Source: Flavihumibacter petaseus NBRC 106054 (GTDB taxonomy: Bacteria; Bacteroidota; Bacteroidia; Chitinophagales; Chitinophagaceae). Taken from it: 64,000 nt of DNA. The notes beneath the pieces were generated by a model. It was given only the letters and a program-made list of their open reading frames with translations. It searched no databases and was not told where the DNA came from. Made by a program: the position numbers and the translations under genes. Shown here piece after piece: positions 1 to 64,000 of the stretch; position 1 is the first letter of the stretch; each line of letters opens with the position of its first letter. The stretch covers positions 434,001 through 498,000 of the forward strand of contig NZ_BBWV01000004.1 of the NCBI RefSeq assembly GCF_000974785.1, written 5' to 3'.

Positions 1-856
1 CCTGGCTGGCATCCGCAAGCACCCCAATGAATAAGGCCTGATCATATAACATTTTTTCAAAATGCGGAATCAGCCACTCATTGTCCGTTGCATACCTCGC
101 CAATCCACCGCCCAGCTGATCATAAATGCCGCCCCTGATCATTTTGTCAAGACTAAGAAATGCATGGTCGCGAACAGCAGGAGTCGGATGGAAATAATCG
201 TATTGTAGCAAAAACGCGATGCTCTGTGTCTGCGGAAACTTTGGCGCCCTTCCGAAACCACCATCGGTTCTGTCTGCCGTCTGCATCAGCGCAGCCGACA
301 TGTCATGGACCGAAGCCGTGGTAAACATCCCCTCTTCCTGGTTCGTCTGACCAAACAAACTCGACTGTTCCAGGTGCCGGGTCAGGTTTTCCGCCTGGTG
401 CCCGATTTCTTCCCGGCGATTCTCCCAGGCTTCACTGACGCCATTCAAAACATCCGTCCAGCTCGGTCGGTTAAATGCGGCACGGGGTGGGAAATAAGTA
501 CCCCCATAAAAAGGCTTTCCTTCCGGTGTCAGAAAAACATTCAGCGGCCAGCCTCCGGATCCTGTCATGGACTGCACTGCATCCATATAAATGTGATCCA
601 GGTCCGGCCTTTCTTCCCGGTCTATCTTGATGTTCACAAAGGATTTATTCATGAGCACAGCCACTTCGCGATCCTCAAAACTTTCCCTTTCCATTACATG
701 ACACCAGTGGCAGGCTGCATATCCGATGCTTACCAGTATTGGTTTTTGCTGGTCACGGGCAAGCGCAAGCGCTTCTTCACTCCAGGGATACCAGTCCACC
801 GGATTGTGTACGTGCTGCAGCAGGTAGGGGCTGTTTTCGCCCGAAAGATGATTCAT
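1..856 (-). CDS. DUF255 thioredoxin-domain protein (YyaL/SSP411-like), 5' part only
   Basis: The gene reads leftward from an ATG at 856 and runs off the left edge with no stop, so only about the first 285 residues are visible. The protein starts [15 protein letters not shown] and then DWYPWSEEA, the classic opening of the DUF255 family. A CHWCHVM motif about 45 residues in is the thioredoxin-like redox site of that family, followed by [16 protein letters not shown] and [11 protein letters not shown]. Family members have a thioredoxin-fold N-terminus and an (alpha/alpha)6-barrel C-terminus; the C-terminal part lies outside the window. No signal peptide is seen, so a cytosolic location is likely. 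The biochemical role of the family is not settled. The plus-strand reading frame over 305-880 is its antisense shadow. Confidence 0.93.
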
Positions 857-1060
857 AACTTTTCAGCATTCAACTGCTAAAATAGAAAAAGCATAAAGGT
901 GAACAGAAATTGAAGTTATACGAGGGACGGATTCTGGTTGGTTAGGGAAGATTGCCGGTACATGAAAATGACAACAATCTTGATTTGTTGGGTGACAACC
1001 TTTGGTTGTATTTCCGTTGCGCGGGTGCATTTGCCGGAAAACAGTCCAATTTCAGGGTAA

Positions 1061-1174
1061 ACCTACAGCCGACCCCCAGCAAAACAACATCCGTCCCTAT
1101 GCAAACCCACCCTTTCGCTGTAGGATCGGTGCAGGTCGGCTGTTGGTCGGCTGTTGGTCGGCAGCCAGCCGACC
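1061..1174. repeat. Palindromic element built from a reiterated GGTCGGC motif
   Basis: This sits in the gene-free stretch 857-1251. The right side holds two tandem copies of GGTCGGCTGTT (1134-1144 and 1145-1155) plus a third partial GGTCGGC (1156-1162), which pairs with GCCGACC at 1168-1174 as a 7-bp stem with a 5-nt loop. The left side holds ACCTACAGCCGACC (1061-1074), the reverse complement of the tandem unit apart from one base. The whole is an imperfect inverted repeat that could fold into alternative hairpins. Overlapping reading frames here have no plausible start context or protein character. Function is unknown. The element resembles in design, but not in sequence, the one at 30455-30613. 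Confidence 0.6.
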
Positions 1175-1214
1175 CAATGAAAGAAACCTCTCTGCCACAG
1201 GAAAAGCCAACATT

Positions 1215-1245
1215 TTTGTTTTATCGGGCAACAATCTTAAATTTC
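1215..1245 (+). promoter_or_regulatory. Candidate Bacteroidota-type promoter for the SMP-30 gene
   Basis: TTTG at 1215-1218 is followed after exactly 19 bases by TAAATTTC (1238-1245). This matches the primary sigma factor consensus known for Bacteroidota (TTTG, about 19 bases, TAnnTTTG) at 11 of 12 defined positions. The predicted transcription start would fall only a few bases before the ATG at 1252, implying a very short or absent leader. This is inference from spacing alone. Confidence 0.5.
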
Positions 1246-1251
1246 TGAACA

Positions 1252-2217
1252 ATGAAGTTAATTACAGCAATCTTGCTCCTGCCCGCACTCGCCTTTGGTC
1301 AGCAATTCACCGGCAAAATTGTAACTGTGGATCCGGCCTTTGAGAAACTGGTTCCCGCTACTGCAAAGGTTGAAATTCTCTCCACCGGGTTTCAGTGGTC
1401 AGAAGGCCCCGTTTGGGTAAAGGACAGTGGTTACCTGTTGTTCTCTGATGTGAAGCGGAATACGATCTTTCAGTGGAGAGGCGGATCAGGTCTGAGTGAA
1501 TTCCTCATGCCCTCCGGATATACAGGCAGGCTGCCGTACAGTTCCGAGCCCGGCAGCAACGGCCTGCTGATCAACCAGGCCGGCGAACTGGTCACCTGTG
1601 AACATGGCGACCGCCGTATTGCTGCGATGCCATTGTCCGGCGGTGGCAAAAGGACATTGGCAGACAATTACCAGGGAAAAAGACTCAATAGCCCCAATGA
1701 TATCGTACAGGGGAAAAACGGAGACTATTACTTCACGGATCCTGCTTATGGAATGCCCCCGGGTACAGCACATCAGCCAATGGGATTGTACCGCCTCTCT
1801 ACGGAAGGCAAGGTTTATCTTATTGATGAGTATTTAGCACCAAACGGTGTTGCCATGTCTCCGGATGGAAAGACACTTTACCTGGCACAATCGCATGATG
1901 AAAAGCCCTTTATCATGGCTTATCCGGTTCAACCCGACGGCAGTGTGGGCAAAGCAAAATTATTCTATGATGCTACGCCATTGCTGAAGGCGGGTCTTAA
2001 AGGAGCGCCGGATGGGTTGAAAACCGATTTGAAGGGCAACGTATTCAGCTCCGGGCCGGGTGGCATTATCGTTATTTCCCCGGATGGAAAATTATTGGGA
2101 AGGATCGAGACCGGACAGCCCACAGCAAATTGTGCCTGGGGTGATGACGGTTCCAGCCTGTTCATCACTGCAAACATGTTGCTGCTGCGCGTACGCACTA
2201 CTACAAAGGGATTTTAG
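1252..2217 (+). CDS. Secreted SMP-30/gluconolactonase family lactonase
   Basis: A 321-residue protein with a short Sec signal peptide (MKLITAILLLPALAFG, cut before QQF), so probably periplasmic. The six-bladed propeller signatures of the SMP-30/gluconolactonase/LRE family are present: WSEGPVW near residue 47, whose Glu is a metal ligand in the family; EPGSNGL; LNSPNDI near residue 145; YFTDPAYG; LAPNGVAMSPDG; and APDGLKTDLKGN near residue 255. The family hydrolyses sugar lactones to aldonic acids with a divalent metal. Its neighbour on the opposite strand is a KDG-kinase/KDPG-aldolase pair, so the product could feed that route, but the two units converge (4-bp stop overlap at 2214-2217) and are not co-transcribed. 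The exact lactone is not readable from the sequence. Confidence 0.88.
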   Translation: MKLITAILLLPALAFGQQFTGKIVTVDPAFEKLVPATAKVEILSTGFQWSEGPVWVKDSGYLLFSDVKRNTIFQWRGGSGLSEFLMPSGYTGRLPYSSEPGSNGLLINQAGELVTCEHGDRRIAAMPLSGGGKRTLADNYQGKRLNSPNDIVQGKNGDYYFTDPAYGMPPGTAHQPMGLYRLSTEGKVYLIDEYLAPNGVAMSPDGKTLYLAQSHDEKPFIMAYPVQPDGSVGKAKLFYDATPLLKAGLKGAPDGLKTDLKGNVFSSGPGGIIVISPDGKLLGRIETGQPTANCAWGDDGSSLFITANMLLLRVRTTTKGF

Positions 2218-3161
2218 GTTCCGTTGAAGATCCTGATCTGACCGCGGATGAGTGCGTACTCAGCACTTACCGGATCAGGTGCGGCCATCCCGATGAATTC
2301 CATGGCAGCCCTGTACAGTGGTTCCATAATACTCCCCCCCACCAGGGTGATCCGGTCAAACTGGTCATTCCTGATAGCCTTCAGTTCCTCACCGATCAGT
2401 AAACCACTTAACCACCAGTAATTGTCCTTTTTATTTTTGCGCTTAAGCACATCATTTGCACGAATCTCAAATGCGAGCGACAATAAGGAATACTCCTGAA
2501 CGCGCAGGACGGCTTCTTTAAAACTGTCGAGATGATCAAGCAAATCAGTGTCCGCATCAATACTCGCAGCAAGAATGCCGTGTGACTGCAACAGCGAAAA
2601 GAATTCTCCCGTCAGGAAAGTCTGGAAACCGGTAAGCACGGAACCTTCAGCAACTGCATGTTTGGAATGCGTGCCAGGAAGGATGAATAACTCCCTCCCT
2701 GCTGATAATGTTGCGGCCCCAATGATCTTTGTTTCCTCTCCACGCATGATATCGCTTCCCGTAGTGAGCCCCGACACCAGTAGCACAGTATGCCTGAACG
2801 CATCACTCTCTGGATACCGCAAAGTCACGAGATGGGGATGCTCGAGGGAGAATGGCAAAGCGGTATAAGCAAGCTCCTGTATTCCAATAGGTGACGAAGC
2901 CATGCCGGAAACGACCAGGGGTAAGCCGGTCAAAGAAAATCCAACTTCAGTTTCAAGTGATTTTATGGCATGCAGCAGGTGATTCCTGTATACCTCGGGC
3001 ATAAGTCCGTATGGTGCTGAATTAACCGGGGATGGCTGATGTATTAACCTGATGCCGGTGTTGGAAGTGTAGGTCGCCAGGATGGCCTGGTCCGTCCTGT
3101 CTGCCAGGTACAACCTGAAATTCGTATTGCCCCAATCACAGCAGAGTATTTTTGTTGTCAT
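2214..3161 (-). CDS. dgoK: 2-dehydro-3-deoxygalactonokinase
   Basis: A DgoK-family kinase of 315 residues starting MTTKILCCDWGNTNFRLYL, with the sugar-kinase fold phosphate-binding Asp-Trp-Gly-Asn/Thr motif at residues 8-11. Later blocks include GLTTGSDIMRGEETKI, PGTHSKHA near residue 165, a FLTGEFF stretch and LVGGSIMEPLYR near the C-terminus. In the DeLey-Doudoroff pathway it phosphorylates 2-keto-3-deoxy-galactonate for the aldolase encoded just upstream. I chose the ATG at 3161 because it gives the family N-terminus and overlaps the end of the aldolase gene by 26 bp. A longer reading from 3197 would add 12 residues lying wholly inside the aldolase gene. No galactonate dehydratase lies beside it. 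Confidence 0.9.
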   Translation of the reverse strand: MTTKILCCDWGNTNFRLYLADRTDQAILATYTSNTGIRLIHQPSPVNSAPYGLMPEVYRNHLLHAIKSLETEVGFSLTGLPLVVSGMASSPIGIQELAYTALPFSLEHPHLVTLRYPESDAFRHTVLLVSGLTTGSDIMRGEETKIIGAATLSAGRELFILPGTHSKHAVAEGSVLTGFQTFLTGEFFSLLQSHGILAASIDADTDLLDHLDSFKEAVLRVQEYSLLSLAFEIRANDVLKRKNKKDNYWWLSGLLIGEELKAIRNDQFDRITLVGGSIMEPLYRAAMEFIGMAAPDPVSAEYALIRGQIRIFNGT

Positions 3162-3780
3162 GTTCAGGACGTAGGTGTCGTAGCAGGTTCGCGGCATTTT
3201 CGGTTACCCTTTGCAGATCCAGGGGGCCTTTTCCAAGCAGGGAAGATCCGATTCCGAATGCCACTGCCCCTGCGTCACTGTATTGCCTTATATTGGAAGC
3301 GTCAATGCCGCCGGTTGGCATCAGCGGGATTTTGTCTAATGGCGCCCTGATATCTTTCAGGTATGCCAGTCCGCCTGCTGCCGGAAATAATTTGATGATC
3401 TCACCGCCATTTCGGTATGCTGCCACCACTTCAGTGGGCGTGAATGCACCGGGAATGCTCACTGCACCCAGTTCCCTTGATTTTTGAATGATGGAGAGAT
3501 CAGTGTGGGGGGAGATGATAAATTTCGCTCCGGCCTGAACTGCAGTGGTTACATCTACTGCGTCAAGCACCGTCCCTGCACCTACAAGCAAAGTATCCGG
3601 ATCAAAATGATCACTGAGCATACTGATGCCCTCGAGGGCCCTTGGGGTATTCAGCGTAATTTCCATGATCCTGACACCGCCTGCTGATAGTGCTTTGGCA
3701 ACAGGCAGAAAGTCTTCATATGCAAGTCCGCGGACGATCGCAATTACCTGGTGCTGCAGAATATGGGAAAGTGCTGTCAC
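3136..3780 (-). CDS. dgoA: KDPG/KDPGal-type class I aldolase
   Basis: A 214-residue member of the Eda/DgoA (KDPG and KHG) aldolase family, close to the usual 205-215. Recognisable blocks are AIVRGLAYEDFLPVAKAL near the start, GVRIMEITLNTPRA with the general-base Glu, LLVGAGTVLDA, GAKFIISPH carrying the Schiff-base Lys, IPGAFTPTEV, IKLFPAAG, and MPTGGIDASNI which binds phosphate. It splits 2-keto-3-deoxy-6-phospho sugar acids to pyruvate and glyceraldehyde 3-phosphate. Its ATG overlaps the hemD stop (ATGA) and its end overlaps dgoK, so the three genes are translationally linked. Adjacent dgoK makes a galactonate role likelier than the Entner-Doudoroff one, though sequence alone cannot decide. 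Confidence 0.9.
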   Translation of the reverse strand: MTALSHILQHQVIAIVRGLAYEDFLPVAKALSAGGVRIMEITLNTPRALEGISMLSDHFDPDTLLVGAGTVLDAVDVTTAVQAGAKFIISPHTDLSIIQKSRELGAVSIPGAFTPTEVVAAYRNGGEIIKLFPAAGGLAYLKDIRAPLDKIPLMPTGGIDASNIRQYSDAGAVAFGIGSSLLGKGPLDLQRVTENAANLLRHLRPEHDNKNTLL

Positions 3781-4571
3781 TTCTTCAGTTCGGCTGCGAG
3801 GAATTGCTCAAGCGCTGCTACCATAGAAGGTGTTTGTGGTTGCGGGGCCTTGATATCCAACCGAAGGCCTGCTTCTTCAACCGCCCTGGAAGTATTGGAG
3901 CCAAATGCCCCGATCCGTGTTCCGTTCTGCTTGTAGCCAGGATAGTTTTCCATCAGACTCTTTACACCGCTGGGCGTAAAAAAACAGATAATATCATATT
4001 CATGTTCGCCCAGTATCGTCTTTACATCATTGGAAATAGTGCGGTACATGAATGGTGTGGCAAATTCACACTTGTGCGACTTTAGCCAGTTCACGATATC
4101 ATTATCCTGCTGATTTTCCGAACACGGATAAAGAAAACGTTCGTTTTCCTTGTGCTTGTTGATAACATCAAACATGCTCTTGTTGGTACCGTCGGCACCA
4201 TAGAACACTTTGCGTTTACGGTAGAGAATGAATTTCTGGAGATAGAGCGCAACTGCTTCGGTAACGCAGAAATATTTAGTGTCCTGGGATACACTCACCT
4301 TCATCTCTTCACAGATCCGGAAAAAATGATCAATCGCATTCCGGCTGGTGAAGATCACTGCTGTGTAAAGGCTGATATCAATTTTCTGCTTACGGAAATC
4401 CTTTGCAGGAATTCCCTCCAGGCGGATGAATGGGTGAAAATCGAGTGCCAGGCCATACTTTTTGCCAAGCTCAAAGTATGGTGACTTGTCGCTTTCAGGC
4501 CTCGGCTGGGTAATCAGGATCTTTTTGATAGAAGGGGCTACTGAACCCTTCTTAGCCTCGTTCTTTAGCAT
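3777..4571 (-). CDS. hemD: Uroporphyrinogen-III synthase
   Basis: A 264-residue HemD of the divergent Bacteroidota form. Typical features are KKILITQPRPE near residue 17, AVIFTSRNAIDHFF near residue 70, the central CVTEAVALYL, a YPCSENQQD segment, and DIICFFTPSGVKSL with GAFGSNTSRAVEEAGL in the C-terminal half, which are the two Rossmann-like halves of the family. It closes hydroxymethylbilane to uroporphyrinogen III in heme and siroheme synthesis in the cytosol. It lies 36 bp after the DUF4271 gene, a common pairing in Bacteroidota, and runs by an ATGA overlap into the KDPG aldolase gene. The first 15 residues are basic and poorly conserved, so the exact start is less sure. Confidence 0.9.
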   Translation of the reverse strand: MLKNEAKKGSVAPSIKKILITQPRPESDKSPYFELGKKYGLALDFHPFIRLEGIPAKDFRKQKIDISLYTAVIFTSRNAIDHFFRICEEMKVSVSQDTKYFCVTEAVALYLQKFILYRKRKVFYGADGTNKSMFDVINKHKENERFLYPCSENQQDNDIVNWLKSHKCEFATPFMYRTISNDVKTILGEHEYDIICFFTPSGVKSLMENYPGYKQNGTRIGAFGSNTSRAVEEAGLRLDIKAPQPQTPSMVAALEQFLAAELKK

Positions 4572-4607
4572 TTGTCTGAGCTAAAATTTCTTAAAGTTAA
4601 TTAACTT

Positions 4608-5537
4608 CTACACGAATTTCAATAACACCTTATAAATCAACAGTAAGGGTGCTACTTCGAAGGCACAAAGGTACAAAAAAAAGTGGAAACGACTCGTCCT
4701 GACTTCCCTATTAATATAACCGTAAGAACTAATATATCGGTAAAGAAAGACTCCAATCACCAGTACATAAGAAATTGTCATCGCTATAGTGACCAAGCCC
4801 GGTGAGGCGAACGCTGCGACTAAAAGCAAAGGTAATAAAAAGATAGCCAGTACTTTATTACATAAAAAAACAATGAATATGTAGGTATCCGTTGTTTGTT
4901 CCATCCGCAGTGTCCAACCCAGCATTTTTAACAAAAAGAATTTTCCCACATATAAAGCTGCAACGGCTGCAACGCTATAGCCATAGAGTAACCAGAAATT
5001 AAATTGTCCGGACCGGGTCTCCATACGGTGGTGAAGGATAAATGCGGCATACAGTCCGGCAGTTGCGACAAACAATAAATTCAACAGCAGGGAAGCCAGC
5101 GGTGTCTGCAACAGTTGCTCCCTGATCTGCTTTTGTTTCATGGATGCCCGGAAAAAAACTGCAAAAAGGTTCTGGAAATACCTGGCGAAACTGGCACGCA
5201 CCAACGCCAGAAGCAGGAAAAGTGCCGCAAGGGTGTAGAAGATGCCTTCCTTTTTCGACGCCTGATGTATTTCCACAGTACGAAGCACTGGCTTGCCGTT
5301 GAAATTAAACCAGGGATTGCTCCTGATCGCTTTGGTATAAGGAAGACTGTCGTAAACAATGGGAATCCAGGTGTTCGTCAAAGGCAGAGCCGCTTTTGCT
5401 GTATCACGCGATTGCCCTGCCGCGGATGGCTGCTGCTTTACCGAATCTGCTGATGATTTTTTCCCCAACGACTGCTGCGCCTGGTGTACGGCAGGAGTAA
5501 GAAGAAAGCAGCAGATCAGGAGAATGAATCGGTTCAT
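4608..5537 (-). CDS. DUF4271 integral membrane protein
   Basis: A 309-residue protein with a signal peptide (MNRFILLICCFLLTPAVHQAQQ) and a low-complexity Ser/Gln/Ala-rich segment to about residue 60. A SNPWFNFNGKPVLRTVE block at about residues 80-96 precedes several membrane spans (LYTLAALFLLLALVRAS, LLFVATAGLYAAFIL, then four more). This layout and the hemD neighbour match DUF4271. No catalytic residue is evident and the function is unknown; a link to membrane or envelope assembly is only a guess from the preceding BamA-like gene. The ATG at 5537 was preferred over an in-frame TTG four codons upstream. The gene begins 13 bp after the stop of the BamA/TamA-like gene. Confidence 0.8.
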   Translation of the reverse strand: MNRFILLICCFLLTPAVHQAQQSLGKKSSADSVKQQPSAAGQSRDTAKAALPLTNTWIPIVYDSLPYTKAIRSNPWFNFNGKPVLRTVEIHQASKKEGIFYTLAALFLLLALVRASFARYFQNLFAVFFRASMKQKQIREQLLQTPLASLLLNLLFVATAGLYAAFILHHRMETRSGQFNFWLLYGYSVAAVAALYVGKFFLLKMLGWTLRMEQTTDTYIFIVFLCNKVLAIFLLPLLLVAAFASPGLVTIAMTISYVLVIGVFLYRYISSYGYINREVRTSRFHFFLYLCAFEVAPLLLIYKVLLKFV

Positions 5538-5550
5538 GAGTCGCTGCAAT

Positions 5551-7362
5551 TTAGAAATAATTCACGTAGCCAAGGTGGATCTTGGTTTGTTTCAGATCAA
5601 AGCTGTTCGAATCTGTTTTTCCTGCCGCCAGGGAAAGGTTGAAAAAACCCGCTGTCGTCTCAAATGCCATCCCCACTCCAAGCCCCCAATAGCGACTTTT
5701 AATGTCTCCCATTGAACTTTTATTGGCGATAAAGCCAAGGTCACTGAACACAAAGAAATAAGAATTCATATTGACGAGATAACGATACTCGAGTGTATTG
5801 ACAACATACCCGGATGCATAAATGCTTTCTTCATTGAATCCTCTCAATAATTTATAGCCTCCGATCTGGAATAATTCGTTGCGGTAAAGCGACGGACTTT
5901 GCACCCAGCCGCCCGCTAATTTCACCAGGGCAGTGGATTGCCTTCCAAACGGGAAAAACCGGGATACATTGCCTCTGAGCCGGAATTGATAACCGTTTAG
6001 TTTCACCGTATCATACAAGCTTGCATAGTCGAATGCGGGATCCTTGATGTCAACAATCAGGTTATTGCGCCGGATGGTTCGTGTGCCTGCTGTAACAAAC
6101 CCATAAAATTCCCATCCTTTACGGGGGTTCCGACGGTAGTTGGTAGTGATCAGTTCATAATCCACACCGAGGTTAAAAATACTCATGTCCATGTCCGCCG
6201 GAAGCTGGTGGGTTATTTTGATTTCTGAAGTGTCTACCGTGAGCAGATTGGTCCTGAACAGCTGCAAAAACACTTTCCCCGTCTGCCTGGCTGAGACCGC
6301 GTACTGAAGACCGATAATACCGTTCAGGTTAAGAAAACTGCTATCCTTTTTAAAAAGATCGAACTGGGTAGAAATTCCAAAAGCTGATCCGAAAAGGTAT
6401 GGTTGCTGGTACAACAAGTTCAGCCGGGGAGATTTGGGCTGCAGTTGTTGCCAGTTGACGCCAATGGTTTCGCCCGCACCCAGGGCATTCTTCAGATTCA
6501 GCACAGCCTCTCCCGTCAGTTGGAATTTCGACTTTCCTGTCAGGGGGTCGGTCCCGGGAAGCAGGCCCACCAGCACATTGATCTGGCTGCTTTTCTGTGG
6601 TTCGAGATAGAGATCCACAATCGCACCGTTTCCGCCGAACCGGATATCCCATGGCTTTACTTCGCGGAGAAAGGTCAGCTCCCGTAACCGTGGCGATATA
6701 TTTTGAAATGCTTTAAAGCTGTACTTGCTGCCCTGGGGAATATCCAGGTAACGATGAAGGAAGCGGTCTGAAATCCGGGCAGTCCCTTCCACCCTGATAC
6801 TATCCACCGTATAGTACATTCCCCGGTCAACCACCAGCTGGCCACCCAGTTTTCCGTCTTTCCATTCCACACTATCAAACTGCACCTGGGCAAACGGATA
6901 TCCGTTATCAGACAACCATGTAAGTAGTTGGTTTTGAATTTGCTGTAACTGCCTGGCGTGGAAGGGGTCTTTTCCTGGCCGCGGGAGAGAAAGACCGGTT
7001 TGCAGCCACTCCTGGCGCGTCATCCCTTCCAGTTTAAAATCGCCCCAGTATAATGAAGTGCCGAGATAAAGTAAAATACTGCCGGAAGCAGAATCCAGTT
7101 GAACGGAGTCAACGGAGGCATTAACGAGGCCTTTTTGGGAAAGGTAACCAGGAAGATCGTTCACATACTGGGCGCATGCCTGGCGGTTGGGAAACGCTGT
7201 TTTCAGCTGCAGTGAGGCCAGGCTTGTACTATCCCCATCTACCAGCTTGACCTGCAGGGGGTACTGAGCAAAAACCACTTTTCCGGATAGCAGGAAAATG
7301 ACCAGTGAAAGCCATATCGCAGCGTGGCGTATTTTTGCAGGGTGGCCGGACTCTACCTTCAT
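5551..7362 (-). CDS. BamA/TamA-family outer membrane protein (POTRA + surface antigen barrel)
   Basis: About 603 residues. A signal peptide with an Ala-Gln cut (KVVFAQ) is followed by roughly 230 residues of POTRA-like sequence, then a C-terminal 16-strand-type barrel ending in a penultimate Tyr and terminal Phe (GYVNYF), the classic barrel C-terminus. The RGFNEESIYAS segment near residue 500 fits the (V/I)RG(F/Y) lid-lock motif of the Omp85 superfamily. It is shorter than true BamA (usually over 800 residues with five POTRAs), so a TamA-like or accessory role is more likely. I chose the ATG at 7362 because it leads directly into the signal peptide; it still overlaps the start of the divergent hemW gene by 21 bp. 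Confidence 0.83.
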   Translation of the reverse strand: MKVESGHPAKIRHAAIWLSLVIFLLSGKVVFAQYPLQVKLVDGDSTSLASLQLKTAFPNRQACAQYVNDLPGYLSQKGLVNASVDSVQLDSASGSILLYLGTSLYWGDFKLEGMTRQEWLQTGLSLPRPGKDPFHARQLQQIQNQLLTWLSDNGYPFAQVQFDSVEWKDGKLGGQLVVDRGMYYTVDSIRVEGTARISDRFLHRYLDIPQGSKYSFKAFQNISPRLRELTFLREVKPWDIRFGGNGAIVDLYLEPQKSSQINVLVGLLPGTDPLTGKSKFQLTGEAVLNLKNALGAGETIGVNWQQLQPKSPRLNLLYQQPYLFGSAFGISTQFDLFKKDSSFLNLNGIIGLQYAVSARQTGKVFLQLFRTNLLTVDTSEIKITHQLPADMDMSIFNLGVDYELITTNYRRNPRKGWEFYGFVTAGTRTIRRNNLIVDIKDPAFDYASLYDTVKLNGYQFRLRGNVSRFFPFGRQSTALVKLAGGWVQSPSLYRNELFQIGGYKLLRGFNEESIYASGYVVNTLEYRYLVNMNSYFFVFSDLGFIANKSSMGDIKSRYWGLGVGMAFETTAGFFNLSLAAGKTDSNSFDLKQTKIHLGYVNYF

Positions 7363-8469
7363 ATTCCCTTCTGCAGAAAAGCTTGTCATTACTGCAATTT
7401 CCATTTTTCTACCCGATTGCAAAACAAGAACGTAGTAGTAAACGCTTTATTGACCGAACTGAGCCAGGCTGCCAGAAACTGGGACTTACAACAATTTGAA
7501 ACAATTTATTATGGCGGCGGAACGCCCTCTTTGCTAAGTGAAGAAGAACTGCAGCGCTTGCAGGCGGCCATTGCAAAAAACTACCGGCTGTCCCCATCCC
7601 CGGAGATCACCCTTGAAGCTAACCCTGATGACATCAATCCCGAATCTTTGCAATTCTGGAAAAATGCCGGGATTAACCGGCTCAGCATCGGCGTTCAATC
7701 CTTCCGGGAGGAGGATCTGCACTGGATGAACCGCGCGCATACGGCCTCCGAGGCGCTTTCCGCAGTCAGCAAGGCGCGTGACGCTGGTTTTGAGCACTTC
7801 AATATCGACCTGATTTATGGCACTCCCGGGCTTTCCCATGATGCCTGGAGGCAAAACATAGAGACTGCCCTGCAGCTGGGAATCACCCACCTTTCCGCCT
7901 ATGCCCTGACAGTGGAATCCAAAACAGCACTGGATAGCATGATTCGCCGTCACCAGGCCGTGGCGCCGGACCCGGAGCAACAGGCTGAGCAATTCCTGCT
8001 ATTGTCCGACCGGATGACTGAAGCGGGCTGGGAGCATTATGAGATCTCAAATTTTGCAGTTCCGGGGCATCGAAGCCGGCACAACAGCGCATATTGGAGC
8101 GGTGCTCCCTATCTCGGCATTGGCCCGGGCGCGCATTCCTTCAACGGTAAAGAACGCTGGTGGAACATAGCCAATAATGCATTGTACGTAACAGGTATGG
8201 AATCCGGAAAACCGGTTACTGAATCCGAGCTGCTGACCACTGAAAATCACTTTAACGAATACCTGATGACTTCTCTCCGCCAGCTGGAAGGCTGTTCGCT
8301 GGAGGTTATCCGGTCACGGTTCAATCATTCCTGGTCAGATGAACTGACAAAAGACGCAGCGACTTTTATAGAACGCGGACAGATGGAGTTATTGAAAGAC
8401 AGGCTGGTTCTGACAAGGGAAGGAAGATTATATGCAGATGGCATAGCGGCAGCGCTTTTCCGGCAATAG
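7342..8469 (+). CDS. hemW: HemW, radical SAM heme chaperone (coproporphyrinogen oxidase-like)
   Basis: A 375-residue protein beginning MAGLYLHIPFC from a GTG at 7342. The cluster motif is IPFCRKACHYCNFHF, the CxxxCxxCxF pattern of HemW; true HemN has a fourth Cys in place of this Phe. Other family blocks are TIYYGGGTPSLL, EITLEANPDD, GINRLSIGVQSF, FNIDLIYGTPG, WEHYEISNFAVPG, and YLGIGPGAHSF with the HemW C-terminal winged-helix region. HemW delivers heme to apoproteins such as respiratory cytochromes and is often misnamed coproporphyrinogen oxidase. An in-frame GTG at 7324 is possible but gives an atypical N-terminus. A separate HemN is present at 49692. Confidence 0.92.
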   Translation: MAGLYLHIPFCRKACHYCNFHFSTRLQNKNVVVNALLTELSQAARNWDLQQFETIYYGGGTPSLLSEEELQRLQAAIAKNYRLSPSPEITLEANPDDINPESLQFWKNAGINRLSIGVQSFREEDLHWMNRAHTASEALSAVSKARDAGFEHFNIDLIYGTPGLSHDAWRQNIETALQLGITHLSAYALTVESKTALDSMIRRHQAVAPDPEQQAEQFLLLSDRMTEAGWEHYEISNFAVPGHRSRHNSAYWSGAPYLGIGPGAHSFNGKERWWNIANNALYVTGMESGKPVTESELLTTENHFNEYLMTSLRQLEGCSLEVIRSRFNHSWSDELTKDAATFIERGQMELLKDRLVLTREGRLYADGIAAALFRQ

Positions 8470-8549
8470 GAAATAAAAGTTTGACTGTTTGATAGTTTGG
8501 ACGTTAGTCTTTCTTGCGCCAGGAATTCTAAGTGATGGGGGGCCAACAA

Positions 8550-8657
8550 TTACTGTTTCCGCTCAGAAGAACTGTGCTGAATGATCCAGTTAACGCAATA
8601 AACGATAACCAGGCCGATCAGGCTGGCAACGCCGTATATGGAAAGACTAAGAGGCAT
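8550..8657 (-). CDS. Small single-span membrane peptide (35 residues)
   Basis: An ATG at 8657 opens a 35-codon frame ending in TAA at 8550. The product has one clear hydrophobic segment (residues 6-26, YGVASLIGLVIVYCVNWII) followed by a short polar tail with SSSERKQ. The gene lies 59 bp downstream of gpsA on the same strand and fills most of the gap to hemW, with which it converges. Positive residues only at the C-terminus would favour an N-out topology. I recognise no family. It could be a chance frame, but the clean hydrophobic span and placement after an operon make a real small protein plausible. Confidence 0.45.
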   Translation of the reverse strand: MPLSLSIYGVASLIGLVIVYCVNWIIQHSSSERKQ

Positions 8658-8716
8658 AAATGATCGTCGTGGTTACAAGATACGATTCCGGCACTTATTC
8701 AGCCACAAAACTGTTG

Positions 8717-9754
8717 TTAAATCAGGGTTTCTTCAATGTAACGGAAACCTTTTGCCGGTGAAAGGTGCTGCCAGAGTATCCGGAAAATGGTTTCTGCTAT
8801 TGGCATCTCCGCCTTAACCTCCTGGTTGATCGCATTGATACAGCGACTGGCATTGTATCCTTCAGCCACCATATTCATTTCCAGTTGTGCCGACATCACG
8901 GAGTATCCTTTTCCAATCATGTTGCCGAATGTCCGGTTGCGGCTGAACAGTGAATAACAGGTTACCAGCAGGTCACCCAGGTATACAGAAGCGGCATAAT
9001 TGGCGGCTTTCTGATGGGTTACCGGATGAACGTCCGCATGCACGCCGACTTCCACATGCTGAATGCCTACTTTCTGAAGAAAACCCGCCATTTCATCTGC
9101 ACAATTGGCGATAAGCACACTCTGGAAATTGTCACCGTATTCCAGGCCATGCGCAATGCCCGCACCCAGCGCATAGATATTCTTCAGCACAGCCGCATAT
9201 TGCACTCCTATCACATCGCTGTTTACGATGGTATTGATATAGTAAGTTTTAAAACACGCTGCCAGACGCGCCGTCCGCTCGGCATCCAGCCCCGAAAAGG
9301 TGAGGTAAGACAATTTTTCGTTGGCTACTTCTTCGGCATGGCAGGGTCCCATGACGGTGAAGTAATCTGACAGGGACACTTTGTACCGGGAAAGCAGCCA
9401 TTCATTCAGCAGGATATTCTGCTCAGGAAGCATTCCTTTAACAGCAGAAACGACTGACTTGCCCGTAAAAGCATCGGCAGGTATGCCGGCAAATGTCTCT
9501 TCGAGATAGGCAGAAGGGACTGCAATGACCAGCATATCACTGGCAGCAATCACACTTTGCAGGTCAGTGGACAGTGTGATCCGCGAAGTATCAAAACTGG
9601 CGGAAGACAGGTACTGCGGATTGTGTTTTCGTTGCGAAAGGTGCTGCAGTATGTTGTCACTCCTCACCCACCAATGGATACCATGACCATTGTCCGTAAC
9701 AATTTTAGCCAGTGCCGTAGCCCAGCTTCCACTACCGATGATTCCCAACCCCAT
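8717..9754 (-). CDS. gpsA: NAD(P)-dependent glycerol-3-phosphate dehydrogenase
   Basis: A 345-residue GpsA. The Rossmann motif GIIGSGSWATALAK sits at the very N-terminus, followed by AVPSAYL, SAVKGMLPE, a GPCHAEEVA block near residue 140, the catalytic Lys in AAVLKNIYALGAGIAHGLEYGDN near residue 190, then GDLLVTCYS and NRTFGNMIGKG. The enzyme reduces dihydroxyacetone phosphate to sn-glycerol 3-phosphate for phospholipid synthesis. The active-site region reads GPCHAEE where many homologues have GPSFA(K/R)E, as is usual in Bacteroidota forms. It begins 2 bp after the stop of the efflux adaptor gene, so it is probably co-transcribed with an unrelated export pair. Confidence 0.93.
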   Translation of the reverse strand: MGLGIIGSGSWATALAKIVTDNGHGIHWWVRSDNILQHLSQRKHNPQYLSSASFDTSRITLSTDLQSVIAASDMLVIAVPSAYLEETFAGIPADAFTGKSVVSAVKGMLPEQNILLNEWLLSRYKVSLSDYFTVMGPCHAEEVANEKLSYLTFSGLDAERTARLAACFKTYYINTIVNSDVIGVQYAAVLKNIYALGAGIAHGLEYGDNFQSVLIANCADEMAGFLQKVGIQHVEVGVHADVHPVTHQKAANYAASVYLGDLLVTCYSLFSRNRTFGNMIGKGYSVMSAQLEMNMVAEGYNASRCINAINQEVKAEMPIAETIFRILWQHLSPAKGFRYIEETLI

Positions 9755-9756
9755 GG

Positions 9757-11142
9757 TTATTTCTTTTTAGCCTCGAATAGTTCTTCCTTCTTAACCACTT
9801 TTACCTTGTCGTTGTTCTTCAGCGATTTTGAAATCAGCGAATAGGGTCCGGTAACTACTTCTTCTCCGGGTTTCAAACCGCCGAGAATTTCGATATAGTT
9901 GATATCCTGGATGCCTGTGCGAACTTTTACACGTTTGATGGTCGTTTTGTCCGCCTGCAATACAAATACCACTTCATCAAGGTCGGAACTAAGGGATTTT
10001 TTACCTTCTTCTTCTGTATTGTTGTTGTCATCAGCAGGGATAGAGCCCTTGGTTTCGGCAACTGACTTGTCGCTGTCCTTCTCGCGGGTGGTCACTGCAT
10101 TGATCGGAGCAGCAAGCACATTCTCCCGGCGGCGGGTCTGGATATCGGCTGCTGCACTCATCCCCGGACGGAACGGAAATGCCTTTGGCCTTTTGTCTTT
10201 CAGAAGATCTGCATATGATTCCGGCAACAGGCGGATATGCACTTTATAATTGGTGACGTCATTGGTATTGGTAGCTGTCGTCGTTCCCAGGGAGTTGCTG
10301 CTGGAAGCAATCTGCGTCACGATCCCCTTGAATTTCCTGCCGTTATAGGCGTCTATTTCAATCAGCGCTGAATCACCCAGGTGTACTTTGGGGATATCAT
10401 TTTCGCCTACGTCTACCCGCACTTCGATCTTTTTCATGTCGGCGATCCGCATCATTTCCGTACCTGTCATCTGTGCAGTACCAACCACCCTTTCTCCTTT
10501 TTTAACCGCAAGCAAAGAAATAATACCATCCATGGGTGCTACGATCGTAGTACGGCCAAGATCCTTGTTCGCCCGCTGGAGGTTGGCCTGCGCACTTTGT
10601 ACAGCAGCCTGGTTTCCCCTGATACCCTGCAACCCTGCATTATAATTTGCTTTAGCGGTATTGTAGGCGTTCTCGGCAATCTCGAATTCTGAACGGGAGA
10701 TGACTTTCTCCTCCATCAGCTGCTTCTGCCGGTTGTATTGTGCTTCAGACTGCGTCATTGCTGACTTAAGGGCATCCAGAGATGCCTTGCTATTCTCAGT
10801 GATGGCTTCCTGCTGGCGAACCGCCGCTGCTACCTGGTCCCGCTGCGTCAGGTACAGGTCGGCAAAGATCTTTGCTACCACCTGTCCCTTCCTGACGCTA
10901 TCACCTTCCTCCACATTGAGTTCAATGATCTCACCCGAAATATCCGAGCTGACTTTCACTTCGATCTCAGGATATACACTGCCGCTCGCATTCACAGTTT
11001 CGATGATCGTGCGGTTTTCCAGTTTTTCCGTTGTTACCTTAATGCCTTCTTCTTTGCCGATAATACCGGCTTTTTTCATTCCGAACAGGGCGCCAACCAA
11101 AACCAGAACGCCGACAAGGATCCAAACTAATTTCTTATTCAT
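9757..11142 (-). CDS. Efflux periplasmic adaptor (HlyD/MacA-RND type)
   Basis: A 461-residue membrane fusion protein. One N-terminal span (LVWILVGVLVLVGALFGMKK) anchors it in the inner membrane. Then come a beta-barrel/lipoyl half (GEIIELNVEEGDSVRKGQVVAKI), a long alpha-hairpin of about 110 residues rich in Gln/Ala (AAAVRQQEAITENSKAS onwards), the second lipoyl half (TTIVAPMDGIISLLAVKKGE) and a membrane-proximal domain. The C-terminal part carries an acidic low-complexity insert (DDNNNTEEEGKK). The adaptor would bridge an inner-membrane pump and the TolC-like channel encoded 19 bp upstream. No MacB-type or RND pump gene is present in the window; gpsA follows instead. Confidence 0.88.
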   Translation of the reverse strand: MNKKLVWILVGVLVLVGALFGMKKAGIIGKEEGIKVTTEKLENRTIIETVNASGSVYPEIEVKVSSDISGEIIELNVEEGDSVRKGQVVAKIFADLYLTQRDQVAAAVRQQEAITENSKASLDALKSAMTQSEAQYNRQKQLMEEKVISRSEFEIAENAYNTAKANYNAGLQGIRGNQAAVQSAQANLQRANKDLGRTTIVAPMDGIISLLAVKKGERVVGTAQMTGTEMMRIADMKKIEVRVDVGENDIPKVHLGDSALIEIDAYNGRKFKGIVTQIASSSNSLGTTTATNTNDVTNYKVHIRLLPESYADLLKDKRPKAFPFRPGMSAAADIQTRRRENVLAAPINAVTTREKDSDKSVAETKGSIPADDNNNTEEEGKKSLSSDLDEVVFVLQADKTTIKRVKVRTGIQDINYIEILGGLKPGEEVVTGPYSLISKSLKNNDKVKVVKKEELFEAKKK

Positions 11143-11161
11143 ATACAGGGGTGATTGCAGT

Positions 11162-12661
11162 TTATAATTTGATGCCCATTCCTTTGTAAAATTCCAGCAC
11201 TTTCATACGGAAGACGTAGTCGAACTGGGCGTTGGCCACGTCAATTTTTGCCCTTGTCAGGTTACTCTGGCTGGTGATCAGCTCAAGTGTGGAAAGTAAC
11301 CCGAGCTCATACCGCCTGCTGGCAAAGTCATAAGAACGCTGGGCAGCGCTCATGCTGGCCTTGCTGGCATTGTATTTCTGCAGCGACGCTACAGCATTGG
11401 TATAGGCACTGTAAATATCCTGCTTCAAAGTCTGATTGGCCTGTTCAATTACCAGTTTCTGGTTCTCCAGGTTCAGCTTGGAACGCTTATAGTTGGTTCT
11501 TGCCTGGAATCCATTATTAATGGGAACGGAAATGCCGACAGCAATATTCTGACTAAAGTTGTTGGAAAGCTGATCTCCATATCCCTGCCACAATTCACCA
11601 AATGATTTCTTGGCTTGTAAAGGCAGATAATTAGGAGACAGTACATTGTAGGGTTTACCATTGGCATCCAGGATACCGACAAAATTGAGCGTGGTATCAA
11701 TGCCGCGAAACTGATATTCACCGGTAAACTTCTTGTCTGTCGAGGCAAAATTACTTGAAAGGCCACCAGCCGCAAAAATCGAAGGGTATAAGTTTGCCCT
11801 TGCAGTCTTGATGGATGCCTCAAGCGATTGTTTCCTCAAATCATTTGCTTTTTGAGCGGGCTGGTTCTTCAAGGCAAGATCATAAACGAGTGCGGGTTGC
11901 AATTCGGCAATCGGGTCCACCGGAATGAACTCAACAGGCGGCACCGCTATACTGAATGGCTGAGCTGCATCAAGATTCAACAAGGCTTTCAGGCTAAGCA
12001 GGTTTAGCTGAAACGTTGCATCTGACGAGATTACATTTGCACTGTCACGTGCAACCTGAGCTTCCAGGTCAACGGCATTAAGCTCGGGCAGTGTTCCTGC
12101 ATTTACCCGCTTCCTGGTATCGGCAAGTTGATCCTGGCTCTGCTTCAATTGTACCCTTACAATGTCGACCTGAACTTTTGAAAGTAGCGCAGTTAAGTAG
12201 GCAGTCGCAACATTAAGGGCAATATCATTTTTATTTTTCTCCACATCCGCAGCTGAGGCTGCGGCCTCCAGCCTGTTGGCGGTAATATTATGGTTGATCC
12301 TGTTCCAATTAAAGATGGTTACATCGGTATTGAACTGAAAGCCCTGATACAGCAACTGTTGATTCGTATAAAGGTTTGTGGTCGGATCAATGGACCGTCC
12401 GAACTTTAAACCATTATTTAAAGAAAAGTTCGCATTGGGAATTTTGGCCTGCCTGCTCTGCTCATACATCAGATCGGCTATTCTTTTCTGTACATCTGAC
12501 TGGCGGACGGATATATTGTTCTGCACGGCATAATCTACACAACGGCGCAGGTCCCACTCCTCTGTACCTGCCGGCACCACCTTTGTGTCCTGGGCAAGTA
12601 CGCCCAGCACAATCAGTTTGCCGGTCAATAATAGTAAAGAGCATTTACTCAAAAATGTCAT
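11162..12661 (-). CDS. TolC-family outer membrane efflux protein
   Basis: A 499-residue outer membrane factor with a signal peptide (ending VLAQDTK). Two OEP repeats are visible: the first from WDLRRCVDYAVQNNISVRQ to about residue 250 with long amphipathic helices (ALNVATAYLTALLSKVQVD), the second from ALVYDLALKNQPAQKANDL to the C-terminus. The periplasmic helical barrel motif NAVDLEAQVARDSANV and the equivalent GLLSTLELITSQSNLTRAKIDVANAQFDYVFR near residue 455 are typical. It forms the trimeric outer membrane exit duct for the adaptor encoded 19 bp downstream. The transported substrate cannot be inferred. Confidence 0.92.
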   Translation of the reverse strand: MTFLSKCSLLLLTGKLIVLGVLAQDTKVVPAGTEEWDLRRCVDYAVQNNISVRQSDVQKRIADLMYEQSRQAKIPNANFSLNNGLKFGRSIDPTTNLYTNQQLLYQGFQFNTDVTIFNWNRINHNITANRLEAAASAADVEKNKNDIALNVATAYLTALLSKVQVDIVRVQLKQSQDQLADTRKRVNAGTLPELNAVDLEAQVARDSANVISSDATFQLNLLSLKALLNLDAAQPFSIAVPPVEFIPVDPIAELQPALVYDLALKNQPAQKANDLRKQSLEASIKTARANLYPSIFAAGGLSSNFASTDKKFTGEYQFRGIDTTLNFVGILDANGKPYNVLSPNYLPLQAKKSFGELWQGYGDQLSNNFSQNIAVGISVPINNGFQARTNYKRSKLNLENQKLVIEQANQTLKQDIYSAYTNAVASLQKYNASKASMSAAQRSYDFASRRYELGLLSTLELITSQSNLTRAKIDVANAQFDYVFRMKVLEFYKGMGIKL

Positions 12662-12723
12662 GAAAGTTGGTTAAGGGTCTAAAAATAAAGAATTCAGCCG
12701 CAACAAGCGATCCGTTGAAATAA

Positions 12724-13881
12724 TTATCGTGAAAACGCCTGTTCCAGGTCGGCGATCAGGTAATCGGGGGATTCCAACCCCACATATAACCGAACCATGC
12801 GGTGTTCCGGCTTTGCCGGCCGGAAATGCTCCTCCTTTATCGCGGCGCAGCGCGGTATGATCAGGCTTTCATGGCCGCCCCAACTAACGGCCATCATGAT
12901 ATGTTGGAGGCTCTCACAAAACCGGACGATCTCAGCCCTGGTCGACTCCTTACAGATAATCGTCATCAACCCGCAGGCTTCCTTCATCTGCTTCCTGGCG
13001 AGCTCATATTGCGGAAACTCCGGATCAAACGGAAACAATACCCGCTCCACCTTAGGATGATTTTTCAGGTATTCCAGTACTTTATAGGTGGTACGGGTAA
13101 CCTGTTCCAGCCTGGCAGGCAGCGTACGAAGTCCCCTGATGAGCAACCAGGCATTGAAGGGCTGTATGCCGCTGCCGATGTTATTGTATTCACTGTCAAA
13201 GATCCTTTTCATCATTGCCCGGGTTCCCGTGATGACTCCGGCAACTGTGTCAGAATGCCCGCCGATATACTTGGTGGCGGACTGCAGGGAGATATCTATT
13301 CCCATCGCAATGGGCTGCTGGTACAACGGGGAGCAATAACTGTTGTCCACAATGGTGACGATTCCCCTGCTCCTGGCGAGGGATGCCACAGCGGCAAGGT
13401 CCTGGATGGCATAGCTCCAGCTATTAGGTGATTCCAGGTAGATCAGGGTGGTGGCAGGCGTGATCGCTGCCTCGAAATTGGCGGTATCCGTTCCGTCCAC
13501 ATAAGTAGTGGTTACCCCGAAACGCGGCAGGATCACATCGAACATTCTTTGCGCCCAGGTATAAGGATGATGCACCGAAACAATGTGGTCGCCCGCTTTG
13601 ACATTGGCCAGCACCGCGGCAAATATTGCCGCTGCCCCGCTGTTGAATACCAGCGCATCTTCCGCCCCATCCAATGCTGCCAGCTTGGTCCTCAGGATAT
13701 CAACGGTGGGATTGATCCCCCTGCTGTACAGGTACCCTGCCATTTCATCTTCAAACGCCCTGCCCAGGTCATCCACCCGGCGGAAAGCGAAATTGCTGGT
13801 TTGCATAATGGGCGGAGCAATGGCATTGTAATAGTCACTCCGTTCTTCACCCAATTCATTGAGTATATAGGAAAGATCCAT
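12724..13881 (-). CDS. Cys/Met-metabolism PLP-dependent enzyme (trans-sulfuration family)
   Basis: A 385-residue fold-type I enzyme of the cystathionine gamma-synthase/gamma-lyase/methionine gamma-lyase family. Landmarks are YSRGINPTVDILRTKLAALDGAE, the FNSGAAAI cofactor loop, IVTIVDNSYCSPLYQQP with the PLP-ring Asp near residue 179, SATKYIGGHSDTVAG with the Schiff-base Lys204, and a C-terminal MVRLYVGLESPDYLIADLEQAF. The usual Tyr-rich substrate segment is partly altered (HHPYTWAQR for the canonical stretch), so cystathionine beta/gamma-lyase, methionine gamma-lyase and O-acetylhomoserine sulfhydrylase remain open. It lies 12 bp after an APC-family amino-acid permease gene on the same strand, which supports degradation of an imported amino acid rather than synthesis. 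Confidence 0.85.
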   Translation of the reverse strand: MDLSYILNELGEERSDYYNAIAPPIMQTSNFAFRRVDDLGRAFEDEMAGYLYSRGINPTVDILRTKLAALDGAEDALVFNSGAAAIFAAVLANVKAGDHIVSVHHPYTWAQRMFDVILPRFGVTTTYVDGTDTANFEAAITPATTLIYLESPNSWSYAIQDLAAVASLARSRGIVTIVDNSYCSPLYQQPIAMGIDISLQSATKYIGGHSDTVAGVITGTRAMMKRIFDSEYNNIGSGIQPFNAWLLIRGLRTLPARLEQVTRTTYKVLEYLKNHPKVERVLFPFDPEFPQYELARKQMKEACGLMTIICKESTRAEIVRFCESLQHIMMAVSWGGHESLIIPRCAAIKEEHFRPAKPEHRMVRLYVGLESPDYLIADLEQAFSR

Positions 13882-13893
13882 AGTTGTACATCT

Positions 13894-15219
13894 TTAGGGT
13901 CGACCCGGCTTGCGGATCACGGTGAAATATAACAGCAAAAATGCAGCAAAAACTGCCAGCGCAGTAAGCGCCAGGTCGGGAGTATTGATAAAAATGCTGG
14001 TGCCCACAAAAACATAGGCCAGGATAAAGATGACGGGCATCACCGGAAACAGCTTCATGGTATAAATACCGGTGCCATCGAGGTGCCGGGTCCGCTTCCG
14101 TAGGATAAATATGGTGGCAGCGCTCGTAGCCATACCGATCGAATCGAGAAATATGGTAAATCCCAGGATCTTATCGAAGGTATTCATGAAAAAAAGTACA
14201 ATGATGCAAATGGCGGCAAAAACAGTCAGGCTTACTGTCAGCACATCCTTTTCCTCATTTTTTTGCGCAAATGCTTTCGGCAGGATACCGTCTTTACTCA
14301 TCGCGTACATCACACGGGGATTGCTCAGCAACAGCACATTTACGTAAGCCAGAACCGCCAGAAAGAGAAATACGGTGAAAACAGTTTTACCTGTGGGGCC
14401 AAACATCCTTTCCGCTACAACCGCTGCGATTCCACGTGTTTGCTTGAGTTGCTCAAAACCAATGGTATGCACATACGCGAACTGAACCGTCAGGTATAAA
14501 CCAATTATCGTTAGAATCCCAATGAATATCCCCCTGGGAATAGTCTTACGGGGTTCCCGCACCTCGTCACCAAAATTAATAGACTGCTGGTAACCCCCAT
14601 AGGTAAACGATACAGCGATCAGCGCGACACCAAAGGAGCGGATCATTTCCTGCATGCTGTAGGTGCCGGGTGCAACTGTGCTTTCCATCACCGGATGACC
14701 AGGCAGGAACAACGATCCCACCAAGACCAGCACCATGGTGATCTTGATCACCATCAGCACATTCTGGGTTTTTGAGCTCATCCTCAGGCCAGCCAGGTTC
14801 ACCCCATAAAAAACCGTCACGGCTCCCATGGCAATCAGCGCCTTGGTAAAATCTCCGGGCGGTTCATGGAACAACAGCTGGGAAATATATTCACTGCCAA
14901 TCAACGCGACGCCTGCCAGAGAAGCAGCATTGGAGATCAGGATGATGCAGTTGATTGCAAAAGCAACCGACGGATGATAACACTCCGCAAAGATTTTATA
15001 GTATCCGCCCGTTACCGGAAACCGTGATCCAATCTCCGCATAGGTAAGTGCACCGCAAAGTGCAACCAGCCCTCCCACCATCCAGGCTGCGAAATAAATT
15101 CCGGGTGTCAGCGATGCCTGGGCAGAATCCGTTGCCGTCCGGAATATGCCCATACCGATCACCAGGCCGATCACGATCATGGTGAGATCAAACAGTCCCA
15201 GTTGGTTCTTGGTGGTCAT
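13894..15219 (-). CDS. APC-superfamily amino acid permease
   Basis: A 441-residue permease with about 12 hydrophobic spans. The first helix holds LFDLTMIVIGLVIGMGIF, the glycine-rich TM1 break used for substrate amine and carboxylate binding in APC/LAT-type carriers, and ALTYAEIGSRFPVTGGYY follows TM2. Later blocks are SNAASLAGVALIGSEYISQL and FTYGGYQQSINFGDEVREPRKTIPRGI near residue 235, a signature of the family. It precedes the PLP enzyme gene by 12 bp, suggesting an uptake-and-degradation pair. The ATG at 15219 gives a normal N-terminus and leaves 25 bp to the divergent TonB receptor gene. An upstream start at 15330 would extend the frame into that gene and is unlikely. Confidence 0.87.
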   Translation of the reverse strand: MTTKNQLGLFDLTMIVIGLVIGMGIFRTATDSAQASLTPGIYFAAWMVGGLVALCGALTYAEIGSRFPVTGGYYKIFAECYHPSVAFAINCIILISNAASLAGVALIGSEYISQLLFHEPPGDFTKALIAMGAVTVFYGVNLAGLRMSSKTQNVLMVIKITMVLVLVGSLFLPGHPVMESTVAPGTYSMQEMIRSFGVALIAVSFTYGGYQQSINFGDEVREPRKTIPRGIFIGILTIIGLYLTVQFAYVHTIGFEQLKQTRGIAAVVAERMFGPTGKTVFTVFLFLAVLAYVNVLLLSNPRVMYAMSKDGILPKAFAQKNEEKDVLTVSLTVFAAICIIVLFFMNTFDKILGFTIFLDSIGMATSAATIFILRKRTRHLDGTGIYTMKLFPVMPVIFILAYVFVGTSIFINTPDLALTALAVFAAFLLLYFTVIRKPGRP

Positions 15220-15244
15220 GCAATGAAGATACTTACCTTCAATC

Positions 15245-17302
15245 ATGCATTTGAAGAAAGTTTTGATGGCGGGGATCATCCTGTTGAATGCCGGAATTGT
15301 TGTTGCCCAGGAGGTACTGGATTCTGTCACAGTGCAGGCTTTTTCGATCCGTGCGGGCCTCCGGGAACTTCCTGCAGCAGTGGGTTTGGTGCGATTGTCA
15401 GACTGGCGGGGTTATTCACCGGCAACGATTCTGCCAGCTATAAATGCCCTGCCTGGCGTTCGCATGGAAGAAAGGTCACCAGCAAGCTATCGGTTAGCCA
15501 TGAGGGGTAGTGCACTTCGTTCGCCCTTTGGCGTCAGGAATATCCGGTTCTACCTGGACGATGTGCCGTTTACGGATCCCGGCGGCAATACCTACCTGAA
15601 TTGCTTCCCGCTTTCCTTTTTAGGTAATCTTGAATTATTACGCGGTCCAGCCGGCAGCCATTATGGTGCCGGAACCGGCGGCGTAGTACTGGCAGGGAAT
15701 AACGCGAAAGACACGGTCTGGGGCAACAGCCTTAACCTGCAATATACCACCGGAAGTTACGGCCTTCATCAGGTTGATGTGGCGGCAACAACCGGAAAAA
15801 ATGGCTGGTCTAACCAGCTACTCTTCCAGCACCAGCAGTCCGATGGCTATCGCAATCAGACAGCCATGAGGAGAGATGCCATCAGTTGGCAATCGGTCGT
15901 TCAGCAACGCGAAAAATCAACACTGGCCATCAGAATGCTGTACAGTGATCTTCAGTATGAAACGCCTGGCGGACTGACACTAGCCCAATACAGGGAGGAT
16001 CCCAAACAGGCCCGGCCGGCTGCCGGTATATTTCCGTCAGCGGAAGCGGCTAAGGCAGCAATCTATCAGCGCCTGTTTTTCGCGGGACTTCACCAGCATT
16101 GGGAACCCCTGAAAAATTTAAGCACTGACCTGTCGGTATACGGTGCTTTTGCTGCCGTAGAAAATCCTTCAATACGCAATTATGAAAAAAGGAGTGAACC
16201 CCATGCAGGCGCGAGGTTGTCAGCAACAGGGGAGATCCCATTGGGCAATACAACATTGAAATGGAGCGCCGGTGGTGAATACCAGTCGGGCTGGTATAAC
16301 GTAAATGTATACGGGAACAATGCCGGTCTGCCCGACACATTGCAAACAAGCGATGCCGTAAGGCCAAGGAACGCCTTTCTGTTTACGCAGGCTACCTGGC
16401 AATTGCGCGATGGTTGGCAACTGATGGGGGAAGTCAGCTGGAACAACAACCTGGTTGCCATCACCCGGCAATCGATAGTACCCAATATCAAATTCACCTC
16501 CAATTACCGCGGTGAATGGGCGCCAAGATTCAGCCTGCTGAAAAAGTGGCGGGGGCTAACAACCTACCTGCTGGCAGCAAAAGGATTTTCCCCTCCGAGT
16601 ACAGGAGAACTATTGCCTTCCAACAGCATCATCAACAACAACCTGCAGGCCGAATGGGGCTGGAATTATGAAGCAGGGCTGCGTGGGAATGTGATCAGGG
16701 GCAAAGGGTGGTTTGAACTGAACTTCTTCTATTTCGCACTGCACGATGCCATCGTCCAGCGGCGTGACGCCAGCGGTGCCGATTATTTTGACAATGCAGG
16801 GGATACCAGGCAAAAGGGAATTGAAGCCAGTTTCCGGTACCCTCTGCTCATGAAAAGACAATGGCGGCTGAACTACAGGATGAGCTACACCCTGAGTGAT
16901 TTCCATTACAAAGATTTTATACAGGTAGATCACGATTACAGCGGCAATGAACTTCCGGGCGTTGCAAAGCAGGTGGTCAACGCCGGGCTCTTTGTAAACA
17001 CTCTGTACGGTCAGGCGCTCGCTGTCACGTATCAATATTGTGACCCCATCTGGCTGAATGATGCCAATACCGACAAAGCCGCTCCTTTTCATCTGCTGGG
17101 TGCCAGGCTCAGTTCCACTATCGGCAAATACCTGGAAGTCTTTGCAGGCGCTGACAATCTCTTTAACACCACCTACAGTCTCGGTAACGATATCAATGCT
17201 GCCGCTGGCCGTTATTACAATGCTGCGTATGGAAGAAATTATTACGCCGGCCTCCGCTTTTCATTATCTTCGCGCCGTTATCAGGGTTCCGAGGAAAAAT
17301 AA
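15245..17302 (+). CDS. TonB-dependent receptor, siderophore/iron-complex type
   Basis: A 685-residue outer membrane receptor with a Sec signal peptide (cut after VVAQ) and no CarboxypepD-like N-terminal domain. The plug starts about residue 25 with the TonB-box-like VLDSVTVQA, then ILPAINALPGVRMEERSPASY, RLAMRGSALRSPFGVRNI, FYLDDVPFTDPGG and LRGPAGSHYGAGTGGVV. The beta-barrel follows to the C-terminal LRFSLSS region. Its size and plug fit ferric-siderophore or heme receptors, but the ligand is not determinable. The gene ends immediately before, and slightly inside, a cobalamin riboswitch, so it is read upstream of that control and need not be cobalamin related. The ATG at 15245 is 25 bp from the divergent permease start. 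Confidence 0.88.
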   Translation: MHLKKVLMAGIILLNAGIVVAQEVLDSVTVQAFSIRAGLRELPAAVGLVRLSDWRGYSPATILPAINALPGVRMEERSPASYRLAMRGSALRSPFGVRNIRFYLDDVPFTDPGGNTYLNCFPLSFLGNLELLRGPAGSHYGAGTGGVVLAGNNAKDTVWGNSLNLQYTTGSYGLHQVDVAATTGKNGWSNQLLFQHQQSDGYRNQTAMRRDAISWQSVVQQREKSTLAIRMLYSDLQYETPGGLTLAQYREDPKQARPAAGIFPSAEAAKAAIYQRLFFAGLHQHWEPLKNLSTDLSVYGAFAAVENPSIRNYEKRSEPHAGARLSATGEIPLGNTTLKWSAGGEYQSGWYNVNVYGNNAGLPDTLQTSDAVRPRNAFLFTQATWQLRDGWQLMGEVSWNNNLVAITRQSIVPNIKFTSNYRGEWAPRFSLLKKWRGLTTYLLAAKGFSPPSTGELLPSNSIINNNLQAEWGWNYEAGLRGNVIRGKGWFELNFFYFALHDAIVQRRDASGADYFDNAGDTRQKGIEASFRYPLLMKRQWRLNYRMSYTLSDFHYKDFIQVDHDYSGNELPGVAKQVVNAGLFVNTLYGQALAVTYQYCDPIWLNDANTDKAAPFHLLGARLSSTIGKYLEVFAGADNLFNTTYSLGNDINAAAGRYYNAAYGRNYYAGLRFSLSSRRYQGSEEK

Positions 17303-17495
17303 TTTCCAGGATTAAAAGGGAAGTCCGGTTGAATTCCGGCGCTATCCCCGTAGCTGTAAGTTCAGGATCATGCATCCAGGCGTCAACCCTCCAGCCACTG
17401 TCCGCAAAGGACGGGAAGGCCGTTGACAGGAACAAGCCAGAAGACCTGCCTTGAAACATTTTAACCATGCTGGGCTTTCGGGTGAAAAGCGGGCA
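17281..17495 (+). promoter_or_regulatory. Cobalamin riboswitch (aptamer plus downstream hairpin)
   Basis: The conserved core is clear: AAAAGGGAA near 17314, the paired GTCCGG and CCGG arms, then GCTATCCCCGTAGCTGTAA (17341-17359), GCCACTG, GGGAAGG and the B12 box AGCCAGAAGACCTGCC (17435-17450). CAGG at 17282-17285 can pair with CCTG at 17445-17448 as P1, and TCC with GGA as P2. If so, the 5' strand of the aptamer lies in the last codons of the upstream TonB receptor gene. Downstream, GCTTTC and GAAAAGC (about 17472-17492) form a hairpin with a CGGGT loop just before the btuB ATG, as expected for the L5-L13 kissing expression platform. Cobalamin binding is expected to lower expression of btuB and the genes behind it. 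Confidence 0.93.
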
Positions 17496-17496
17496 A

Positions 17497-19533
17497 ATGA
17501 TGCGAGGCACACTGACCATATCAGCATTGACCAACACTGTTTGGCTTCTTTTCTGGATCACCAGCGGACAAACTGTTGCTGCGCAGGATCGTTTGATTGA
17601 CACTGCCCGTAAAATCAAAGCGCTCGACAGCGTGATCTATACGGCAAGGGCTACAATGTCCCCCTATCAGGCTGCAGCTCCCCGCCAGGTATTATCAAGG
17701 GAGCTTCTGAATACCGTTAGACCAGTTTCTGTTGGCGATGCTTCCCGTTTTTTTGCAGGCGTCCTCGTAAAAGACTATGGGGGACAGGGCGGCCTGAAGA
17801 CCATCTCCGTCAGAAGCCTTGGCGCCAGCCACACAGCCATGCTGTACGACGGCCTTCCGGTAACGGACATGCAAAACGGCCAGATCGATCTCAGCAAATA
17901 TTCGACTGCCTTCGTACAAAAAATCCAACTCTCCCAGGCATACCAGGCAACATTTCTGCAACCTGCCCGAACTTATGCTTCTGCCGCCGTACTTTCCGTG
18001 GAATCCATTTTCTTCCGGATCGACTCCCTGCGAAAGTTCCGGTGGACGGCGGGGATTGACGGCGGTTCATTCGGTTACTGGAAACCACAGGCCTCCTTTT
18101 CCTTTCCGATCGGGAAATCCACTGTAGCAGGCGTTACTGCTGAATATCACCGTTCAGCCGGAGACTATCCCTATACAGTCGAAAATGGCTCACAAAGTAA
18201 ATCGCTGCGGCGGGAAAATGCAGACCTGGAAAGTTTTCAGGCGGCTTTTCAGCTGATGCACTACTGGAAAAAAGGCGCCACACTCAATACAAGGGCAGCC
18301 TGGTACGGATCCGAGCGCGGCCTCCCCGGTGCAATTGTCTTCTTCAATGAAACCGCCAATCAGCGTTTGTGGGACAAGCAATTTAATATCCAGAGCCAAT
18401 ACATTAATCCCCTGTCAGAACGATGGCAGCTGCAGGCGGCGGTGAAATACCAGTACCAATACAACCGTTATGTGGATCCCGATTTTCTGAATGCAGCCGG
18501 TTACCTGGAAAACATCTACCGGCAGCAGGAAGCTGATGCAAATGCAGCCCTCTCCTTCAAGGCCACCAGGACCATTACCCTTGGATTCAGTACAGATGCA
18601 GCATTCACCACGCTGGATGCCAACCTGCCGCAGTTCTCTTACCCTGAAAGATTCTCTCTCTGGAATGCGCTGACTGGCGCCTGGGAGAAAAACGGGTTCA
18701 CCGCCAGCGCTATTCTGCTACACAGTTATTTTCATGACAACACCAGTGCCGGCGAGGCAACCCCTGATCACCAGGTATTAACACCCACCTTTGCCGTCAG
18801 CTGGTACCCCGGCAACCAGCGCATCTTTCTACTCCGCTCTTTCTACAAGAACTCCTTCCGCATGCCTTCCTTCAATGAGCTGTACTATACACTTTTCGGG
18901 AGTCGCAGCCTGAAGCCGGAAAAAGCAAAACAGTTCAACTTCGGTGTTGCGCTGAATCCTGGTTCGTCGAACAAAAAGATCTACACCGGAATCAGCCTGG
19001 ATGGTTACTACAACAAGGTAACCGACAAAATCATTGCCGTTCCGAACAGAAACCTGTTCGTCTGGTCTATGATGAACGTGGGTGTTGCAGCTATCTATGG
19101 CATGGATGTCAATATCGAAGCAGGCGGACAAATCAACAAAGGCTGGTCCTGGAAAGGAAGGATCGCCTATACCCTTCAAAAGGCCACAGATGTTTCCGAT
19201 CCCGATGCTTCGTCGTACAAGGAAGACCTGCCTTATTCGCCCAGGCACAGTGGCAGCGTTCTGGCACAACTCGCGTGGAATCAATGGACATTGAGCTGGA
19301 CGGCACTGTTCAGCAGTAATCGTTATGCCCTGGGCGACAATGATCCCGCCAATCTTGTGGATGGCTGGATCACACATGACGCAGCAATCTATAAACCTTT
19401 CCGCATCGGTGCAGTTCAATGCAGGGCAGGTTTCCAGGCCAATAACCTTTTCGACGAACAGTACGCTGTGATCAGGTACTATCCCATGCCCGGAAGAAAT
19501 TTTGGTTTTTCACTTCAATTCGAAAATCTATAA
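17497..19533 (+). CDS. btuB: Vitamin B12 TonB-dependent receptor
   Basis: About 678 residues. A signal peptide (LLFWITSGQTVAAQ) precedes a plug with RQVLSRELLNTVRPVSVGDA, KDYGGQGGLKTISVRSLGASHTA, MLYDGLPVTDMQNGQIDL and the barrel that follows (SRSLKPEKAKQFNFGV region, terminal FGFSLQFENL). The plug layout fits BtuB-type transporters, and the riboswitch directly upstream makes corrinoid transport the likely role. I prefer the ATG at 17497 (ATG ATG) over 17467 because the riboswitch regulatory hairpin occupies about 17472-17492. The longer start would place that hairpin inside the coding sequence and put ten polar residues before the signal peptide. The BtuG-like gene starts 11 bp after the stop. 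Confidence 0.9.
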   Translation: MMRGTLTISALTNTVWLLFWITSGQTVAAQDRLIDTARKIKALDSVIYTARATMSPYQAAAPRQVLSRELLNTVRPVSVGDASRFFAGVLVKDYGGQGGLKTISVRSLGASHTAMLYDGLPVTDMQNGQIDLSKYSTAFVQKIQLSQAYQATFLQPARTYASAAVLSVESIFFRIDSLRKFRWTAGIDGGSFGYWKPQASFSFPIGKSTVAGVTAEYHRSAGDYPYTVENGSQSKSLRRENADLESFQAAFQLMHYWKKGATLNTRAAWYGSERGLPGAIVFFNETANQRLWDKQFNIQSQYINPLSERWQLQAAVKYQYQYNRYVDPDFLNAAGYLENIYRQQEADANAALSFKATRTITLGFSTDAAFTTLDANLPQFSYPERFSLWNALTGAWEKNGFTASAILLHSYFHDNTSAGEATPDHQVLTPTFAVSWYPGNQRIFLLRSFYKNSFRMPSFNELYYTLFGSRSLKPEKAKQFNFGVALNPGSSNKKIYTGISLDGYYNKVTDKIIAVPNRNLFVWSMMNVGVAAIYGMDVNIEAGGQINKGWSWKGRIAYTLQKATDVSDPDASSYKEDLPYSPRHSGSVLAQLAWNQWTLSWTALFSSNRYALGDNDPANLVDGWITHDAAIYKPFRIGAVQCRAGFQANNLFDEQYAVIRYYPMPGRNFGFSLQFENL

Positions 19534-19544
19534 ACAGCTATAAT

Positions 19545-20618
19545 ATGAATCGTTTAAGTTGGTGTATCGGAGTATTTGCGGGTATCGCAGCCCTCGCTTC
19601 CTGTAGTAAAGATGACAACCCGCCTGCGCCTCCCGTTCCCGTTGCCGCGGGGGTCTATGTACTCAGTGAGGGAGTCTGGAACCAGAACAACACGATGTTA
19701 ACGTACTATGACTTTTCCACGCAAACTGCAGCCACAGACTATTACCGTACCGTTAACAATAGCGGTCTGGGCGATACAGGTAATGATATGTTGATCTACG
19801 GCAGTAAATTGTATATCGTGATGAATGTGTCGAGTTATATCGAAGTGGCAGACGCAGCCACAGCAACCTCTCTGAAAAAAGTAGAGATGAAAGATGGCGG
19901 AACAGCCCGGTCGCCAAGGTATGCAGTGCCCTATAAAAACAAAATTCTGATCAGTTGTTTTGATGGAACCGTGGCCGTTATGGACACAGCGAGTCTTACC
20001 CTGGAAAAATTCATTCCGGTTGGCGCCAACCCGGAGCAATTATTGGTGGACGGCGACAAATTATACGTGGCAAATTCAGGATCATTGAATTTTGTTGAGC
20101 CCGATTCAACCATTTCGATAATCGACCTTACCACGATGACGCAAACCAAAAAACTGGTGGTAGGCACAGCTCCTGCCAAACTGGCGATTGGTAAAGGGAA
20201 ACTCTTTGCCTTGTGCCTGGGCATCTATGGTACTGTGCCAATCAAACTGGTCAGCGTGGACCTGGCAACGCAAACCCTTTCCGATGATCTCGAGATTAAT
20301 GCCGGCGTAGTTCGTTTCTTTGACAACAAACTGCTGTTGACCAGTGGATATGGTGGCGCACCAAAGATCACTGTTCTGAACCCGGACGACCTGACGACTA
20401 TCAGTGACAATTTCATCACCGACGGCACTGCAGTTACCACCCCCTATGGCCTCAGCATTAACAGTGAAGCCAACGAGGTTTTCGTTACGGATGCAAAAGA
20501 TTACACAAGTGGCGGAGCGGTATTCTGCTTTGATAAGGACGGTAAGAAAAAATACTCCTTCTCTGTAAGTCCGGCGATCAGCCCTAACACTGTTGTACCC
20601 GTTAAAAAATTGCAGTAA
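19545..20618 (+). CDS. btuG: BtuG-like surface lipoprotein, YncE/DUF5074 beta-propeller
   Basis: A 357-residue lipoprotein with the lipobox ALASC at Cys20 followed by SKDDNPPAPP, where acidic residues after Cys favour surface export in Bacteroidota. The rest is a seven-bladed YncE-like propeller with repeating strands: GVYVLSEGVW, NDMLIYGSKLYIVMN, YKNKILISCFDGTVAVMDTAS, LLVDGDKLYVANSG, IIDLTTMTQTKKLVVG, LAIGKGKLFALC and YGLSINSEANEVFVTDA. In Bacteroides, BtuG is such a propeller, binds B12 with very high affinity and sits on BtuB. Family, position 11 bp after btuB and riboswitch control together support that role here. No cobalamin contact residues can be verified by eye. Confidence 0.8.
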   Translation: MNRLSWCIGVFAGIAALASCSKDDNPPAPPVPVAAGVYVLSEGVWNQNNTMLTYYDFSTQTAATDYYRTVNNSGLGDTGNDMLIYGSKLYIVMNVSSYIEVADAATATSLKKVEMKDGGTARSPRYAVPYKNKILISCFDGTVAVMDTASLTLEKFIPVGANPEQLLVDGDKLYVANSGSLNFVEPDSTISIIDLTTMTQTKKLVVGTAPAKLAIGKGKLFALCLGIYGTVPIKLVSVDLATQTLSDDLEINAGVVRFFDNKLLLTSGYGGAPKITVLNPDDLTTISDNFITDGTAVTTPYGLSINSEANEVFVTDAKDYTSGGAVFCFDKDGKKKYSFSVSPAISPNTVVPVKKLQ

Positions 20619-21226
20619 TGACAAAAGCAGCTGAAAACAGATTCCTGTACCTCCTTTGTTTCATGGCTGCCGTTGCGCTGCTGAGGATCACCAATGCAGC
20701 AGCACTGACGCCCTGGAGCAACTTCACTCCCATCGGCGCAATGGCGCTTTTCGGCGGTGCCAGGGCAACAGGGTGGAAATCCTTTGCCTTCCCGATCACA
20801 ACGCTGCTGGCAAGTGATATCGTGATCAACACCGTGGTGTATGAAGGCCGGTACGGATTGTTTTACAGTGGCTTTTACTGGATTTATATCGCTGTTGCGA
20901 CCATCGTGCTGATTGGCAGGTGGTTGCTGCCCACAATAGCAGCCGGCAGGTTATTGCTGGCTGCTATTGTTTCCGGGCTGGCTTTCTGGTTACTCGTAGA
21001 TTTCGGCGTTTGGTTATCAGGTGAGGGCATTGATATCAGTACCAACCAACCGCTTACCCGTAACATCAGCGGCCTGCTGAAATGCTATGCACAGGGCTGG
21101 CCCTATATCCGCAATTTCATGCTCTCCACCCTGCTCTATAGCGGCATACTTTTCGGCATTGATGCCATATTACACAAATACATCATCAGACAAAATAACA
21201 TTGCTGATGGCGCTTACGCAGATTGA
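20618..21226 (+). CDS. DUF6580-type integral membrane protein in the B12 operon
   Basis: A 202-residue protein with five or six hydrophobic spans. Its signature is WSNFTPIGAMALFGGAR at about residues 33-49, followed by FAFPITTLLASDIVI and a C-terminal LKCYAQGWPYIRNFMLSTLLYSGILFG. This matches the DUF6580 putative transport family, which resembles the substrate-binding (S) components of ECF transporters in size and topology. Its ATG overlaps the btuG stop (TAATG), so the two are translationally coupled. Context suggests transport of a corrinoid or its lower-ligand precursor across the inner membrane, since cobT follows. That function is inference; no BtuCDF ABC genes are in the window. Confidence 0.72.
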   Translation: MTKAAENRFLYLLCFMAAVALLRITNAAALTPWSNFTPIGAMALFGGARATGWKSFAFPITTLLASDIVINTVVYEGRYGLFYSGFYWIYIAVATIVLIGRWLLPTIAAGRLLLAAIVSGLAFWLLVDFGVWLSGEGIDISTNQPLTRNISGLLKCYAQGWPYIRNFMLSTLLYSGILFGIDAILHKYIIRQNNIADGAYAD

Positions 21227-21298
21227 ATAACCCGTTGATTCGCAGCGATCACTGGCATTTGTGTGTGTTGGCTGGTTTCCTGACCTTTGCGTCGGATT

Positions 21299-22315
21299 AT
21301 GAAAACGATCATCGACGATAAAACCAAACCGGTCGGCTCACTGGGCCTGCTGGAAGATATAGCCCTCCAGATCGGAAAGATCCAGCTGTCCGATGCACCA
21401 GAGATCAGGAAACCGCATATCATTGTTTTTGCAGGAGATCATGGCATCGCCGCAACTGGCAAGGTGAATCCCTACCCCCAGGAAATCACAGCGTTAATGG
21501 TGGAGAATTTCCTGCGTGGTGGCGCAGCCATCAACGTTTTCTGCAGACAAAATAATATTGGTCTTACAATAGCAGACAGCGGCGTAAATGCTGACCTGAG
21601 TGCCTGGAACAATCACCCCCAGTTTATTGCAGCGAAAACAGGTTGGGGTACGAACAACTATGAGGATGGGCCAGCCATGTCTTTCCAGGAAACTGAACAG
21701 GCTATTGCGGCGGGCAGGGCAATTATTGACAACATTGCGTCAACAGGCTGCAATACGATCGGTTTCGGAGAGATGGGTATTGGCAACTCTTCCTCCGCTT
21801 CCCTGCTCATGGCCGCCATGTTGCACCTGCCACTGGAAAAAACGGTAGGACGCGGCACCGGTGCCAGCGATGAGCAGCTTCGCGTAAAGCTGGATACGCT
21901 GAAACAGGTGATGAAGAAACACCAGGGTGTGGTCACTTTACAATCTCCGCTTAAAACACTCCAGTATTTCGGAGGATATGAAATCGCCATGATGACAGGT
22001 GCCTACCTGGCCGCAGCAAAAAAAAGAATGGTCATCGTGGTCGACGGTTTTATTGCCACGGCGGCATTACTGGTTGCCAGGGAAATTGACCCGGAGGTAA
22101 CTGATTGCTGTATTTACGCACATTGTTCTGGCGAACAGGGTCACCACCGCATGTTGCATCATCTTGGTGCCCGGCCATTGTTGAACCTGGGCTTACGCCT
22201 CGGCGAAGGAACCGGTTCTGCACTGGCCATGCCGCTGATCGAAAGCGCAGTCCGTTTTGTAAAAGAGATGGCTACTTTAAGTTCACTGGTTGCTAAAACA
22301 GGTATTCCAACATGA
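21299..22315 (+). CDS. cobT: Nicotinate-nucleotide:dimethylbenzimidazole phosphoribosyltransferase
   Basis: A 338-residue CobT. Diagnostic blocks are KPVGSLGLLEDIALQIG near the N-terminus, FAGDHGIAATGKVNPYPQEIT, the GGAAINVFCRQ substrate pocket, GFGEMGIGNSSSASLLMA near residue 155, VGRGTGASDEQL, YFGGYEIAMMTGA, VDGFIATAALLVA, and the catalytic-Glu segment LGLRLGEGTGSALAM near residue 300. CobT activates the lower ligand by making alpha-ribazole phosphate. No cobU, cobS or cobC is nearby, so this locus looks like lower-ligand assembly or remodelling of salvaged corrinoids rather than de novo synthesis. The frame can also begin at a TTG (21287); the ATG at 21299 is preferred. An in-frame stop at 21281 excludes a longer N-terminus. 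Confidence 0.93.
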   Translation: MKTIIDDKTKPVGSLGLLEDIALQIGKIQLSDAPEIRKPHIIVFAGDHGIAATGKVNPYPQEITALMVENFLRGGAAINVFCRQNNIGLTIADSGVNADLSAWNNHPQFIAAKTGWGTNNYEDGPAMSFQETEQAIAAGRAIIDNIASTGCNTIGFGEMGIGNSSSASLLMAAMLHLPLEKTVGRGTGASDEQLRVKLDTLKQVMKKHQGVVTLQSPLKTLQYFGGYEIAMMTGAYLAAAKKRMVIVVDGFIATAALLVAREIDPEVTDCCIYAHCSGEQGHHRMLHHLGARPLLNLGLRLGEGTGSALAMPLIESAVRFVKEMATLSSLVAKTGIPT

Positions 22316-22650
22316 ATGCGGGCCTGTTAACTGGTAAAACTCCTGAAGCCGTAAAACTGGTGGAACAGTTTATCAGCGCATTTCAGCAGCTGGCCCCAGT
22401 AAAAGCCCACCCAACAAAGTCGATGATCGGCCTGGGTATCGACAAAAACGTGATCTACATTACTTATGCCGGCCGAAATTTCATTGATGTTGTATTCCCC
22501 TTCAATGAAAAATTTCCCGAAACACTTTGTTTCCATAAAATCGCCCAGGTGCCGGGAACAACCCAATACAACCATTACTTCAGGATGTACCATGCAGACG
22601 ACATCAATGAAGAAGTAAAATCATATATGCTTAAAGCACTGCAGGGATGA
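22312..22650 (+). CDS. DUF5655-like small protein
   Basis: A 112-residue soluble protein. It starts with a helix (TPEAVKLVEQFISAFQQLAPV) followed by AHPTKSMIGLG, a beta-rich middle (NVIYITYAGRNFIDVVFPF) and a C-terminal YNHYFRMYHADDINEEVKSYMLKAL. This order matches the DUF5655 domain, often found alone or beside nucleases and of unknown function. It overlaps the cobT stop (ATGA at 22312-22315) and its own stop overlaps the next ATG (22647-22650), so it is translationally coupled on both sides. No catalytic motif is obvious. I see nothing that ties it to cobalamin except the operon. Confidence 0.6.
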   Translation: MNAGLLTGKTPEAVKLVEQFISAFQQLAPVKAHPTKSMIGLGIDKNVIYITYAGRNFIDVVFPFNEKFPETLCFHKIAQVPGTTQYNHYFRMYHADDINEEVKSYMLKALQG

Positions 22651-23558
22651 GCAGTGCCCTGATCCCCGTCACCCCGCCGTTCAGTTTCGATGAATGCCGG
22701 TGGTGGCTGGATAGAAATTATGACGATTGTCTGCATGCTGCAACGACATCGGGAATCGTAAAAGCTTTGCCTTATGCCGGTAGGCAGGTATTGTTCCACC
22801 TGTCTTCCCCTTCAACTGACCAACCACCGGCCATTCAGCTGAAGATACTTGCAGGGCCGTCAGACCCGGATGCCGTTAACTATTGTGTTTCGTTTCTGAA
22901 AGAGTGGTGGGATCTTGAATCAGACCTGACGCCGTTTTATACGCAACTGAAAGCCCACCCACAACTGAGCTATCTTGGCGAGAAATTCACCGGCCTCAGG
23001 CTCATCGGCATTCCCAACCTGTTCGAATCGCTGTGCTGGAGCATCATCGGCCAGCAGATCAACCTGAAATTCGCCTACCAGATGAAACGCAGGCTGGTGG
23101 AAGCAACAGGTGAATTCGTTGAATTCAACAGCAATCGTTACTGGATTTTTCCAACACCGGAAAGTGTGCTTCAGCTCGATCCGCAGCAACTGCGTGATAT
23201 GCAGTTCTCACGGCAGAAGATCGCGTATATCCATGCGGTTGCAGAAGCATTTGTCAACAACAGGATCAGTAAGGAACAGTTGCTTCAGCTCCCGGATGAC
23301 ACCTCCAGGCTCGAAGCACTCCTCGCCTTGAAAGGCATCGGAATATGGACTGCCAACTATGTGCTGATGAAAACATTTCATACACGTTCTGCCATCACCT
23401 GGGGAGACGCCGGACTACTGAATGCGCTGATCAGTCATCAACTCATTGCTGATAAACGATCAACAGCAGCCATTGAATCACTGTTCGGAAAATTCAGGGG
23501 ATGGGAAAGTTACCTGACCCTATACCTCTGGAGAAGCCTGTCTCAGCCTACCGGGTGA
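22647..23558 (+). CDS. AlkA-like DNA-3-methyladenine glycosylase (HhH-GPD)
   Basis: A 303-residue member of the helix-hairpin-helix GPD glycosylase superfamily with an AlkA-type N-terminal beta domain (FSFDECRWWLDRNYDD). The catalytic part holds FESLCWSIIGQQINLKFAYQMKRRLVE, a hairpin LLALKGIGIWTANYVLMK near residue 225, and ITWGDAGLLNAL with the catalytic Asp about 20 residues later. It would remove alkylated purines from DNA. It has no iron-sulfur cysteine loop, unlike Nth/MutY. The gene begins by overlapping the DUF5655-like stop and its end overlaps the convergent MscS gene by 11 bp. Linkage to the B12 operon may be incidental. Confidence 0.85.
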   Translation: MSSALIPVTPPFSFDECRWWLDRNYDDCLHAATTSGIVKALPYAGRQVLFHLSSPSTDQPPAIQLKILAGPSDPDAVNYCVSFLKEWWDLESDLTPFYTQLKAHPQLSYLGEKFTGLRLIGIPNLFESLCWSIIGQQINLKFAYQMKRRLVEATGEFVEFNSNRYWIFPTPESVLQLDPQQLRDMQFSRQKIAYIHAVAEAFVNNRISKEQLLQLPDDTSRLEALLALKGIGIWTANYVLMKTFHTRSAITWGDAGLLNALISHQLIADKRSTAAIESLFGKFRGWESYLTLYLWRSLSQPTG

Positions 23559-25992
23559 TCTCTGCATCCGGCAGCATCGCGTGTAATTTTTCCACCACTT
23601 CGCTTGCGGCCTCATCTGCCCGGAAAACATTATCACACCAGAAACTCAGCTTCAACTCCAGCGAATCCCTGCCCAGTGCCTTAAACAAAATCTGTGGCTG
23701 GGTACCTTCTGCATGGTACTCCGATCCGAGAATAGTTTCGGTAATCGTCCGGGTAGTCTGCTCAATATTCACCTCTCCTTTCATTTTGACGGAAATGGCG
23801 ATCCGCTGCTGACTGTTGCTGAGGGTCCAGTTGGTGATCTGCTGGGAAAGGATATCACCATTGGGAATGATCACTTCCGCGCCGTCGGAAGTAAGCAGCG
23901 TACTGGAACGGAGACCGATCTCACGAACCTTTCCGGCTTTACTGCCAATCTCGATCGAATCGCCGATCTGCAGCGGCCGGTCGAAGATCAGGATGATGCC
24001 GGAAACAAAATTGCTCACGATATTTTGCAAACCCAGGCCAATGCCGACACCAAGTGCACCCAGCACGATCGTGATCTTGTCCACCGGCAGGCCGGAAGCT
24101 GCAACCGCAAGCAGGTATCCGATACACAGCACAATCAATCTCGCAATCAGCATCCTGGATCGCTGCCGTTTATTCTGCACTTCTTCATCGCCGGTATCAC
24201 CGAAGAAATAACCGACATATTTCTGTAATAGATGCGCGATCCAGATGATGCCGAAGAACAACAACACGCCACCGATCGTAAAAGCAGCATTGCCAATCTG
24301 CCGGGTCGTCCTCATCACATTGGTAAACCCTTCGCTGATCGCAGTGAACAGGTTGAGGTTGGTGAAGAACACAATCAACCAAAGGATCACCACAAGCAAT
24401 AGCAATGGATTTTTGAATCCGTCCAGCACAGCCTGCGGTGAATATTTTGTTTTGATGCCCTGGCGCGCACGGCTGCCTTCAATCTGCAACAGGATAGACT
24501 CTATGCAGATCTTGCCGAATATTGCGAGCCCCACCGCCTGTGTAAAGGAAAAAATCGCCGCATTCCCCAGGATCTGTGCGAGCGACAATCTCCCGGTAAC
24601 ATTACAGAGAATGGCCAGCGCATTCATCACGTTATGCAACAGGATCACAAACCGAAGAAATCCCGAGAAAGGCAACTGCTTCTGCATTTGGCGGAGGAAC
24701 AGGTAACCAAAAGTGATGGACAGCACATTCAGGCAGATCAGCCAGAACCGCTGCACAATACCCGGCAACACAGTATGATGGGTAAATGAAAATGCAATGA
24801 AAAGAAATACGATTACCAGCCAATAGTAGAACAGCCTTCGCGGGTGTTGCTTCCAGGCCAGGTAGGTGAGCGCCAGGATCAGGAAAAATTCCATCGATTC
24901 AATATACACCGCCGGTGCGTGGAGATCGAATAAGGGCGCCAGCACAAATGTCACCACCAGCGAACTGGCAATATAGTACGGATACAGGTACCTGACAGAA
25001 AGGTCTTCCAGGATATCCATTCGTCCCGCTTTTTTCAGGCTTCTCAGGTTTCGGAAAGTCCAGATCAGGAAAATCAGGCCGATGAGCAATAGCAGCAGCC
25101 GGCTGTTCAGGGCATTTTTAAAATAATAGCGGGTTGCCTTTCTTTCACCATCATAGATCGTGCGGTAAGCAGCACGCATGTTTTTAAGTTCCTTGTTGGA
25201 ACGGAAATTCCAGATATAGTTGCGCTCGGGTGTGAATATGCGGGAAAGTGAATTATTGAGGAGGTCATCCACCTTGTGAATCAGGGAAGCAATCACAATA
25301 GCGTTTTTGGAATTGTGGGTTTGCAACAGGTTAATGGTCGCAAGACTTTCCTTAAGCTGTTTTGTACCAGCCCGCCAGGTCGTGCGCATTTCCTTCAGCT
25401 GGGGGGAAAACGATTTTCTTATGACGGTGTCACGGTACAACTCCCTGAGCACGGTGTCTTCTATCATCACACGCATGCTGCTGCGCAGCCTGCCAAGATC
25501 CACATCGGCACTATCCAGCCGCACTTTCTGTTCATCGGTTTTTTCCCGCATGTCATATAGCAGCGTCCTGTACAACTCCAGGTTACGAAGATTCAGAAAA
25601 GAACCGTTATTGGAGATATTGTCTTTCAGAATGGAGAGAGAGGAATCGGCATCTGCCAGGCGGACCTCGATCCGCGAGATATCGTCACCCAGTACACTTT
25701 CTTCCTGGATCATGGTGAGCGTCGCAAATGCCCTTTCTATAGCAGCCTGGTAATCACTGGTGCCGAGCTTCGCAGAATCTGCAAATAATGACGCAAACCC
25801 ACGTCCTCTTCTTGCAGTATCAGATCCCCTTCCGGTAGTATCCCGGAAGCGACCGGTAGAATCGCGTGCCTGAAAGGTACTGTCGGAAAAAAACCTCCGG
25901 CCCGTTCGCCTTCCGGCAGAATCCTGTGCACGCAGATCAAAATGATGTAAACATAAAACTGTCAGGATAATAGAAAGGATACCATATTTCAT
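23548..25992 (-). CDS. Large mechanosensitive channel of the MscS/MscK family
   Basis: An 814-residue protein with a signal peptide (MKYGILSIILTVLCLHHFDLRAQ) and a periplasmic region of about 270 residues with Arg/Asp/Ser-rich repeats and helices. A long multi-span region follows, and the MscS pore and vestibule occupy the last 250 residues. The pore-lining helix reads VLGALGVGIGLGLQNIVSNFVSGIILI, then FDRPLQIGDSIEIG, GKVREIGLRSSTLLTSDGAEVIIPNGDILSQQITNWT, the beta-domain core, and an AITR tail. It releases solutes upon hypo-osmotic shock. The length matches MscK-like channels rather than the 280-residue MscS. It converges with the glycosylase gene. Confidence 0.9.
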   Translation of the reverse strand: MKYGILSIILTVLCLHHFDLRAQDSAGRRTGRRFFSDSTFQARDSTGRFRDTTGRGSDTARRGRGFASLFADSAKLGTSDYQAAIERAFATLTMIQEESVLGDDISRIEVRLADADSSLSILKDNISNNGSFLNLRNLELYRTLLYDMREKTDEQKVRLDSADVDLGRLRSSMRVMIEDTVLRELYRDTVIRKSFSPQLKEMRTTWRAGTKQLKESLATINLLQTHNSKNAIVIASLIHKVDDLLNNSLSRIFTPERNYIWNFRSNKELKNMRAAYRTIYDGERKATRYYFKNALNSRLLLLLIGLIFLIWTFRNLRSLKKAGRMDILEDLSVRYLYPYYIASSLVVTFVLAPLFDLHAPAVYIESMEFFLILALTYLAWKQHPRRLFYYWLVIVFLFIAFSFTHHTVLPGIVQRFWLICLNVLSITFGYLFLRQMQKQLPFSGFLRFVILLHNVMNALAILCNVTGRLSLAQILGNAAIFSFTQAVGLAIFGKICIESILLQIEGSRARQGIKTKYSPQAVLDGFKNPLLLLVVILWLIVFFTNLNLFTAISEGFTNVMRTTRQIGNAAFTIGGVLLFFGIIWIAHLLQKYVGYFFGDTGDEEVQNKRQRSRMLIARLIVLCIGYLLAVAASGLPVDKITIVLGALGVGIGLGLQNIVSNFVSGIILIFDRPLQIGDSIEIGSKAGKVREIGLRSSTLLTSDGAEVIIPNGDILSQQITNWTLSNSQQRIAISVKMKGEVNIEQTTRTITETILGSEYHAEGTQPQILFKALGRDSLELKLSFWCDNVFRADEAASEVVEKLHAMLPDAEITR

Positions 25993-26043
25993 ACCGGATA
26001 CTGGTTGATTCAGCAGGGAAATTAAATATTTCCTGTCATTCGG

Positions 26044-26964
26044 TTACCAGGTACGTTGCGCCATCATGGCATCGAGTTCCGCAGCGGTCATCTTTCCCAA
26101 TTCGGGATGTTTTTCCAGCCATTGTAAAAAGGCTTTCTTAATATCATCGCTCCATTGGCTGTCGATCTGGCCTGTACTGTATTTTCCGCTCCGCACCATT
26201 TCAAATCCGAACTTGTCTTTACGGATAACAAACTCCGCTGTACTGATCACTTTTTCGGCAAGATGCGCAGGAATAAACAACACCCCTTCGCGTTGTCCGA
26301 TCACCAGGTCGCCGGGTAACACCACCGCCTGACCGATACGAATGGGCGTGTTCAACCCCATCAGCACCATCTGCTCAAGAAAAGAGGGATGGAAATCCCG
26401 TACGAAGGCATTAAACCCTTTTATCCGCTGCATTTCCTGCAAGTCACGCGCCGAACCATTGAACACAACACCATTTCCGGATTTACTGAATATGGCTGTT
26501 GCCAGCGTTGACCCCATAAGCGTCCCCCCTGCAATTTTGCCGGAGCCATCCGCCACATAACAATCTCCCTGTTGCAGCACCTCAATCGGCCATGAATTGG
26601 TATTGCCTTTTCTGCCCTGTTCCCGAATACCCCTTTCTTTGATCGATTTTTCCAGGTCCGGCCTGGCCGGCAGGAACATCGCTGTAACTGCCCGACCCAC
26701 TACCGGAACAGAATCATTTACCATTTTCCAGCCACCTTCAAACTGGTTTACATACCCTTCATTTTTCAATACCGTCCACGCGTCATCAATATAGATATGC
26801 CTTGCCCGCTCGAGCAGTCCGTCGGAAATGCGCGGCCGTCCGTCGGGGAACCGCTCTCCTTTCCATTCAGCAGTAAGAAAAACCAGCTCTTCCCTGCTGA
26901 TCTGCTGCGCCTTTAATGACAAACCTGACAATACCAATACAACGATGAAAATCACTTTGTACAT
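26044..26964 (-). CDS. Exported RraA-family (HMG/CHA aldolase-like) protein
   Basis: A 306-residue RraA-fold protein with a Sec signal peptide (MYKVIFIVVLVLSGLSLKAQ). The core has VGRAVTAMFLPARPDLE near residue 90, VLQQGDCYVADGSG, GGTLMGSTLATAIFSKSGNGVVFNGSARDLQEM (Arg and Asp of the GxxRD pair, the divalent-metal/aldolase site in this fold) and VLPGDLVIGQREGVLFIPAHLAE. RraA-like proteins outside proteobacteria are mostly aldolases of 4-hydroxy-4-methyl-2-oxoglutarate type that release pyruvate. The canonical RraA is about 160 residues; both copies here carry long N- and C-terminal extensions. ATG 26964 is preferred over an in-frame TTG at 26973. It is the last gene of the four-gene operon that starts at 30333. 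Confidence 0.78.
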   Translation of the reverse strand: MYKVIFIVVLVLSGLSLKAQQISREELVFLTAEWKGERFPDGRPRISDGLLERARHIYIDDAWTVLKNEGYVNQFEGGWKMVNDSVPVVGRAVTAMFLPARPDLEKSIKERGIREQGRKGNTNSWPIEVLQQGDCYVADGSGKIAGGTLMGSTLATAIFSKSGNGVVFNGSARDLQEMQRIKGFNAFVRDFHPSFLEQMVLMGLNTPIRIGQAVVLPGDLVIGQREGVLFIPAHLAEKVISTAEFVIRKDKFGFEMVRSGKYSTGQIDSQWSDDIKKAFLQWLEKHPELGKMTAAELDAMMAQRTW

Positions 26965-26973
26965 AATGAACAA

Positions 26974-27906
26974 TTAATGTCCTTCTTTGGAAAGATAGTT
27001 TTCGATCTCTGCTTTGCTTACAGCAAGTTCCCGCGGATACTTCGCCACCCATGCCCGGAATTCATTTTTGATCTTTTCCGACCAGTCACCATGTACCTCA
27101 CCAGACGGATATTTCCCCTGTTGCAACAGGTACCGCTCAAACTCGTCGCGCAGCGATACAAGTTCTGCATCCTTCACCAGTCCTTCCGCCAGGTGTGCCG
27201 GAATAAATGCTACTCCAAACTCATTTGCAAATACGATATCGCCGGGCAATACAGTCACTTCACCAATGCGAACAGGCGCATTGATTGCAGTAGGTGTCAT
27301 ATCGCGGATATAAGAAGGGTGCTGTCCTTTCACCCAGGCATTAAATCCCGGCGTTTCTTTCAGCTCCTGCATATCCCGCACCGATCCGTAAAACACCACT
27401 CCTTTTCCGGTCTTGCCATATACCGCATTACCCAGGCTGGAGCCGATCAGCGTACCGTCTTTCACCTTGCCATACCCATCCGCTACATAAATATCATTTT
27501 TGGTCAGGATATCGATCGGCCAGATATTGATGCCACCTTTTTGTGACCGTCCTTCCTCCTTACCTATGCGGCGGACGAGGCTATCGAGATCAGGCCGGGA
27601 GGGCATGAACTGGGCGGTAACGGCACGTCCGGTCATCACTTCACCGGGTTTCAGGATGATCCAGCTGGTCTCCACCTGGTTACGGTAACCCCGACGGTCC
27701 ATATATCCCCACACCTGCTCAAGGGTGCAATGCTGTAAGCGATCAAGGATGATGTCCGGTACCTTGGGTCTACCGTCCGGAAAACGTTCCCCCGTCCACC
27801 CGGAAGTCAGTTGCTTCACCACATCTGGTGGCATGCCCACATGTTGGCCATAAGACCAGTTGTTAACGGACAAAAAAATCAGGAGAAAAGCCAGTAAAAA
27901 TTTCAT
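26974..27906 (-). CDS. Exported RraA-family protein, second copy
   Basis: A 310-residue paralogue of the gene at 26044, with a Sec signal peptide (MKFLLAFLLIFLSVNNWSYGQ). It shares TSGWTGERFPDGRPKVPD near the start, MTGRAVTAQFMPSRPDLD, LTKNDIYVADGYGKVKDGTLIGSSLGNAVYGKTGKGVVFYGSVRDMQEL (the RD pair retained), and VTVLPGDIVFANEFGVAFIPAHLAEGLV. The two copies look clearly homologous but differ throughout, so duplication is not recent. They may have diverged in substrate or form hetero-oligomers. The gene lies 10 bp after the BASS transporter stop and 9 bp before the other RraA gene. An upstream in-frame start at 27978 would lie inside the transporter gene and was rejected. Confidence 0.8.
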   Translation of the reverse strand: MKFLLAFLLIFLSVNNWSYGQHVGMPPDVVKQLTSGWTGERFPDGRPKVPDIILDRLQHCTLEQVWGYMDRRGYRNQVETSWIILKPGEVMTGRAVTAQFMPSRPDLDSLVRRIGKEEGRSQKGGINIWPIDILTKNDIYVADGYGKVKDGTLIGSSLGNAVYGKTGKGVVFYGSVRDMQELKETPGFNAWVKGQHPSYIRDMTPTAINAPVRIGEVTVLPGDIVFANEFGVAFIPAHLAEGLVKDAELVSLRDEFERYLLQQGKYPSGEVHGDWSEKIKNEFRAWVAKYPRELAVSKAEIENYLSKEGH

Positions 27907-27916
27907 GGTGAGTTCT

Positions 27917-28855
27917 TTAACGGTGTTCAGCGGGCGGTTTGCGATGCCAATAGCTGGCCAGCAGCGATCCGGTAACATTCATCAACGGACCGAATACAGC
28001 CGGTGCGAGGCCGACCGTGGCCATCTTGCCCATCTCTTTCGCGAGTCCCGAGGCGAGTCCACCATTCTGCATGCCAACCTCAATAGCAATGGTGCGGCAG
28101 TCTTTTTCGCTCATCCGGAACAAACGCCCTGCCCAATAGCCCAGCGCATAGCCGAAACAGTTATGCAGCAACACCAGCACAATGAGCAGAGGTCCGATCG
28201 TCAGCAGGCTATCGCGCCCCGCAGCGGTGATAATGACGATAATAAATGCAATGCCGAACATGGACAGTTTGGGCATCAGTGCATCCAGCCAGCCTGCTCT
28301 TCCCTGCAGGAATTTGTTGAACAGCAGTCCCGCGCCGATGGGGAGGATGACCATTTTGACGATATCCCACATCATCTTCATCGCATCGATATGAACATAT
28401 GCGCCTGCCAGCCATTTCATCAGCAGCGGCGTCATCAATGGCGCCAGCAAGGTCGAAATGGCCGTGATGGTAACGGAAAGCGCGAGGTTTGCTTTCGCCA
28501 GGTAACACATTACATTGGAAGCAAAGCCCGATGGGGCACAGCCGATTAGAATAATCCCTGCGGCAATCTCCGGCGGTAGTCCGCTGACACTGGCGAGGGT
28601 AAAGCCAAGCGCCGGCATGATGATATAATGACTGACCACCCCAAGGATGACACCCCTGGGCATGCTGATCACGCCTGCAAAATCACGGGCACTCATGGAA
28701 GTGCCCATTCCGAACATGATGACCTGGATGAGGGGTATGATCAGTCCGCTCAGTTTGAAACCAAACCAGGTATTGAACCAATGCGGAACTACCATAGCCA
28801 CCCCAACGGCGGCAAAGATCATGAGGGGATAGGTAAGTCTTTTGATCAGCTCCAT
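27917..28855 (-). CDS. BASS-family sodium-coupled acid symporter
   Basis: A 312-residue membrane protein with about ten hydrophobic segments. It carries the family motifs FGMGTSMSARDFAGV after TM2, GIILIGCAPSGFASNVMCYLAKANLALSV in the first crossover region, and CRTIAIEVGMQNGGLASGLA in the second, the two unwound helix regions that bind sodium and substrate in bile-acid-sodium symporters. Bacterial and plastid members move pyruvate, 2-keto acids or similar anions. It sits between a predicted exported sugar-acid dehydratase (10-bp overlap upstream) and two exported aldolase-like proteins, so import of a keto acid made in the periplasm is a natural reading. The substrate is inferred only from context. 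Confidence 0.85.
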   Translation of the reverse strand: MELIKRLTYPLMIFAAVGVAMVVPHWFNTWFGFKLSGLIIPLIQVIMFGMGTSMSARDFAGVISMPRGVILGVVSHYIIMPALGFTLASVSGLPPEIAAGIILIGCAPSGFASNVMCYLAKANLALSVTITAISTLLAPLMTPLLMKWLAGAYVHIDAMKMMWDIVKMVILPIGAGLLFNKFLQGRAGWLDALMPKLSMFGIAFIIVIITAAGRDSLLTIGPLLIVLVLLHNCFGYALGYWAGRLFRMSEKDCRTIAIEVGMQNGGLASGLAKEMGKMATVGLAPAVFGPLMNVTGSLLASYWHRKPPAEHR

Positions 28856-30333
28856 GTACGGTCGTGTGAACGTTTTTCATCCCATTCTTTCGTGGGAGCG
28901 AAATAGGATTTATCACGCGGGTCAAGATGTTGCTTCAGCACTTCCTCATTCAGCTCTATGCCCAGGCCTGGTGCGGTCAGCGGCACATTGGCATAACCCT
29001 TGGTGATCAGCTGCCGCCCATCGGTGGTTTTCACGAGGCTTTCCCACCAGGGAAGGTCAACAGAATGATGCTCCAGCGCCAGGAAATTCTGTGTAGCGGC
29101 AGCACAGTGCACATTCGCCATAAAAGAGACAGGTGTGCCAGCCTGGTGCATAGCCATGGCGATACCGTTTTCTTCGGCGTAATCGCCAATGCGTTTGGTT
29201 TCGAGCAATCCGCCCGAGGTGGCCAGATCGGGGTGCACAATATCAACGGCATGCTGATCGATCAGCGGTTTGAAGTTTTGCAACAGGTAAATATCTTCGC
29301 CGGTCAGTGTCGGCGTTTCAAGCGCTTGTGAAATGGTCTTATGTTGCTCGGTATACTGCCAGGGCACCATATCCTCCAGCCAGGCGAGTCGGTATTTTTC
29401 CAGTTTTTTGCCCAGCCGGATCATATTATTCATGTCGAAATGACCGTAATGGTCAGTAGAAAGTGGCACCTGGTCACCAATTACGGCCCGCACGTCTGCA
29501 ACCCGCTGCGCGAGAAGATCCAGCCCCTTTTCGGTCACCTGGATGCCGGTAAACGGGTGCATGGTATTGGCATAAGACATATAGTCTCCATTCCATTGTG
29601 CAAGTTCCTTGCCCCAGAAATCGCTGTTGACCAGGGTTCCCGGTACACCTTTCAGGATGCCGATCGACACATCCATTTTCAACCAGGTGTAACCCTGGTC
29701 AAACATCCTGTAGTTCACTCTCTTTTTGAATTCAGCCAGGTCACTTGATTCGGGCGTGTCGGCATAGATCCGGATCTTATCGCGGTAACGGCCGCCCAGC
29801 AACTGCCACGCGGGAACATTGTAGGCCTTGCCGCATATATCCCATAGCGCCATCTCTACCGCACAAACGCCACCTCCCTGCCTTGCCTGCCCACCGAATT
29901 GTTTGAGTGATTTGAAGACCATTTCCACGTTACAGGGGTTCATCCCCAGGATCCGGCTTTTCAGCATTAGTGCATAGCGTACATCTGAAGCATCGCGCAC
30001 TTCGCCCAGGCCATAAATGCCCTGGTTGGTATCTATCCTGATGATTGCTGTTCCGCCCATTACGGCGGTGAGGCAATAGCGCATATCCGTGATCTTCAGG
30101 TCTGCCGGTGCGGAATAGCGGCTCACTTTCTGGGTGCTTTGTGCAATCAGTTCTTCGATCGGGGAAAAAATTGTGGCAGCACCAAGTGCAATACCTCCAA
30201 GCGTGGATTGTTTGAAGAAATTCCTGCGGCTGTTTTCGCCGGCAGCAGGTACGGCGGAAGGGTTTTCATTCGTTGGCAGGCAATCGGGCTCCCTGAGCCC
30301 CAGGCCTGCCAGCAATCGTTGTGCGGGCGTCAT
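28846..30333 (-). CDS. Tat-exported mandelate racemase/muconate lactonizing enzyme family protein
   Basis: A 495-residue enolase-superfamily protein. A Tat signal begins with SRRNFFKQS near residue 35, then a hydrophobic LGGIALGAATIFSP, so a folded, metal-loaded enzyme is likely exported. The capping domain follows (IIRIDTNQGIYGLGEVRDAS), then the barrel with metal ligands in STDHYGH (Asp294), WLEDM (Glu320) and TGEDI (Glu346), Lys219 in TWLKMD, and His396 in AMAMHQAGT at strand 7. These residues fit acid-sugar dehydratases (galactonate, gluconate or mannonate types) that yield 2-keto-3-deoxy acids. It is the first gene of the operon, and its end overlaps the symporter start. Which acid sugar is dehydrated cannot be read from the sequence. 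Confidence 0.83.
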   Translation of the reverse strand: MTPAQRLLAGLGLREPDCLPTNENPSAVPAAGENSRRNFFKQSTLGGIALGAATIFSPIEELIAQSTQKVSRYSAPADLKITDMRYCLTAVMGGTAIIRIDTNQGIYGLGEVRDASDVRYALMLKSRILGMNPCNVEMVFKSLKQFGGQARQGGGVCAVEMALWDICGKAYNVPAWQLLGGRYRDKIRIYADTPESSDLAEFKKRVNYRMFDQGYTWLKMDVSIGILKGVPGTLVNSDFWGKELAQWNGDYMSYANTMHPFTGIQVTEKGLDLLAQRVADVRAVIGDQVPLSTDHYGHFDMNNMIRLGKKLEKYRLAWLEDMVPWQYTEQHKTISQALETPTLTGEDIYLLQNFKPLIDQHAVDIVHPDLATSGGLLETKRIGDYAEENGIAMAMHQAGTPVSFMANVHCAAATQNFLALEHHSVDLPWWESLVKTTDGRQLITKGYANVPLTAPGLGIELNEEVLKQHLDPRDKSYFAPTKEWDEKRSHDRTWS

Positions 30334-30454
30334 GGGCTTTTATTTTTGTCGTTTAATGCTGGAAAAGCTTAGCCGTCGCGAATAAAATCCAGAAAACAAT
30401 CTAAGATTTTTTTAGAAAGGAAATCTGTTCTTCCGGAAAACAGCCTTAATACCA

Positions 30455-30613
30455 CCCTGTTGCCACGCTTTTGGTTATCCTTTGACTATCCTTTGGTAAC
30501 CCGGAAGGCACCCCGATTTTACCCGGATTCTACCTGGTTTTCATAGGGAAAACGGGTCAATTCCGGGTAAAACCCGGAGAACCAAAGGGGTTCCAAAGGA
30601 TTATCAACAGGGT
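30455..30613. repeat. Long imperfect palindrome with reiterated CCTTTGG and ACCCGG
   Basis: Part of the 448-bp gene-free stretch 30334-30781. The left half reads ACCCTGTTG, then two CCTTTG units, ACCCGG and TTTTACCCGGATT. The right half, read on the other strand, gives ACCCTGTTG, ATCCTTTGG, CCTTTGG, CCGGG and TTTTACCCGGAATT in the same order, so the arms pair over about 75 bases with small gaps around a centre near 30535. Short words recur several times inside each arm. No reading frame of protein character covers it. It may be a mobile palindromic (REP/MITE-like) element or a folded RNA; nothing in the sequence decides. Confidence 0.62.
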
Positions 30614-30670
30614 TTCATCGGGGATTATGTAGAATAGGATCAAACTTCACCCCTCACCTACGCTAAGCTT

Positions 30671-30716
30671 CAGACTTCGTTATCGCTACGTCTGGCAATG
30701 TCGGCGGACGATGCCA
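30671..30716. repeat. Two overlapping, mutually exclusive hairpins
   Basis: CAGAC (30671-30675) can pair with GTCTG (30690-30694), and TGGCAATGTC (30693-30702) can pair with GACGATGCCA (30707-30716) across a GGCG loop with 8 of 10 pairs. The two stems share bases 30693-30694, so both cannot form completely. There is no T-run on either side, which argues against an intrinsic terminator. It stands between the palindrome at 30455 and the YiaA-like gene. Function unknown. Confidence 0.35.
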
Positions 30717-30747
30717 AACACCAAACCACTCCCCCGCGGATCCCAAC

Positions 30748-30780
30748 AAATAAACACCTAAACAACTAAACACCTAAACA
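30748..30780. repeat. CTAAACA-type tract, possible lone arm of the GTTTA palindrome family
   Basis: The stretch holds three near copies of (A/C)CTAAACA in tandem. The same CAACTAAAC word ends the arms of the palindromes at 43414-43512 and 48177-48327. No second arm is visible here, so this may be a degenerate or half element. It abuts the end of the YiaA-like gene. Confidence 0.3.
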
Positions 30781-30781
30781 C

Positions 30782-31198
30782 TTATTCCTCCCTCTTACTC
30801 CCTTTCAGGTCCCTCGTATTTTTTTGCACGGCGATCGCCGCAAATATGCTCAGTACAAAAGACATCGCATAAAAGCCCTTTTCGCTCCTGGTCATTTCCG
30901 CATTCCACAATCCGACAGTCATGAGCACGACACAGAGGATGATCGCAAACCATGCGATTCCGTAATACAGGTTGGTGACAGGAATCCCCTCGAGCTGGTC
31001 GCGGACGGCCTTCTGAACCGATACGGCTGAAAAAAGACCGAACATCAGCACAGTAAAATAATAACCTTTCTCATTGAGCGCCATATCGGCATTATACAGA
31101 CCGATTAGAAATGAAGTGATACCAATCAGGAGGGCGCACCAGGAAGCGCCGACGAAAGCGGATGAAGGTGCCTGGTAGTTCTTTTGTTCCATAGACAT
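30782..31198 (-). CDS. yiaA: YiaA/YiaB-type two-helix-repeat membrane protein
   Basis: A 138-residue protein with four membrane spans arranged as two copies of the YiaAB two-helix domain. Each copy has a first span, a short loop (LYNADMALNEKGYYFT and LWNAEMTRSEKGFYAM), a second span, and a following Gln-Lys (SVQKAVRDQ and AVQKNTRD). The repeats align over about 55 residues, showing internal duplication. Function of the family is unknown; in enteric bacteria it is an inner-membrane protein. A Crp/Fnr-type dyad sits upstream (31239-31252), and the gene for a Crp/Fnr-family regulator is immediately next, on the same strand. Confidence 0.88.
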   Translation of the reverse strand: MSMEQKNYQAPSSAFVGASWCALLIGITSFLIGLYNADMALNEKGYYFTVLMFGLFSAVSVQKAVRDQLEGIPVTNLYYGIAWFAIILCVVLMTVGLWNAEMTRSEKGFYAMSFVLSIFAAIAVQKNTRDLKGSKREE

Positions 31199-31252
31199 TT
31201 TGTTGCAACAAATCTATCTGATGGGAATCCATCATTTTTTGACGGATGTCAA
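31199..31252 (-). promoter_or_regulatory. yiaA promoter with a Crp/Fnr-type operator
   Basis: Read on the minus strand, TTGACATCCGTCAA (31252-31239) is a perfect 5-bp dyad with a 4-bp spacer, the geometry of Fnr/Crp-family sites (TTGAT-N4-ATCAA). TAGATTTG (31216-31209) is an exact -7 box of the Bacteroidota type, with no clear -33 TTTG. Taking +1 at about 31205, the dyad centre lies near -41, where class II Crp/Fnr activators bind and replace a poor -33 region. A second perfect palindrome, TTTGTTGCAACAAA (31212-31199), overlaps the predicted start and touches the ATG. Positions of +1 are estimated, not measured. Confidence 0.55.
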
Positions 31253-31270
31253 AATCGCTGAAACGAGTTG

Positions 31271-31834
31271 TTAAGACTTTCCCCTGATCCGGCTTAAGGT
31301 CTCCTGGCTCATGCCCAGGTAAGAAGCGACCTGGCCGAGTGATGCGCGTTCTAAAACATGCGGGGAATCGAGGAGCAGTTCTTCATAACGTTCTGCCGCT
31401 GTTTTAAACTGCGCATTTACAAATCGCTCCTCCAGCCGGATATAATAGGATTCATATGCTTTGCGGAGCAAGCGCTCCATTTCCTGGAACCGATCGAGTA
31501 ATTCCATTAACTTATCTTTCTGAATTCCCCAGAGCACACTTCCTTCAAGCAACTGGATATTCTCCACCGCTGGCTGTTCGGTGATAAAACTGTGGAAAGA
31601 AGTCACGAAATCATTTTCCCAGGAAAACCAGTGGGTGATCTCCCTTCCATCCAGGTGGTAAAATCCGCGAGCTGCGCCGCTGTCAATAAAATACAGGTCA
31701 CGGCACACCCTGCCTTCCCTGGCCAGGTAGTCATTCCTGTTAAAGATCAGGCGGCTGAAAGATTGCTGCAGGGCAGCTTCCATTTCAGGGGTCAGTGCAT
31801 ACCAACGCCGCAACTGATCGGTTAGTTTTTCCAT
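31271..31834 (-). CDS. Crp/Fnr-family transcriptional regulator
   Basis: A 187-residue regulator typical of the short Bacteroidota Crp branch. A cyclic-nucleotide-binding-like jelly roll spans about residues 10-120 (LAREGRVCRDLYFIDSGAARGFYHLDG, then GREITHWFSWENDFVTSFHSF). A dimer helix (MERLLRKAYESYYIRLEERF) leads into a C-terminal helix-turn-helix (ASLGQVASYLGMSQETLSRIRG). No Cys cluster for an iron-sulfur centre is present, so it is not an oxygen-sensing Fnr, and the phosphate-binding RxS/T motif of cAMP receptors is absent; its effector is unknown. A dyad that fits its family sits upstream of the neighbouring yiaA, and a 12-bp palindrome (GTATTATAATAC) precedes its own gene, suggesting autoregulation. 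Confidence 0.87.
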   Translation of the reverse strand: MEKLTDQLRRWYALTPEMEAALQQSFSRLIFNRNDYLAREGRVCRDLYFIDSGAARGFYHLDGREITHWFSWENDFVTSFHSFITEQPAVENIQLLEGSVLWGIQKDKLMELLDRFQEMERLLRKAYESYYIRLEERFVNAQFKTAAERYEELLLDSPHVLERASLGQVASYLGMSQETLSRIRGKS

Positions 31835-31838
31835 CTCC

Positions 31839-31855
31839 CAAATGTATTATAATAC
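31839..31855. promoter_or_regulatory. Divergent promoter region with a perfect 12-bp palindrome
   Basis: GTATTATAATAC (31844-31855) is a perfect palindrome in the 36-bp gap between the Crp/Fnr-family gene and the divergent gene at 31871. TACATTTG on the minus strand (31846-31839) is an exact -7 box only 5 bp from the regulator ATG; TATTTTTA on the plus strand (31858-31865) is a near match 5 bp from the other ATG. Both predicted starts would be nearly leaderless. The palindrome could be an autoregulatory site, though AT-rich palindromes also arise by chance. Confidence 0.4.
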
Positions 31856-31870
31856 TGTATTTTTAGGGTA

Positions 31871-32383
31871 ATGAAGAGTCTCCTCTGCCGTATGATTTTT
31901 CTGGCGTTATTATTCATTTTCAAAACCGCCCCTGCGCAGGAATGCGTCGTGCAAAACCGTGTACTCCCAGACGGCAGCCTATTGTATTATATAGAAGACC
32001 TTCGCTTTTACTGGACAGAAGAAAAAAGCCTTTATGGCGGCATCCGTACCGATGGCAACCAATATTACCTGAACCTGCGCCCTTATCCGGTAGTTCCCAG
32101 GGAAAAAAGAAAGCTGAAAGGGCCCGTGCTGCTGGAACTGGAAAATGATACGACCTACACCCTGAAACAATTTGATACAGAATGGCTGGGCGATACTGCC
32201 GTCAGCCTGTTCTACCAGATCTCCCGCGAACAGCTGGATGCCATGTTACATCATCGCGTTCGCAAGGCTGTTATCGACATGGAAGAAGGCAAGCCTAGAG
32301 AATACGCATTTGCCTTACACCGGGAAGCCATCATGAGTCAGCTGCAGTGTTTTATTGATTCGCGCCGGAAGAAGAAATTTTAA
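31871..32383 (+). CDS. Secreted protein of unknown function
   Basis: A 170-residue protein with a Sec signal peptide (MKSLLCRMIFLALLFIFKTAPAQ). The mature part is beta-rich and charged: SLLYYIEDLRFYWTEEKSLYGGIRTDGNQYYLNLRPY, then a VLLELENDTTYTLKQFDTEWLGDTAVSLFYQISREQLDAML segment, and a basic C-terminus (DSRRKKKF). The length and strand pattern suggest a small periplasmic beta-sandwich. I recognise no family or catalytic motif. It is divergent from the Crp/Fnr-family gene and its last 32 bp overlap the convergent DUF2490 gene. Confidence 0.7.
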   Translation: MKSLLCRMIFLALLFIFKTAPAQECVVQNRVLPDGSLLYYIEDLRFYWTEEKSLYGGIRTDGNQYYLNLRPYPVVPREKRKLKGPVLLELENDTTYTLKQFDTEWLGDTAVSLFYQISREQLDAMLHHRVRKAVIDMEEGKPREYAFALHREAIMSQLQCFIDSRRKKKF

Positions 32384-33161
32384 CCGGCGGTTTGTCTTTG
32401 TGCAGCTTTTTGTAAATATTCCGGAACAGGTTATTGAAGGCAACATTGAACTGCAGTGCGTGGTACACTTCATTGGTTTCCCTTGGCAGAAATTCATTTA
32501 CATAGGTAAGTTCCAGCTGCACATCATCGGTAACAGAATATCCACCCCCAATTGTCAGTCTCGATCTGTCGAAGAACTGATCCCCGGTAACCTGGCTGGG
32601 CGTCTTGAATAATAACTCCATCGACCCTATACCATACGCAACCTTTGCCCTGATCCGACGCTCATTGATCGGGTAGATCAGCTTAATCTGATCCCGGAAC
32701 CGGTAAACGCCTTCATTATAACCATCGGTGTTTTTGATATGGCGATCTTCCATCCGCATCCTCGACAAGAGGGTATACCGGCCTTTTTTGATGTACCAGG
32801 TTGCCTGCAGGGCCAGCCTGCTTTCCGGATACTCCCGCTGATCAATATCAGGCACATACTTATTGTAATACCCGGCAAAAAAAATGGAGAACTTCCATTT
32901 CGCATTCATGTAATAATGCCCCCAGACCCGGGCATAGATCTGCGCACTGCTGGCGAAAACGCTGTGATTGGATGGCGTACTGGTATAAGTATCTCCGAGA
33001 TTGAGTTCCAGGCTCCACTTCTGCCCGATGGTACCTGTGAAAGCGAATTCGTTCCAGAACTGGTGGTAAGTATTGACCTGGGCGGTTATGGAGCAACTGA
33101 CAAGAATACAGCACATGATCAAACCTGACCGAATACCCGAAATTCCCCGGCTGATCGTCAT
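32352..33161 (-). CDS. DUF2490 outer-membrane-like protein
   Basis: A 269-residue protein with a signal peptide (cut after SITAQ). It then alternates aromatic and polar residues as in a small beta-barrel: FWNEFAFTGTIGQKWSLELNLGDTY, YMNAKWKFSIFFAGYYNKYVPD, SRLALQATWYIKKGRYTLLSRMRMEDRHI, and QLELTYVNEFLPRETNEVYHALQFNVAFNNLF near the end. This follows the DUF2490 pattern, whose members are predicted outer membrane beta-barrels of unknown role. Its 3' end overlaps the convergent gene at 31871 by 32 bp. Confidence 0.75.
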   Translation of the reverse strand: MTISRGISGIRSGLIMCCILVSCSITAQVNTYHQFWNEFAFTGTIGQKWSLELNLGDTYTSTPSNHSVFASSAQIYARVWGHYYMNAKWKFSIFFAGYYNKYVPDIDQREYPESRLALQATWYIKKGRYTLLSRMRMEDRHIKNTDGYNEGVYRFRDQIKLIYPINERRIRAKVAYGIGSMELLFKTPSQVTGDQFFDRSRLTIGGGYSVTDDVQLELTYVNEFLPRETNEVYHALQFNVAFNNLFRNIYKKLHKDKPPVKISSSGANQ

Positions 33162-33232
33162 GCGCTGCTTTTATCTTAAAGATAGGCATTCTAAGAAACG
33201 GAAAACCGGCGAATACCGGCGCTTGTTATCCT

Positions 33233-33261
33233 TTTGCTTTCCGTCTTTTTTCCTATGTTTA
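33233..33261 (+). promoter_or_regulatory. Candidate promoter of the MarC-family gene
   Basis: TTTG at 33233-33236 and TATGTTTA at 33254-33261 (7 of 8 defined-type positions of TAnnTTTG) are separated by 17 bases. The -7 box ends 4 bp before the ATG, again implying a very short leader. Spacing is shorter than the usual 19, so this is a modest candidate. Confidence 0.35.
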
Positions 33262-33265
33262 ACCC

Positions 33266-33985
33266 ATGCCGGAAAATCTCATCCCCCAGCTCGAATTTTT
33301 CTTCAGTATTATTCCACTCACCTATGTGGCACTGTTCCATGTAATCAATCCTATCGGCTCTGGCGTGCTGTTTTACAATATCACCCCCGGTATCAGTGGC
33401 AAAGAACGCCGCGTGCTGGCCAAAAAAATCGCTTTTAATACAGCCATCATGCTGGTGGTTATCCTGGCCTGTGGCATCTATATCATGAAACTTTTCGGGA
33501 TAACTGTCCCCATCATCAAGATCTGCGGTGGCATGGTCATCCTGGCCATGGGCTGGCGTTCGCTTCAGCAGGATGACGATACCAATGAAAGCGACAAAAA
33601 GCTACCGCTGGCAAATACCATCCGTGGACTCGAAGCCTATCGGAGCAAGATCTTTTATCCCTTTACTTTTCCCTTTACTGTAGGTCCCGGCACCATTTCT
33701 GTAGCGCTTACGATCAGCGCCGAATCGCTGGTGCATCGCGGAAGCACTCACAGCGTGTTGCAGTATGCCGGTGCGGGAACGGCCGTATTGCTGGTGGCAC
33801 TGACCATTTATGTATGCTATGGTTCCACCGACATGGTATTGGGCAGAATGTCACTTCATGTGCGACAGGTGGTAATGAAGATCTTTTCTTTCATCCTGCT
33901 TTGCATTGGCGGACAAATCGTATTCGGGGGGGTGGAGGAATTTGTGCGTCAGGTCGTTAACGGCCTGAAGGATACTACTCAATAA
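33266..33985 (+). CDS. marC: MarC/UPF0056-family integral membrane protein
   Basis: A 239-residue membrane protein with six predicted spans. It carries the family hallmarks FHVINPIGSGVLFYNITPG in the first repeat, the conserved KICGGMVILAMGWRSLQ near residue 95, YPFTFPFTVGPGTISVALTI near residue 130, and a C-terminal MKIFSFILLCIGGQIVFGGVEEF. MarC-family proteins are inner-membrane proteins of uncertain function; the multiple-antibiotic-resistance link is historical and not supported for the protein itself. Family assignment is sound. Confidence 0.88.
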   Translation: MPENLIPQLEFFFSIIPLTYVALFHVINPIGSGVLFYNITPGISGKERRVLAKKIAFNTAIMLVVILACGIYIMKLFGITVPIIKICGGMVILAMGWRSLQQDDDTNESDKKLPLANTIRGLEAYRSKIFYPFTFPFTVGPGTISVALTISAESLVHRGSTHSVLQYAGAGTAVLLVALTIYVCYGSTDMVLGRMSLHVRQVVMKIFSFILLCIGGQIVFGGVEEFVRQVVNGLKDTTQ

Positions 33986-33987
33986 AA

Positions 33988-34563
33988 TCACCGGTACCTG
34001 GAGCCGATGGTGAAATAAACGAGGTCGCTGATCCTGACCAGGTCGCCGCGACTGATGCGTTCCTTCACAGCAGGATGGGTTACAGGCTGGTTCAGAAATA
34101 CGAGAATATAATATTTGTTCTCAACAAAGGGATGCACCGTTTTGGCAGAGCGGAACGACAGGTAGGTTACGGTCTCCCGCTTTTCCTCCACAAAAAATGA
34201 AGTTTTTGAGATCCACAGGCATTTGGTCTTTTCCATCAGTTGCGAAATCTTCCGGAGACTGGCTGTGTCGTAATTATAACGCATAATGGTACCATACAAT
34301 CGCCATTCGTCATACTCTGTATCATAGATGTAACGCACAGTATCCGTGACCACCTCCATCACATAGTATCGGTAGGATTTGTCTGTGAAGCCCGCCGAAA
34401 ACGGTTGATGCCGGTAAGACTGATCATATAACCGGATCATTTCTTCGATGTCTTCCCTGTTCTCGCGGTAATAATCGGCCGACTTCCGCGTCGTAGTTGC
34501 CGCGCACCCCCAACCGCCGGAAACGGCGGCAAACAACAGCAGGTATAAGCTCCATTGCCTCAT
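33988..34563 (-). CDS. Lipoprotein partner of the papain-like peptidase
   Basis: A 191-residue lipoprotein with a lipobox ending GWGC (Cys20) in MRQWSLYLLLFAAVSGGWGC. The mature part is mixed alpha/beta with many Tyr and Arg: YRYYVMEVVTDTVRYIYDTEYDEWRLYGTIMRYNYDT and a C-terminal VRISDLVYFTIGSRYR. No family is recognised. The ATG at 34563 overlaps the stop of the upstream peptidase-like gene (ATGA), giving a translationally coupled pair, so the two products probably act together at the envelope. A start at 34653 would lie inside the peptidase gene and lacks a signal peptide. Confidence 0.7.
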   Translation of the reverse strand: MRQWSLYLLLFAAVSGGWGCAATTTRKSADYYRENREDIEEMIRLYDQSYRHQPFSAGFTDKSYRYYVMEVVTDTVRYIYDTEYDEWRLYGTIMRYNYDTASLRKISQLMEKTKCLWISKTSFFVEEKRETVTYLSFRSAKTVHPFVENKYYILVFLNQPVTHPAVKERISRGDLVRISDLVYFTIGSRYR

Positions 34564-35477
34564 TTGGGACTGGTTATGGTGGTGACGCCAAAGATCAGTT
34601 TCCTTAAGTTTTTGCGCGATATGGTTTGTTGCGTGCGAAGCCCATAATCCCAATACTGCATCTCCATCCGGTCGCCAGACCGGTAAATATCGTACAACAC
34701 GATAAAATGCGTTGGTGCCCTCAACCGCAAAAAGAAAAACTTGTGGGGATACAGGAATTTACTGTTCACATAAAGGATGACCACTCCTATCCGCAATTGT
34801 TCACTGAGGTAGGTATAATAGTCATTTTTAAATGGTCGGATAAAATCCGACCCGACAGCCTTGATCTCATCTTCCGTGAAATGCCGAAGCATCCGGTTGA
34901 ACTTGCCGTAATTGGTAGACGCCCAAAGCTTGTTCTCGTCCCCCCGTTTATAACTTTGATCAAAGAAGTTCATATAACCCCGGAACTGGTCTGCGAGCGT
35001 GAGGAACCATAGCTGATCGGCATGCAAGATGTCGAGCTCCCCTTTATTCTTCAGCGTGCCGGCTGCCATTTTCACCTTTTCGGAAGGATCAAGATTTCGT
35101 TTCTCCAGTTTGGCATTGCCCCTGCGGTAAAGAGACAAAATCTCCTGCAAGTAGATTTCCGGATGGTATTTCAACAGGAGATGGGTCATCGCCGCATAGC
35201 CGCAGAAATTGGTGGATGCACCCTGGTTGATCCTTGAAGGATATAAAATATTGTTGCGCACATTGGCGAAAAACAACGTAGGTTTCACATTCGGCCACTG
35301 ATCAGAAGCAGTAAGGGTATCGGTCTGCAGAAAGGCTTTCATGGCCTGATCCCGTTTTTCCGCAATATAGTCGTCCCACCGGTGGTCCAGCATCACATTC
35401 CCCTGGCCGGAAACTTTGCCCGCAAAGGCAGCGCAGCAAACCACCAGGAACAAAAATGACCGGAAGGACGACATCAT
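34560..35477 (-). CDS. Secreted papain-like cysteine peptidase candidate
   Basis: About 305 residues, signal peptide ending VSGQ. Residues 83-95 read INQGASTNFCGYA, which resembles the papain/C39-type site (NQG then Cys-Gly before an aliphatic helix), with Gln85 as oxyanion partner and Cys92 as nucleophile. APTHFIVLYDI supplies His257 and QYWDYG supplies Asp277, in the correct order and spacing for a Cys-His-Asp triad of the peptidase C39-like fold. No known family name fits better, and the middle 150 residues are unfamiliar. The ATG at 35477 is preferred over the TTG at 35492. It forms a two-gene unit with the lipoprotein gene. Activity is inferred from motif geometry only. Confidence 0.6.
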   Translation of the reverse strand: MMSSFRSFLFLVVCCAAFAGKVSGQGNVMLDHRWDDYIAEKRDQAMKAFLQTDTLTASDQWPNVKPTLFFANVRNNILYPSRINQGASTNFCGYAAMTHLLLKYHPEIYLQEILSLYRRGNAKLEKRNLDPSEKVKMAAGTLKNKGELDILHADQLWFLTLADQFRGYMNFFDQSYKRGDENKLWASTNYGKFNRMLRHFTEDEIKAVGSDFIRPFKNDYYTYLSEQLRIGVVILYVNSKFLYPHKFFFLRLRAPTHFIVLYDIYRSGDRMEMQYWDYGLRTQQTISRKNLRKLIFGVTTITSPK

Positions 35478-35494
35478 ATCAGAAATATACAAAC

Positions 35495-35521
35495 AAAAAG
35501 GCCCCGCCTTAGCGGGGCCTT
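35495..35521 (-). terminator. Rho-independent terminator after the sulfatase gene
   Basis: A perfect 10-bp stem (AAGGCCCCGC at 35498-35507 and GCGGGGCCTT at 35512-35521) with a 4-nt loop is followed, on the minus strand, by a run of T (complement of 35495-35499). It lies 18 bp beyond the stop of the sulfatase gene and just ahead of the peptidase-like gene, so it should separate their transcripts. Confidence 0.92.
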
Positions 35522-35539
35522 CAATGATCTAAGTAAATT

Positions 35540-37249
35540 TTAGTTCTTTTTCGTCGGCTTCACTTTACCCTTTTTGGCAGGCGCTGCTTCTTTTGCAGCC
35601 TCTTCCCGTTTCTTATCGTATTCCTGCTTCATGATCTTAAGTTCATTTTCCAAACGAATATTTCCAATCACCTGGTTCATGATGGTTGTCGGATTAAAGC
35701 TTGGTGGAATTGACCTCGGTGGCCATTCCTTGAATGTCATGGCAAAATCGACTACTTCCTGCATCACACCATAGATTGAACCCACATGATTCAACTGCCA
35801 ATCCCAAAAGGTATTCGACGTGATATCTGCTCTTTCATACGGATCCTGGAACAGGTTGAAGATCTTTTGCAGGCGGAGTTCCGTAAATGGTTCAGCCCAT
35901 ACACCCATTGTTCCCTGCATTCTTTGTTCGGCAAATACATACTTATAGTCTCCCTTGCGATATGCCACAAGTAGCCCATCATCATTGGAATAAAAGAAAT
36001 TGTCCCTGGCACTATGCACGCCATTATTGTTTCCGGCCGAACCACTGACAGTCTGGAGAAACTTGGATTGATCATAACCATCAAGATGAACCTTATAGGT
36101 ATGGCCGTTTGCTGAATAGCCGGCGATAAGCTTTGCCTTGATGTCCGGTTCTCCGGCAATGGCACAGAGCGTAGGGATCCAATCGTTGTGACTCATCAGT
36201 TCATTACTTACAGTGCCGGGCTTAATGTGACCAGGCCAGCGCACCAGGCAGGGTACTCTGAAAGCGCCTTCCCAGTTGGTGTTTTTTTCAGAACGGTAAG
36301 GCGTCATTGCACCATCCGGCCAGGTATTCATATGCGGACCATTATCTGTCGAATAAACGACGATCGTATTGTCGGTAATACCCAGCTCATCCAATACCTT
36401 AAGAATAGAACCGATGGTCTCATCGTGTTCAATCATCCCGTCATTATATTCGCTGTCACCATGTTTGTAACGTCCACGGTGTTCAGTTCTTACATGCGTA
36501 CGGAGGTGCATACGGGTTGAATTAAACCAACAGAAGAATGGTTTACCGGCGGCTTTCTGCCTTTTGATAAAATCGATGGCAGCGGCTGAAGTTTCATCAT
36601 CAACGGTTTCCATTCTTTTTTTGGTCAGCGGACCCGTGTCTTCAATTTTCTGCCTGCCAATCTTGCCAAAACGGGGATCTTCTTTGGGATCATCAACCGT
36701 GGTTGCATAGCAATGCAATACTCCTCTCGGACCAAACTTTGCCAGGTACGCGGGGTCTTTGGGATAATCTGGCAGTTCAGGTTCTTCCTCGGCATTCAGG
36801 TGATAAAGGTTTCCGAAAAACTCATCAAACCCATTAACGGTAGGAAGGGATTCGTTACGATCGCCGACATGGTTCTTTCCAAACTGCCCGGTAACATAAC
36901 CCAGACTTTGAAGCAGCCCACCAACGGAAGGGTCCAGCTGGCTCATCCCCATTGGTGCGCCGGGGAAACCAACCTTGGTGAGCCCAGAGCGAATCCCATG
37001 TTGTCCGGTCAAAAAAGCAGCCCGGCCGGCCGTACAGGATTGTTCTCCATAATAATGCTGCAATTTAAGACCCTCTTTGGCAAGCCGGTCAATGTTAGGC
37101 GTTTCATACCCCATCACACCACCACTGTAAGCGCTGACGTTCGTGGTCCCGATATCATCTCCCCATAAAACCACAATGTTAGGTTTTTGCTGTGCATGCG
37201 CCAGGGACATAATTCCCAAAGCACAAACGAGTGTGATTCCTTTATTCAT
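35540..37249 (-). CDS. Periplasmic type I arylsulfatase
   Basis: A 569-residue sulfatase with a signal peptide (MNKGITLVCALGIMSLAHAQ). The sulfatase N-terminal signature KPNIVVLWGDDIG supplies two metal-binding Asp residues. SCTAGRAAFLTGQ (Cys72) follows the C-x-(P/A)-x-R consensus for conversion to formylglycine. FGKNHVGD carries the expected Lys/His pair, and YSTDNGPHMNTWPDG supplies the second metal ligands (Asp/Asn). The C-terminus ends in a Lys/Ala-rich tail (KEAAPAKKGKVKPTKKN). No sulfatase-maturase gene is present in the window. It sits after a GH130-like gene (121-bp gap) and before the terminator at 35495, so it may be part of a glycan-use locus; the sulfated substrate is unknown. 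Confidence 0.9.
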   Translation of the reverse strand: MNKGITLVCALGIMSLAHAQQKPNIVVLWGDDIGTTNVSAYSGGVMGYETPNIDRLAKEGLKLQHYYGEQSCTAGRAAFLTGQHGIRSGLTKVGFPGAPMGMSQLDPSVGGLLQSLGYVTGQFGKNHVGDRNESLPTVNGFDEFFGNLYHLNAEEEPELPDYPKDPAYLAKFGPRGVLHCYATTVDDPKEDPRFGKIGRQKIEDTGPLTKKRMETVDDETSAAAIDFIKRQKAAGKPFFCWFNSTRMHLRTHVRTEHRGRYKHGDSEYNDGMIEHDETIGSILKVLDELGITDNTIVVYSTDNGPHMNTWPDGAMTPYRSEKNTNWEGAFRVPCLVRWPGHIKPGTVSNELMSHNDWIPTLCAIAGEPDIKAKLIAGYSANGHTYKVHLDGYDQSKFLQTVSGSAGNNNGVHSARDNFFYSNDDGLLVAYRKGDYKYVFAEQRMQGTMGVWAEPFTELRLQKIFNLFQDPYERADITSNTFWDWQLNHVGSIYGVMQEVVDFAMTFKEWPPRSIPPSFNPTTIMNQVIGNIRLENELKIMKQEYDKKREEAAKEAAPAKKGKVKPTKKN

Positions 37250-37370
37250 TTTGTCTTATTTGATTGAATTGCCGTATAACCGGTCTAAACCCAGACAAAT
37301 CAGAAAGGAGTCATCCTCCAGCGATTGGAACTTTTTTTAAAAATTTTGCCGATTAACCGTTCTCTGCTGG

Positions 37371-38534
37371 TTACCGGAGGGGTAACGGATCCGGAGCCAA
37401 TGGCTCTTCAGGGTCATATATTGCCACAGCTACCCGTGAATCCGCACATCCATAGTAGAGGAACCACTTTTTACGGAAATACACCAGCCCTTCCATAAAT
37501 ACGGTACCATCGGCGTACTGCCCTGTTTTTTCAAATGACGCCATGGGGCGGAAAAATGGCTGATCCAGCCGGGCGATTGCCTTCGTTGGTTCGTTGCTGT
37601 CAAACAGCACCTGCCCGCCACTGTAGGTTCCTTTGGGAAGCAGGGTGTCCCTGCCCGCCGCTGACAGGTTTTTGCCATTATACAACAGCAGGATGCCCTT
37701 GTCTGTCAGCACTGCAGGAGGGCCGCATTCTGTCAGGTGGCTGTCGAAATACCCTTTGCGGGGTTCAATCAAAGGCAAAAGTGCCCCTTTTGCATCTACT
37801 ACTGGTTCCCAATCCACCAGGTTTTCTGAAGTCGCGGCAAACACGCCGAGCTCCCCCCAATACATCCAGTATTTATTACGCACTTTCGCTATCACCAGCC
37901 GGTCATTTTTAAGGCGGGTAACAATTGATGCGGATTTATGCGGTTTGTCCACAAATTTTCCGCCATAGGCCTTCGCAAAAATAGTTCCGTGCTTTTTCCA
38001 GTTGATAAGGTCGGTTGATGTGGCAACACCCAGGCGAGGCACATCGCGGTTCCACTGCGTGTAAAAAACAACATAAGTGCCGTCTTCGGTAACCGCAACC
38101 CTGGGATCTTCGCAACCACCTGGCCACTCAAATTTTTTCTGGCCATCATTACCCGGGTACAATACAGGAATGGGCTTTCGCGTAAAATTTATCCCGTCGG
38201 TACTTTCAGCATATCCCAGCCGTGAGGTACGGAAGCCGATACCCTCACCGGATTTATCCTCGGCCCGGTACAACACAACGACTTTGTTATCCTTAAGTAC
38301 CGCGCCCGGATTAAAAGTGTCATTGGACTCCCAGGCGATTGACCTTCCGGTCATCGGATCTGCAAAAACAGATGCTGCTTTTGGAGAAATAACCGGATTG
38401 GTTTCCGCCCGTTGAAATCCGCCGAACGCCCAGGCAGGCAGGCTTTTTGCCCTTGGTTGACCAATGACCAGCAAGGGAAGTACCGAAACCAGCGATATCG
38501 ACACAAATTTGCAGAAAAACGACTCGTTCATCAT
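37371..38534 (-). CDS. GH130-like glycoside hydrolase/phosphorylase, secreted
   Basis: A 387-residue five-bladed beta-propeller enzyme with a signal peptide (cut after VIGQ). GH130-type landmarks are NPGAVLKDNKVVVLYRAED near residue 75, LGYAESTDGINFTRKP, WPGGCEDPRVAVTEDGTYVVFYTQW (the catalytic-Asp region), TSTDLINWKKHGTIF, GPPAVLTDKGILLLYNGKN, and FMEGLVYFRKKWFLYYGCADSRVAVAIYD at the C-terminus. GH130 enzymes are beta-mannoside phosphorylases or hydrolases; secreted, signal-peptide-bearing members tend to be hydrolases. The ATG pair at 38534/38531 gives a good signal peptide; the longer frame from 38618 is rejected. It is followed by the sulfatase gene. Confidence 0.82.
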   Translation of the reverse strand: MMNESFFCKFVSISLVSVLPLLVIGQPRAKSLPAWAFGGFQRAETNPVISPKAASVFADPMTGRSIAWESNDTFNPGAVLKDNKVVVLYRAEDKSGEGIGFRTSRLGYAESTDGINFTRKPIPVLYPGNDGQKKFEWPGGCEDPRVAVTEDGTYVVFYTQWNRDVPRLGVATSTDLINWKKHGTIFAKAYGGKFVDKPHKSASIVTRLKNDRLVIAKVRNKYWMYWGELGVFAATSENLVDWEPVVDAKGALLPLIEPRKGYFDSHLTECGPPAVLTDKGILLLYNGKNLSAAGRDTLLPKGTYSGGQVLFDSNEPTKAIARLDQPFFRPMASFEKTGQYADGTVFMEGLVYFRKKWFLYYGCADSRVAVAIYDPEEPLAPDPLPLR

Positions 38535-38675
38535 CCTAACAAATATAAAAGTGGGGAATAATCTCATCATTTCGGCTAAGGAATACCGATATAAAAAATC
38601 GGGCCAAAGCCGCGACAAACCTGAATTCAGCAGGTTACTGAAATATACTACATTTAGCCCCTCAACAAAACTTTC

Positions 38676-39542
38676 ATGAAACAGGACTACTTCAAGGGAC
38701 TACAAAAACGCAAGAAACAAATTCTTGAAAACTGGATGAAATCGCAACTCAGCGACGAATCCCTCCGCGAAGATCTGATGACCAACGAGAATCTCCGGGA
38801 GCAATCTGAAGAACTGCTGAACGCGATCCTGGGCACCATAACGGAAAAAAATATAAGCGAAGGAATGACGGCTGAATTTGAACAGGTTCACGAAATTCTG
38901 GCCGGGATTTCCATTTCGAGAGCCAGGCAGGGTTATTCTCCGAGGGAAACCGGCGTATTCGTATTCAGCCTGAAAGATGCGTTACTGAATAGCCTGAAAG
39001 AAGACCTGTCCAACGATCCGAAGGCACTGGCAGATGTTGTGCTGAAAATGAACAAATTCATGGACAGCATGGGCATCATCACTTTTGAAACCTTTATTAA
39101 AGGACGTGAAGAAGTTATCCTGAGGCAAACGGACGAGATCACAGAAATTTCCACTCCGGTGATCCGTGTATGGGACGGAATACTGGCACTGCCCATTATC
39201 GGTACACTCGACAGTTCCCGGACGCAGGTCGTGATGGAAAATCTCCTGCAGCAGATTGTAGAAACCGGCAGCACCATCGCCATCCTTGATATTTCAGGCG
39301 TACCCGCCGTGGATTCGCTCGTTGCCCAACACCTGATCAAAACTGTAGCAGCCACCAGGCTGATGGGTGCAGAATGCATCATCAGCGGTATCCGACCGGA
39401 AATTGCCCAGACAGTAGTTCACCTGGGCATAGACCTGAGCAATATAGTAACCAAAGCATCACTGGCGCACGCTTTGAAATATGCATTTGCCATGCTAAAA
39501 CTGGAGGTGCGCAAACCAATGAAAGATAAACCGTCGTTATAA
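38676..39542 (+). CDS. rsbR: RsbR-type stressosome sensor/scaffold
   Basis: A 288-residue RsbR. The N-terminal half (residues 10-150) is helical and resembles the RsbRD N-terminal domain (KQILENWMKSQLSDESLREDL and ARQGYSPRETGVFVFSLKDALL), with no globin or PAS signature. The C-terminal STAS domain holds STIAILDISGVPAVDSLVAQHLI near residue 200 and GIRPEIAQTVVHLGIDLSNI near residue 240. The second phosphosite (Thr205 of Bacillus) is present as Thr246, while the first (Thr171) is a Ser (Ser214), a conservative swap. It forms the stressosome core with RsbS. It is the first gene of a six-gene operon; a weak -7 box, TACATTTA, lies at 38649-38656. Confidence 0.9.
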   Translation: MKQDYFKGLQKRKKQILENWMKSQLSDESLREDLMTNENLREQSEELLNAILGTITEKNISEGMTAEFEQVHEILAGISISRARQGYSPRETGVFVFSLKDALLNSLKEDLSNDPKALADVVLKMNKFMDSMGIITFETFIKGREEVILRQTDEITEISTPVIRVWDGILALPIIGTLDSSRTQVVMENLLQQIVETGSTIAILDISGVPAVDSLVAQHLIKTVAATRLMGAECIISGIRPEIAQTVVHLGIDLSNIVTKASLAHALKYAFAMLKLEVRKPMKDKPSL

Positions 39543-39545
39543 TTT

Positions 39546-39947
39546 ATGGAAAGGATACCGATTCTGCGAATGGGACACTTTCTCCTCGTTACCATTCAGA
39601 TTGATCTGTATGACCGGCTGGCCACCAACCTTGAGGCCGACCTCGTCCAGATGGTAAACCGCACGGGCGCAAGGGGCGTGCTCATCGACATTTCTGCCCT
39701 GAATATTGTGGATTCGTTCATGGGAAGAATCCTGGGGAATATCGGCAGCATGTCGAAAATCATGGATGCTGAAACAGTTGTAGTGGGAATGCAGCCTGCA
39801 GTCGCTATCACCCTGATCGAACTGGGACTTGAACTGAAAGGTGTGCATACCGCCCTGAATGTTGAGAAAGGCATGGAATTACTGAAACAAAAAATAGGAC
39901 CGGCGGAAGCAAGCGACGAAGATGATGACGAAGATGGTACTGAATAA
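39546..39947 (+). CDS. rsbS: RsbS stressosome STAS protein
   Basis: A 133-residue single-STAS-domain protein. RGVLIDISALNIVDSFMGRIL near residue 44 keeps the RsbS phosphorylation site as Ser57, and GMQPAVAITLIELG is the partner strand-helix. The C-terminus is strongly acidic (ASDEDDDEDGTE) and is an unusual extra relative to Bacillus RsbS, which ends near residue 121. It begins 3 bp after rsbR and overlaps the rsbT start. RsbS holds RsbT in the stressosome until phosphorylated. The acidic tail could alter release of the kinase or assembly, which is inference. Confidence 0.9.
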   Translation: MERIPILRMGHFLLVTIQIDLYDRLATNLEADLVQMVNRTGARGVLIDISALNIVDSFMGRILGNIGSMSKIMDAETVVVGMQPAVAITLIELGLELKGVHTALNVEKGMELLKQKIGPAEASDEDDDEDGTE

Positions 39948-40341
39948 GGACAGCATGCGTATTGAAAGGGAACAAGATGTTGTTCCCTTCAGGAACCGCG
40001 TGCGGGAATTCGCCGTCAAGATCGGGATGGGAATCGTCAACCAGACCAAACTGATTACCGCCGCAAGTGAACTGGTGCGAAACATGCTGAAATATGCCGG
40101 TGGCGGTGCGGTATTGATTGAAGCCATCAGCCAGGGCAGAGAAACCGGCATCCGGCTTACTTTCGAAGACAAGGGGCCGGGCATCGGTGACATCGCGCTC
40201 GCCATGAAAGATGGGTACTCGTCAGGCAAAAGCCTGGGGATCGGGCTTCCGGGCACGAAGCGGCTCGTTAACGAATTCGATATCAAAAGCAAAACCGGTG
40301 AAGGCACAACTGTTTCCATCGTAAAATGGAAAAATGGGTAA
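39934..40341 (+). CDS. rsbT: RsbT-type serine kinase (GHKL)
   Basis: A 135-residue GHKL-type ATPase/kinase. N-box TAASELVRNMLKYAGGGAV near residue 48, G1 box EDKGPGIGDI near residue 83 and G2 box SLGIGLPGTKRLV near residue 106 are all intact, so catalytic competence is expected. RsbT phosphorylates RsbS and RsbR, is released from the stressosome and then activates a downstream partner. In Bacillus that partner is RsbU, which is not encoded here. Four ATG codons are available (39922, 39925, 39934, 39955); 39934 gives the family length. Its 3' end overlaps the RsbX-like gene by 8 bp. Confidence 0.88.
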   Translation: MVLNKDSMRIEREQDVVPFRNRVREFAVKIGMGIVNQTKLITAASELVRNMLKYAGGGAVLIEAISQGRETGIRLTFEDKGPGIGDIALAMKDGYSSGKSLGIGLPGTKRLVNEFDIKSKTGEGTTVSIVKWKNG

Positions 40342-41341
40342 CCGGCATTACGTATACAAAGTTGAAGACAGGAGCTATTTCGCGATCATCAAAAAAGAAA
40401 TTCATGCTTTGGCGGTCACAGCAGGTTTCGGTCAGCGCAGATTGGCAGAGGTCGATATTGTGGTGGCAGAAATTGTCAGCAACCTCGTAAAGCATGGCGG
40501 AGGCGGTGAGTTGCTGGTAAAGACGCTGGAAGATGAGGGTACAAAGGGCATAGAGTTGATCAGCATTGACAGCGGCCCCGGAATGACAGATCCCGGAAAA
40601 ATGCTGGCAGACGGAGTATCCACCAGGAACACGCTGGGGCATGGCCTGGGAGCAATGAAAAGGTTATCAGATCTCTTCCAGATTTACTCTCAACCCGGCT
40701 GGGGCACCATTGTACTCTCCCGCCTTTTCGAAAAGGAACGCGGATATAAAAAACCGGCGCTGGCAGAAATCCGGTCGGTCGTTGTTCCCAAACCTGGTGA
40801 AACCGCATGCGGTGATGGCTTCTGGTACAAACAAACTACCGAGCACCTCAAGATTTTCCTGGGTGACGGTCTGGGGCATGGGGAACCGGCGGCTGCCGCG
40901 GTGGCGCAAGCCGGCAATTATTTTATGCAGAGCCACGAAACCGACCCCGTAGAGATTATCCGGGAAATGAACCAGGCTGTTCGCAAATCGCGCGGCCTCG
41001 TTGGCGCAGTGGCGATTTATTCCAGGAAAGAGCGGCAATGGAGTATTTGCGGTGTCGGCAACATCGCTACCAGGATCACCGGGCCATCTTTCGGAAAAAG
41101 CTATATGGCCTATAATGGAATTATCGGTCTCAATGTACCCAGAACCCTTAACACACAGACAATCGTCCATGAAAAAGGACAACAACTAATCCTGTGCAGT
41201 GATGGCATCCGTTCCCGGTGGGACCTTACAAAACTGACAGGGATACTGCGGTGTGACTTGTCGATTCTCACAGCCGCTATTTATAAGGATTTCGGCAGGC
41301 ATTCAGACGACATGTCGGTCGCTGTCTGCAAAATCAACTGA
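40334..41341 (+). CDS. rsbX: GHKL ATPase domain fused to an RsbX/SpoIIE-type phosphatase
   Basis: A 335-residue fusion. Residues 1-135 form a second GHKL ATPase domain (VDIVVAEIVSNLVKHGGGGELLV as N-box, ISIDSGPGMTDPGKMLADG as G1, TLGHGLGAMKRLSDL as G2). Residues 145-335 form a PP2C/SpoIIE-like phosphatase: GETACGDGFWY and FLGDGLGHGEPAAAAV with metal-binding Asp residues, LVGAVAIYSRKERQWSICGVGN, QLILCSDGIRSRW and HSDDMSVAVCKI. In Bacillus, RsbX is the phosphatase alone and resets the stressosome; joining it to an RsbT/RsbW-like ATPase domain puts opposing activities in one chain. It overlaps rsbT by 8 bp and precedes the kinase by 5 bp. Confidence 0.9.
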   Translation: MGNRHYVYKVEDRSYFAIIKKEIHALAVTAGFGQRRLAEVDIVVAEIVSNLVKHGGGGELLVKTLEDEGTKGIELISIDSGPGMTDPGKMLADGVSTRNTLGHGLGAMKRLSDLFQIYSQPGWGTIVLSRLFEKERGYKKPALAEIRSVVVPKPGETACGDGFWYKQTTEHLKIFLGDGLGHGEPAAAAVAQAGNYFMQSHETDPVEIIREMNQAVRKSRGLVGAVAIYSRKERQWSICGVGNIATRITGPSFGKSYMAYNGIIGLNVPRTLNTQTIVHEKGQQLILCSDGIRSRWDLTKLTGILRCDLSILTAAIYKDFGRHSDDMSVAVCKIN

Positions 41342-41346
41342 CAACC

Positions 41347-42984
41347 ATGCAGGATATTGCGCGGATAACACTGGAGAATGAACTGGACCTGATCCTGGCC
41401 CATAAACGCTCCATGAAACTGGCTGAGCTGGCGGGACTGGGCCTTTCTGCTCAAACCACTTTTGCTACTGCTGTTTCAGAGATAGCCCGGAACATTATCG
41501 AAAGCGGAAAACAGGGCTTCCTCGATCTGAAAGTCGATGCAGGACTCAAGCAAAACTATATCGTCGCATCCCTGATTGATCAGCATGATGCCAAAACATT
41601 CCGCCAGGGCATCGCCTATGCCAGAAAACTGGTGCACAAATTCCAGGTGCTGCCCATGGGCAACCAGACGAAAATCGATCTCCATTACCGTATTCAGCCT
41701 TCCTTCCGCATTGATATTTCCAGGATCGATGAATGGCGCAATATCTTCCGCAATGAACCACCCGTTTCGCCATATGATGAGCTCAAGCGAAAAAATGAAT
41801 TGCTCCAGGACCTGTCCGAACGCCTGCAGCAGAGTGAATCGCAGTATAAAACACTGACGAATACGCTGCCGATAGCCATATTTACCATGAACCGGGAAGC
41901 CAGGTTGTTGTATGCCAACCAATGGATGTACCGGCTGAGCGGGCTGGACCTCGATGAACTGAATCTAAGCCGCTGGTCACAGGTCGTTCATGAACGCGAT
42001 TACCCCATGTTCCGTGAACTTATCGACCACGGGATCATCAATTCCGACCATACGATCAAAACCGCCCTGCGTATTCGTTATGCACCTGATGGCAGTTTCC
42101 TGTGGCATGAACTTTCGCTTACACCGCTGGCTGACGAACAATCAGGCGTTCAATACTGGATCGGCGCACTCGTGGACATTCATGCGCAGAAGCTGGTAGA
42201 AGCAACGCTGAAAGATAATTTTGAGCTGAAAGAAATCCAGTTGCAGCTGGAGAAGTATCAGCAGAAACAGGAAGAATTTATTTCTGAACTGAACCGAAGC
42301 AACCAGGAACTTCAGCAATTTGCATTTGTCGCGTCACATGACTTGCAGGAACCCGTCAGGAAAGTCCTTTATTACAGCGACTGGCTGCTCACACAGACAA
42401 GCGCTGAAATGTCTGGTAAGAGCCGCGAATACCTCGTCAAGATGAACCAGTCGGCTACCAGGATGCGTACCCTGATCCAGGACCTGCTGGTTTTTTCACA
42501 GATCAATAGAAACGCCATACACTGGGAAAATATCGACCTACAGCAACTGGCTTTGGAAATTGCCGGTGATTTTGACATGGTGGTCGCTGAAGCCAATGCA
42601 ACACTGCAGATCATTGACTTGCCGCATCTTGAAGCCGACAAACGGATGATGTCGCAGCTGATCCGCAACATGATCAGCAACGCACTGAAGTATTCATCGC
42701 CCGACAGGCCTCCGGTTATCAGGCTTGAAGCCACTGTCGACAAAGACTTCGTCACGCTTGCTTTTATCGACAACGGTATTGGATTTGAGACGCAATATCT
42801 CCCGCAAATGCTCACCCTGTTCCAGCGCCTTCATGACCGCAGCCAATATGAAGGAACCGGACTTGGTCTTGCCATCTGCAAGAAGATCATCGATATCCAC
42901 CATGGAAAAGTGAATGCAAGTTCACAGCCAGGTGTCGGGTCTACCTTTTATGTTACGCTCCCACGCACCCGGTTTAATGCTTAA
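41347..42984 (+). CDS. PAS histidine kinase with a degenerate RsbT-like N-terminus
   Basis: A 545-residue kinase. Residues 1-115 look like a decayed GHKL domain: the N-box remains (TAVSEIARNIIES) but the G1 and G2 glycine motifs are gone. A PAS domain follows (TLTNTLPIAIFTMNREARLLYANQWMY onwards to about residue 285), a coiled coil, HisKA with FVASHDLQEPVRKVLYYSDWLL (His331), and a complete HATPase (LIRNMISNALKYSS, FIDNGIGFE, RSQYEGTGLGLAICKKI). It has no membrane span, so it is cytosolic. It probably takes input from the stressosome through the pseudo-RsbT region and passes phosphate to the receiver encoded 8 bp later. That coupling is inference from domain content and operon order. Confidence 0.9.
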   Translation: MQDIARITLENELDLILAHKRSMKLAELAGLGLSAQTTFATAVSEIARNIIESGKQGFLDLKVDAGLKQNYIVASLIDQHDAKTFRQGIAYARKLVHKFQVLPMGNQTKIDLHYRIQPSFRIDISRIDEWRNIFRNEPPVSPYDELKRKNELLQDLSERLQQSESQYKTLTNTLPIAIFTMNREARLLYANQWMYRLSGLDLDELNLSRWSQVVHERDYPMFRELIDHGIINSDHTIKTALRIRYAPDGSFLWHELSLTPLADEQSGVQYWIGALVDIHAQKLVEATLKDNFELKEIQLQLEKYQQKQEEFISELNRSNQELQQFAFVASHDLQEPVRKVLYYSDWLLTQTSAEMSGKSREYLVKMNQSATRMRTLIQDLLVFSQINRNAIHWENIDLQQLALEIAGDFDMVVAEANATLQIIDLPHLEADKRMMSQLIRNMISNALKYSSPDRPPVIRLEATVDKDFVTLAFIDNGIGFETQYLPQMLTLFQRLHDRSQYEGTGLGLAICKKIIDIHHGKVNASSQPGVGSTFYVTLPRTRFNA

Positions 42985-42992
42985 ATTCGACT

Positions 42993-43397
42993 ATGGTTTT
43001 TCAGAAAATTCTGATTGTGGATGATGATATGGATGATTTCGAGATCCTGCGGGGAGCCCTGGAAAGCATTCCTGCTGCACCTACCATAGGCTATGCAGAA
43101 AACGGTGAAAAAGCCCTGGATACGCTCAACAGGTATGGTCAGTCCGATAACCTCCCTGAACTAATCGTTCTCGACCTGAATATGCCTTTAAAAAACGGCA
43201 CAGAAACCCTGCGGTCATTGAAAGCCGATCCAAGGTTCCGGCACATCCCGGTAATCATTTATTCCACCTCTATCAATCCGCTGGAAGCAAACAAATGCAT
43301 GCAACTGGGCGCTTTGTCATACATTACCAAGCCGATCTCACATGAGGAAAGTGTTGAGACAGCAAAGCTGTTTCAAAGTATCTGCGAAAAAAGATAA
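42993..43397 (+). CDS. Single-domain response regulator
   Basis: A 134-residue stand-alone receiver domain. It has the acidic pocket VDDDMDDFEIL, the phospho-acceptor in LIVLDLNMPLKNG (Asp near residue 60), the Thr/Ser switch IIYSTSI and Lys in SYITKPIS. It belongs to the CheY-like Rcp1 subgroup with an extended alpha4 region. No output domain is attached, so it must signal to another protein. It ends the stressosome operon, 8 bp after the histidine kinase, and is the likely phosphate target of that kinase. Confidence 0.92.
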   Translation: MVFQKILIVDDDMDDFEILRGALESIPAAPTIGYAENGEKALDTLNRYGQSDNLPELIVLDLNMPLKNGTETLRSLKADPRFRHIPVIIYSTSINPLEANKCMQLGALSYITKPISHEESVETAKLFQSICEKR

Positions 43398-43413
43398 TAG
43401 TTTAAAAGTTTAT

Positions 43414-43512
43414 TGGTTTATAAGTTTAGCTGTTGTTCCCGCGCCGGTGGGATCCTGGATATTATTCCAACATCGTGACTTTCGGGTACTCAACAACTAA
43501 ACTTATAAACCA
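43414..43512. repeat. GTTTATAAGTTTAG-arm palindrome, copy 1
   Basis: Two arms of 22 bases (43414-43435 and 43491-43512) are reverse complements with one mismatch, sharing GGTTTATAAGTTTAG and ending in GTTG/CAAC. They enclose a 55-base GC-rich core with GGGATCC. The element fills the convergent gap between the response regulator and the ENPP-type gene. Copy 2 at 48177-48327 has the same arm sequence with a different core, so the two belong to a dispersed family. It might double as a bidirectional terminator, but lacks the stem-then-T-run form. Confidence 0.72.
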
Positions 43513-43527
43513 CTATACTTCAATACA

Positions 43528-44913
43528 TCATTTACTACCGACTGCCTGACGCTGGCTGTTCAGTATAGCGGCAGGCACCTTCCCCTCCATGCCTTCCAGC
43601 TTAATACCTGACAGGGCCACGATGACCGGCGCCACATCCACCATATTCATTTCAGGGATAAGTACTCCGGCCTGCAGGCCCGGACCACAGGCCACAAATC
43701 CTGTCCGGATCTGCTGATGATCGGGAAAGAATCCATGGGTTCCCTTTACTTTGGGGAAAGTCACCATCAATTGTTGGGTTCCATTACCGATCGTTGTTCC
43801 ATTCAACCCGGTGATTGCCAGCTGAACACCCGGATCAGCGCCTACTGCAGTCAATTTACCCTTATCCACGACGGCAAAATATTGCCTGGTGGTATCTGGC
43901 AATGCTGTCAGCAATTGCTTTACTCTTTCCAGCGTCTTCACATCTTTGGGGTCTTTCAACTGCAGAAAACCGGATCCGCCGGAACTGTGAAACTGGGCCT
44001 TCCACTGCCCTTTTTTCACGTCACCGATCAGGCCATTTAATGCCAGTACTGCATTCGGATTGAAGCTGCGGTAGATATTCTCAAATCCGTGATCTCCCAG
44101 GATCACGACCAGCGTACTATCGGCTATACCAGCCCTGCGGAGGCCTTCCAGCATGGTCTTGATGGCGCGATCAGCACCGCTGACTGCGGCTTTTACGATA
44201 TAGGCATCGCGCCCCTCTTCGTGTTCATAGTGATCCGTTGCCGCCAGGTGAACGGCCATGAAATTGGGTTTATACCTGCGGAGAATATAGCCGGCGATCC
44301 TGCCCATATTTTCATCTGCGATCAGCTCTTCATGATCCGAAGCGATGTCTTCCGCTCTCAGATAGCCTGTTGCACTGTCCTGTACTTCTTTCCACAAGGC
44401 AAGTGGCCAGGTGGCAGCCGCCGTTGCACCCCGGGAATCCTGCATATTTTTCGGATCCCAGTATTCCGGAATGCGGTAATCGATCGGCGCCTCATAGGTT
44501 ACCGGCCACCGCACACAGGCAGTAGTCTTTCCCGCATCATGCATCGCCGACCAGATCGTGGGCGTCCGGATCAGCTTATAATCCCAGTACCATTGCCCCG
44601 TTGATCCAGCCGGCTCAAAAAAAGTATTGTAATAAATACCATGTTTTGCAGGCGTAACGCCCGTCACCATGGTGGTATGATCCGGATAAGTAACTGAAGG
44701 GAAAACAGGGTTTACACCTTCAGCCGCAACACCATGTTTCATCAGCTCCCGCACTGTCGGCATGCCATAAGCGCTGTCCAGGTAAAACTCCGGACGAAAC
44801 CCATCCACTGTAACCAGCAGCACATAACGTGCAGGTGCAGTCACCTGGGCCCGGAGGGCCACAGGTAAACACACACTGAGAAGGAGAAAAACGATTAAAA
44901 CTTTGTTCCGCAT
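43528..44913 (-). CDS. ENPP-type alkaline phosphodiesterase/pyrophosphatase, secreted
   Basis: A 461-residue alkaline phosphatase superfamily protein with a signal peptide (cut after ALRAQ). It has the nucleotide pyrophosphatase/phosphodiesterase pattern: LLVTVDGFRPEFY (first metal Asp37), FPSVTYPDHTTMVTG with the catalytic Thr75, GIYYNTFFEP, HLAATDHYEHEEG (second-site Asp/His), VVILGDHGFENI, and GTHGFFPDHQQIRTGFVACGP near the C-terminus. It likely cleaves phosphodiester or pyrophosphate bonds of extracellular nucleotides. It follows the Oar-like TonB receptor gene by 18 bp, so the two share a transcript. ATG 44913 is used; a TTG two codons before it is unlikely. Confidence 0.87.
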   Translation of the reverse strand: MRNKVLIVFLLLSVCLPVALRAQVTAPARYVLLVTVDGFRPEFYLDSAYGMPTVRELMKHGVAAEGVNPVFPSVTYPDHTTMVTGVTPAKHGIYYNTFFEPAGSTGQWYWDYKLIRTPTIWSAMHDAGKTTACVRWPVTYEAPIDYRIPEYWDPKNMQDSRGATAAATWPLALWKEVQDSATGYLRAEDIASDHEELIADENMGRIAGYILRRYKPNFMAVHLAATDHYEHEEGRDAYIVKAAVSGADRAIKTMLEGLRRAGIADSTLVVILGDHGFENIYRSFNPNAVLALNGLIGDVKKGQWKAQFHSSGGSGFLQLKDPKDVKTLERVKQLLTALPDTTRQYFAVVDKGKLTAVGADPGVQLAITGLNGTTIGNGTQQLMVTFPKVKGTHGFFPDHQQIRTGFVACGPGLQAGVLIPEMNMVDVAPVIVALSGIKLEGMEGKVPAAILNSQRQAVGSK

Positions 44914-44931
44914 ATTCAATTTTTTGAACAG

Positions 44932-47900
44932 TTAGAATCCATAACGAACACCTAGCTGCAACTGGTAAGGATTGCCGCTCAGGCTGCTTACACCGGCATT
45001 GGTATTCACGCTGTACTTGTACTGGTTTACTGCGGGATCAAATCCTTTAATGGTATACAGGGTGGTAGCTCCCAGGTTGTGGTTAACGCCCCAGTCGCGC
45101 TTCAGCATATTTGCCACGTTGAACAATTCACCGGAGACTTCAATATACTGGCGTTTGAAAGTGCGGAATTTCTTCGACAGCCGCAGATCAAATACACCAT
45201 AGAACGGATTCACTCCGCCATTTCTTTCAGCGATTTTCCCAAAGCTCTTCCTGATGTATTCTTTCGCGCTTTTCTCCACGTTAGGGTTATCAAGAATTGC
45301 ATTGATGCCGTCTTTCAGGTACTGCGGTGTTGCCGCATCGTTGGGATCATACACGTAAGCCAGGTCATTACTGGCCACAAAGTCGCCGTTCACGTTACCG
45401 TTTACCACCATTGAATACCGGGTTCCGCCGATACCACTGAAACGAAGCCCTATACTAACACCCCAGAAGGTGGGTGCCGTTCCGTAAACGACCAGCTTGT
45501 CACGGAACTGGTTATCCGAGTAGGATGTTCTGCTCAGGTCACGGGGATCGTTGCCTGTATACTGCACCAGGGTAGCGGTATTTGCCACGTTTCCATTATA
45601 GGAAGTATTGTCTTTGGTCTGATTGCGGGTATAGGAAAATGCAATCTCTCCGTCTTTAAAATATCGGTAGGCACCATCAATCACTGCAGCAAACTGGCTT
45701 GATTTCCCCGTGCTGATCAGCTCCAGTACACGTCCTACTTCAGTTGTCTTGCGGCCCTTGGTCCAGTCAGCATTACCATTACTGGTATTGATGGTGACTG
45801 CCGGTACGTATACGCCACGGTTCGCTTCTGCAGCGATGGTAAAATAGGGCTGGTCAACCATGTTGCGGTCAACATAAGTGTAATTGTTACGTGCCTGCGA
45901 ATAGTAGCCGCTGAGGCTCACCCGGAAACGCTCCGTAAAGAAATGGGTATAGGAAAAATTCGCTTTGTATACGGTAGGCACTTTGGCGTCCTTCCCGTTC
46001 ATGTTAATAGTAGCCATCTTAGGAATGGCAGGATCCTGCAAAAGATCCCGTCCAGGGGCTGTTGCCGGGTTGTTCCGGTAAGCCGGGAAATTTGGTGTGG
46101 GCACCAGGTCGCCGGAAAGGTCAACGCTCATAATATGCGATCCGTCAAACAGCATATTATTGATCATGGAGTACGGATTCAACGCCGATCCCATTATACC
46201 ACCGCCCAGGCGGATGATATCCCTTCCACGTTCGCCGATATTCCAGGATGCCTGGATGCGTGGCTGTACCTGGAGGGTTGCCAACTTGTTGGAAGTATTC
46301 AGACCGAGTGTATTGTAAACGGTCTGATCAAAATTCGCCTGGTCAAGATAGTCTGTGTAATCAACCCTTACACCAGCGGTTACATCAAAACCGGGAAACA
46401 GGGTTGTCTGCGCCTGTGCATATAAGTTAGGGGACAAGATATTGAACTTGATATTCTGGTCATCGGAGAGATATATTTCCCGCGCATAACGGTAAGCCTT
46501 CAGCGCATCGAAGTTGTCGAGGCCGGTGATATAAAAGCGTCCGTTGATCTCACTGCCATAAATGGAATTCTGACGAATAAAGCTCAGGCCACCACCAAAA
46601 GTAAATTTGAACTTGTCGGTATTCCAATAAAGATTGTCCACCAGCTGGATGCGGGTGTTATTGAAATAGTCGCCGCCATAACGCTGTCCACCGAGCTGGA
46701 TAGCTGTAGTATAGGTTACCCCTTCACCAGCAGGACTCTGGATATTCTGCACAATGGCCCGCGGAATATTTTCCGCCGGCAACTGGTCGTTTGCAATGAG
46801 TACATTGTATTCCCAGTAATGCTGCAATTTCAATTCATTGGTAACATGATCATTGAGTGTTGAACGCAATGACGCCATCAGGCTGTTGTTCATACTCTTC
46901 CGGCTGCTGTATACTTCATAGAGGTTGATGGCAGTATTGTCACCATCAGACTGATAGTCCATATCATAGATAAAGTTGTTCCGGATGGTCAGAAGGTTCC
47001 GCTGGTTCAGCTGCCAGTCGATACGGCCAAACAATGCATGGGTGCTTTTGCGCTTGTCAAACTGCCCGAACTGCGGCGAATTGGCCACACCATATTTTTC
47101 GCGGGCGATCCCGAGATAACGGTCCAGTGTTGCCTGTGTAACGTTCAGCCGCTTTTCGTCTGCGGGAGACTGAATGTTGGCGATGGACAATGGCCGTGCG
47201 TCCTGCTGACGATCATAAGCGATAAAGAAATGCGCCTTGTCTTTGATGATAGGTCCACCCAGTGAGAACCCATACTGGTAGGTGGAAAATGGCTGGTTGC
47301 GCTTCTGTCCGTTCAGTCCATAGGGACTTGACAACCAGTCGGTACGCATGAAGGCAAACGCACTGCCACCAAATGTATTGGAACCGGACTTGGTCACTGT
47401 ACTGATGGTACCACCACCGGCATTGCCATAGGTAACATCATACTGATTGGTTACCACCTGGAATTCCCTAACGGCTTCCATGGTAATGGCATACGCGCCT
47501 GAAGGAAGACCGCCTGAAATAGTACCACGCCCCGACATGCCATCAATGGTATAGTTGGTAGAAGAAGCGAGCTGGCCTGACAGGCTGCCGCCGGTACTCA
47601 GGGGAGATAAATCGATCAGGGAGGTAAAGTTGCGTCCGTTCACCGGGAGCCGGGCGATATCCTTTGCAGTTACCGCAGTGGAGGCACCGATATTTTCAAT
47701 CTTGTGACGGATCGATCCCGCTGTAACCACTACGGCAGCCAGATCATCCGTTTTTGTTTCCAGCTGAAAAGCTACCTGGATGAGATCACCCTGGTTGAGC
47801 GCATAACCGGTTTGCTTCTGCGTGGTCATTCCGGCGTGTTCCACGGTAATGGAATACGGCGACCCCAGGGGTAGCTCTTTAAAAAAGAATTCACCCTTAT

Positions 47901-48090
47901 CATTGGAAAGAGTGCGGTAGCTAAATCCTGTAGATTCGTTTTTCACCGTAACAGTCGCGCGGGAAAGCTGCGAGCTGTCCGGGCCGTTGATCTTACCGTT
48001 GATACCGGCAAGGTTCGTTTGTGCATAGCTGATAGTCATGGCGAAGATCAGGAGCAATAAAAGCCCGATCCGCCGTTGTAGCGGTAACAT
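44932..48090 (-). CDS. Large Oar-like TonB-dependent receptor
   Basis: A 1052-residue outer membrane protein with a signal peptide (cut after TISYAQ). A CarboxypepD regulatory-like beta domain follows (residues 28-110: GINGKINGPDSSQLSRATVTVKN, FFFKELPLGSPYSITVEHAG). The plug comes next (DLAAVVVTAG, DIARLPVNGRNFTSLIDLSPL, SSTNYTIDGMSGRGTISGGL, YDVTYGNAGGGTISTVTKSGSN), then a barrel of about 800 residues ending LQLGVRYGF. This is the OmpA-related/Oar-like subfamily of TonB-dependent transporters, whose ligands are mostly unknown. No SusD partner follows, so it is not a SusCD pair. The ENPP-type gene lies downstream, hinting at nucleotide or phosphate-ester scavenging. Confidence 0.88.
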   Translation of the reverse strand: MLPLQRRIGLLLLLIFAMTISYAQTNLAGINGKINGPDSSQLSRATVTVKNESTGFSYRTLSNDKGEFFFKELPLGSPYSITVEHAGMTTQKQTGYALNQGDLIQVAFQLETKTDDLAAVVVTAGSIRHKIENIGASTAVTAKDIARLPVNGRNFTSLIDLSPLSTGGSLSGQLASSTNYTIDGMSGRGTISGGLPSGAYAITMEAVREFQVVTNQYDVTYGNAGGGTISTVTKSGSNTFGGSAFAFMRTDWLSSPYGLNGQKRNQPFSTYQYGFSLGGPIIKDKAHFFIAYDRQQDARPLSIANIQSPADEKRLNVTQATLDRYLGIAREKYGVANSPQFGQFDKRKSTHALFGRIDWQLNQRNLLTIRNNFIYDMDYQSDGDNTAINLYEVYSSRKSMNNSLMASLRSTLNDHVTNELKLQHYWEYNVLIANDQLPAENIPRAIVQNIQSPAGEGVTYTTAIQLGGQRYGGDYFNNTRIQLVDNLYWNTDKFKFTFGGGLSFIRQNSIYGSEINGRFYITGLDNFDALKAYRYAREIYLSDDQNIKFNILSPNLYAQAQTTLFPGFDVTAGVRVDYTDYLDQANFDQTVYNTLGLNTSNKLATLQVQPRIQASWNIGERGRDIIRLGGGIMGSALNPYSMINNMLFDGSHIMSVDLSGDLVPTPNFPAYRNNPATAPGRDLLQDPAIPKMATINMNGKDAKVPTVYKANFSYTHFFTERFRVSLSGYYSQARNNYTYVDRNMVDQPYFTIAAEANRGVYVPAVTINTSNGNADWTKGRKTTEVGRVLELISTGKSSQFAAVIDGAYRYFKDGEIAFSYTRNQTKDNTSYNGNVANTATLVQYTGNDPRDLSRTSYSDNQFRDKLVVYGTAPTFWGVSIGLRFSGIGGTRYSMVVNGNVNGDFVASNDLAYVYDPNDAATPQYLKDGINAILDNPNVEKSAKEYIRKSFGKIAERNGGVNPFYGVFDLRLSKKFRTFKRQYIEVSGELFNVANMLKRDWGVNHNLGATTLYTIKGFDPAVNQYKYSVNTNAGVSSLSGNPYQLQLGVRYGF

Positions 48091-48176
48091 GTGAATCGTT
48101 TTGGTTTTGGGAGATTTTTTGGCGATGCGAAGATGTAGAGGAAGTGTTACCGGAATGTGAAGGGAAGTTTAAGGAA

Positions 48177-48327
48177 AGTTTAGTTGTTTATCTGTTTATA
48201 AGTTTAGCAGTTGGATCCCGTCAGCGGGAAGTTCCGGAAAGAACAGGATTAAAGGTATATACAATGCCCATGGCTAAATAAAAGCAATGGCAACTACTAA
48301 ACTTATAAACAGATAAACTACTAAACA
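48177..48327. repeat. GTTTATAAGTTTAG-arm palindrome, copy 2
   Basis: Two arms of about 37 bases (48177-48213 and 48291-48327) are reverse complements with roughly 34 matches. They share TTTATCTGTTTATAAGTTTAG and enclose a 77-base core with GGATCCCG and a CCCGTCAGCGGG hairpin. It occupies the 309-bp gap between the TonB receptor start (48090) and the fasciclin gene end (48400). The inner arm sequence is that of copy 1 at 43414-43512. Length and architecture suit a non-autonomous palindromic element; no target-site duplication could be recognised. Confidence 0.75.
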
Positions 48328-48332
48328 ATAAA

Positions 48333-48371
48333 AAGGTCATCAGTGCAGGTTTGCATCCGCACGACGACCTT
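48333..48371 (-). terminator. Rho-independent terminator after the fasciclin gene
   Basis: Minus-strand hairpin with AAGGTC and GACCTT outer arms and inner GTGC/GCAC pairing, ending in TTTTTATT (complement of 48328-48337). It lies 29 bp downstream of the fasciclin gene stop. The outer stem ends next to the repeat at 48177-48327. Confidence 0.72.
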
Positions 48372-48399
48372 GTTGATATGGACGATATATGGAGACGGG

Positions 48400-49374
48400 T
48401 TATGGCAGCAATACACGATCAATCACATGGATCACACCATTCGTAGCCACCCAATTCACTTTGGTGATATTTGACTTGTTGCCGGTATTACCTGTGCCGG
48501 TGATGGTTGGACCACCATTAATACCATCCGACAGGTTAACGGTGGTGGTACCGCCCGCATACATTGTCAGGGCTCCATTGGACAGGTCCGAAGAAAATGA
48601 ACGGCCCGGTACAACATGATACCCCAGTACACCCAATAAGTTGGCAACCGGAATGTCATTGATGTCAGTTACACCCAACCCTGTCAGGAGTTCAGTAAAG
48701 GCAGCATTACTGGGTGCAAAAACCGTAAATACAGACGCTTTCAATGTATTAATCAGGTCAGGATTTCCGCCAGGTGCATCATTGGCCCGCTGTAATGCCT
48801 TGGCAAGGGAGTCAAGTCCATTATCTGGAGTTTGAACGACTTCTACCATATCTCCTGATGGCGGCACCAGCGCGTAGCCGATCCTGTGCAGTAATCCATT
48901 GGTTGCAGCAATATCTGCTTCTTCAACCAGTGATCCGTTTACATAGGTTCCATTGGCATTCCTGGTGACCCAAAGGGAATCACCCTGCGCAGTAAGCACT
49001 TTTGCATTGGGACCTGCGGGTAATGATGCAGCATCGATCCTGGACCCCAGCAAATGGTATTGCAACATATTTTCGACTTCATCTACAGACATTGCCGTTA
49101 ATACTGTGGTGGTTATACCAGCAGCATCAAAGGCTGCATTGTCAGGAGCGAACAATGTCATGGGACCCGCACCGCTCAAAGTAGCGGTCATGTCACCCTT
49201 CACCATGGCGGCTTCCAGTGTACTGAAATCATCGCGGTCAGTAATGACCTGCGCTATGTTTTTATCCTGTGGTGGGGTTGGATCATCATCATCGTCGCTG
49301 CATCGGGTGAGTGCCAGGGCAGCAAACGCAGCAGCCAGGAGCAGGGGTCGCGCAAAAGGAATTCTGTTTGGCAT
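48400..49374 (-). CDS. Two-domain fasciclin (FAS1) lipoprotein
   Basis: A 324-residue protein with a hydrophobic leader and a lipobox-like LALTRC (Cys25) followed by SDDDDD; the Arg before Cys is unusual for a lipobox. Two FAS1 domains follow. Domain 1 (about 38-178) has FSTLEAAMVKGDMTATLSGAGPMTLFAPDNAAF and YHLLGSRI. Domain 2 (about 186-322) has LAKALQRANDAPGGNPDLINTLKASVFTVFAPSNAAFTELL, YHVVPGRSF and the closing NGVIHVIDRVLLP. FAS1 domains mediate adhesion. The acidic run after Cys is typical of surface-exported Bacteroidota lipoproteins. It is divergent from hemN. Confidence 0.88.
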   Translation of the reverse strand: MPNRIPFARPLLLAAAFAALALTRCSDDDDDPTPPQDKNIAQVITDRDDFSTLEAAMVKGDMTATLSGAGPMTLFAPDNAAFDAAGITTTVLTAMSVDEVENMLQYHLLGSRIDAASLPAGPNAKVLTAQGDSLWVTRNANGTYVNGSLVEEADIAATNGLLHRIGYALVPPSGDMVEVVQTPDNGLDSLAKALQRANDAPGGNPDLINTLKASVFTVFAPSNAAFTELLTGLGVTDINDIPVANLLGVLGYHVVPGRSFSSDLSNGALTMYAGGTTTVNLSDGINGGPTITGTGNTGNKSNITKVNWVATNGVIHVIDRVLLP

Positions 49375-49458
49375 GGCAATAAATTTTAATTAGGAAAAAA
49401 TCCTTCGGGTACAGAAATCTTTTACGCTACCAACAGTAACTATTCGGGAGAGGGTGTT

Positions 49459-49521
49459 GCCGTTGTATTGTTTAAAGCGCTGGCGCGGGAAGTGAACGTT
49501 GATTAAACAATAGGCAACGGC
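49459..49521. repeat. Inverted repeat in the fasciclin-hemN intergenic region
   Basis: In the 317-bp gene-free stretch 49375-49691, GCCGTTGTATTGTTTAA (49459-49475) pairs with TTAAACAATAGGCAACGGC (49503-49521), identical apart from a 2-base gap, around a 27-base loop. It lies between the fasciclin start and the Crp-like site before hemN. It could be an operator, a transcript hairpin or a relic of a palindromic element. The rest of the stretch holds a direct repeat ATCGCTGACG (49601 and 49618 regions) and no open frame. Confidence 0.5.
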
Positions 49522-49622
49522 TGTGGCAAGGGTAGTACCGCAATTATCGTTCCGTTATTCCGGCTAGGTCGCCTTAAGGGATAAAAATCAGGCAGGATGA
49601 ATCGCTGACGGTAAGTGATCGC

Positions 49623-49634
49623 TGACGAAGATCA
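49623..49634 (+). promoter_or_regulatory. Crp/Fnr-type candidate site before hemN
   Basis: TGACGAAGATCA is a TGA-N6-TCA dyad. The same 12-mer with one base changed (TGACGAACATCA) occurs before ccoI at 62281-62292. A -7-like TAATTTC lies at 49680-49686, so if transcription starts near 49690 the dyad is centred near -61, a class I activator position. The receiver-Crp protein encoded at 51417 is the obvious candidate to bind. Inference only. Confidence 0.45.
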
Positions 49635-49691
49635 GAAAACAGCTTGCCCGTGGTCATATGCCACCCGTGTCAGTACCGGTAATTTCACCTT

Positions 49692-51065
49692 ATGTTTCAG
49701 ACTGTTAATACCGCAACGCCCATTTCGCTCGCAGTTAAATATAACCTGCCCGTTCCGCGATACACCAGCTATCCGGCTGTGCCGGACTGGAACAGCAGTA
49801 TAGACGCTTCCGGCTGGTCAGATCATTTCCGGGAAGCCTTCAGCAAGCAACATCCCCGGAATGGCCTGTCCCTTTACCTCCACCTCCCATTTTGCGAATC
49901 GCTTTGCACATATTGTGGCTGCAACAAAAAGATCACCACCAATCACGACGTGGAAGATCCCTATATCAAAGCTTTACTTGAGGAATGGAAGATCTACCGG
50001 GACCTGATGTCAGAAGTACCGGTCATCCGGGAATGTCACCTGGGTGGCGGTACGCCTACTTTCTTCTCGCCCGCCCACCTGGAACACCTGCTGCATGCCA
50101 TTTTCAATCTTGCCGTGGTACCCAAACACCATGAGTTCAGTTTTGAAGGGCATCCCAACAATACTACCAGCGACCATCTTGCCGTATTGAAAGCTGCCGG
50201 ATTCCGGCGGGTAAGTTATGGTATCCAGGATCTTGACCCTGTGGTACAACGTACTATCAACCGCATTCAGCCCTTCGAAAATGTGGTAAGGGTTACTGAA
50301 GAAGCCCGCAGGCAGGGCTACCGGTCAATCAATTTTGACCTGATTTATGGCCTCCCGCGGCAAACTGAAAAGAGTCTTAAAAAGACACTGAAGACCGCGC
50401 TTTCGCTCAGACCTGACCGTATTGCTTTTTACAGTTATGCGCATGTACCATGGACCAGCCGTGCACAACGTCTCTTTGATGAACACGACCTTCCCGATCC
50501 GGAAACCAAACTCCGGCTTTATGAAACCGGAAAACAGATCTTCCTGAAACATGGCTACCAGGAGATCGGTATGGATCATTTTGCACTTCCTGGCGACGAC
50601 CTCTCCCTCGCCAGGCAGGAAGGCAGACTTCATCGCAATTTCATGGGATATACTCCCCTCCCTTCAGCACTGCTGTTGGGACTGGGCGTATCGTCCATCA
50701 GCGACACGGGTTTTGGTTATGCCCAGAATGCAAAATCCTTACTGGAATATTATGCAGCCGTTGCTACAGGCAAACCTGCGGTCGTAAAAGGATACTATTC
50801 GCAGCAGGAAGAACAAACCATCCGTAAACATATTCAGCAGATCATCTGCCATGGTCATACAAGCCTTGACCGGCAGGCGTTATCAGCTATTCACCCGAAC
50901 TGGCTGGAAAGGCTCAGCCCCCTGGAAGCCGATGGCCTGGTAAATTCCGAGGGGAACAACATTACAGTAACTGCAGCCGGATTCTCCTTCCTGAGAAATA
51001 TCTGTGCGGCAATCGATCCCCGGTTCGAACCCAATAACAAACCGGTTTACAGTAAAGCTGTCTGA
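49692..51065 (+). CDS. hemN: Oxygen-independent coproporphyrinogen III oxidase
   Basis: A 457-residue radical SAM enzyme with the full HemN motif: LHLPFCESLCTYCGCNKK gives CxxxCxxCxC near residue 66, which separates it from HemW (Phe in place of the last Cys). Other blocks are HLGGGTPTFFSP, EFSFEGHPNNTT, GFRRVSYGIQDLDPVVQRTINR, SINFDLIYGLPRQT, YSYAHVPW, and HRNFMGYTPLPSALLLGLGVSSIS, typical of HemN. It decarboxylates coproporphyrinogen III without oxygen, supplying heme in low oxygen. A Crp-type site and an inverted repeat lie upstream, and the cbb3 oxidase operon is downstream on the other strand. Confidence 0.95.
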   Translation: MFQTVNTATPISLAVKYNLPVPRYTSYPAVPDWNSSIDASGWSDHFREAFSKQHPRNGLSLYLHLPFCESLCTYCGCNKKITTNHDVEDPYIKALLEEWKIYRDLMSEVPVIRECHLGGGTPTFFSPAHLEHLLHAIFNLAVVPKHHEFSFEGHPNNTTSDHLAVLKAAGFRRVSYGIQDLDPVVQRTINRIQPFENVVRVTEEARRQGYRSINFDLIYGLPRQTEKSLKKTLKTALSLRPDRIAFYSYAHVPWTSRAQRLFDEHDLPDPETKLRLYETGKQIFLKHGYQEIGMDHFALPGDDLSLARQEGRLHRNFMGYTPLPSALLLGLGVSSISDTGFGYAQNAKSLLEYYAAVATGKPAVVKGYYSQQEEQTIRKHIQQIICHGHTSLDRQALSAIHPNWLERLSPLEADGLVNSEGNNITVTAAGFSFLRNICAAIDPRFEPNNKPVYSKAV

Positions 51066-51068
51066 CAC

Positions 51069-51413
51069 ATGCTGATAGAGAATAAACAACAACTGATGGA
51101 CGAAAGTCAGACGTGGAAGCAGGACATCAATGCAATCCTGGATCAGAATATCCAGTTAAAAAACCAGCTTTCACTGTGGCTGCAGCACAGCTGCGAACCG
51201 GTGGAAATGGAAAAAGCAGAATATTTCCAGAATGGTTTCGTAAAAACAGATGTGTTTGCAGGCGTTCTCCGCGATGAAGTAGTGGCCTGGGAAAATGCTG
51301 TCGCTCCTGAAACCCGCGACCAAAAACGTGCAGCAATCAGATACAACCTTCACCTCCTGCATCAGCATTTCGAAAATCTGTCCGCTGAATTTGAGCAATT
51401 CCTGGTAAAATAA
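51069..51413 (+). CDS. Small helical protein of unknown function downstream of hemN
   Basis: A 114-residue soluble protein starting 3 bp after the hemN stop. It is almost wholly helical with Gln/Leu/Glu-rich coiled-coil character (IENKQQLMDESQTWKQDINAILDQNIQL) and a second helix (RAAIRYNLHLLHQHFENLSAEFEQFL). One Cys-Glu (HSCEPVEME) is present. I recognise no domain. Tight linkage to hemN suggests a shared role or co-regulation in micro-oxic growth. It converges on the receiver-Crp gene with a 3-bp gap. Confidence 0.6.
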   Translation: MLIENKQQLMDESQTWKQDINAILDQNIQLKNQLSLWLQHSCEPVEMEKAEYFQNGFVKTDVFAGVLRDEVVAWENAVAPETRDQKRAAIRYNLHLLHQHFENLSAEFEQFLVK

Positions 51414-51416
51414 AGA

Positions 51417-52478
51417 TCAGTTGAGCAGATCCTGTAACTTCTTTTCCTGCAACAGGAGAATCTTGCCGCCTTTGATATCGATCAGGCCCTCGCTTTTGAA
51501 ATCACTGAGCGTCCGTATCAGTGATTCCGTAGCCGTGCCGGCAATGCTGGCCAGGTTTTCCCGGCTGATATCCATTTCAAATGAGGTGTTGCCAGTGGTC
51601 TTGTATTTATTGCGCAACTGCATCAGTGCATCAGCAACTTTCCGGCGAAGAGAGTTGTAGGCAAGTGCCACGAGCTGCTGTTCCTTTTCATTGATATTGC
51701 TGGCCAGTAATCGCAGGAACTTCCGGCTCATTTCAGGATTACCATTCAGCAGCGTCTCAAAGGTATCGCGGGGCACCAGGGCAATTCTGCAATCGTCCAG
51801 AGCAATTGCCGTATCCTTATAGGTCGTGCCTTCAAGCAATGCGATATGCCCGATAAAGTCACCAACACCAAATAGTCCGGTTACGAGCTCCTTGCCATCC
51901 TCGTGGGTACGATAGGTTTTGACTTTCCCCTCCAGGATATAGAACAGTCGGCCGGGGTGATTCCCTTCCGCATAGATCACCTGCTTTTTCTTGTATATGT
52001 TGCTGTTCTGCGCTTCTGCAACGGCATGAAGATCTTTCGGCATCGCCTCCCGCTGCAATTCATCCACAGCTTCCAATCCCCCGCCGAGGTCTTTTTGCAT
52101 CAGATCCCATTTACGCAGGCGGCTGTCCACTGCATTTAATAATTCGCTGCCGGAAAAGGGTTTGGTGATATAGTCATCCGCACCGGATTCCATACCCTTC
52201 CTAAAATCACCTTTCTCACTCTTGGCAGTCAGAAAAATAAATGGCGTATGCTTGATCGCTGCGTTGCGGTTGATGGCATGCAGCACACCATAACCATCCA
52301 GCACCGGCATCATGATATCGCAAATAATCAGGTCCGGACGATGCTCCATTGCCTTTTCAACACCAATTTTTCCATTTTCCGCAACAATCACCTCATAGTT
52401 CGACAGTTCCAGAATCTCCGCTGTATTGCTGCGAACATCGTCATTGTCTTCAATGAGTAATATTTTTTTCCGCTTCAT
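51417..52478 (-). CDS. Receiver domain fused to a Crp/Fnr-type regulator
   Basis: A 353-residue fusion. Residues 1-120 are a receiver (LLIEDNDDV; phospho-Asp54 in IICDIMMPVLDG; FLTAKSE; Lys in ITKPFS). Residues about 160-270 form a cyclic-nucleotide-binding fold (GNHPGRLFYILEGKVKTYRTHEDGKELVTGLFGVGDFIGHIALLEG), and residues 285-345 form a helix-turn-helix (ISRENLASIAGTATESLIRTLSDFKSEGLI). Thus phosphorylation, not cyclic nucleotide or an Fe-S centre, is the likely signal. It overlaps the histidine kinase gene by 29 bp, and sits between hemN and the cbb3 operon, both of which have similar dyads upstream. Confidence 0.9.
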   Translation of the reverse strand: MKRKKILLIEDNDDVRSNTAEILELSNYEVIVAENGKIGVEKAMEHRPDLIICDIMMPVLDGYGVLHAINRNAAIKHTPFIFLTAKSEKGDFRKGMESGADDYITKPFSGSELLNAVDSRLRKWDLMQKDLGGGLEAVDELQREAMPKDLHAVAEAQNSNIYKKKQVIYAEGNHPGRLFYILEGKVKTYRTHEDGKELVTGLFGVGDFIGHIALLEGTTYKDTAIALDDCRIALVPRDTFETLLNGNPEMSRKFLRLLASNINEKEQQLVALAYNSLRRKVADALMQLRNKYKTTGNTSFEMDISRENLASIAGTATESLIRTLSDFKSEGLIDIKGGKILLLQEKKLQDLLN

Positions 52479-53652
52479 AATGTTTCACCTTGTCGAACCG
52501 GATAAAGAATGTGGTACCTTCTTCCAACACACTTTCACAGGCAATTTCCCCATCCATCAGTTCAACATATTTTGAAATGATATGCAATCCCAACCCCGTT
52601 CCCTGGATATTTAATGCATTTGCTCCCCTGAAAAACCTTTCCATCAGGTGTTGCTGGTCTTCCGCCGAAATTCCCATTCCCCGGTCCTGCACTGCAATCT
52701 CCAGTCCATCAGTTCCCATTTGGCTGGTAACCGAAATGATGCTGCCCGGCGGAGAGAACTTGCTCGCGTTGGAAAGTAAATTAAGCATTATATGCTTAAG
52801 CAGGGAAGGGTCCAGCCAGACCTCTTCCTCCGCACCCGAATGTTCAAACTGAATTTGCTGCCCCGGTTTCAGGTTATTGCCCATTTCCGCCAGTACCTCC
52901 TGCACAAAATGAGCAATCCGGAAGGTCGTTTTTCGCACCAGGATCTTTCCTTCTTCGATTTTTCCGACACTGAGGAAATCATTCAGGATATCAGTGAGCA
53001 TCGTAATGGAAGAATAAATGCGCTGAAGATGCTTTTCCCTTTTCGGCTGATCGTCAGTGCTCGTATATTTTCCGATCAGGTAAGCGGAGGATTGTACTGT
53101 GCTGAGCGGCGTCCTGAATTCATGGGAAGCCATGGTAACGAAACGGGATTTCAGCTCATTCAGTTCCTTTTCTTTCTCCAGGCTCAGTTCAAGTTGCTGC
53201 AGGGTATCTTTTAAAACCCTCGTCCGCTGCTCAACGGTCTCTTCCAGATCATTGTTCAGCTTTTCAATCTCTGCTTCGGCTCTTTTCCTGACCGTAATAT
53301 CACTGATGAATGCAATCACCTGTTGCTCGTCGTCATGGCTAAAATTACCGAGACTCACTTCAACGGGAAATTCACGACCATCTTTCGTCACGGCGTACAG
53401 GTCCATCCCCACGCCCATTGGCCTGCTTTTGGGATTTTCCACGTAGGCCTCGCGGTGCCCGATGTGCCGGGCGGCATACCGGGAGGGGATCAATATTTCG
53501 ATCGGTTTGCCGGCAAGCTCATCAGCAGCATAGCCGAACAGCTTTTCAGCAAAAGGATTTGCACGTATGATGGCTCCGCGGCTGTTCACTACGACAATGC
53601 CCATGCTGGCATGCCTGAATAAAGCCTCATTGCTGTCTGCTTCCTGTCGCAT
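52450..53652 (-). CDS. PAS-domain sensor histidine kinase
   Basis: A 400-residue cytosolic kinase. A PAS domain (residues 5-130: LFRHASMGIVVVNSRGAIIRANPFAEKLFGYAADELAGKPIEILIP) leads through a coiled coil into HisKA (RFVTMASHEFRTPLSTVQSSAYLIGKY) and a complete HATPase (LLSNASKFSPPG, VQDRGMGISAEDQ, GTGLGLHIISKYVELM). The PAS keeps no visible heme-binding FixL signature, so the stimulus is open. Its product would phosphorylate the receiver-Crp protein encoded by the overlapping downstream gene. It has no transmembrane segment. Confidence 0.9.
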   Translation of the reverse strand: MRQEADSNEALFRHASMGIVVVNSRGAIIRANPFAEKLFGYAADELAGKPIEILIPSRYAARHIGHREAYVENPKSRPMGVGMDLYAVTKDGREFPVEVSLGNFSHDDEQQVIAFISDITVRKRAEAEIEKLNNDLEETVEQRTRVLKDTLQQLELSLEKEKELNELKSRFVTMASHEFRTPLSTVQSSAYLIGKYTSTDDQPKREKHLQRIYSSITMLTDILNDFLSVGKIEEGKILVRKTTFRIAHFVQEVLAEMGNNLKPGQQIQFEHSGAEEEVWLDPSLLKHIMLNLLSNASKFSPPGSIISVTSQMGTDGLEIAVQDRGMGISAEDQQHLMERFFRGANALNIQGTGLGLHIISKYVELMDGEIACESVLEEGTTFFIRFDKVKHYEAEKNITH

Positions 53653-53688
53653 AATAATATTCCGTGGTATAAAAATATCAAAGAACCC

Positions 53689-54402
53689 TCAATGCGCACA
53701 ACCTATTGCCTCATGAGAAAATAACTGTAGCCAGTAGGTGCCCTGGGCCCCACCCAATTGCAGCCCGCGGGTAATCAGCAGCACTGCGGCTATCGCCATA
53801 AATGCAGGACTTATCCAGGCCGCTTTTTTGCGAAGGTCAACTGAAATCAGTGTGGTGCCCCAGCCGGTCAGCAGCATCGCCGGCAATGTGCCTATTCCAA
53901 ACAGGGCCATGAATCCGGTAACGCCCGACACCTGCTGTTGCGTCAACGCCCCCAGCAGGGCGAAATACACCATGCCGCAGGGGAGGAAACCATTCAACAC
54001 GCCCATCAGCACAGCACTCACCCTTTCGCCCAACCGGCTTTTCATCCTCTCCACAGTTTGCCACAAAGCAATAACTACCCGCGACGACCCTAATTTCCGG
54101 GTGAATTTTGAGGGAAAATACCGCATCAATGCACCTGCCAGCAGCACAACACCTGCCACCAGGGAAAACATTGCCTGCCACTGCGGATTCAGCAACATGC
54201 TTCCCGCCGCACCCGCAACAGCACCCAGCGAAACATAAGCTAGTATACGACCTGACTGCTGCAACAAAACGTTCAGGAAAAAAGAAGATCTCCCGCCTTC
54301 ACGGCCAGGCAACGCCATCAACAGCGGACCACACATGCCCACGCAATGCACACTTCCCGAAAAGCCAAGTGCCAGTGCTGCTATGATGGCTGCAGTTGTC
54401 AT
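53689..54402 (-). CDS. Sulfite exporter TauE/SafE-like (CcoH-linked) membrane protein
   Basis: A 237-residue membrane protein starting TAAIIAALALGFSGSVHCVGMCGPLLMALPG, the signature of the UreH/SafE-type family found beside cbb3 genes. Six hydrophobic spans follow; AVLMGVLNGFLPCGMVYFALLGALTQQQ holds the GFLPCGMVY motif near residue 136. The Cys residues of SVHCVGMCG and LPCGM may bind copper; copper delivery to the oxidase is the usual proposal. It overlaps the fixH stop by 4 bp (ATGA). It is the last gene of the cbb3 operon. Confidence 0.85.
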   Translation of the reverse strand: MTTAAIIAALALGFSGSVHCVGMCGPLLMALPGREGGRSSFFLNVLLQQSGRILAYVSLGAVAGAAGSMLLNPQWQAMFSLVAGVVLLAGALMRYFPSKFTRKLGSSRVVIALWQTVERMKSRLGERVSAVLMGVLNGFLPCGMVYFALLGALTQQQVSGVTGFMALFGIGTLPAMLLTGWGTTLISVDLRKKAAWISPAFMAIAAVLLITRGLQLGGAQGTYWLQLFSHEAIGCAH

Positions 54403-54827
54403 GGCGCCAGGTAAAGTGTTTTTTCAACAACATAAGTTTCTTCCTCCTGTTGCCAGCGCAATTTCGCGGTAAACCGGATACCTGCAGGAATACCCGAAAA
54501 AACCTGGCGGCCTTCGCTGTCTGGGTTAAGCGGAAATTTTTTATCCAGCCTGGCGTCTTGGGCACAATAAAACCAGATCTCACCGGAAACCGGTTTACCT
54601 GCAGGCAGCTGCAACACGACCTGTTTTCCTTCGGCAGACAACTGCACGCTGTCTGCGATGGCAGCAGCTCTCCGCGACCCGTCAATCACTTCCTGGTAAC
54701 GGAGTTCATTGCGGTAATAGTCCGGCTCTACCAGGTCAAAGCGCGTACGGAATGACTGAAATACGAGATAACCGATCATCGCCGCAAAAGCGACAAATCC
54801 CAGCATTACTTTATTACCCCAATGCAT
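54399..54827 (-). CDS. fixH: FixH-family cbb3 assembly protein
   Basis: A 142-residue protein with one N-terminal membrane span (NKVMLGFVAFAAMIGYLVFQSF) and a periplasmic beta-rich domain. FDLVEPDYYRNELRYQEVIDG and VVLQLPAGKPVSGEIWFYCAQDA are typical of FixH/CcoH. FixH helps assemble or stabilise cbb3 oxidase. It sits between ccoG (11-bp gap) and the SafE-like gene (overlap), the usual place. No catalytic residue is expected. Confidence 0.85.
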   Translation of the reverse strand: MHWGNKVMLGFVAFAAMIGYLVFQSFRTRFDLVEPDYYRNELRYQEVIDGSRRAAAIADSVQLSAEGKQVVLQLPAGKPVSGEIWFYCAQDARLDKKFPLNPDSEGRQVFSGIPAGIRFTAKLRWQQEEETYVVEKTLYLAP

Positions 54828-54838
54828 AAGCGCTGTTT

Positions 54839-56257
54839 TTACTGTTTATTGAACGGGCCCATGAAATTCGTTTTGAGCTCTACGATTTTTTCTTTTCCGG
54901 AATACACACCAACTTTCACAGGAACCTTGCGATCATGAACATAGGTGTTCGGCAATACAACGAAAAACGAAGCCTGGCCCTGACCTTCCTTTGGAACAAG
55001 AACCTGTTCCCCTGCTGCATTCACGATGTTTCCCGGCGCATCCTCCAGGCGAAGGGTAACAGGTATATCAGCAAGTGTCTTGTTCACCATCTTCACTGTA
55101 TACAGGTTGGAAAGGCTGTCGGCTCCCCGCTCCTGGTAAAGCAATCCCGGTGCACGTACAATTGTACCATCAACGTTTTTACGGCTGACCAGCAGAAAGG
55201 AAAGCAACCCGGTCAACACCACCAGCAGTACAGAATAAAGTTTCATCCTTCCCGAAAACCGCAGCGGACGATCTTCAGCAATTCCATTTTCCGATGCATA
55301 ACGGATCAGGTCCGGCATACGGCCGACGGCATGCATCATGGCATTGCAGGCATCAATACACGCCGTACAACCAACACATTCCATCTGGGTGCCATTCCGG
55401 ATATCAATGCCTGTGGGACAAACCTTCACACACTGAAAACAATCGATACAATCGCCCGTTTCCGGCAAAGGATCTTTCCGGAATTTGGCCCGCTTCTCCC
55501 CTCTTTTATAATCATAGGCGACAATCATGGAGTTCCTGTCAAGCAGTACACCCTGAAGGCGGCCGTAGGGACAAATAACGGTACAAATCTGCTCCCTGAA
55601 ATACGCATACACCGCATAAAAAATTCCGGAGAACGCCAGTATTGCCATCAGCCCGCCAACATGCATCGACACAGGTTCCCGGATGATGGCAAACAAGGCA
55701 TCCGTTCCGATCACATAAGAAAGAAACACGTTGGCTATCAGGAATGAAACCAGGAAGAAAACCAGGTGCTTAGTCAGTTTCTTACGCACCCATTTTGAAC
55801 TCCAGCGCTCACGGGCCAATACTTTCTGCGCGGCCGCATCTCCCTCTACAAGGTATTCCAGCCGGCGGAACAACATTTCCATGAACAGGGTCTGGGGACA
55901 AACCCAACCGCAGAAAATCCTGCCGAAAGCTGCTGTAAAGAGAATGATGAACACGATAAACGTGAGCATCGTTACACCAAAAATAAAAAAGTCCTGCGGC
56001 CAGAACACCTTTCCAAAAAGTATAAACGTAGCGTTCGGAATATTAAAGAGCAATACAGGTCTTCCACTGATCCTCAGGAAAGGCAGTACCAGGAAAAGTA
56101 TAAAACAGGCAGTACTGACGATCGTACGGATATTGTAAAATCGTCCTTTGGGCTGCTGCGCAAAAATCCATTGGCGCTTGCCCTGACTGTCTACCGTTGC
56201 CAGACTGTCACGAAAATTACTGGTTGGCAGTTGATCCTGCGTTTGATTCGTTTTCAT
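54839..56257 (-). CDS. ccoG: CcoG, cbb3 oxidase accessory ferredoxin/copper protein
   Basis: About 472 residues. A cytosolic N-terminus (FRDSLATVDSQGKRQWIFAQQPKGRFYNIRT) leads into several membrane spans with a GRIFCGWVCPQTLFMEM motif, then VCPYGRLQGVLLDRNS. Two ferredoxin-type [4Fe-4S] motifs follow in GDCIDCFQCVKVCPTGIDIR and MECVGCTACIDACNAM, and a C-terminal immunoglobulin-like domain ends the protein. CcoG reduces copper during cbb3 assembly. The ATG at 56257 still overlaps the ccoP end by 41 bp; the longer start at 56290 adds only basic residues. Confidence 0.9.
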   Translation of the reverse strand: MKTNQTQDQLPTSNFRDSLATVDSQGKRQWIFAQQPKGRFYNIRTIVSTACFILFLVLPFLRISGRPVLLFNIPNATFILFGKVFWPQDFFIFGVTMLTFIVFIILFTAAFGRIFCGWVCPQTLFMEMLFRRLEYLVEGDAAAQKVLARERWSSKWVRKKLTKHLVFFLVSFLIANVFLSYVIGTDALFAIIREPVSMHVGGLMAILAFSGIFYAVYAYFREQICTVICPYGRLQGVLLDRNSMIVAYDYKRGEKRAKFRKDPLPETGDCIDCFQCVKVCPTGIDIRNGTQMECVGCTACIDACNAMMHAVGRMPDLIRYASENGIAEDRPLRFSGRMKLYSVLLVVLTGLLSFLLVSRKNVDGTIVRAPGLLYQERGADSLSNLYTVKMVNKTLADIPVTLRLEDAPGNIVNAAGEQVLVPKEGQGQASFFVVLPNTYVHDRKVPVKVGVYSGKEKIVELKTNFMGPFNKQ

Positions 56258-57266
56258 CAGCTTCCTTTTCACCCTGCGGTTCTTTACCACCCGGGGGGTT
56301 GGTTCCTTTCAGCGATTTTACATAACTGGCCACCTGCGCGATCTGCTTATTGGAATAACTGTTCTGCCATGCCGGCATCGCATTGATCCCATATCGGATC
56401 GTTTTGAATACACTTTTCACATTGCCACCATGAATCCAGAATTCATCGGTAAGGTTTGGCCCCACACTGCCGCCACCGTCGGCCTTGTGACAGGCCACAC
56501 AGGATTTGATGAAGATGTCTTTCCCTGCTGATATGTCACCCGGTGTCGTCAATACAGTTACCGAATTCTCATCAACTGCCTCACCCTTTTTAGCGAGATA
56601 AGCTTTCACTTCCGCTTCTGCTACGGCAACCGAATGCACATATTCTTCTTCACTGGAAGGTGCCGAATGACTAACGTGGAAACGCCAGAGATAGATCACG
56701 GAAACAATCACGGTCAGGTAGAAGCCATACAACCACCAGGGCGGCAGCCGGTTGTCCAATTCGCGGATACCATCATACTCATGGCCCATATCAATATCCT
56801 TTTCTTCCTCGATCGGACGGAAGCTGTTGGCTTTCTCGAAGAACTTCTTAAAGGAGAATACCTTTCGGGGTGCCGCCTCATGCGCTGGCACAGACCGTTT
56901 CAGCAGCAACCTCACCTGGATCAGCAGCGCAAGAATAACGATCAGCTCCAGGAAAATCACACTGACCAGTGTTGTAAATGCAAAAGTAGACAACCCGGCC
57001 ACTGTCCATAAAACACGGGGTTGGGCCGATTCCTTTTCCTCGTCATTCGCTTTTACCTGGGCCAGCCGAAGCAACAGGTTGGCGAGGAGCACGATCACCA
57101 GCAGCAGGATCGCTGCAAGAATGAGCAGGATAATGGCAGTGGGGCTGGACATCAGTTCGTCGGCCTCATTAACCGGTGGTTGGGCAGATACAGTCAGGAA
57201 GGGAAATACTCCGGCCAGCAATAAACAGGACAGTGATTTATAGTTTCGGGATAGTATAGATAACAT
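56217..57266 (-). CDS. ccoP: cbb3 oxidase subunit CcoP, single-heme form
   Basis: A 349-residue protein with a signal-like N-terminus (MLSILSRNYKSLSCLLLAGV), two long hydrophobic helices with an interrupted stretch, an anchor span near residue 185 (WWLYGFYLTVIVSVIYLW), and one cytochrome c domain with CVACH at residues 256-260 and the distal Met in INAMPAWQ. Canonical CcoP has two heme c domains; only one CxxCH is found here, as is usual in Bacteroidota. The C-terminal tail is Lys/Glu/Gly-rich. It overlaps ccoG by 41 bp and follows the CcoQ-like gene by 17 bp. Confidence 0.9.
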   Translation of the reverse strand: MLSILSRNYKSLSCLLLAGVFPFLTVSAQPPVNEADELMSSPTAIILLILAAILLLVIVLLANLLLRLAQVKANDEEKESAQPRVLWTVAGLSTFAFTTLVSVIFLELIVILALLIQVRLLLKRSVPAHEAAPRKVFSFKKFFEKANSFRPIEEEKDIDMGHEYDGIRELDNRLPPWWLYGFYLTVIVSVIYLWRFHVSHSAPSSEEEYVHSVAVAEAEVKAYLAKKGEAVDENSVTVLTTPGDISAGKDIFIKSCVACHKADGGGSVGPNLTDEFWIHGGNVKSVFKTIRYGINAMPAWQNSYSNKQIAQVASYVKSLKGTNPPGGKEPQGEKEADENESNAGSTANQ

Positions 57267-57283
57267 ACCTTTTCATTTAGGGG

Positions 57284-57442
57284 TTAGTCCAGCGGAATAT
57301 GTGCCTGTTCATCAAGGCGCTCTTTTTTGGTACGGTACACCCAAACCAGCATCGCGGTAAAAAAAAGTACGAATACGAGCAGGGAGGTGATCCCGTAGCG
57401 GTCAACGCCACTGATCTTTTCTATATAGTGAATGAATTTCAT
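57284..57442 (-). CDS. ccoQ: CcoQ-like small cbb3 subunit
   Basis: A 52-codon frame from ATG 57442 to TAA 57284, between ccoNO and ccoP where CcoQ normally sits. The product has a short polar N-terminus, a single hydrophobic span (residues about 18-41, GITSLLVFVLFFTAMLVWV) and a basic/acidic tail (YRTKKERLDEQAHIPLD), the CcoQ layout. CcoQ is a non-catalytic stabilising subunit. It is too short for routine gene calling but is well placed (5 bp after ccoNO stop, 17 bp before ccoP). Confidence 0.8.
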   Translation of the reverse strand: MKFIHYIEKISGVDRYGITSLLVFVLFFTAMLVWVYRTKKERLDEQAHIPLD

Positions 57443-57447
57443 CGTAA

Positions 57448-59574
57448 TTATTTTTGAGCAGTTTTGGGGACTTCGGTTTTGATATCTTTTCCGATTCGTT
57501 GCAGGTAAGCGATCAGGGCTACGATCTCCGCATGCGGATTGGTTTTTATCTTATCTCCGCGGAGGTTCAGGGCTATTCCTTTGGCCTGCAGGTCAAGGTC
57601 TTTATTGGCTTGCTGATCATAGTCTTCAGGATAAGGAACACCAAGTCGCTGCATCGCCCTGATCTTTGCTGCGGTTGACGCGGTATCAATGATATTGTCA
57701 AGCAACCAGGGATATGGCGGCATGATGGATCCCGGTGACATTGATCGCGGATCATACATATGGTTGTAATGCCAGCTGTCGGGATATTTGCCACCTTCGC
57801 GGGCGAGATCCGGTCCCGTCCTTTTGCTCCCCCACTGAAATGGGTGATCATACACAAATTCACCGGCTTTGGAATACTCCCCGTATCGTGCTACTTCATC
57901 ACGGAAAGGGCGTACCATCTGCGAGTGACAGGTATAACAACCTTCGCGAACATAAATATCGCGGCCCTGCAATTCGAGCGGCGTATAGGGCTTAACGCTT
58001 GCGATGGTAGGAATATTGGACTTCACCAGGAAGGTGGGAATCATTTCAATCATGCCGCCGGCAGCAACCACGATCAGGCTGAGTACCAGCAGGGTAACGG
58101 GTTTTCTTTCGATCACACGATGCCAGTACTCCCCTTTGTGTTCCTGCAACACCGGCAACGGCGCAGCTTCAGCCGCTTCATTTGCAATGAAACTTCCCTT
58201 GCGTATAGTCTTGTAAAGGTTGTAGGTCATAATCACAGCACCGGTGAGATAGAGCGCACCGCCGATGCTCCGCAGCACATACAGGGGCTTGATGCTGGTA
58301 ACTGTTTCCAGGAACTGGAACTTGAGCTGTCCTTCCGGCGTAAAGGTTTTCCACATGATGCTCTGTTCGAAACCGGCCCAGTACATGGGTACTGCGTAAA
58401 TGATGATCCCGATGGTTCCCAGCCAGAAGTGATTGGTGGCCATTTTGCGGGAATACAAAGTAGTGTCCCACATTTTCGGAACCAGGTAATAGAGAATGGC
58501 AAAAGCCATAAAACCGTTCCAGCCAAGTCCGCCGATATGCACGTGGGCGATTGTCCAGTCAGTAAAGTGAGAGATAGCGTTTACATTTTTGAGGCTCAGC
58601 ATGGGGCCTTCAAAAGTTGCCATTCCATAACAGGTAATGGCTACCACCATGAATTTCAGCACAGGATCTTCCCGCACTTTATCCCATGCACCGCGAAGGG
58701 TGAATAAACCGTTCAGCATACCGCCCCAGCTGGGTGCGATCAGCATTACGGAAAATACCACACCGAGTGACTGGGCCCAGTCGGGCAATGCTGTGTACAG
58801 CAGGTGGTGCGGTCCGGCCCAGATATAGATAAAAATTAGGGCCCAGAAGTGAATGATGGAAAGGCGATAGGAATACACCGGCCGGTTGGCGGCTTTCGGA
58901 AGGAAATAATACATCAGTCCGAGTACCGGCGTGGTCAGAAAAAACGCAACGGCGTTGTGGCCATACCACCACTGCACGAGTGCATCCTGCACGCCGGCAT
59001 ACCAGCTATAGCTTTTAAAGAGTGATACCGGGATCTCAAAAGAATTGACAATATGCAGCATCGCAACGGTTAGCCATGTAGCGATATAAAACCAGATCGC
59101 TACATACAGGTGCCGTTCGCGGCGCTTCAGGATAGTACCAAACATATTTATCCCGAAAATGACCCATACCACGGTGATGGCTATGTCAATGGGCCATTCC
59201 AGTTCTGCATATTCCTTGCCGGTGGTTTTACCCCACAGCAGGGTGATTGCAGCAGCAGCGATGATCGCCTGCCATCCCCAGAAATGGATCCAGCTCAACC
59301 TGTCGCTGTAAAGCCTTGCCTTACAAAGCCGCTGCAGGGAATAGTAAATACCGGCAAAGGAAGCATTGCCGACGAATGCGAAAATAATGGCGTTGGTGTG
59401 CACCGGGCGCATCCGTCCGAATGTAGTTGCTGCCAGCCCCAGGCCGATTTCCGGATAGTAAATCTGGATCGCGGCCCAAAGACCTGCCAGCATACCAACG
59501 ATACCGAATACAACGGTAGCATATCCGAAGGCCCTGACGATGCTGTTGTCGTAATAAAATTTGTCTTGCTGCAT
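57448..59574 (-). CDS. ccoNO: Fused cbb3 oxidase subunits I and II (CcoNO)
   Basis: A 708-residue fusion. Residues 1-470 form subunit I: His60 in RPVHTN, the CuB and heme ligands in WWYGHNAVAF (His206), WAGPHHLLY (His256/257) and IAHVHIGGLGWN. Residues 490-708 form subunit II: one anchor span (TLLVLSLIVVAAGGMIEM), then the heme c site GCYTCH (Cys546/Cys549/His550) and a C-terminal Met ligand in PGSIMPPYPWLL. Separate ccoN and ccoO are the usual proteobacterial form; this fusion is common in Bacteroidota. It is the high-affinity terminal oxidase that works at low oxygen. It lies 5 bp after ccoS and 5 bp before ccoQ. Confidence 0.94.
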   Translation of the reverse strand: MQQDKFYYDNSIVRAFGYATVVFGIVGMLAGLWAAIQIYYPEIGLGLAATTFGRMRPVHTNAIIFAFVGNASFAGIYYSLQRLCKARLYSDRLSWIHFWGWQAIIAAAAITLLWGKTTGKEYAELEWPIDIAITVVWVIFGINMFGTILKRRERHLYVAIWFYIATWLTVAMLHIVNSFEIPVSLFKSYSWYAGVQDALVQWWYGHNAVAFFLTTPVLGLMYYFLPKAANRPVYSYRLSIIHFWALIFIYIWAGPHHLLYTALPDWAQSLGVVFSVMLIAPSWGGMLNGLFTLRGAWDKVREDPVLKFMVVAITCYGMATFEGPMLSLKNVNAISHFTDWTIAHVHIGGLGWNGFMAFAILYYLVPKMWDTTLYSRKMATNHFWLGTIGIIIYAVPMYWAGFEQSIMWKTFTPEGQLKFQFLETVTSIKPLYVLRSIGGALYLTGAVIMTYNLYKTIRKGSFIANEAAEAAPLPVLQEHKGEYWHRVIERKPVTLLVLSLIVVAAGGMIEMIPTFLVKSNIPTIASVKPYTPLELQGRDIYVREGCYTCHSQMVRPFRDEVARYGEYSKAGEFVYDHPFQWGSKRTGPDLAREGGKYPDSWHYNHMYDPRSMSPGSIMPPYPWLLDNIIDTASTAAKIRAMQRLGVPYPEDYDQQANKDLDLQAKGIALNLRGDKIKTNPHAEIVALIAYLQRIGKDIKTEVPKTAQK

Positions 59575-59579
59575 AAGAA

Positions 59580-59741
59580 TTACTCTTGGGAATTTGGCTT
59601 TTGATTGTCGTCAAACAGAATACGTGAGGCAGGTGAAATATCATCCTCAAACTGCCCGTCTTTCATCGCCCAGATAAAGGCAATCAGAAAAACTGCTGCA
59701 ACGGAAATACTGGCAGCAAGCAGTAAAAGGATAACAGCCAT
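59580..59741 (-). CDS. ccoS: CcoS-like cbb3 assembly protein
   Basis: A 53-codon frame from ATG 59741 to TAA 59580, between ccoI and ccoNO. One hydrophobic span (MAVILLLLAASISVAAVFL) is followed by FIWAMKDGQFEDDISPASR, the conserved CcoS signature (W-x-x-x-x-GQFDD-like). CcoS is required for cofactor insertion into cbb3. The gene was not listed because of its size. It starts 56 bp after the ccoI stop. Confidence 0.9.
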   Translation of the reverse strand: MAVILLLLAASISVAAVFLIAFIWAMKDGQFEDDISPASRILFDDNQKPNSQE

Positions 59742-59797
59742 AACTGTATTTATTTGGTAAAGCTATTCTGTATCGGACGGGCCGGTGATGGTAGACA

Positions 59798-62245
59798 TCA
59801 GGTACGCGGGTGATTTTCATCAGCATTTCGCCTGCTCACGGTCAGACCGAGTCGCTTAGAAGCATAACGGCTGGCGCCAAAGGTCACCAGGAAGATGCTG
59901 AGGGTGGATGCGGGCATCAGAATTGCCGCTACCATAGGGGAAAGGACGCCGCGTACGGCAAAGAATAGTCCGGCAATATTATATACCAGGGATAATATGA
60001 AGCTGGCCATTACAATCCGCTTGTTGACCATGCCCAACTTCAGGATTGCCGGCAACAAAGGTAAGGAACGGGCTTGCATGATACCGTCACTGGCCGGTGT
60101 GAAATTATTGTGGTCCTCGCTTACGGCAATACCGGCATCGGCAGCTTCCAGCGCGGCAGCATCATTCAACCCGTCGCCAATCATCAGCACCTTTTCACCC
60201 CTGTCCTGCAAAAACCTGATATAGTCGCGTTTGTCTTCAGGCTTCTGGTCGAAATAAAGGGTGCAGCCCCTCCCTAAAAGACTGTTTAGCGCATGTCGCT
60301 CAGCGGCATTGTCACCGGAAAGTACGGACAGCTTATATTTCCCTTTAAGCTTGTTCAACCATTGTTCAATCCCGTCGCGATACCTGTTCTGCGCCGTAAA
60401 ATACCCGGGAGAAATGCCGTCAAAGCTCAGGTAAATGCACTGTTTCAGGCCTGCTATGGGTCTCGCCCCCGTAAAGGCAGCATTGCCGATCCTGACGATT
60501 TCGTCTCCTGCATAGCCCTCAATTCCTTTCCCTGCAAATTCTTTTACGCCCCTCAGGGTAATGCCTTCCAGCGGCCTGTTCAGGTGGCGGGCAAGCGCCA
60601 GGCTCAACGGGTGGCCGGAACCGGAGGCAAGCGCCGCAATAGTATCCAGTTGTTTTTCCGGCAATGGAGCCCCGGTATATTTGAGGGAAGTATCAGAAGC
60701 CCGGGTCAGCGTTCCGGTTTTATCAAATACAATATGAGTGACACCTGACAGCGATTCAATCACACCGGCATTCCGCAGGTAACAGTCGTTCCGGGAAAGA
60801 ATGCCAAGAATGTTGCCATTGGTAAAGCTATTGGCCAGTAACAACGCACAGGGACAGGCCACAATAAATACCGCCGTTACTGCCTGCCACAACCTTGACA
60901 CATCATGCATTTCCCAGTAGGCAGCAGTAAGCATGGCTATAGCAAGCACTATCCAGGTAAAGTATTTACTCAACGCATGAACGAATGACAGGTTTGTGTC
61001 CTTTTTCGCAGTACCTGTTTTGTTCCAGAGGCTGGCGAGATAACTTTGTACCACCTCCTTCATGATCAACATCTCGATTTTGCCGCCACTTTGCCTCCCA
61101 CCTGCATATAACAACTCTCCCATCTGCCGGTGTACCGGCATCGACTCACCAGTCACAAATGCATAATCGATAAATCCTTCACCACTGGTCAGAATTCCAT
61201 CAGCAGGAATGATCTCTCCTGCACGGATCACCACAGTATCCCCAGGCTTCAGGTCTGGTAGCGCAACCGCATCTTCAGTCTCGCCTTTTTTTACATTAAC
61301 CGCTATCGGAAAATAGGAAGTGTAGTCTCTTTCAAAAGAAAGCTGCCGGAAGCTTTTGTCCTGCAATACCCGGCCCAACAGCATAAAGAAAACAATGCCC
61401 GAAAGGGAATCAAAATAACCGGCCCCGGTATGTGAGAATACTTCATAGACACTACGGGTAAAGGTGATCACGATGGCCAGCGCAATGGGCGCATCGATAT
61501 GGAGGAAGCCTGCCCGAAGGCTTTTGACCGTGCTCCGATAGAACGGAATAGCGGAATAAAAGACTACAGGAATTGCCAGCACCAGGTTGAACCATCGGAA
61601 AAACAACTGGAGGGTCTGCTCCATGGAATCAATTCCGAAATATTCCGGAAAACTCATCAGCATAATATTGCTGAAACAAAACCCGGCGACACCGAGCTGC
61701 ATGCGGAGGGATTTGTCAACGCCCGGCCTTTTGTTTGTCAGGTCACTCAATGATATATATGGCTCATAACCAATATGCGTAAGCAATTCTGCCACCCTGC
61801 GGACCTGCCCCTTACGGCGCTTACAAACTATCGACACTTCCTTACGGGTAAAATGTACGGTGCAGGACAATACTGAGTCGTCCAGCTGCGGTAACTTTTC
61901 CAGCAGGTAAAGGCAGGAATTGCAGTGCATCTGGGGCAGATAAAACTCAAGATGGAGGGTGTCTTCCGATTCGAACCGGATAAAACGGGCTGCAATTTCC
62001 GGCTGATCCAGGAAGCCGAAGCGCCCTGGAAACTCAGGCTTGTCCTGACGCAATCCCGGCTGCTGGTTAAGGTCATAATACCTGCAAAGGCCATTCCCTT
62101 TCAGAATTGTATACACGGTCTTACATCCCTCGCAGCAAAAAAACTTGTCCTCCAGTACCGGCGCGGCGGCTGGACAAATGGTTCCACAATGATAACAGGT
62201 GCCGGTTTCCTTCCGGACGCCGGCTGAACTGGGCTGTTTATCCAT
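59798..62245 (-). CDS. ccoI: Copper-exporting P1B ATPase for cbb3 assembly (CcoI/FixI)
   Basis: An 815-residue P-type ATPase. The N-terminus has a Cys-rich zinc-ribbon-like region (GTCYHCGTIC, FFCCEGC) and an HMA-like domain with QMHCNSCLYLLEKL near residue 105. Eight membrane spans carry the CPC ion motif (464-466, VACPCALLL). The phosphorylation loop is FDKTGTLTR (Asp508), the phosphatase loop is VTGES near 366, and the hinge is MIGDGLNDAAAL. The family moves copper to the periplasm for the cbb3 binuclear centre. It opens the operon; a Crp-type dyad lies 36 bp upstream of its ATG. Confidence 0.92.
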   Translation of the reverse strand: MDKQPSSAGVRKETGTCYHCGTICPAAAPVLEDKFFCCEGCKTVYTILKGNGLCRYYDLNQQPGLRQDKPEFPGRFGFLDQPEIAARFIRFESEDTLHLEFYLPQMHCNSCLYLLEKLPQLDDSVLSCTVHFTRKEVSIVCKRRKGQVRRVAELLTHIGYEPYISLSDLTNKRPGVDKSLRMQLGVAGFCFSNIMLMSFPEYFGIDSMEQTLQLFFRWFNLVLAIPVVFYSAIPFYRSTVKSLRAGFLHIDAPIALAIVITFTRSVYEVFSHTGAGYFDSLSGIVFFMLLGRVLQDKSFRQLSFERDYTSYFPIAVNVKKGETEDAVALPDLKPGDTVVIRAGEIIPADGILTSGEGFIDYAFVTGESMPVHRQMGELLYAGGRQSGGKIEMLIMKEVVQSYLASLWNKTGTAKKDTNLSFVHALSKYFTWIVLAIAMLTAAYWEMHDVSRLWQAVTAVFIVACPCALLLANSFTNGNILGILSRNDCYLRNAGVIESLSGVTHIVFDKTGTLTRASDTSLKYTGAPLPEKQLDTIAALASGSGHPLSLALARHLNRPLEGITLRGVKEFAGKGIEGYAGDEIVRIGNAAFTGARPIAGLKQCIYLSFDGISPGYFTAQNRYRDGIEQWLNKLKGKYKLSVLSGDNAAERHALNSLLGRGCTLYFDQKPEDKRDYIRFLQDRGEKVLMIGDGLNDAAALEAADAGIAVSEDHNNFTPASDGIMQARSLPLLPAILKLGMVNKRIVMASFILSLVYNIAGLFFAVRGVLSPMVAAILMPASTLSIFLVTFGASRYASKRLGLTVSRRNADENHPRT

Positions 62246-62280
62246 GGTGCCAAATTAGGCGGTGAATGATCAGCCGGATA

Positions 62281-62292
62281 TGACGAACATCA
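62281..62292 (-). promoter_or_regulatory. Crp/Fnr-type candidate site before ccoI
   Basis: TGACGAACATCA (plus strand) is a TGA-N6-TCA dyad, one base off the site before hemN (49623-49634). A TAATTTG box on the minus strand (62257-62251) would start transcription near 62247, placing the dyad near -40, a class II activator position. It lies in the divergent gap between ccoI and the thioredoxin-like gene, so it could affect either. Confidence 0.45.
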
Positions 62293-62396
62293 GTCTGTAC
62301 CCTGATTACGGTAGGTATTCGTTATTCAGATGTTAACCGAAATTGAAGTGATCTTTCTGGTCGGATATTGGTTATACTTTGTAAAATCTCGCGACG

Positions 62397-62837
62397 ATGC
62401 AACTGATATCGCTATTGATACTGAATATCATGCTGGGCGGTCCGCACTGGCAGCCGGATTTTGAAACGGCGAAAAATGTGGCGCAAAAGGAGCACCGGCT
62501 GATCCTGGTGAATTTTTCGGGGTCGGACTGGTGCAGCCCCTGCATCCGCATGCATAAAGATATATTTGAATCTGTTGAATTCAATCAGTTCGCAGACATT
62601 TCCCTCGCGATGGTAAATGCTGATTTCCCCCGGTTGAAAGCGCACCAGTTACCACCGGACCAGCAGAAAAAAAATGAGCAACTGGCTGACGCCTACAATC
62701 CGCAGGGGAAGTTCCCGTTCACAGTTCTGCTGGATGAATCGGGAAAGTCTCTGAAAAGCTGGGAAGGTTATCCGGCAGAAGGATTATCCGGATTTGTGGA
62801 AACAATCAAAAGTATTTACAGTCAGAAAAAGCCCTGA
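62397..62837 (+). CDS. Periplasmic thioredoxin-like protein
   Basis: A 146-residue thioredoxin-fold protein with a short hydrophobic leader (MQLISLLILNIMLGG). The active site is SGSDWCSPCIRM (CSPC, Cys at about residues 46 and 49), followed by FESVEFNQFADISLAMVNADFPR, and cis-Pro in KFPFTVLLDESGK. This resembles periplasmic thioredoxin-like proteins that keep substrates reduced. It is divergent from ccoI and leads into apbE with a 2-bp gap. Its target, possibly the Cys-rich neighbours, is not evident. Confidence 0.82.
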   Translation: MQLISLLILNIMLGGPHWQPDFETAKNVAQKEHRLILVNFSGSDWCSPCIRMHKDIFESVEFNQFADISLAMVNADFPRLKAHQLPPDQQKKNEQLADAYNPQGKFPFTVLLDESGKSLKSWEGYPAEGLSGFVETIKSIYSQKKP

Positions 62838-62839
62838 AC

Positions 62840-63772
62840 GTGTTGCAGGAATTCAGAAGAGGACAAAAGCTGATGGGCAACCATTTCGAACTGACTGTAG
62901 TGGATGACGATGCTCAGCAGGCGGAAGCCGGCATCGATGCAGCAATCGCCGAGATCTCCCGGATAGAACAACTCCTTACTACCTACAATGACAATAGTCA
63001 GACCAACCAGGTAAATGCCATGGCCGGGATCAGGCCCGTTAAAGTTGATCCTGAAATGTTTGCGCTGATCCGTCGTGCCCAGCGTATCGCGACAGTCACT
63101 GATGGCGCCTTTGATATCACCTATGGATCCGTCGACAGAAGTCTCTGGAATTTCGACAGGAATATGAAGGCGTTGCCGGACAAGGCAACCGCTAAAAAAA
63201 GTGTCCACCTGATCAATTACAGAAACGTACTGCTAAACGAACTGGAGGGAACTGTATTTCTCAGAGAGCGCGGCATGCGGATCGGGTTCGGCGGGATCGG
63301 GAAAGGCTATGCCGCTGAACAGGCCAAACAGGTGCTTATCAGCCTCGGCGTGAAAAGTGGTATAGTGAATGCGTCAGGCGACCTCTGTGCCTGGGGAACA
63401 CAGGCCGACGGCAAGCCCTGGACAGTTGGTATCGCTCACCCTGATCTCGCCGGTGCGCCCTTTTCAGCAATGGAGATATCCGGACTGGCTGTGGCGACAT
63501 CCGGCAACTATGAAAAGTATGTGGTTATCGATGGAAAAAGATATTCGCACACGATTCACCCCAAAACAGGTCTGCCCGTCAGTGGCATCAAAAGTGTAAC
63601 GATCATCTGCAATAATGCCGAACTGGCAGATGCAATGACAACACCCGTAATGGTAATGGGAGTTGAGGCCGGACTCGCCCTCATCAACCAGATTCCCGGT
63701 TTGTCTTGCCTGATCATCAGTGATGACAACCAGCTATTCGTTTCAAAAAATATTAAACTGCATTACGCATGA
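62840..63772 (+). CDS. apbE: FAD:protein FMN transferase (ApbE)
   Basis: A 310-residue ApbE. Blocks are KLMGNHFELTVVDDD at the N-terminus, EISRIEQLLTTYNDNSQTNQVN, GAFDITYGSVDRSLWNFD, MRIGFGGIGKGYAAEQAK (the flavin/Mg loop), GIVNASGDLCAWG, HTIHPKTGLPVSG near residue 240, and MTTPVMVMGVEAGLALI with the metal-binding Thr/Asp region. ApbE transfers FMN to Ser/Thr of flavoproteins such as NqrB/C. No signal peptide or lipobox is present, although ApbE is normally exported, so it may act in the cytosol or start elsewhere; a GTG at 62840 is used. It overlaps the DUF4266 gene by 4 bp. Confidence 0.9.
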   Translation: MLQEFRRGQKLMGNHFELTVVDDDAQQAEAGIDAAIAEISRIEQLLTTYNDNSQTNQVNAMAGIRPVKVDPEMFALIRRAQRIATVTDGAFDITYGSVDRSLWNFDRNMKALPDKATAKKSVHLINYRNVLLNELEGTVFLRERGMRIGFGGIGKGYAAEQAKQVLISLGVKSGIVNASGDLCAWGTQADGKPWTVGIAHPDLAGAPFSAMEISGLAVATSGNYEKYVVIDGKRYSHTIHPKTGLPVSGIKSVTIICNNAELADAMTTPVMVMGVEAGLALINQIPGLSCLIISDDNQLFVSKNIKLHYA

Positions 63773-63978
63773 AGTATATATTATGTGCTGCCTGCACAGG
63801 GCTTCTGGTTGCCTCCTGTGTGAATGTCAAAGAATACCAGAAGCAAAAGCTCAATGACTCAGAAATGGTATTGGGTAACAGAAAGATTCAGAAAACCGAA
63901 ACAAGTTTCCAGGTGTACCGTGAAGGCGCTTCCGGCGCGAATGGCGGAAAGACCGGTGGAGGATGTGGCTGTAATTAA
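63769..63978 (+). CDS. DUF4266 small lipoprotein
   Basis: A 69-residue lipoprotein with a lipobox ending VASC (about residue 17). The DUF4266 pattern VNVKEYQKQKLNDSEM follows, then a C-terminal Gly/Cys tail GGKTGGGCGCN. Members commonly sit beside ApbE, a thioredoxin-like protein and a DUF3570 outer membrane protein, as here. Function is unknown. It overlaps the apbE stop (ATGA). Confidence 0.82.
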   Translation: MKYILCAACTGLLVASCVNVKEYQKQKLNDSEMVLGNRKIQKTETSFQVYREGASGANGGKTGGGCGCN

Positions 63979-63986
63979 CCCGTAAA

Positions 63987-64000
63987 ATGAAAAAAGTATT
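63987..64000 (+). CDS. Start of the next gene (probable DUF3570 protein), cut by the window end
   Basis: ATG at 63987 opens with MKKV, typical of a signal peptide, 8 bp after the DUF4266 stop. Only 14 bases are visible. The name is inferred solely from the conserved order thioredoxin-like, ApbE, DUF4266, DUF3570 in Bacteroidota. Confidence 0.35.

Follow-up and report, generated by a model that had tools for sequence, protein, structure and literature searches.

Within the window, that is, the whole stretch of 64,000 nt analyzed here, four genes on the minus strand form an operon spanning 26044–30333 (table 1; all coordinates are positions within the window), in which the gene for an enolase-superfamily protein, Eno495, is followed by those for a BASS symporter and two RraA-family proteins, as identified from open reading frames and Pfam domains. 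The start of the BASS gene overlaps the end of the Eno495 gene by 10 bp, and gaps of 10 and 9 bp separate BASS from RraA1 and RraA1 from RraA2, respectively, in agreement with the first-pass annotation, which had the genes overlapping or spaced by no more than 10 bp; each of the four has a single frame with one terminal stop. For RraA1 we took as start the signal-bearing ATG at 27906, the mechanically derived ORF (334 aa) beginning further upstream. No SusC or SusD group lies beside the operon in the window, and no kinase or aldolase gene adjoins it.

Three other genes of the window encode possible partners of the operon: an SMP-30/gluconolactonase-like protein and, as possible cytosolic partners, a 2-keto-3-deoxy-galactonokinase (DGOK) and a KDPG/KDPGal-type aldolase, which exceeds the TIGR01182 cut-off (168 vs. 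156 bits). We considered this group (1252–3780) as part of the module and dropped it, claiming co-presence in one genome only; the ORFs of the other loci, L064–L111 and L136–L215, include neither a DGOK-like nor a lactonase-like one.

Table 1. Features of the operon and of its possible partners in the window
Feature	Position	Strand	Evidence and remarks
Enolase-superfamily (MR/MLE) protein, Eno495, predicted Tat signal, 495 aa	28846..30333	-	Pfam MR_MLE_N/C
Twin-arginine motif SRRNFFKQS, Eno495 residues 35–43	30205..30231	-	Precedes hydrophobic stretch
BASS-family symporter, PanS / ASBT(NM)-like, 312 aa	27917..28855	-	SBF domain
RraA-family protein 1 (RraA1), Sec-type signal, 310 aa	26974..27906	-	PF03737; R-D pair
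RraA-family protein 2 (RraA2), Sec-type signal, 306 aa	26044..26964	-	PF03737; R-D pair
SMP-30/gluconolactonase-like protein, Sec-like start (by eye)	1252..2217	+	PF08450 146 bits; outside operon
DGOK, ~23 kb from operon	2214..3161	-	PF05035 184 bits
KDPG/KDPGal-type aldolase, ~22 kb from operon	3136..3780	-	PF01081 136 bits; TIGR01182 168 bits

Conservation of Export Signals

Eno495 begins with a 34-residue n-region, followed by the twin-arginine motif and then a hydrophobic stretch; RraA1 and RraA2 begin with MKFLLAFLLIFLSVNNWSYGQ and MYKVIFIVVLVLSGLSLKAQ, respectively, both Sec-type starts, so that the signals first assigned to the three enzymes, Tat for the enolase and Sec for the RraA proteins, are borne out. 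Having an RR motif ahead of a hydrophobic stretch in a genome that encodes TatC (212 bits), Eno495 is a Tat substrate by its sequence features, export itself being predicted. The four other enolase-superfamily matches of the genome start, by eye, without an export signal.

The twin-arginine motif is present in all 58 enolase cluster members of our first gene set, the window protein included, and its RR pair is invariant among the 22 enolases of alignment A1. We scored Tat-like and Sec-like patterns by fixed script rules, with other ORFs at the same loci as controls. The Tat-like pattern was found in 131 of 142 enolases (Eno495 and Eno426 pooled; 11 misses), against 0/28 FGGY kinases, 0/25 AraC regulators and 35/560 other same-locus ORFs; the Sec-like pattern was found in 115 of 124 RraA proteins, against 0/28, 1/25 and 194/560 of the same controls. 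In BASS proteins a membrane helix likewise produces the latter pattern (42 of 49). Could these signals be artefacts of wrong start sites? We rejected this explanation: Divergent relatives have them too, whereas neighboring kinases and nearly all regulators lack them. The results support the view that the operon encodes a predicted exported enzyme set together with an organic-anion symporter, with signals kept across Bacteroidota.

Protein Families and Active Sites

Judged from its sequence, Eno495 is a member of the MR/MLE group of the enolase superfamily, with cap and barrel domains (MR_MLE_N, 39 bits; MR_MLE_C, 158 bits) and three conserved acidic residues, D294, E320 and E346, which by analogy would be the metal ligands; the D369–H396 pair is also kept. 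Its best PDB relative is 2qq6 (183 bits), and its best NCBIfam models are galactonate dehydratase (173 bits, below the curated cut-off of 311) and ManD (154 bits, below 550). At the His position of the GalD-type DxH motif, which we take to be the catalytic acid in GalD/ManD-type dehydratases, all 102 Eno495 proteins have Tyr (94) or Phe (8), and the His is present in 28/28 Eno426 proteins. With the signature D-H-[YF]-G-H replacing D-x-H-G-R, and an insert of ~40 residues relative to Eno426 upstream of the D294 motif, Eno495 is, on these sequence features, a subfamily separate from the GalD type. Because of the replaced His, dehydration by Eno495 is likely rather than established, and its reaction may be other than ordinary dehydration. 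The acid-sugar dehydratase initially proposed holds as regards superfamily and best models, but the unreached cut-offs and the Tyr/Phe substitution leave its reaction a likelihood.

The symporter, as annotated, is a member of the BASS family by its SBF domain (135 bits in Pfam) and its similarity to solved members (PDB 3zuy, 207 bits; 8oyf and 8oyg match too). It scores 240 bits with the PanS model, below the 400-bit cut-off, and many of its relatives carry an extra ~50–60 hydrophobic N-terminal residues. The keto-acid symporter of the earlier proposal stands as a member of an organic-anion symporter family; pyruvate as its cargo goes beyond this. ASBT(NM), a related BASS protein, binds pantoate (PMC10645422).

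RraA1 and RraA2 belong, by their sequences, to the RraA/HMG-CHA aldolase family (PF03737; 68 and 61 bits, gathering score 24.5), and no NCBIfam model reaches its cut-off with either. The R-D pair is present in all 123 distinct RraA proteins, window copies included, and the Asp of D-X20-R-D, as in the aligned HMG/CHA aldolase 3noj, in 91 of them; the window copies read S-X20-R-D-X2-E, with Ser at the 3noj Asp site but Glu at R+4. By the scoring used here, in which the form of the second metal-binding motif is our assumption, 14 of the 123 have neither motif. According to PMC5065237, one of two metal-binding motifs is present in most homologues, which are therefore probably class II pyruvate aldolases. 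FlDet from Flavobacterium sp. UMI-01, also of the RraA family, is a dehydratase/decarboxylase converting 2-keto-3-deoxy-D-glucarate to alpha-ketoglutaric semialdehyde (PMC8563752). Because such a family member is known, the aldolase activity first assigned to the RraA proteins is putative.

Recurrence among Relatives

We compared 77 named Bacteroidota loci, taken from the best 80 of 576 loci in a contig scan, and 43 family loci, the two sets sharing genomes. RraA adjoins Eno495 in 68 of the 77 named loci (among the best 80 of 576), which have BASS in 35 cases, BASS or a D-galactonate-transporter-like MFS in 41, SusC in 45 and SusD in 43; the family loci give 36/43 for RraA adjacency, 29/43 for BASS or MFS and 22/43 for SusC. 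Eno495, BASS and two RraA genes lie within four genes on one strand in 16/77 named loci (best 80 of 576) and 13/43 family loci; the exact gene order of the window was seen in no other locus compared. In three genomes (G223, G098 and G122; loci L107–L109), a two-RraA pair accompanies a transporter at a site apart from Eno495. After G227, these enolase-free loci hold the nearest relatives of the window pair (RraA1 73–75%), and RraA1-like genes occur in 71 of 294 family genomes versus 45 of 294 for Eno495. Because the exact order was not seen again and three genomes have the RraA pair off the enolase, Eno495/RraA/BASS is a loose module. The first-pass annotation had looked to a shared four-gene order for support and to separation of the genes for refutation, and relatives answer both in part: The clustering recurs but the order does not, and the pair is apart in three genomes but RraA mostly adjoins Eno495.

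In a comparison of distance matrices, r was 0.34 for RraA (67 loci), 0.48 for SusC (38 loci) and 0.51 for BASS (33 loci), in each case higher than in any of 2000 permutations; we give this result no weight, since shared ancestry alone produces it and paralogues are mixed. No recurring glycoside-hydrolase group was found among the neighboring ORFs identified, which are a minority of the ORFs. By eye, a GH105-like ORF lies near L065. The literature matches listed include no paper on the module.

Sugar-Acid Context

Textbook sugar-acid catabolic enzymes, including those of dehydration and aldol-type steps, are cytosolic. In a Flavobacteriaceae MAG (L197), genes running in one direction encode SusC, SusD, three UxuA-like proteins with Tat motifs (one HMM-tested), Eno495, RraA, PQQ dehydrogenase, BASS, KDG-type kinase and KDPG aldolase; L098 has MFS, PQQ dehydrogenase, RraA, Tat UxuA, Eno495, KDG-type kinase and KDPG aldolase (opposite strand). 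The KDG-type kinase is directly beside BASS in L186, L197 and L213 and further away in L184, where KDPG aldolase recurs as a partial gene. Among the 77 named loci (best 80 of 576; many loci short), KDG-type kinase is found in four plus one fragment, PQQ dehydrogenase in three and UxuA in four; some relatives' loci have a gluconokinase-like kinase, or an MFS nearest the D-galactonate model. This context supports sugar-acid metabolism as the setting of the module in some relatives.

The window's own genome encodes TatC, PQQ dehydrogenase, a KDG-type kinase, KDPG-type aldolases and DGOK. Three further proteins of this genome score above the PF13378 cut-off, and two belong to PF00920; by eye, one of the latter two looks like IlvD, judged by its neighbor, and the second may be a sugar-acid dehydratase. 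We rejected Eno495 as sole feeder of DGOK and the aldolases, which need not depend on the operon because of these other enolase-superfamily and PF00920 proteins.

A Proposed Compartment-Split Pathway

Why would such enzymes be exported together? The explanation that we favor, rating its chances somewhat better than even, is that the four genes specify a sugar-acid pathway split between two compartments. Beyond the inner membrane, Tat-exported Eno495 would abstract the alpha-proton from a sugar acid and then eliminate water, giving a 2-keto-3-deoxy acid; in the same compartment, the Sec-exported RraA1 and RraA2 would carry out enolate chemistry on the 2-oxo acid, either cleaving it in an aldol reaction or dehydrating and decarboxylating it. 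The resulting small 2-oxo acid, whether pyruvate or a 2-keto-3-deoxy acid, would enter through the BASS symporter, and KDG/KDGal kinase with KDPG aldolase, or central metabolism, would complete breakdown in the cell. The signals for export, the protein families and the operon are read from sequence, as are its recurrence and pathway setting among relatives; we infer the substrate, reactions, step order and transport direction.

Since relatives keep the enzymes together with the same signals, partial breakdown of sugar acids outside, before uptake, is suggested. The retained ligands and D369–H396 pair, the recurrent association with BASS/MFS and SusC, the gene content of L197 and L098, pantoate binding by ASBT(NM) and the enzymes encoded elsewhere in the genome all favor this explanation. 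Against it weigh the loss of the DxH His, the operon's lack of adjoining SusC/D, kinase or aldolase, the rarity of KDG-type kinase, PQQ dehydrogenase and UxuA in the named loci, the enolase-free RraA pairs with the excess of RraA1-like genes, and the genome's other enolase-superfamily and PF00920 proteins. The periplasmic route first proposed is supported as to its exported set and symporter and, in some relatives, its sugar-acid context; its dehydratase, aldolase and pyruvate cargo are putative.

What enters the cell may be the 2-keto-3-deoxy acid, still uncleaved, and not pyruvate, because the kinase sits beside BASS in three loci and some relatives add PQQ dehydrogenase, Tat-UxuA and KDPG aldolase; we know of no BASS symporter that carries this acid. 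By extension, which we hold tentatively and below even chances, the periplasm of some Bacteroidota would house the first half of an Entner–Doudoroff-type pathway: The sugar would be oxidized by a PQQ enzyme, Tat-exported Eno495 (the D-H-Y-G-H subfamily) and UxuA would make the 2-keto-3-deoxy acid, and exported RraA proteins would process it before BASS import for kinase and aldolase.

A branch of the compartment-split explanation, possible if rather improbable, is that RraA proteins are class II pyruvate aldolases that finish cleavage outside, with BASS importing pyruvate. The universal R-D pair, the frequent 3noj-type Asp, the Glu at R+4 of the window copies and the view of PMC5065237 fit this, but KDPG aldolase and the kinase by BASS (L186, L197, L213; L184) would then be unneeded, and 14 of 123 RraA proteins lack both motifs as scored. 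It is unlikely that the Eno495 substrate is a SusC/D-imported oligosaccharide with an acidic end sugar, too large for an inner-membrane carrier, so that Eno495 must be outside: SusC frequency, the Eno495 insert and the GH105-like ORF agree with it, but 32 of the 77 named loci (best 80 of 576; some incomplete) are without SusC, and BASS and MFS suit small acids. We consider equally unlikely that Eno495 is an exported racemase/epimerase or lactonizing enzyme, as the replaced His would allow, with the invariant K219 and the H396–D369 pair perhaps supplying two bases; GalD/ManD dehydratases are its best models, and Tat-UxuA is present in a few Eno495 loci. Least probable is that RraA proteins are FlDet-like dehydratase/decarboxylases of 2-keto-3-deoxy-aldarates, the module handling glucarate/galactarate-type diacids: FlDet does act on 2-keto-3-deoxy-D-glucarate, but it is smaller (~27 kDa) than the RraA proteins here and the terms "signal peptide" and "periplasm" are absent from PMC8563752.

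An exported set recurring in several Bacteroidota orders (77 named loci, best 80 of 576), nearly every checked copy bearing a signal, would place a further catabolic layer between the breakdown of polysaccharides and central metabolism. Three groups would thereby gain testable functions: a distinct subfamily of enolases, the RraA proteins with export signals and the BASS carriers of Bacteroidota.

Comparison with Known Systems

The semi-phosphorylative Entner–Doudoroff and De Ley–Doudoroff pathways share with the module dehydratase-type, KDG/KDGal kinase and KDPG/KDPGal aldolase families, found in the own genome or in loci of some relatives, but here Eno495, Eno426 and UxuA carry Tat motifs and predicted exported RraA proteins would take part. 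Sus-type polysaccharide utilization loci resemble many named loci in having SusC (45/77) and SusD (43/77; both among the best 80 of 576), whereas the window operon has neither adjoining. GalD and ManD have domains, metal-ligand positions and the His–Asp pair in common with Eno495, which differs in its Tat signal, insert, C-terminal tail and D-H-[YF]-G-H signature. PanS and ASBT(NM) are similar to the window symporter along most of its length (240 and 207 bits), though it scores under the PanS cut-off. HMG/CHA aldolase, RraA and FlDet share the PF03737 domain and R-D pair with the window RraA proteins, which are distinguished by their length of ~310 aa, Sec-type signals and extra N- and C-terminal parts.

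Genomic Organization and Distribution

The predicted exported module represented in the F. petaseus genome (G000; 5.69 Mb, 99.74% completeness) by the enolase-superfamily protein Eno495, a BASS-type symporter and two RraA-family proteins (table below) is real and recurrent, beyond what chance would produce. Its genes are tightly packed: Eno495 and BASS overlap by 10 bp, BASS and RraA1 are 10 bp apart, and 9 bp separate RraA1 from RraA2. The top NCBIfam models for Eno495 are galactonate dehydratase and ManD, both well below cut-off, while the symporter scores 240 bits with the PanS model (cut-off 400) and the NCBIfam search of RraA1 and RraA2 returned zero models reaching cut-off. A sulfatase gene with a Sec-like start (35540-37249) lies on the same strand about 5 kb upstream, not adjacent to the operon.

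Genes of the operon and their Pfam assignment
Gene	Position	Strand	Pfam
Eno495	30333-28846	minus	MR_MLE
BASS symporter	28855-27917	minus	SBF
RraA1	27906-26974	minus	RraA-like
RraA2	26964-26044	minus	RraA-like

Counting G000 in both samples, Eno495 occurs at E <= 1e-60 in 45 of 294 genomes of the family and, across the phylum sample, in 15 of 395. RraA1 is found at E <= 1e-40 in 71 of the same 294 family genomes, and is therefore broader in spread than Eno495. Within the genus, just one of five other sampled genomes has Eno495 (G272, 58% identity), hence its occurrence is patchy. A scan of named records matched at least 590 stretches. At least 576 of them code for a relative (tblastn E <= 1e-3), and of these the best 80 were retained; they include Chitinophagales, Cytophagales, Sphingobacteriales, Flavobacteriia and Prolixibacteraceae. 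All 80 are Bacteroidota by title except one MAG titled Williamsia, an actinobacterium; its locus is typical of Chitinophagaceae and the title is probably a wrong label.

Export Signals

The twin-arginine motif of the window Eno495, SRRNFFKQS, spans residues 35-43. An equivalent motif is present in every one of the 58 first-set members (Eno495 and Eno426, the second enolase group of these loci, from family genomes, window included, after removal of duplicates L110 and L111), and at 16 of 16 readable starts among the 18 loci of the phylum sample, the other two being L118, whose start was sought at a wrong position and which is the same gene as L103 of the first set, and L120, which was read in a wrong frame. 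In the named set (best 80 of at least 576 loci), RRx[FWVLIM] is matched by 80 of 84 Eno495, 21 of 26 Eno426 and, as a Tat motif, 5 of 6 UxuA (mannonate dehydratase) proteins. The four Eno495 misses all belong to L174 and L185, three reading QRRN[TA] and one truncated by the contig start; the Eno426 misses (L174, L185, L200) have SRR followed by different residues. L174 and L185, MAG contigs titled Pedobacter and Sphingobacterium, carry six consecutive enolase-superfamily ORFs, several with differing twin-arginine starts (QRRNTLKM, SRRDALKM).

Under fixed rules, Tat-like starts were scored in 131/142 enolases, 0/28 FGGY kinases, 0/25 AraC proteins and 35/560 remaining ORFs. Sec-like starts were scored in 115/124 RraA proteins, as against none of the 28 FGGY kinases, 1/25 AraC proteins and 194/560 remaining ORFs, and also in 42/49 BASS proteins because of their membrane helix. 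Inspection by eye of the starts of the other four enolase-superfamily matches in G000 revealed no export signal. The signals that the first-pass annotation had read on the enolase and both RraA proteins are thus borne out by the uniform motif of the first set and by the difference between RraA proteins and FGGY kinases.

Gene Neighborhood

Neighborhoods were compared by ORF calling followed by BLAST grouping. The 77 named loci are the best 80 of at least 576 minus the enolase arrays L174 and L185 and the short contig L191, from the same MAG as L185. They have genomes in common with the 43 family loci, and many loci are truncated; in one family locus, L069, Eno495 is interrupted by a stop.

Gene content around Eno495 in named loci (from the best 80 of at least 576) and family loci
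Feature	Named	Family
RraA adjoining Eno495, same strand	68/77	36/43
At least two RraA	21/77	13/43
BASS	35/77	21/43
BASS or MFS	41/77	29/43
SusC	45/77	22/43
SusD	43/77	22/43
FGGY kinase	21/77	21/43
Eno495, BASS and two RraA, one strand, <=4 genes	16/77	13/43

How far, then, is the operon conserved as a unit? Clustering of the four genes recurs (last row of the table), also in Flavobacteriaceae bacterium CP2B (L186) and Arenibacter sp. (L188), but the exact window order, Eno495-BASS-RraA-RraA, has no match among the family and named loci (best 80 of at least 576), so that the expected retention of order holds only in part. The four genes are a loose set, not a fixed one. Most Chitinophagaceae cases read RraA-Eno495-BASS-RraA-Eno426, where RraA-Eno426 is a second exported pair; the nearest arrangement among the examined loci is RraA1-RraA2-Eno495-BASS in genome G227 (L071), with an RraA1 85% identical to that of the window. 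At three family loci (L107-L109; genomes G223, G098 and G122) the RraA1-RraA2 pair lies beside MFS, MFS and BASS, respectively, with no enolase in the 16 kb extracted and Eno495 elsewhere in each genome; the RraA pair with its transporter is therefore partly an independent unit.

Near Eno495 in 14 of the 77 named loci (best 80 of at least 576) there is a small protein (e.g., L180:10904-11329), DUF4440 in the single copy tested, which adjoins BASS in 12 of the 14 and has a signal-like start in most copies.

Active-Site Residues

The active-site comparison covered 102 distinct Eno495 and 28 Eno426 sequences, the broken Eno495 of L069 being without its C-terminal half. D294, E320, E346, D369, H396 and E421 are common to both groups, with one Eno426 exception at 369. 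At K219 and D221 there is no variation in Eno495 and almost none in Eno426. Eno495 additionally has invariant H295 and H298, as well as H422 and H423 where the region is present. Position 296, to which the His of the DMHGR motif of 2qq6 aligns, is His in 28/28 Eno426; the 102 Eno495 have Tyr (94) or Phe (8) there, and more distant members (alignment A1) can also have Trp or Thr. By this difference Eno426 looks like a GalD-type dehydratase, and Eno495 is set apart as a distinct subfamily.

All 123 distinct RraA sequences have the R-D pair. Position R-21, where aldolase 3noj has an aligned Asp, is Asp in 91, Ser in 29 and Ala in 3. Both window copies have Ser at R-21 and Glu at R+4, and belong to the 18 of 123 combining Ser or Ala with this Glu; the acid is missing at both positions in 14 of 123.

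Predicted Sugar-Acid Genes in Relatives and in F. petaseus

Sugar-acid pathway context is limited to a minority of loci. Tat-motif UxuA occurs in 4 of the 77 named loci (best 80 of at least 576); the UxuA of L098 and L197 (in the latter, the one tested by HMM of three UxuA-like genes) exceed the mannonate dehydratase subfamily cut-off, the remainder being assigned by BLAST. KDG-type kinases (for 2-keto-3-deoxy-gluconate-type acids) were recognized by HMM, below cut-offs, in L184 and by BLAST in L186, L197, L213 and L098; KDPG aldolase is above cut-off in L197 and assigned by BLAST in L098 and L184 (truncated). The PQQ dehydrogenase of L180 is closest to the membrane glucose dehydrogenase model (474 of 833 bits), and those of L197, L212 and L098 are 43-46% identical to the G000 copy. 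In L197, UxuA, PQQ dehydrogenase, kinase and aldolase all run in one direction, from SusC through the aldolase. The MFS transporter of L073 scores 266 bits with the D-galactonate transporter model (cut-off 395), and the top models for two FGGY kinases tested, gluconokinase and xylulokinase, are below cut-off. YhcH/YiaL (DUF386) proteins lie near the MFS-type module in L073 (6661-7272; by Pfam, with a Sec-like start) and L098 (1386-1835; by BLAST).

In G000 itself, a gene cluster lies about 330 kb from the operon (contig C19, 120.9-128.8 kb; L220 6860-14757). Its MFS is close to the D-galactonate model; this transporter, a KDPG-type aldolase and a KDG-type kinase all score below cut-offs, and UxaC exceeds its cut-off. 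The cluster also contains a PQQ dehydrogenase whose start is lipoprotein-like and, by eye, a Na+/H+ exchanger-like protein. At window 1252-3780, at a distance of about 22 kb from the operon, an SMP-30/gluconolactonase-like gene whose start is Sec-like stands opposite 2-keto-3-deoxy-galactonokinase and a KDPG-type aldolase above the TIGR01182 cut-off, which look like lower De Ley-Doudoroff enzymes.

Comparison with Known Systems

A division of the enzymes between compartments is supported. Of the route first proposed, with a sugar acid dehydrated and cleaved in the periplasm before import of pyruvate-like products, there is support for the compartment idea but not for the exact chemistry. The enzyme families, the symporter and the downstream enzymes fit a pathway split between outside and inside. 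A KDG-type kinase directly beside BASS in L186, L197 and L213 favors a 2-keto-3-deoxy acid as the putative imported molecule; the regular presence of RraA favors processing ahead of import.

In Maribacter, sugar-acid enzymes are induced near a polysaccharide utilization locus (PMC11036162); that article describes the ones within the PUL region as cytoplasmic and makes no mention of RraA. FlDet (PMC8563752) is an RraA-family enzyme able both to dehydrate and to decarboxylate a 2-keto-3-deoxy-type acid. Pantoate is bound by ASBT(NM) (PMC10645422), and by analogy a small 2-hydroxy or 2-oxo acid would fit as the substrate of BASS.
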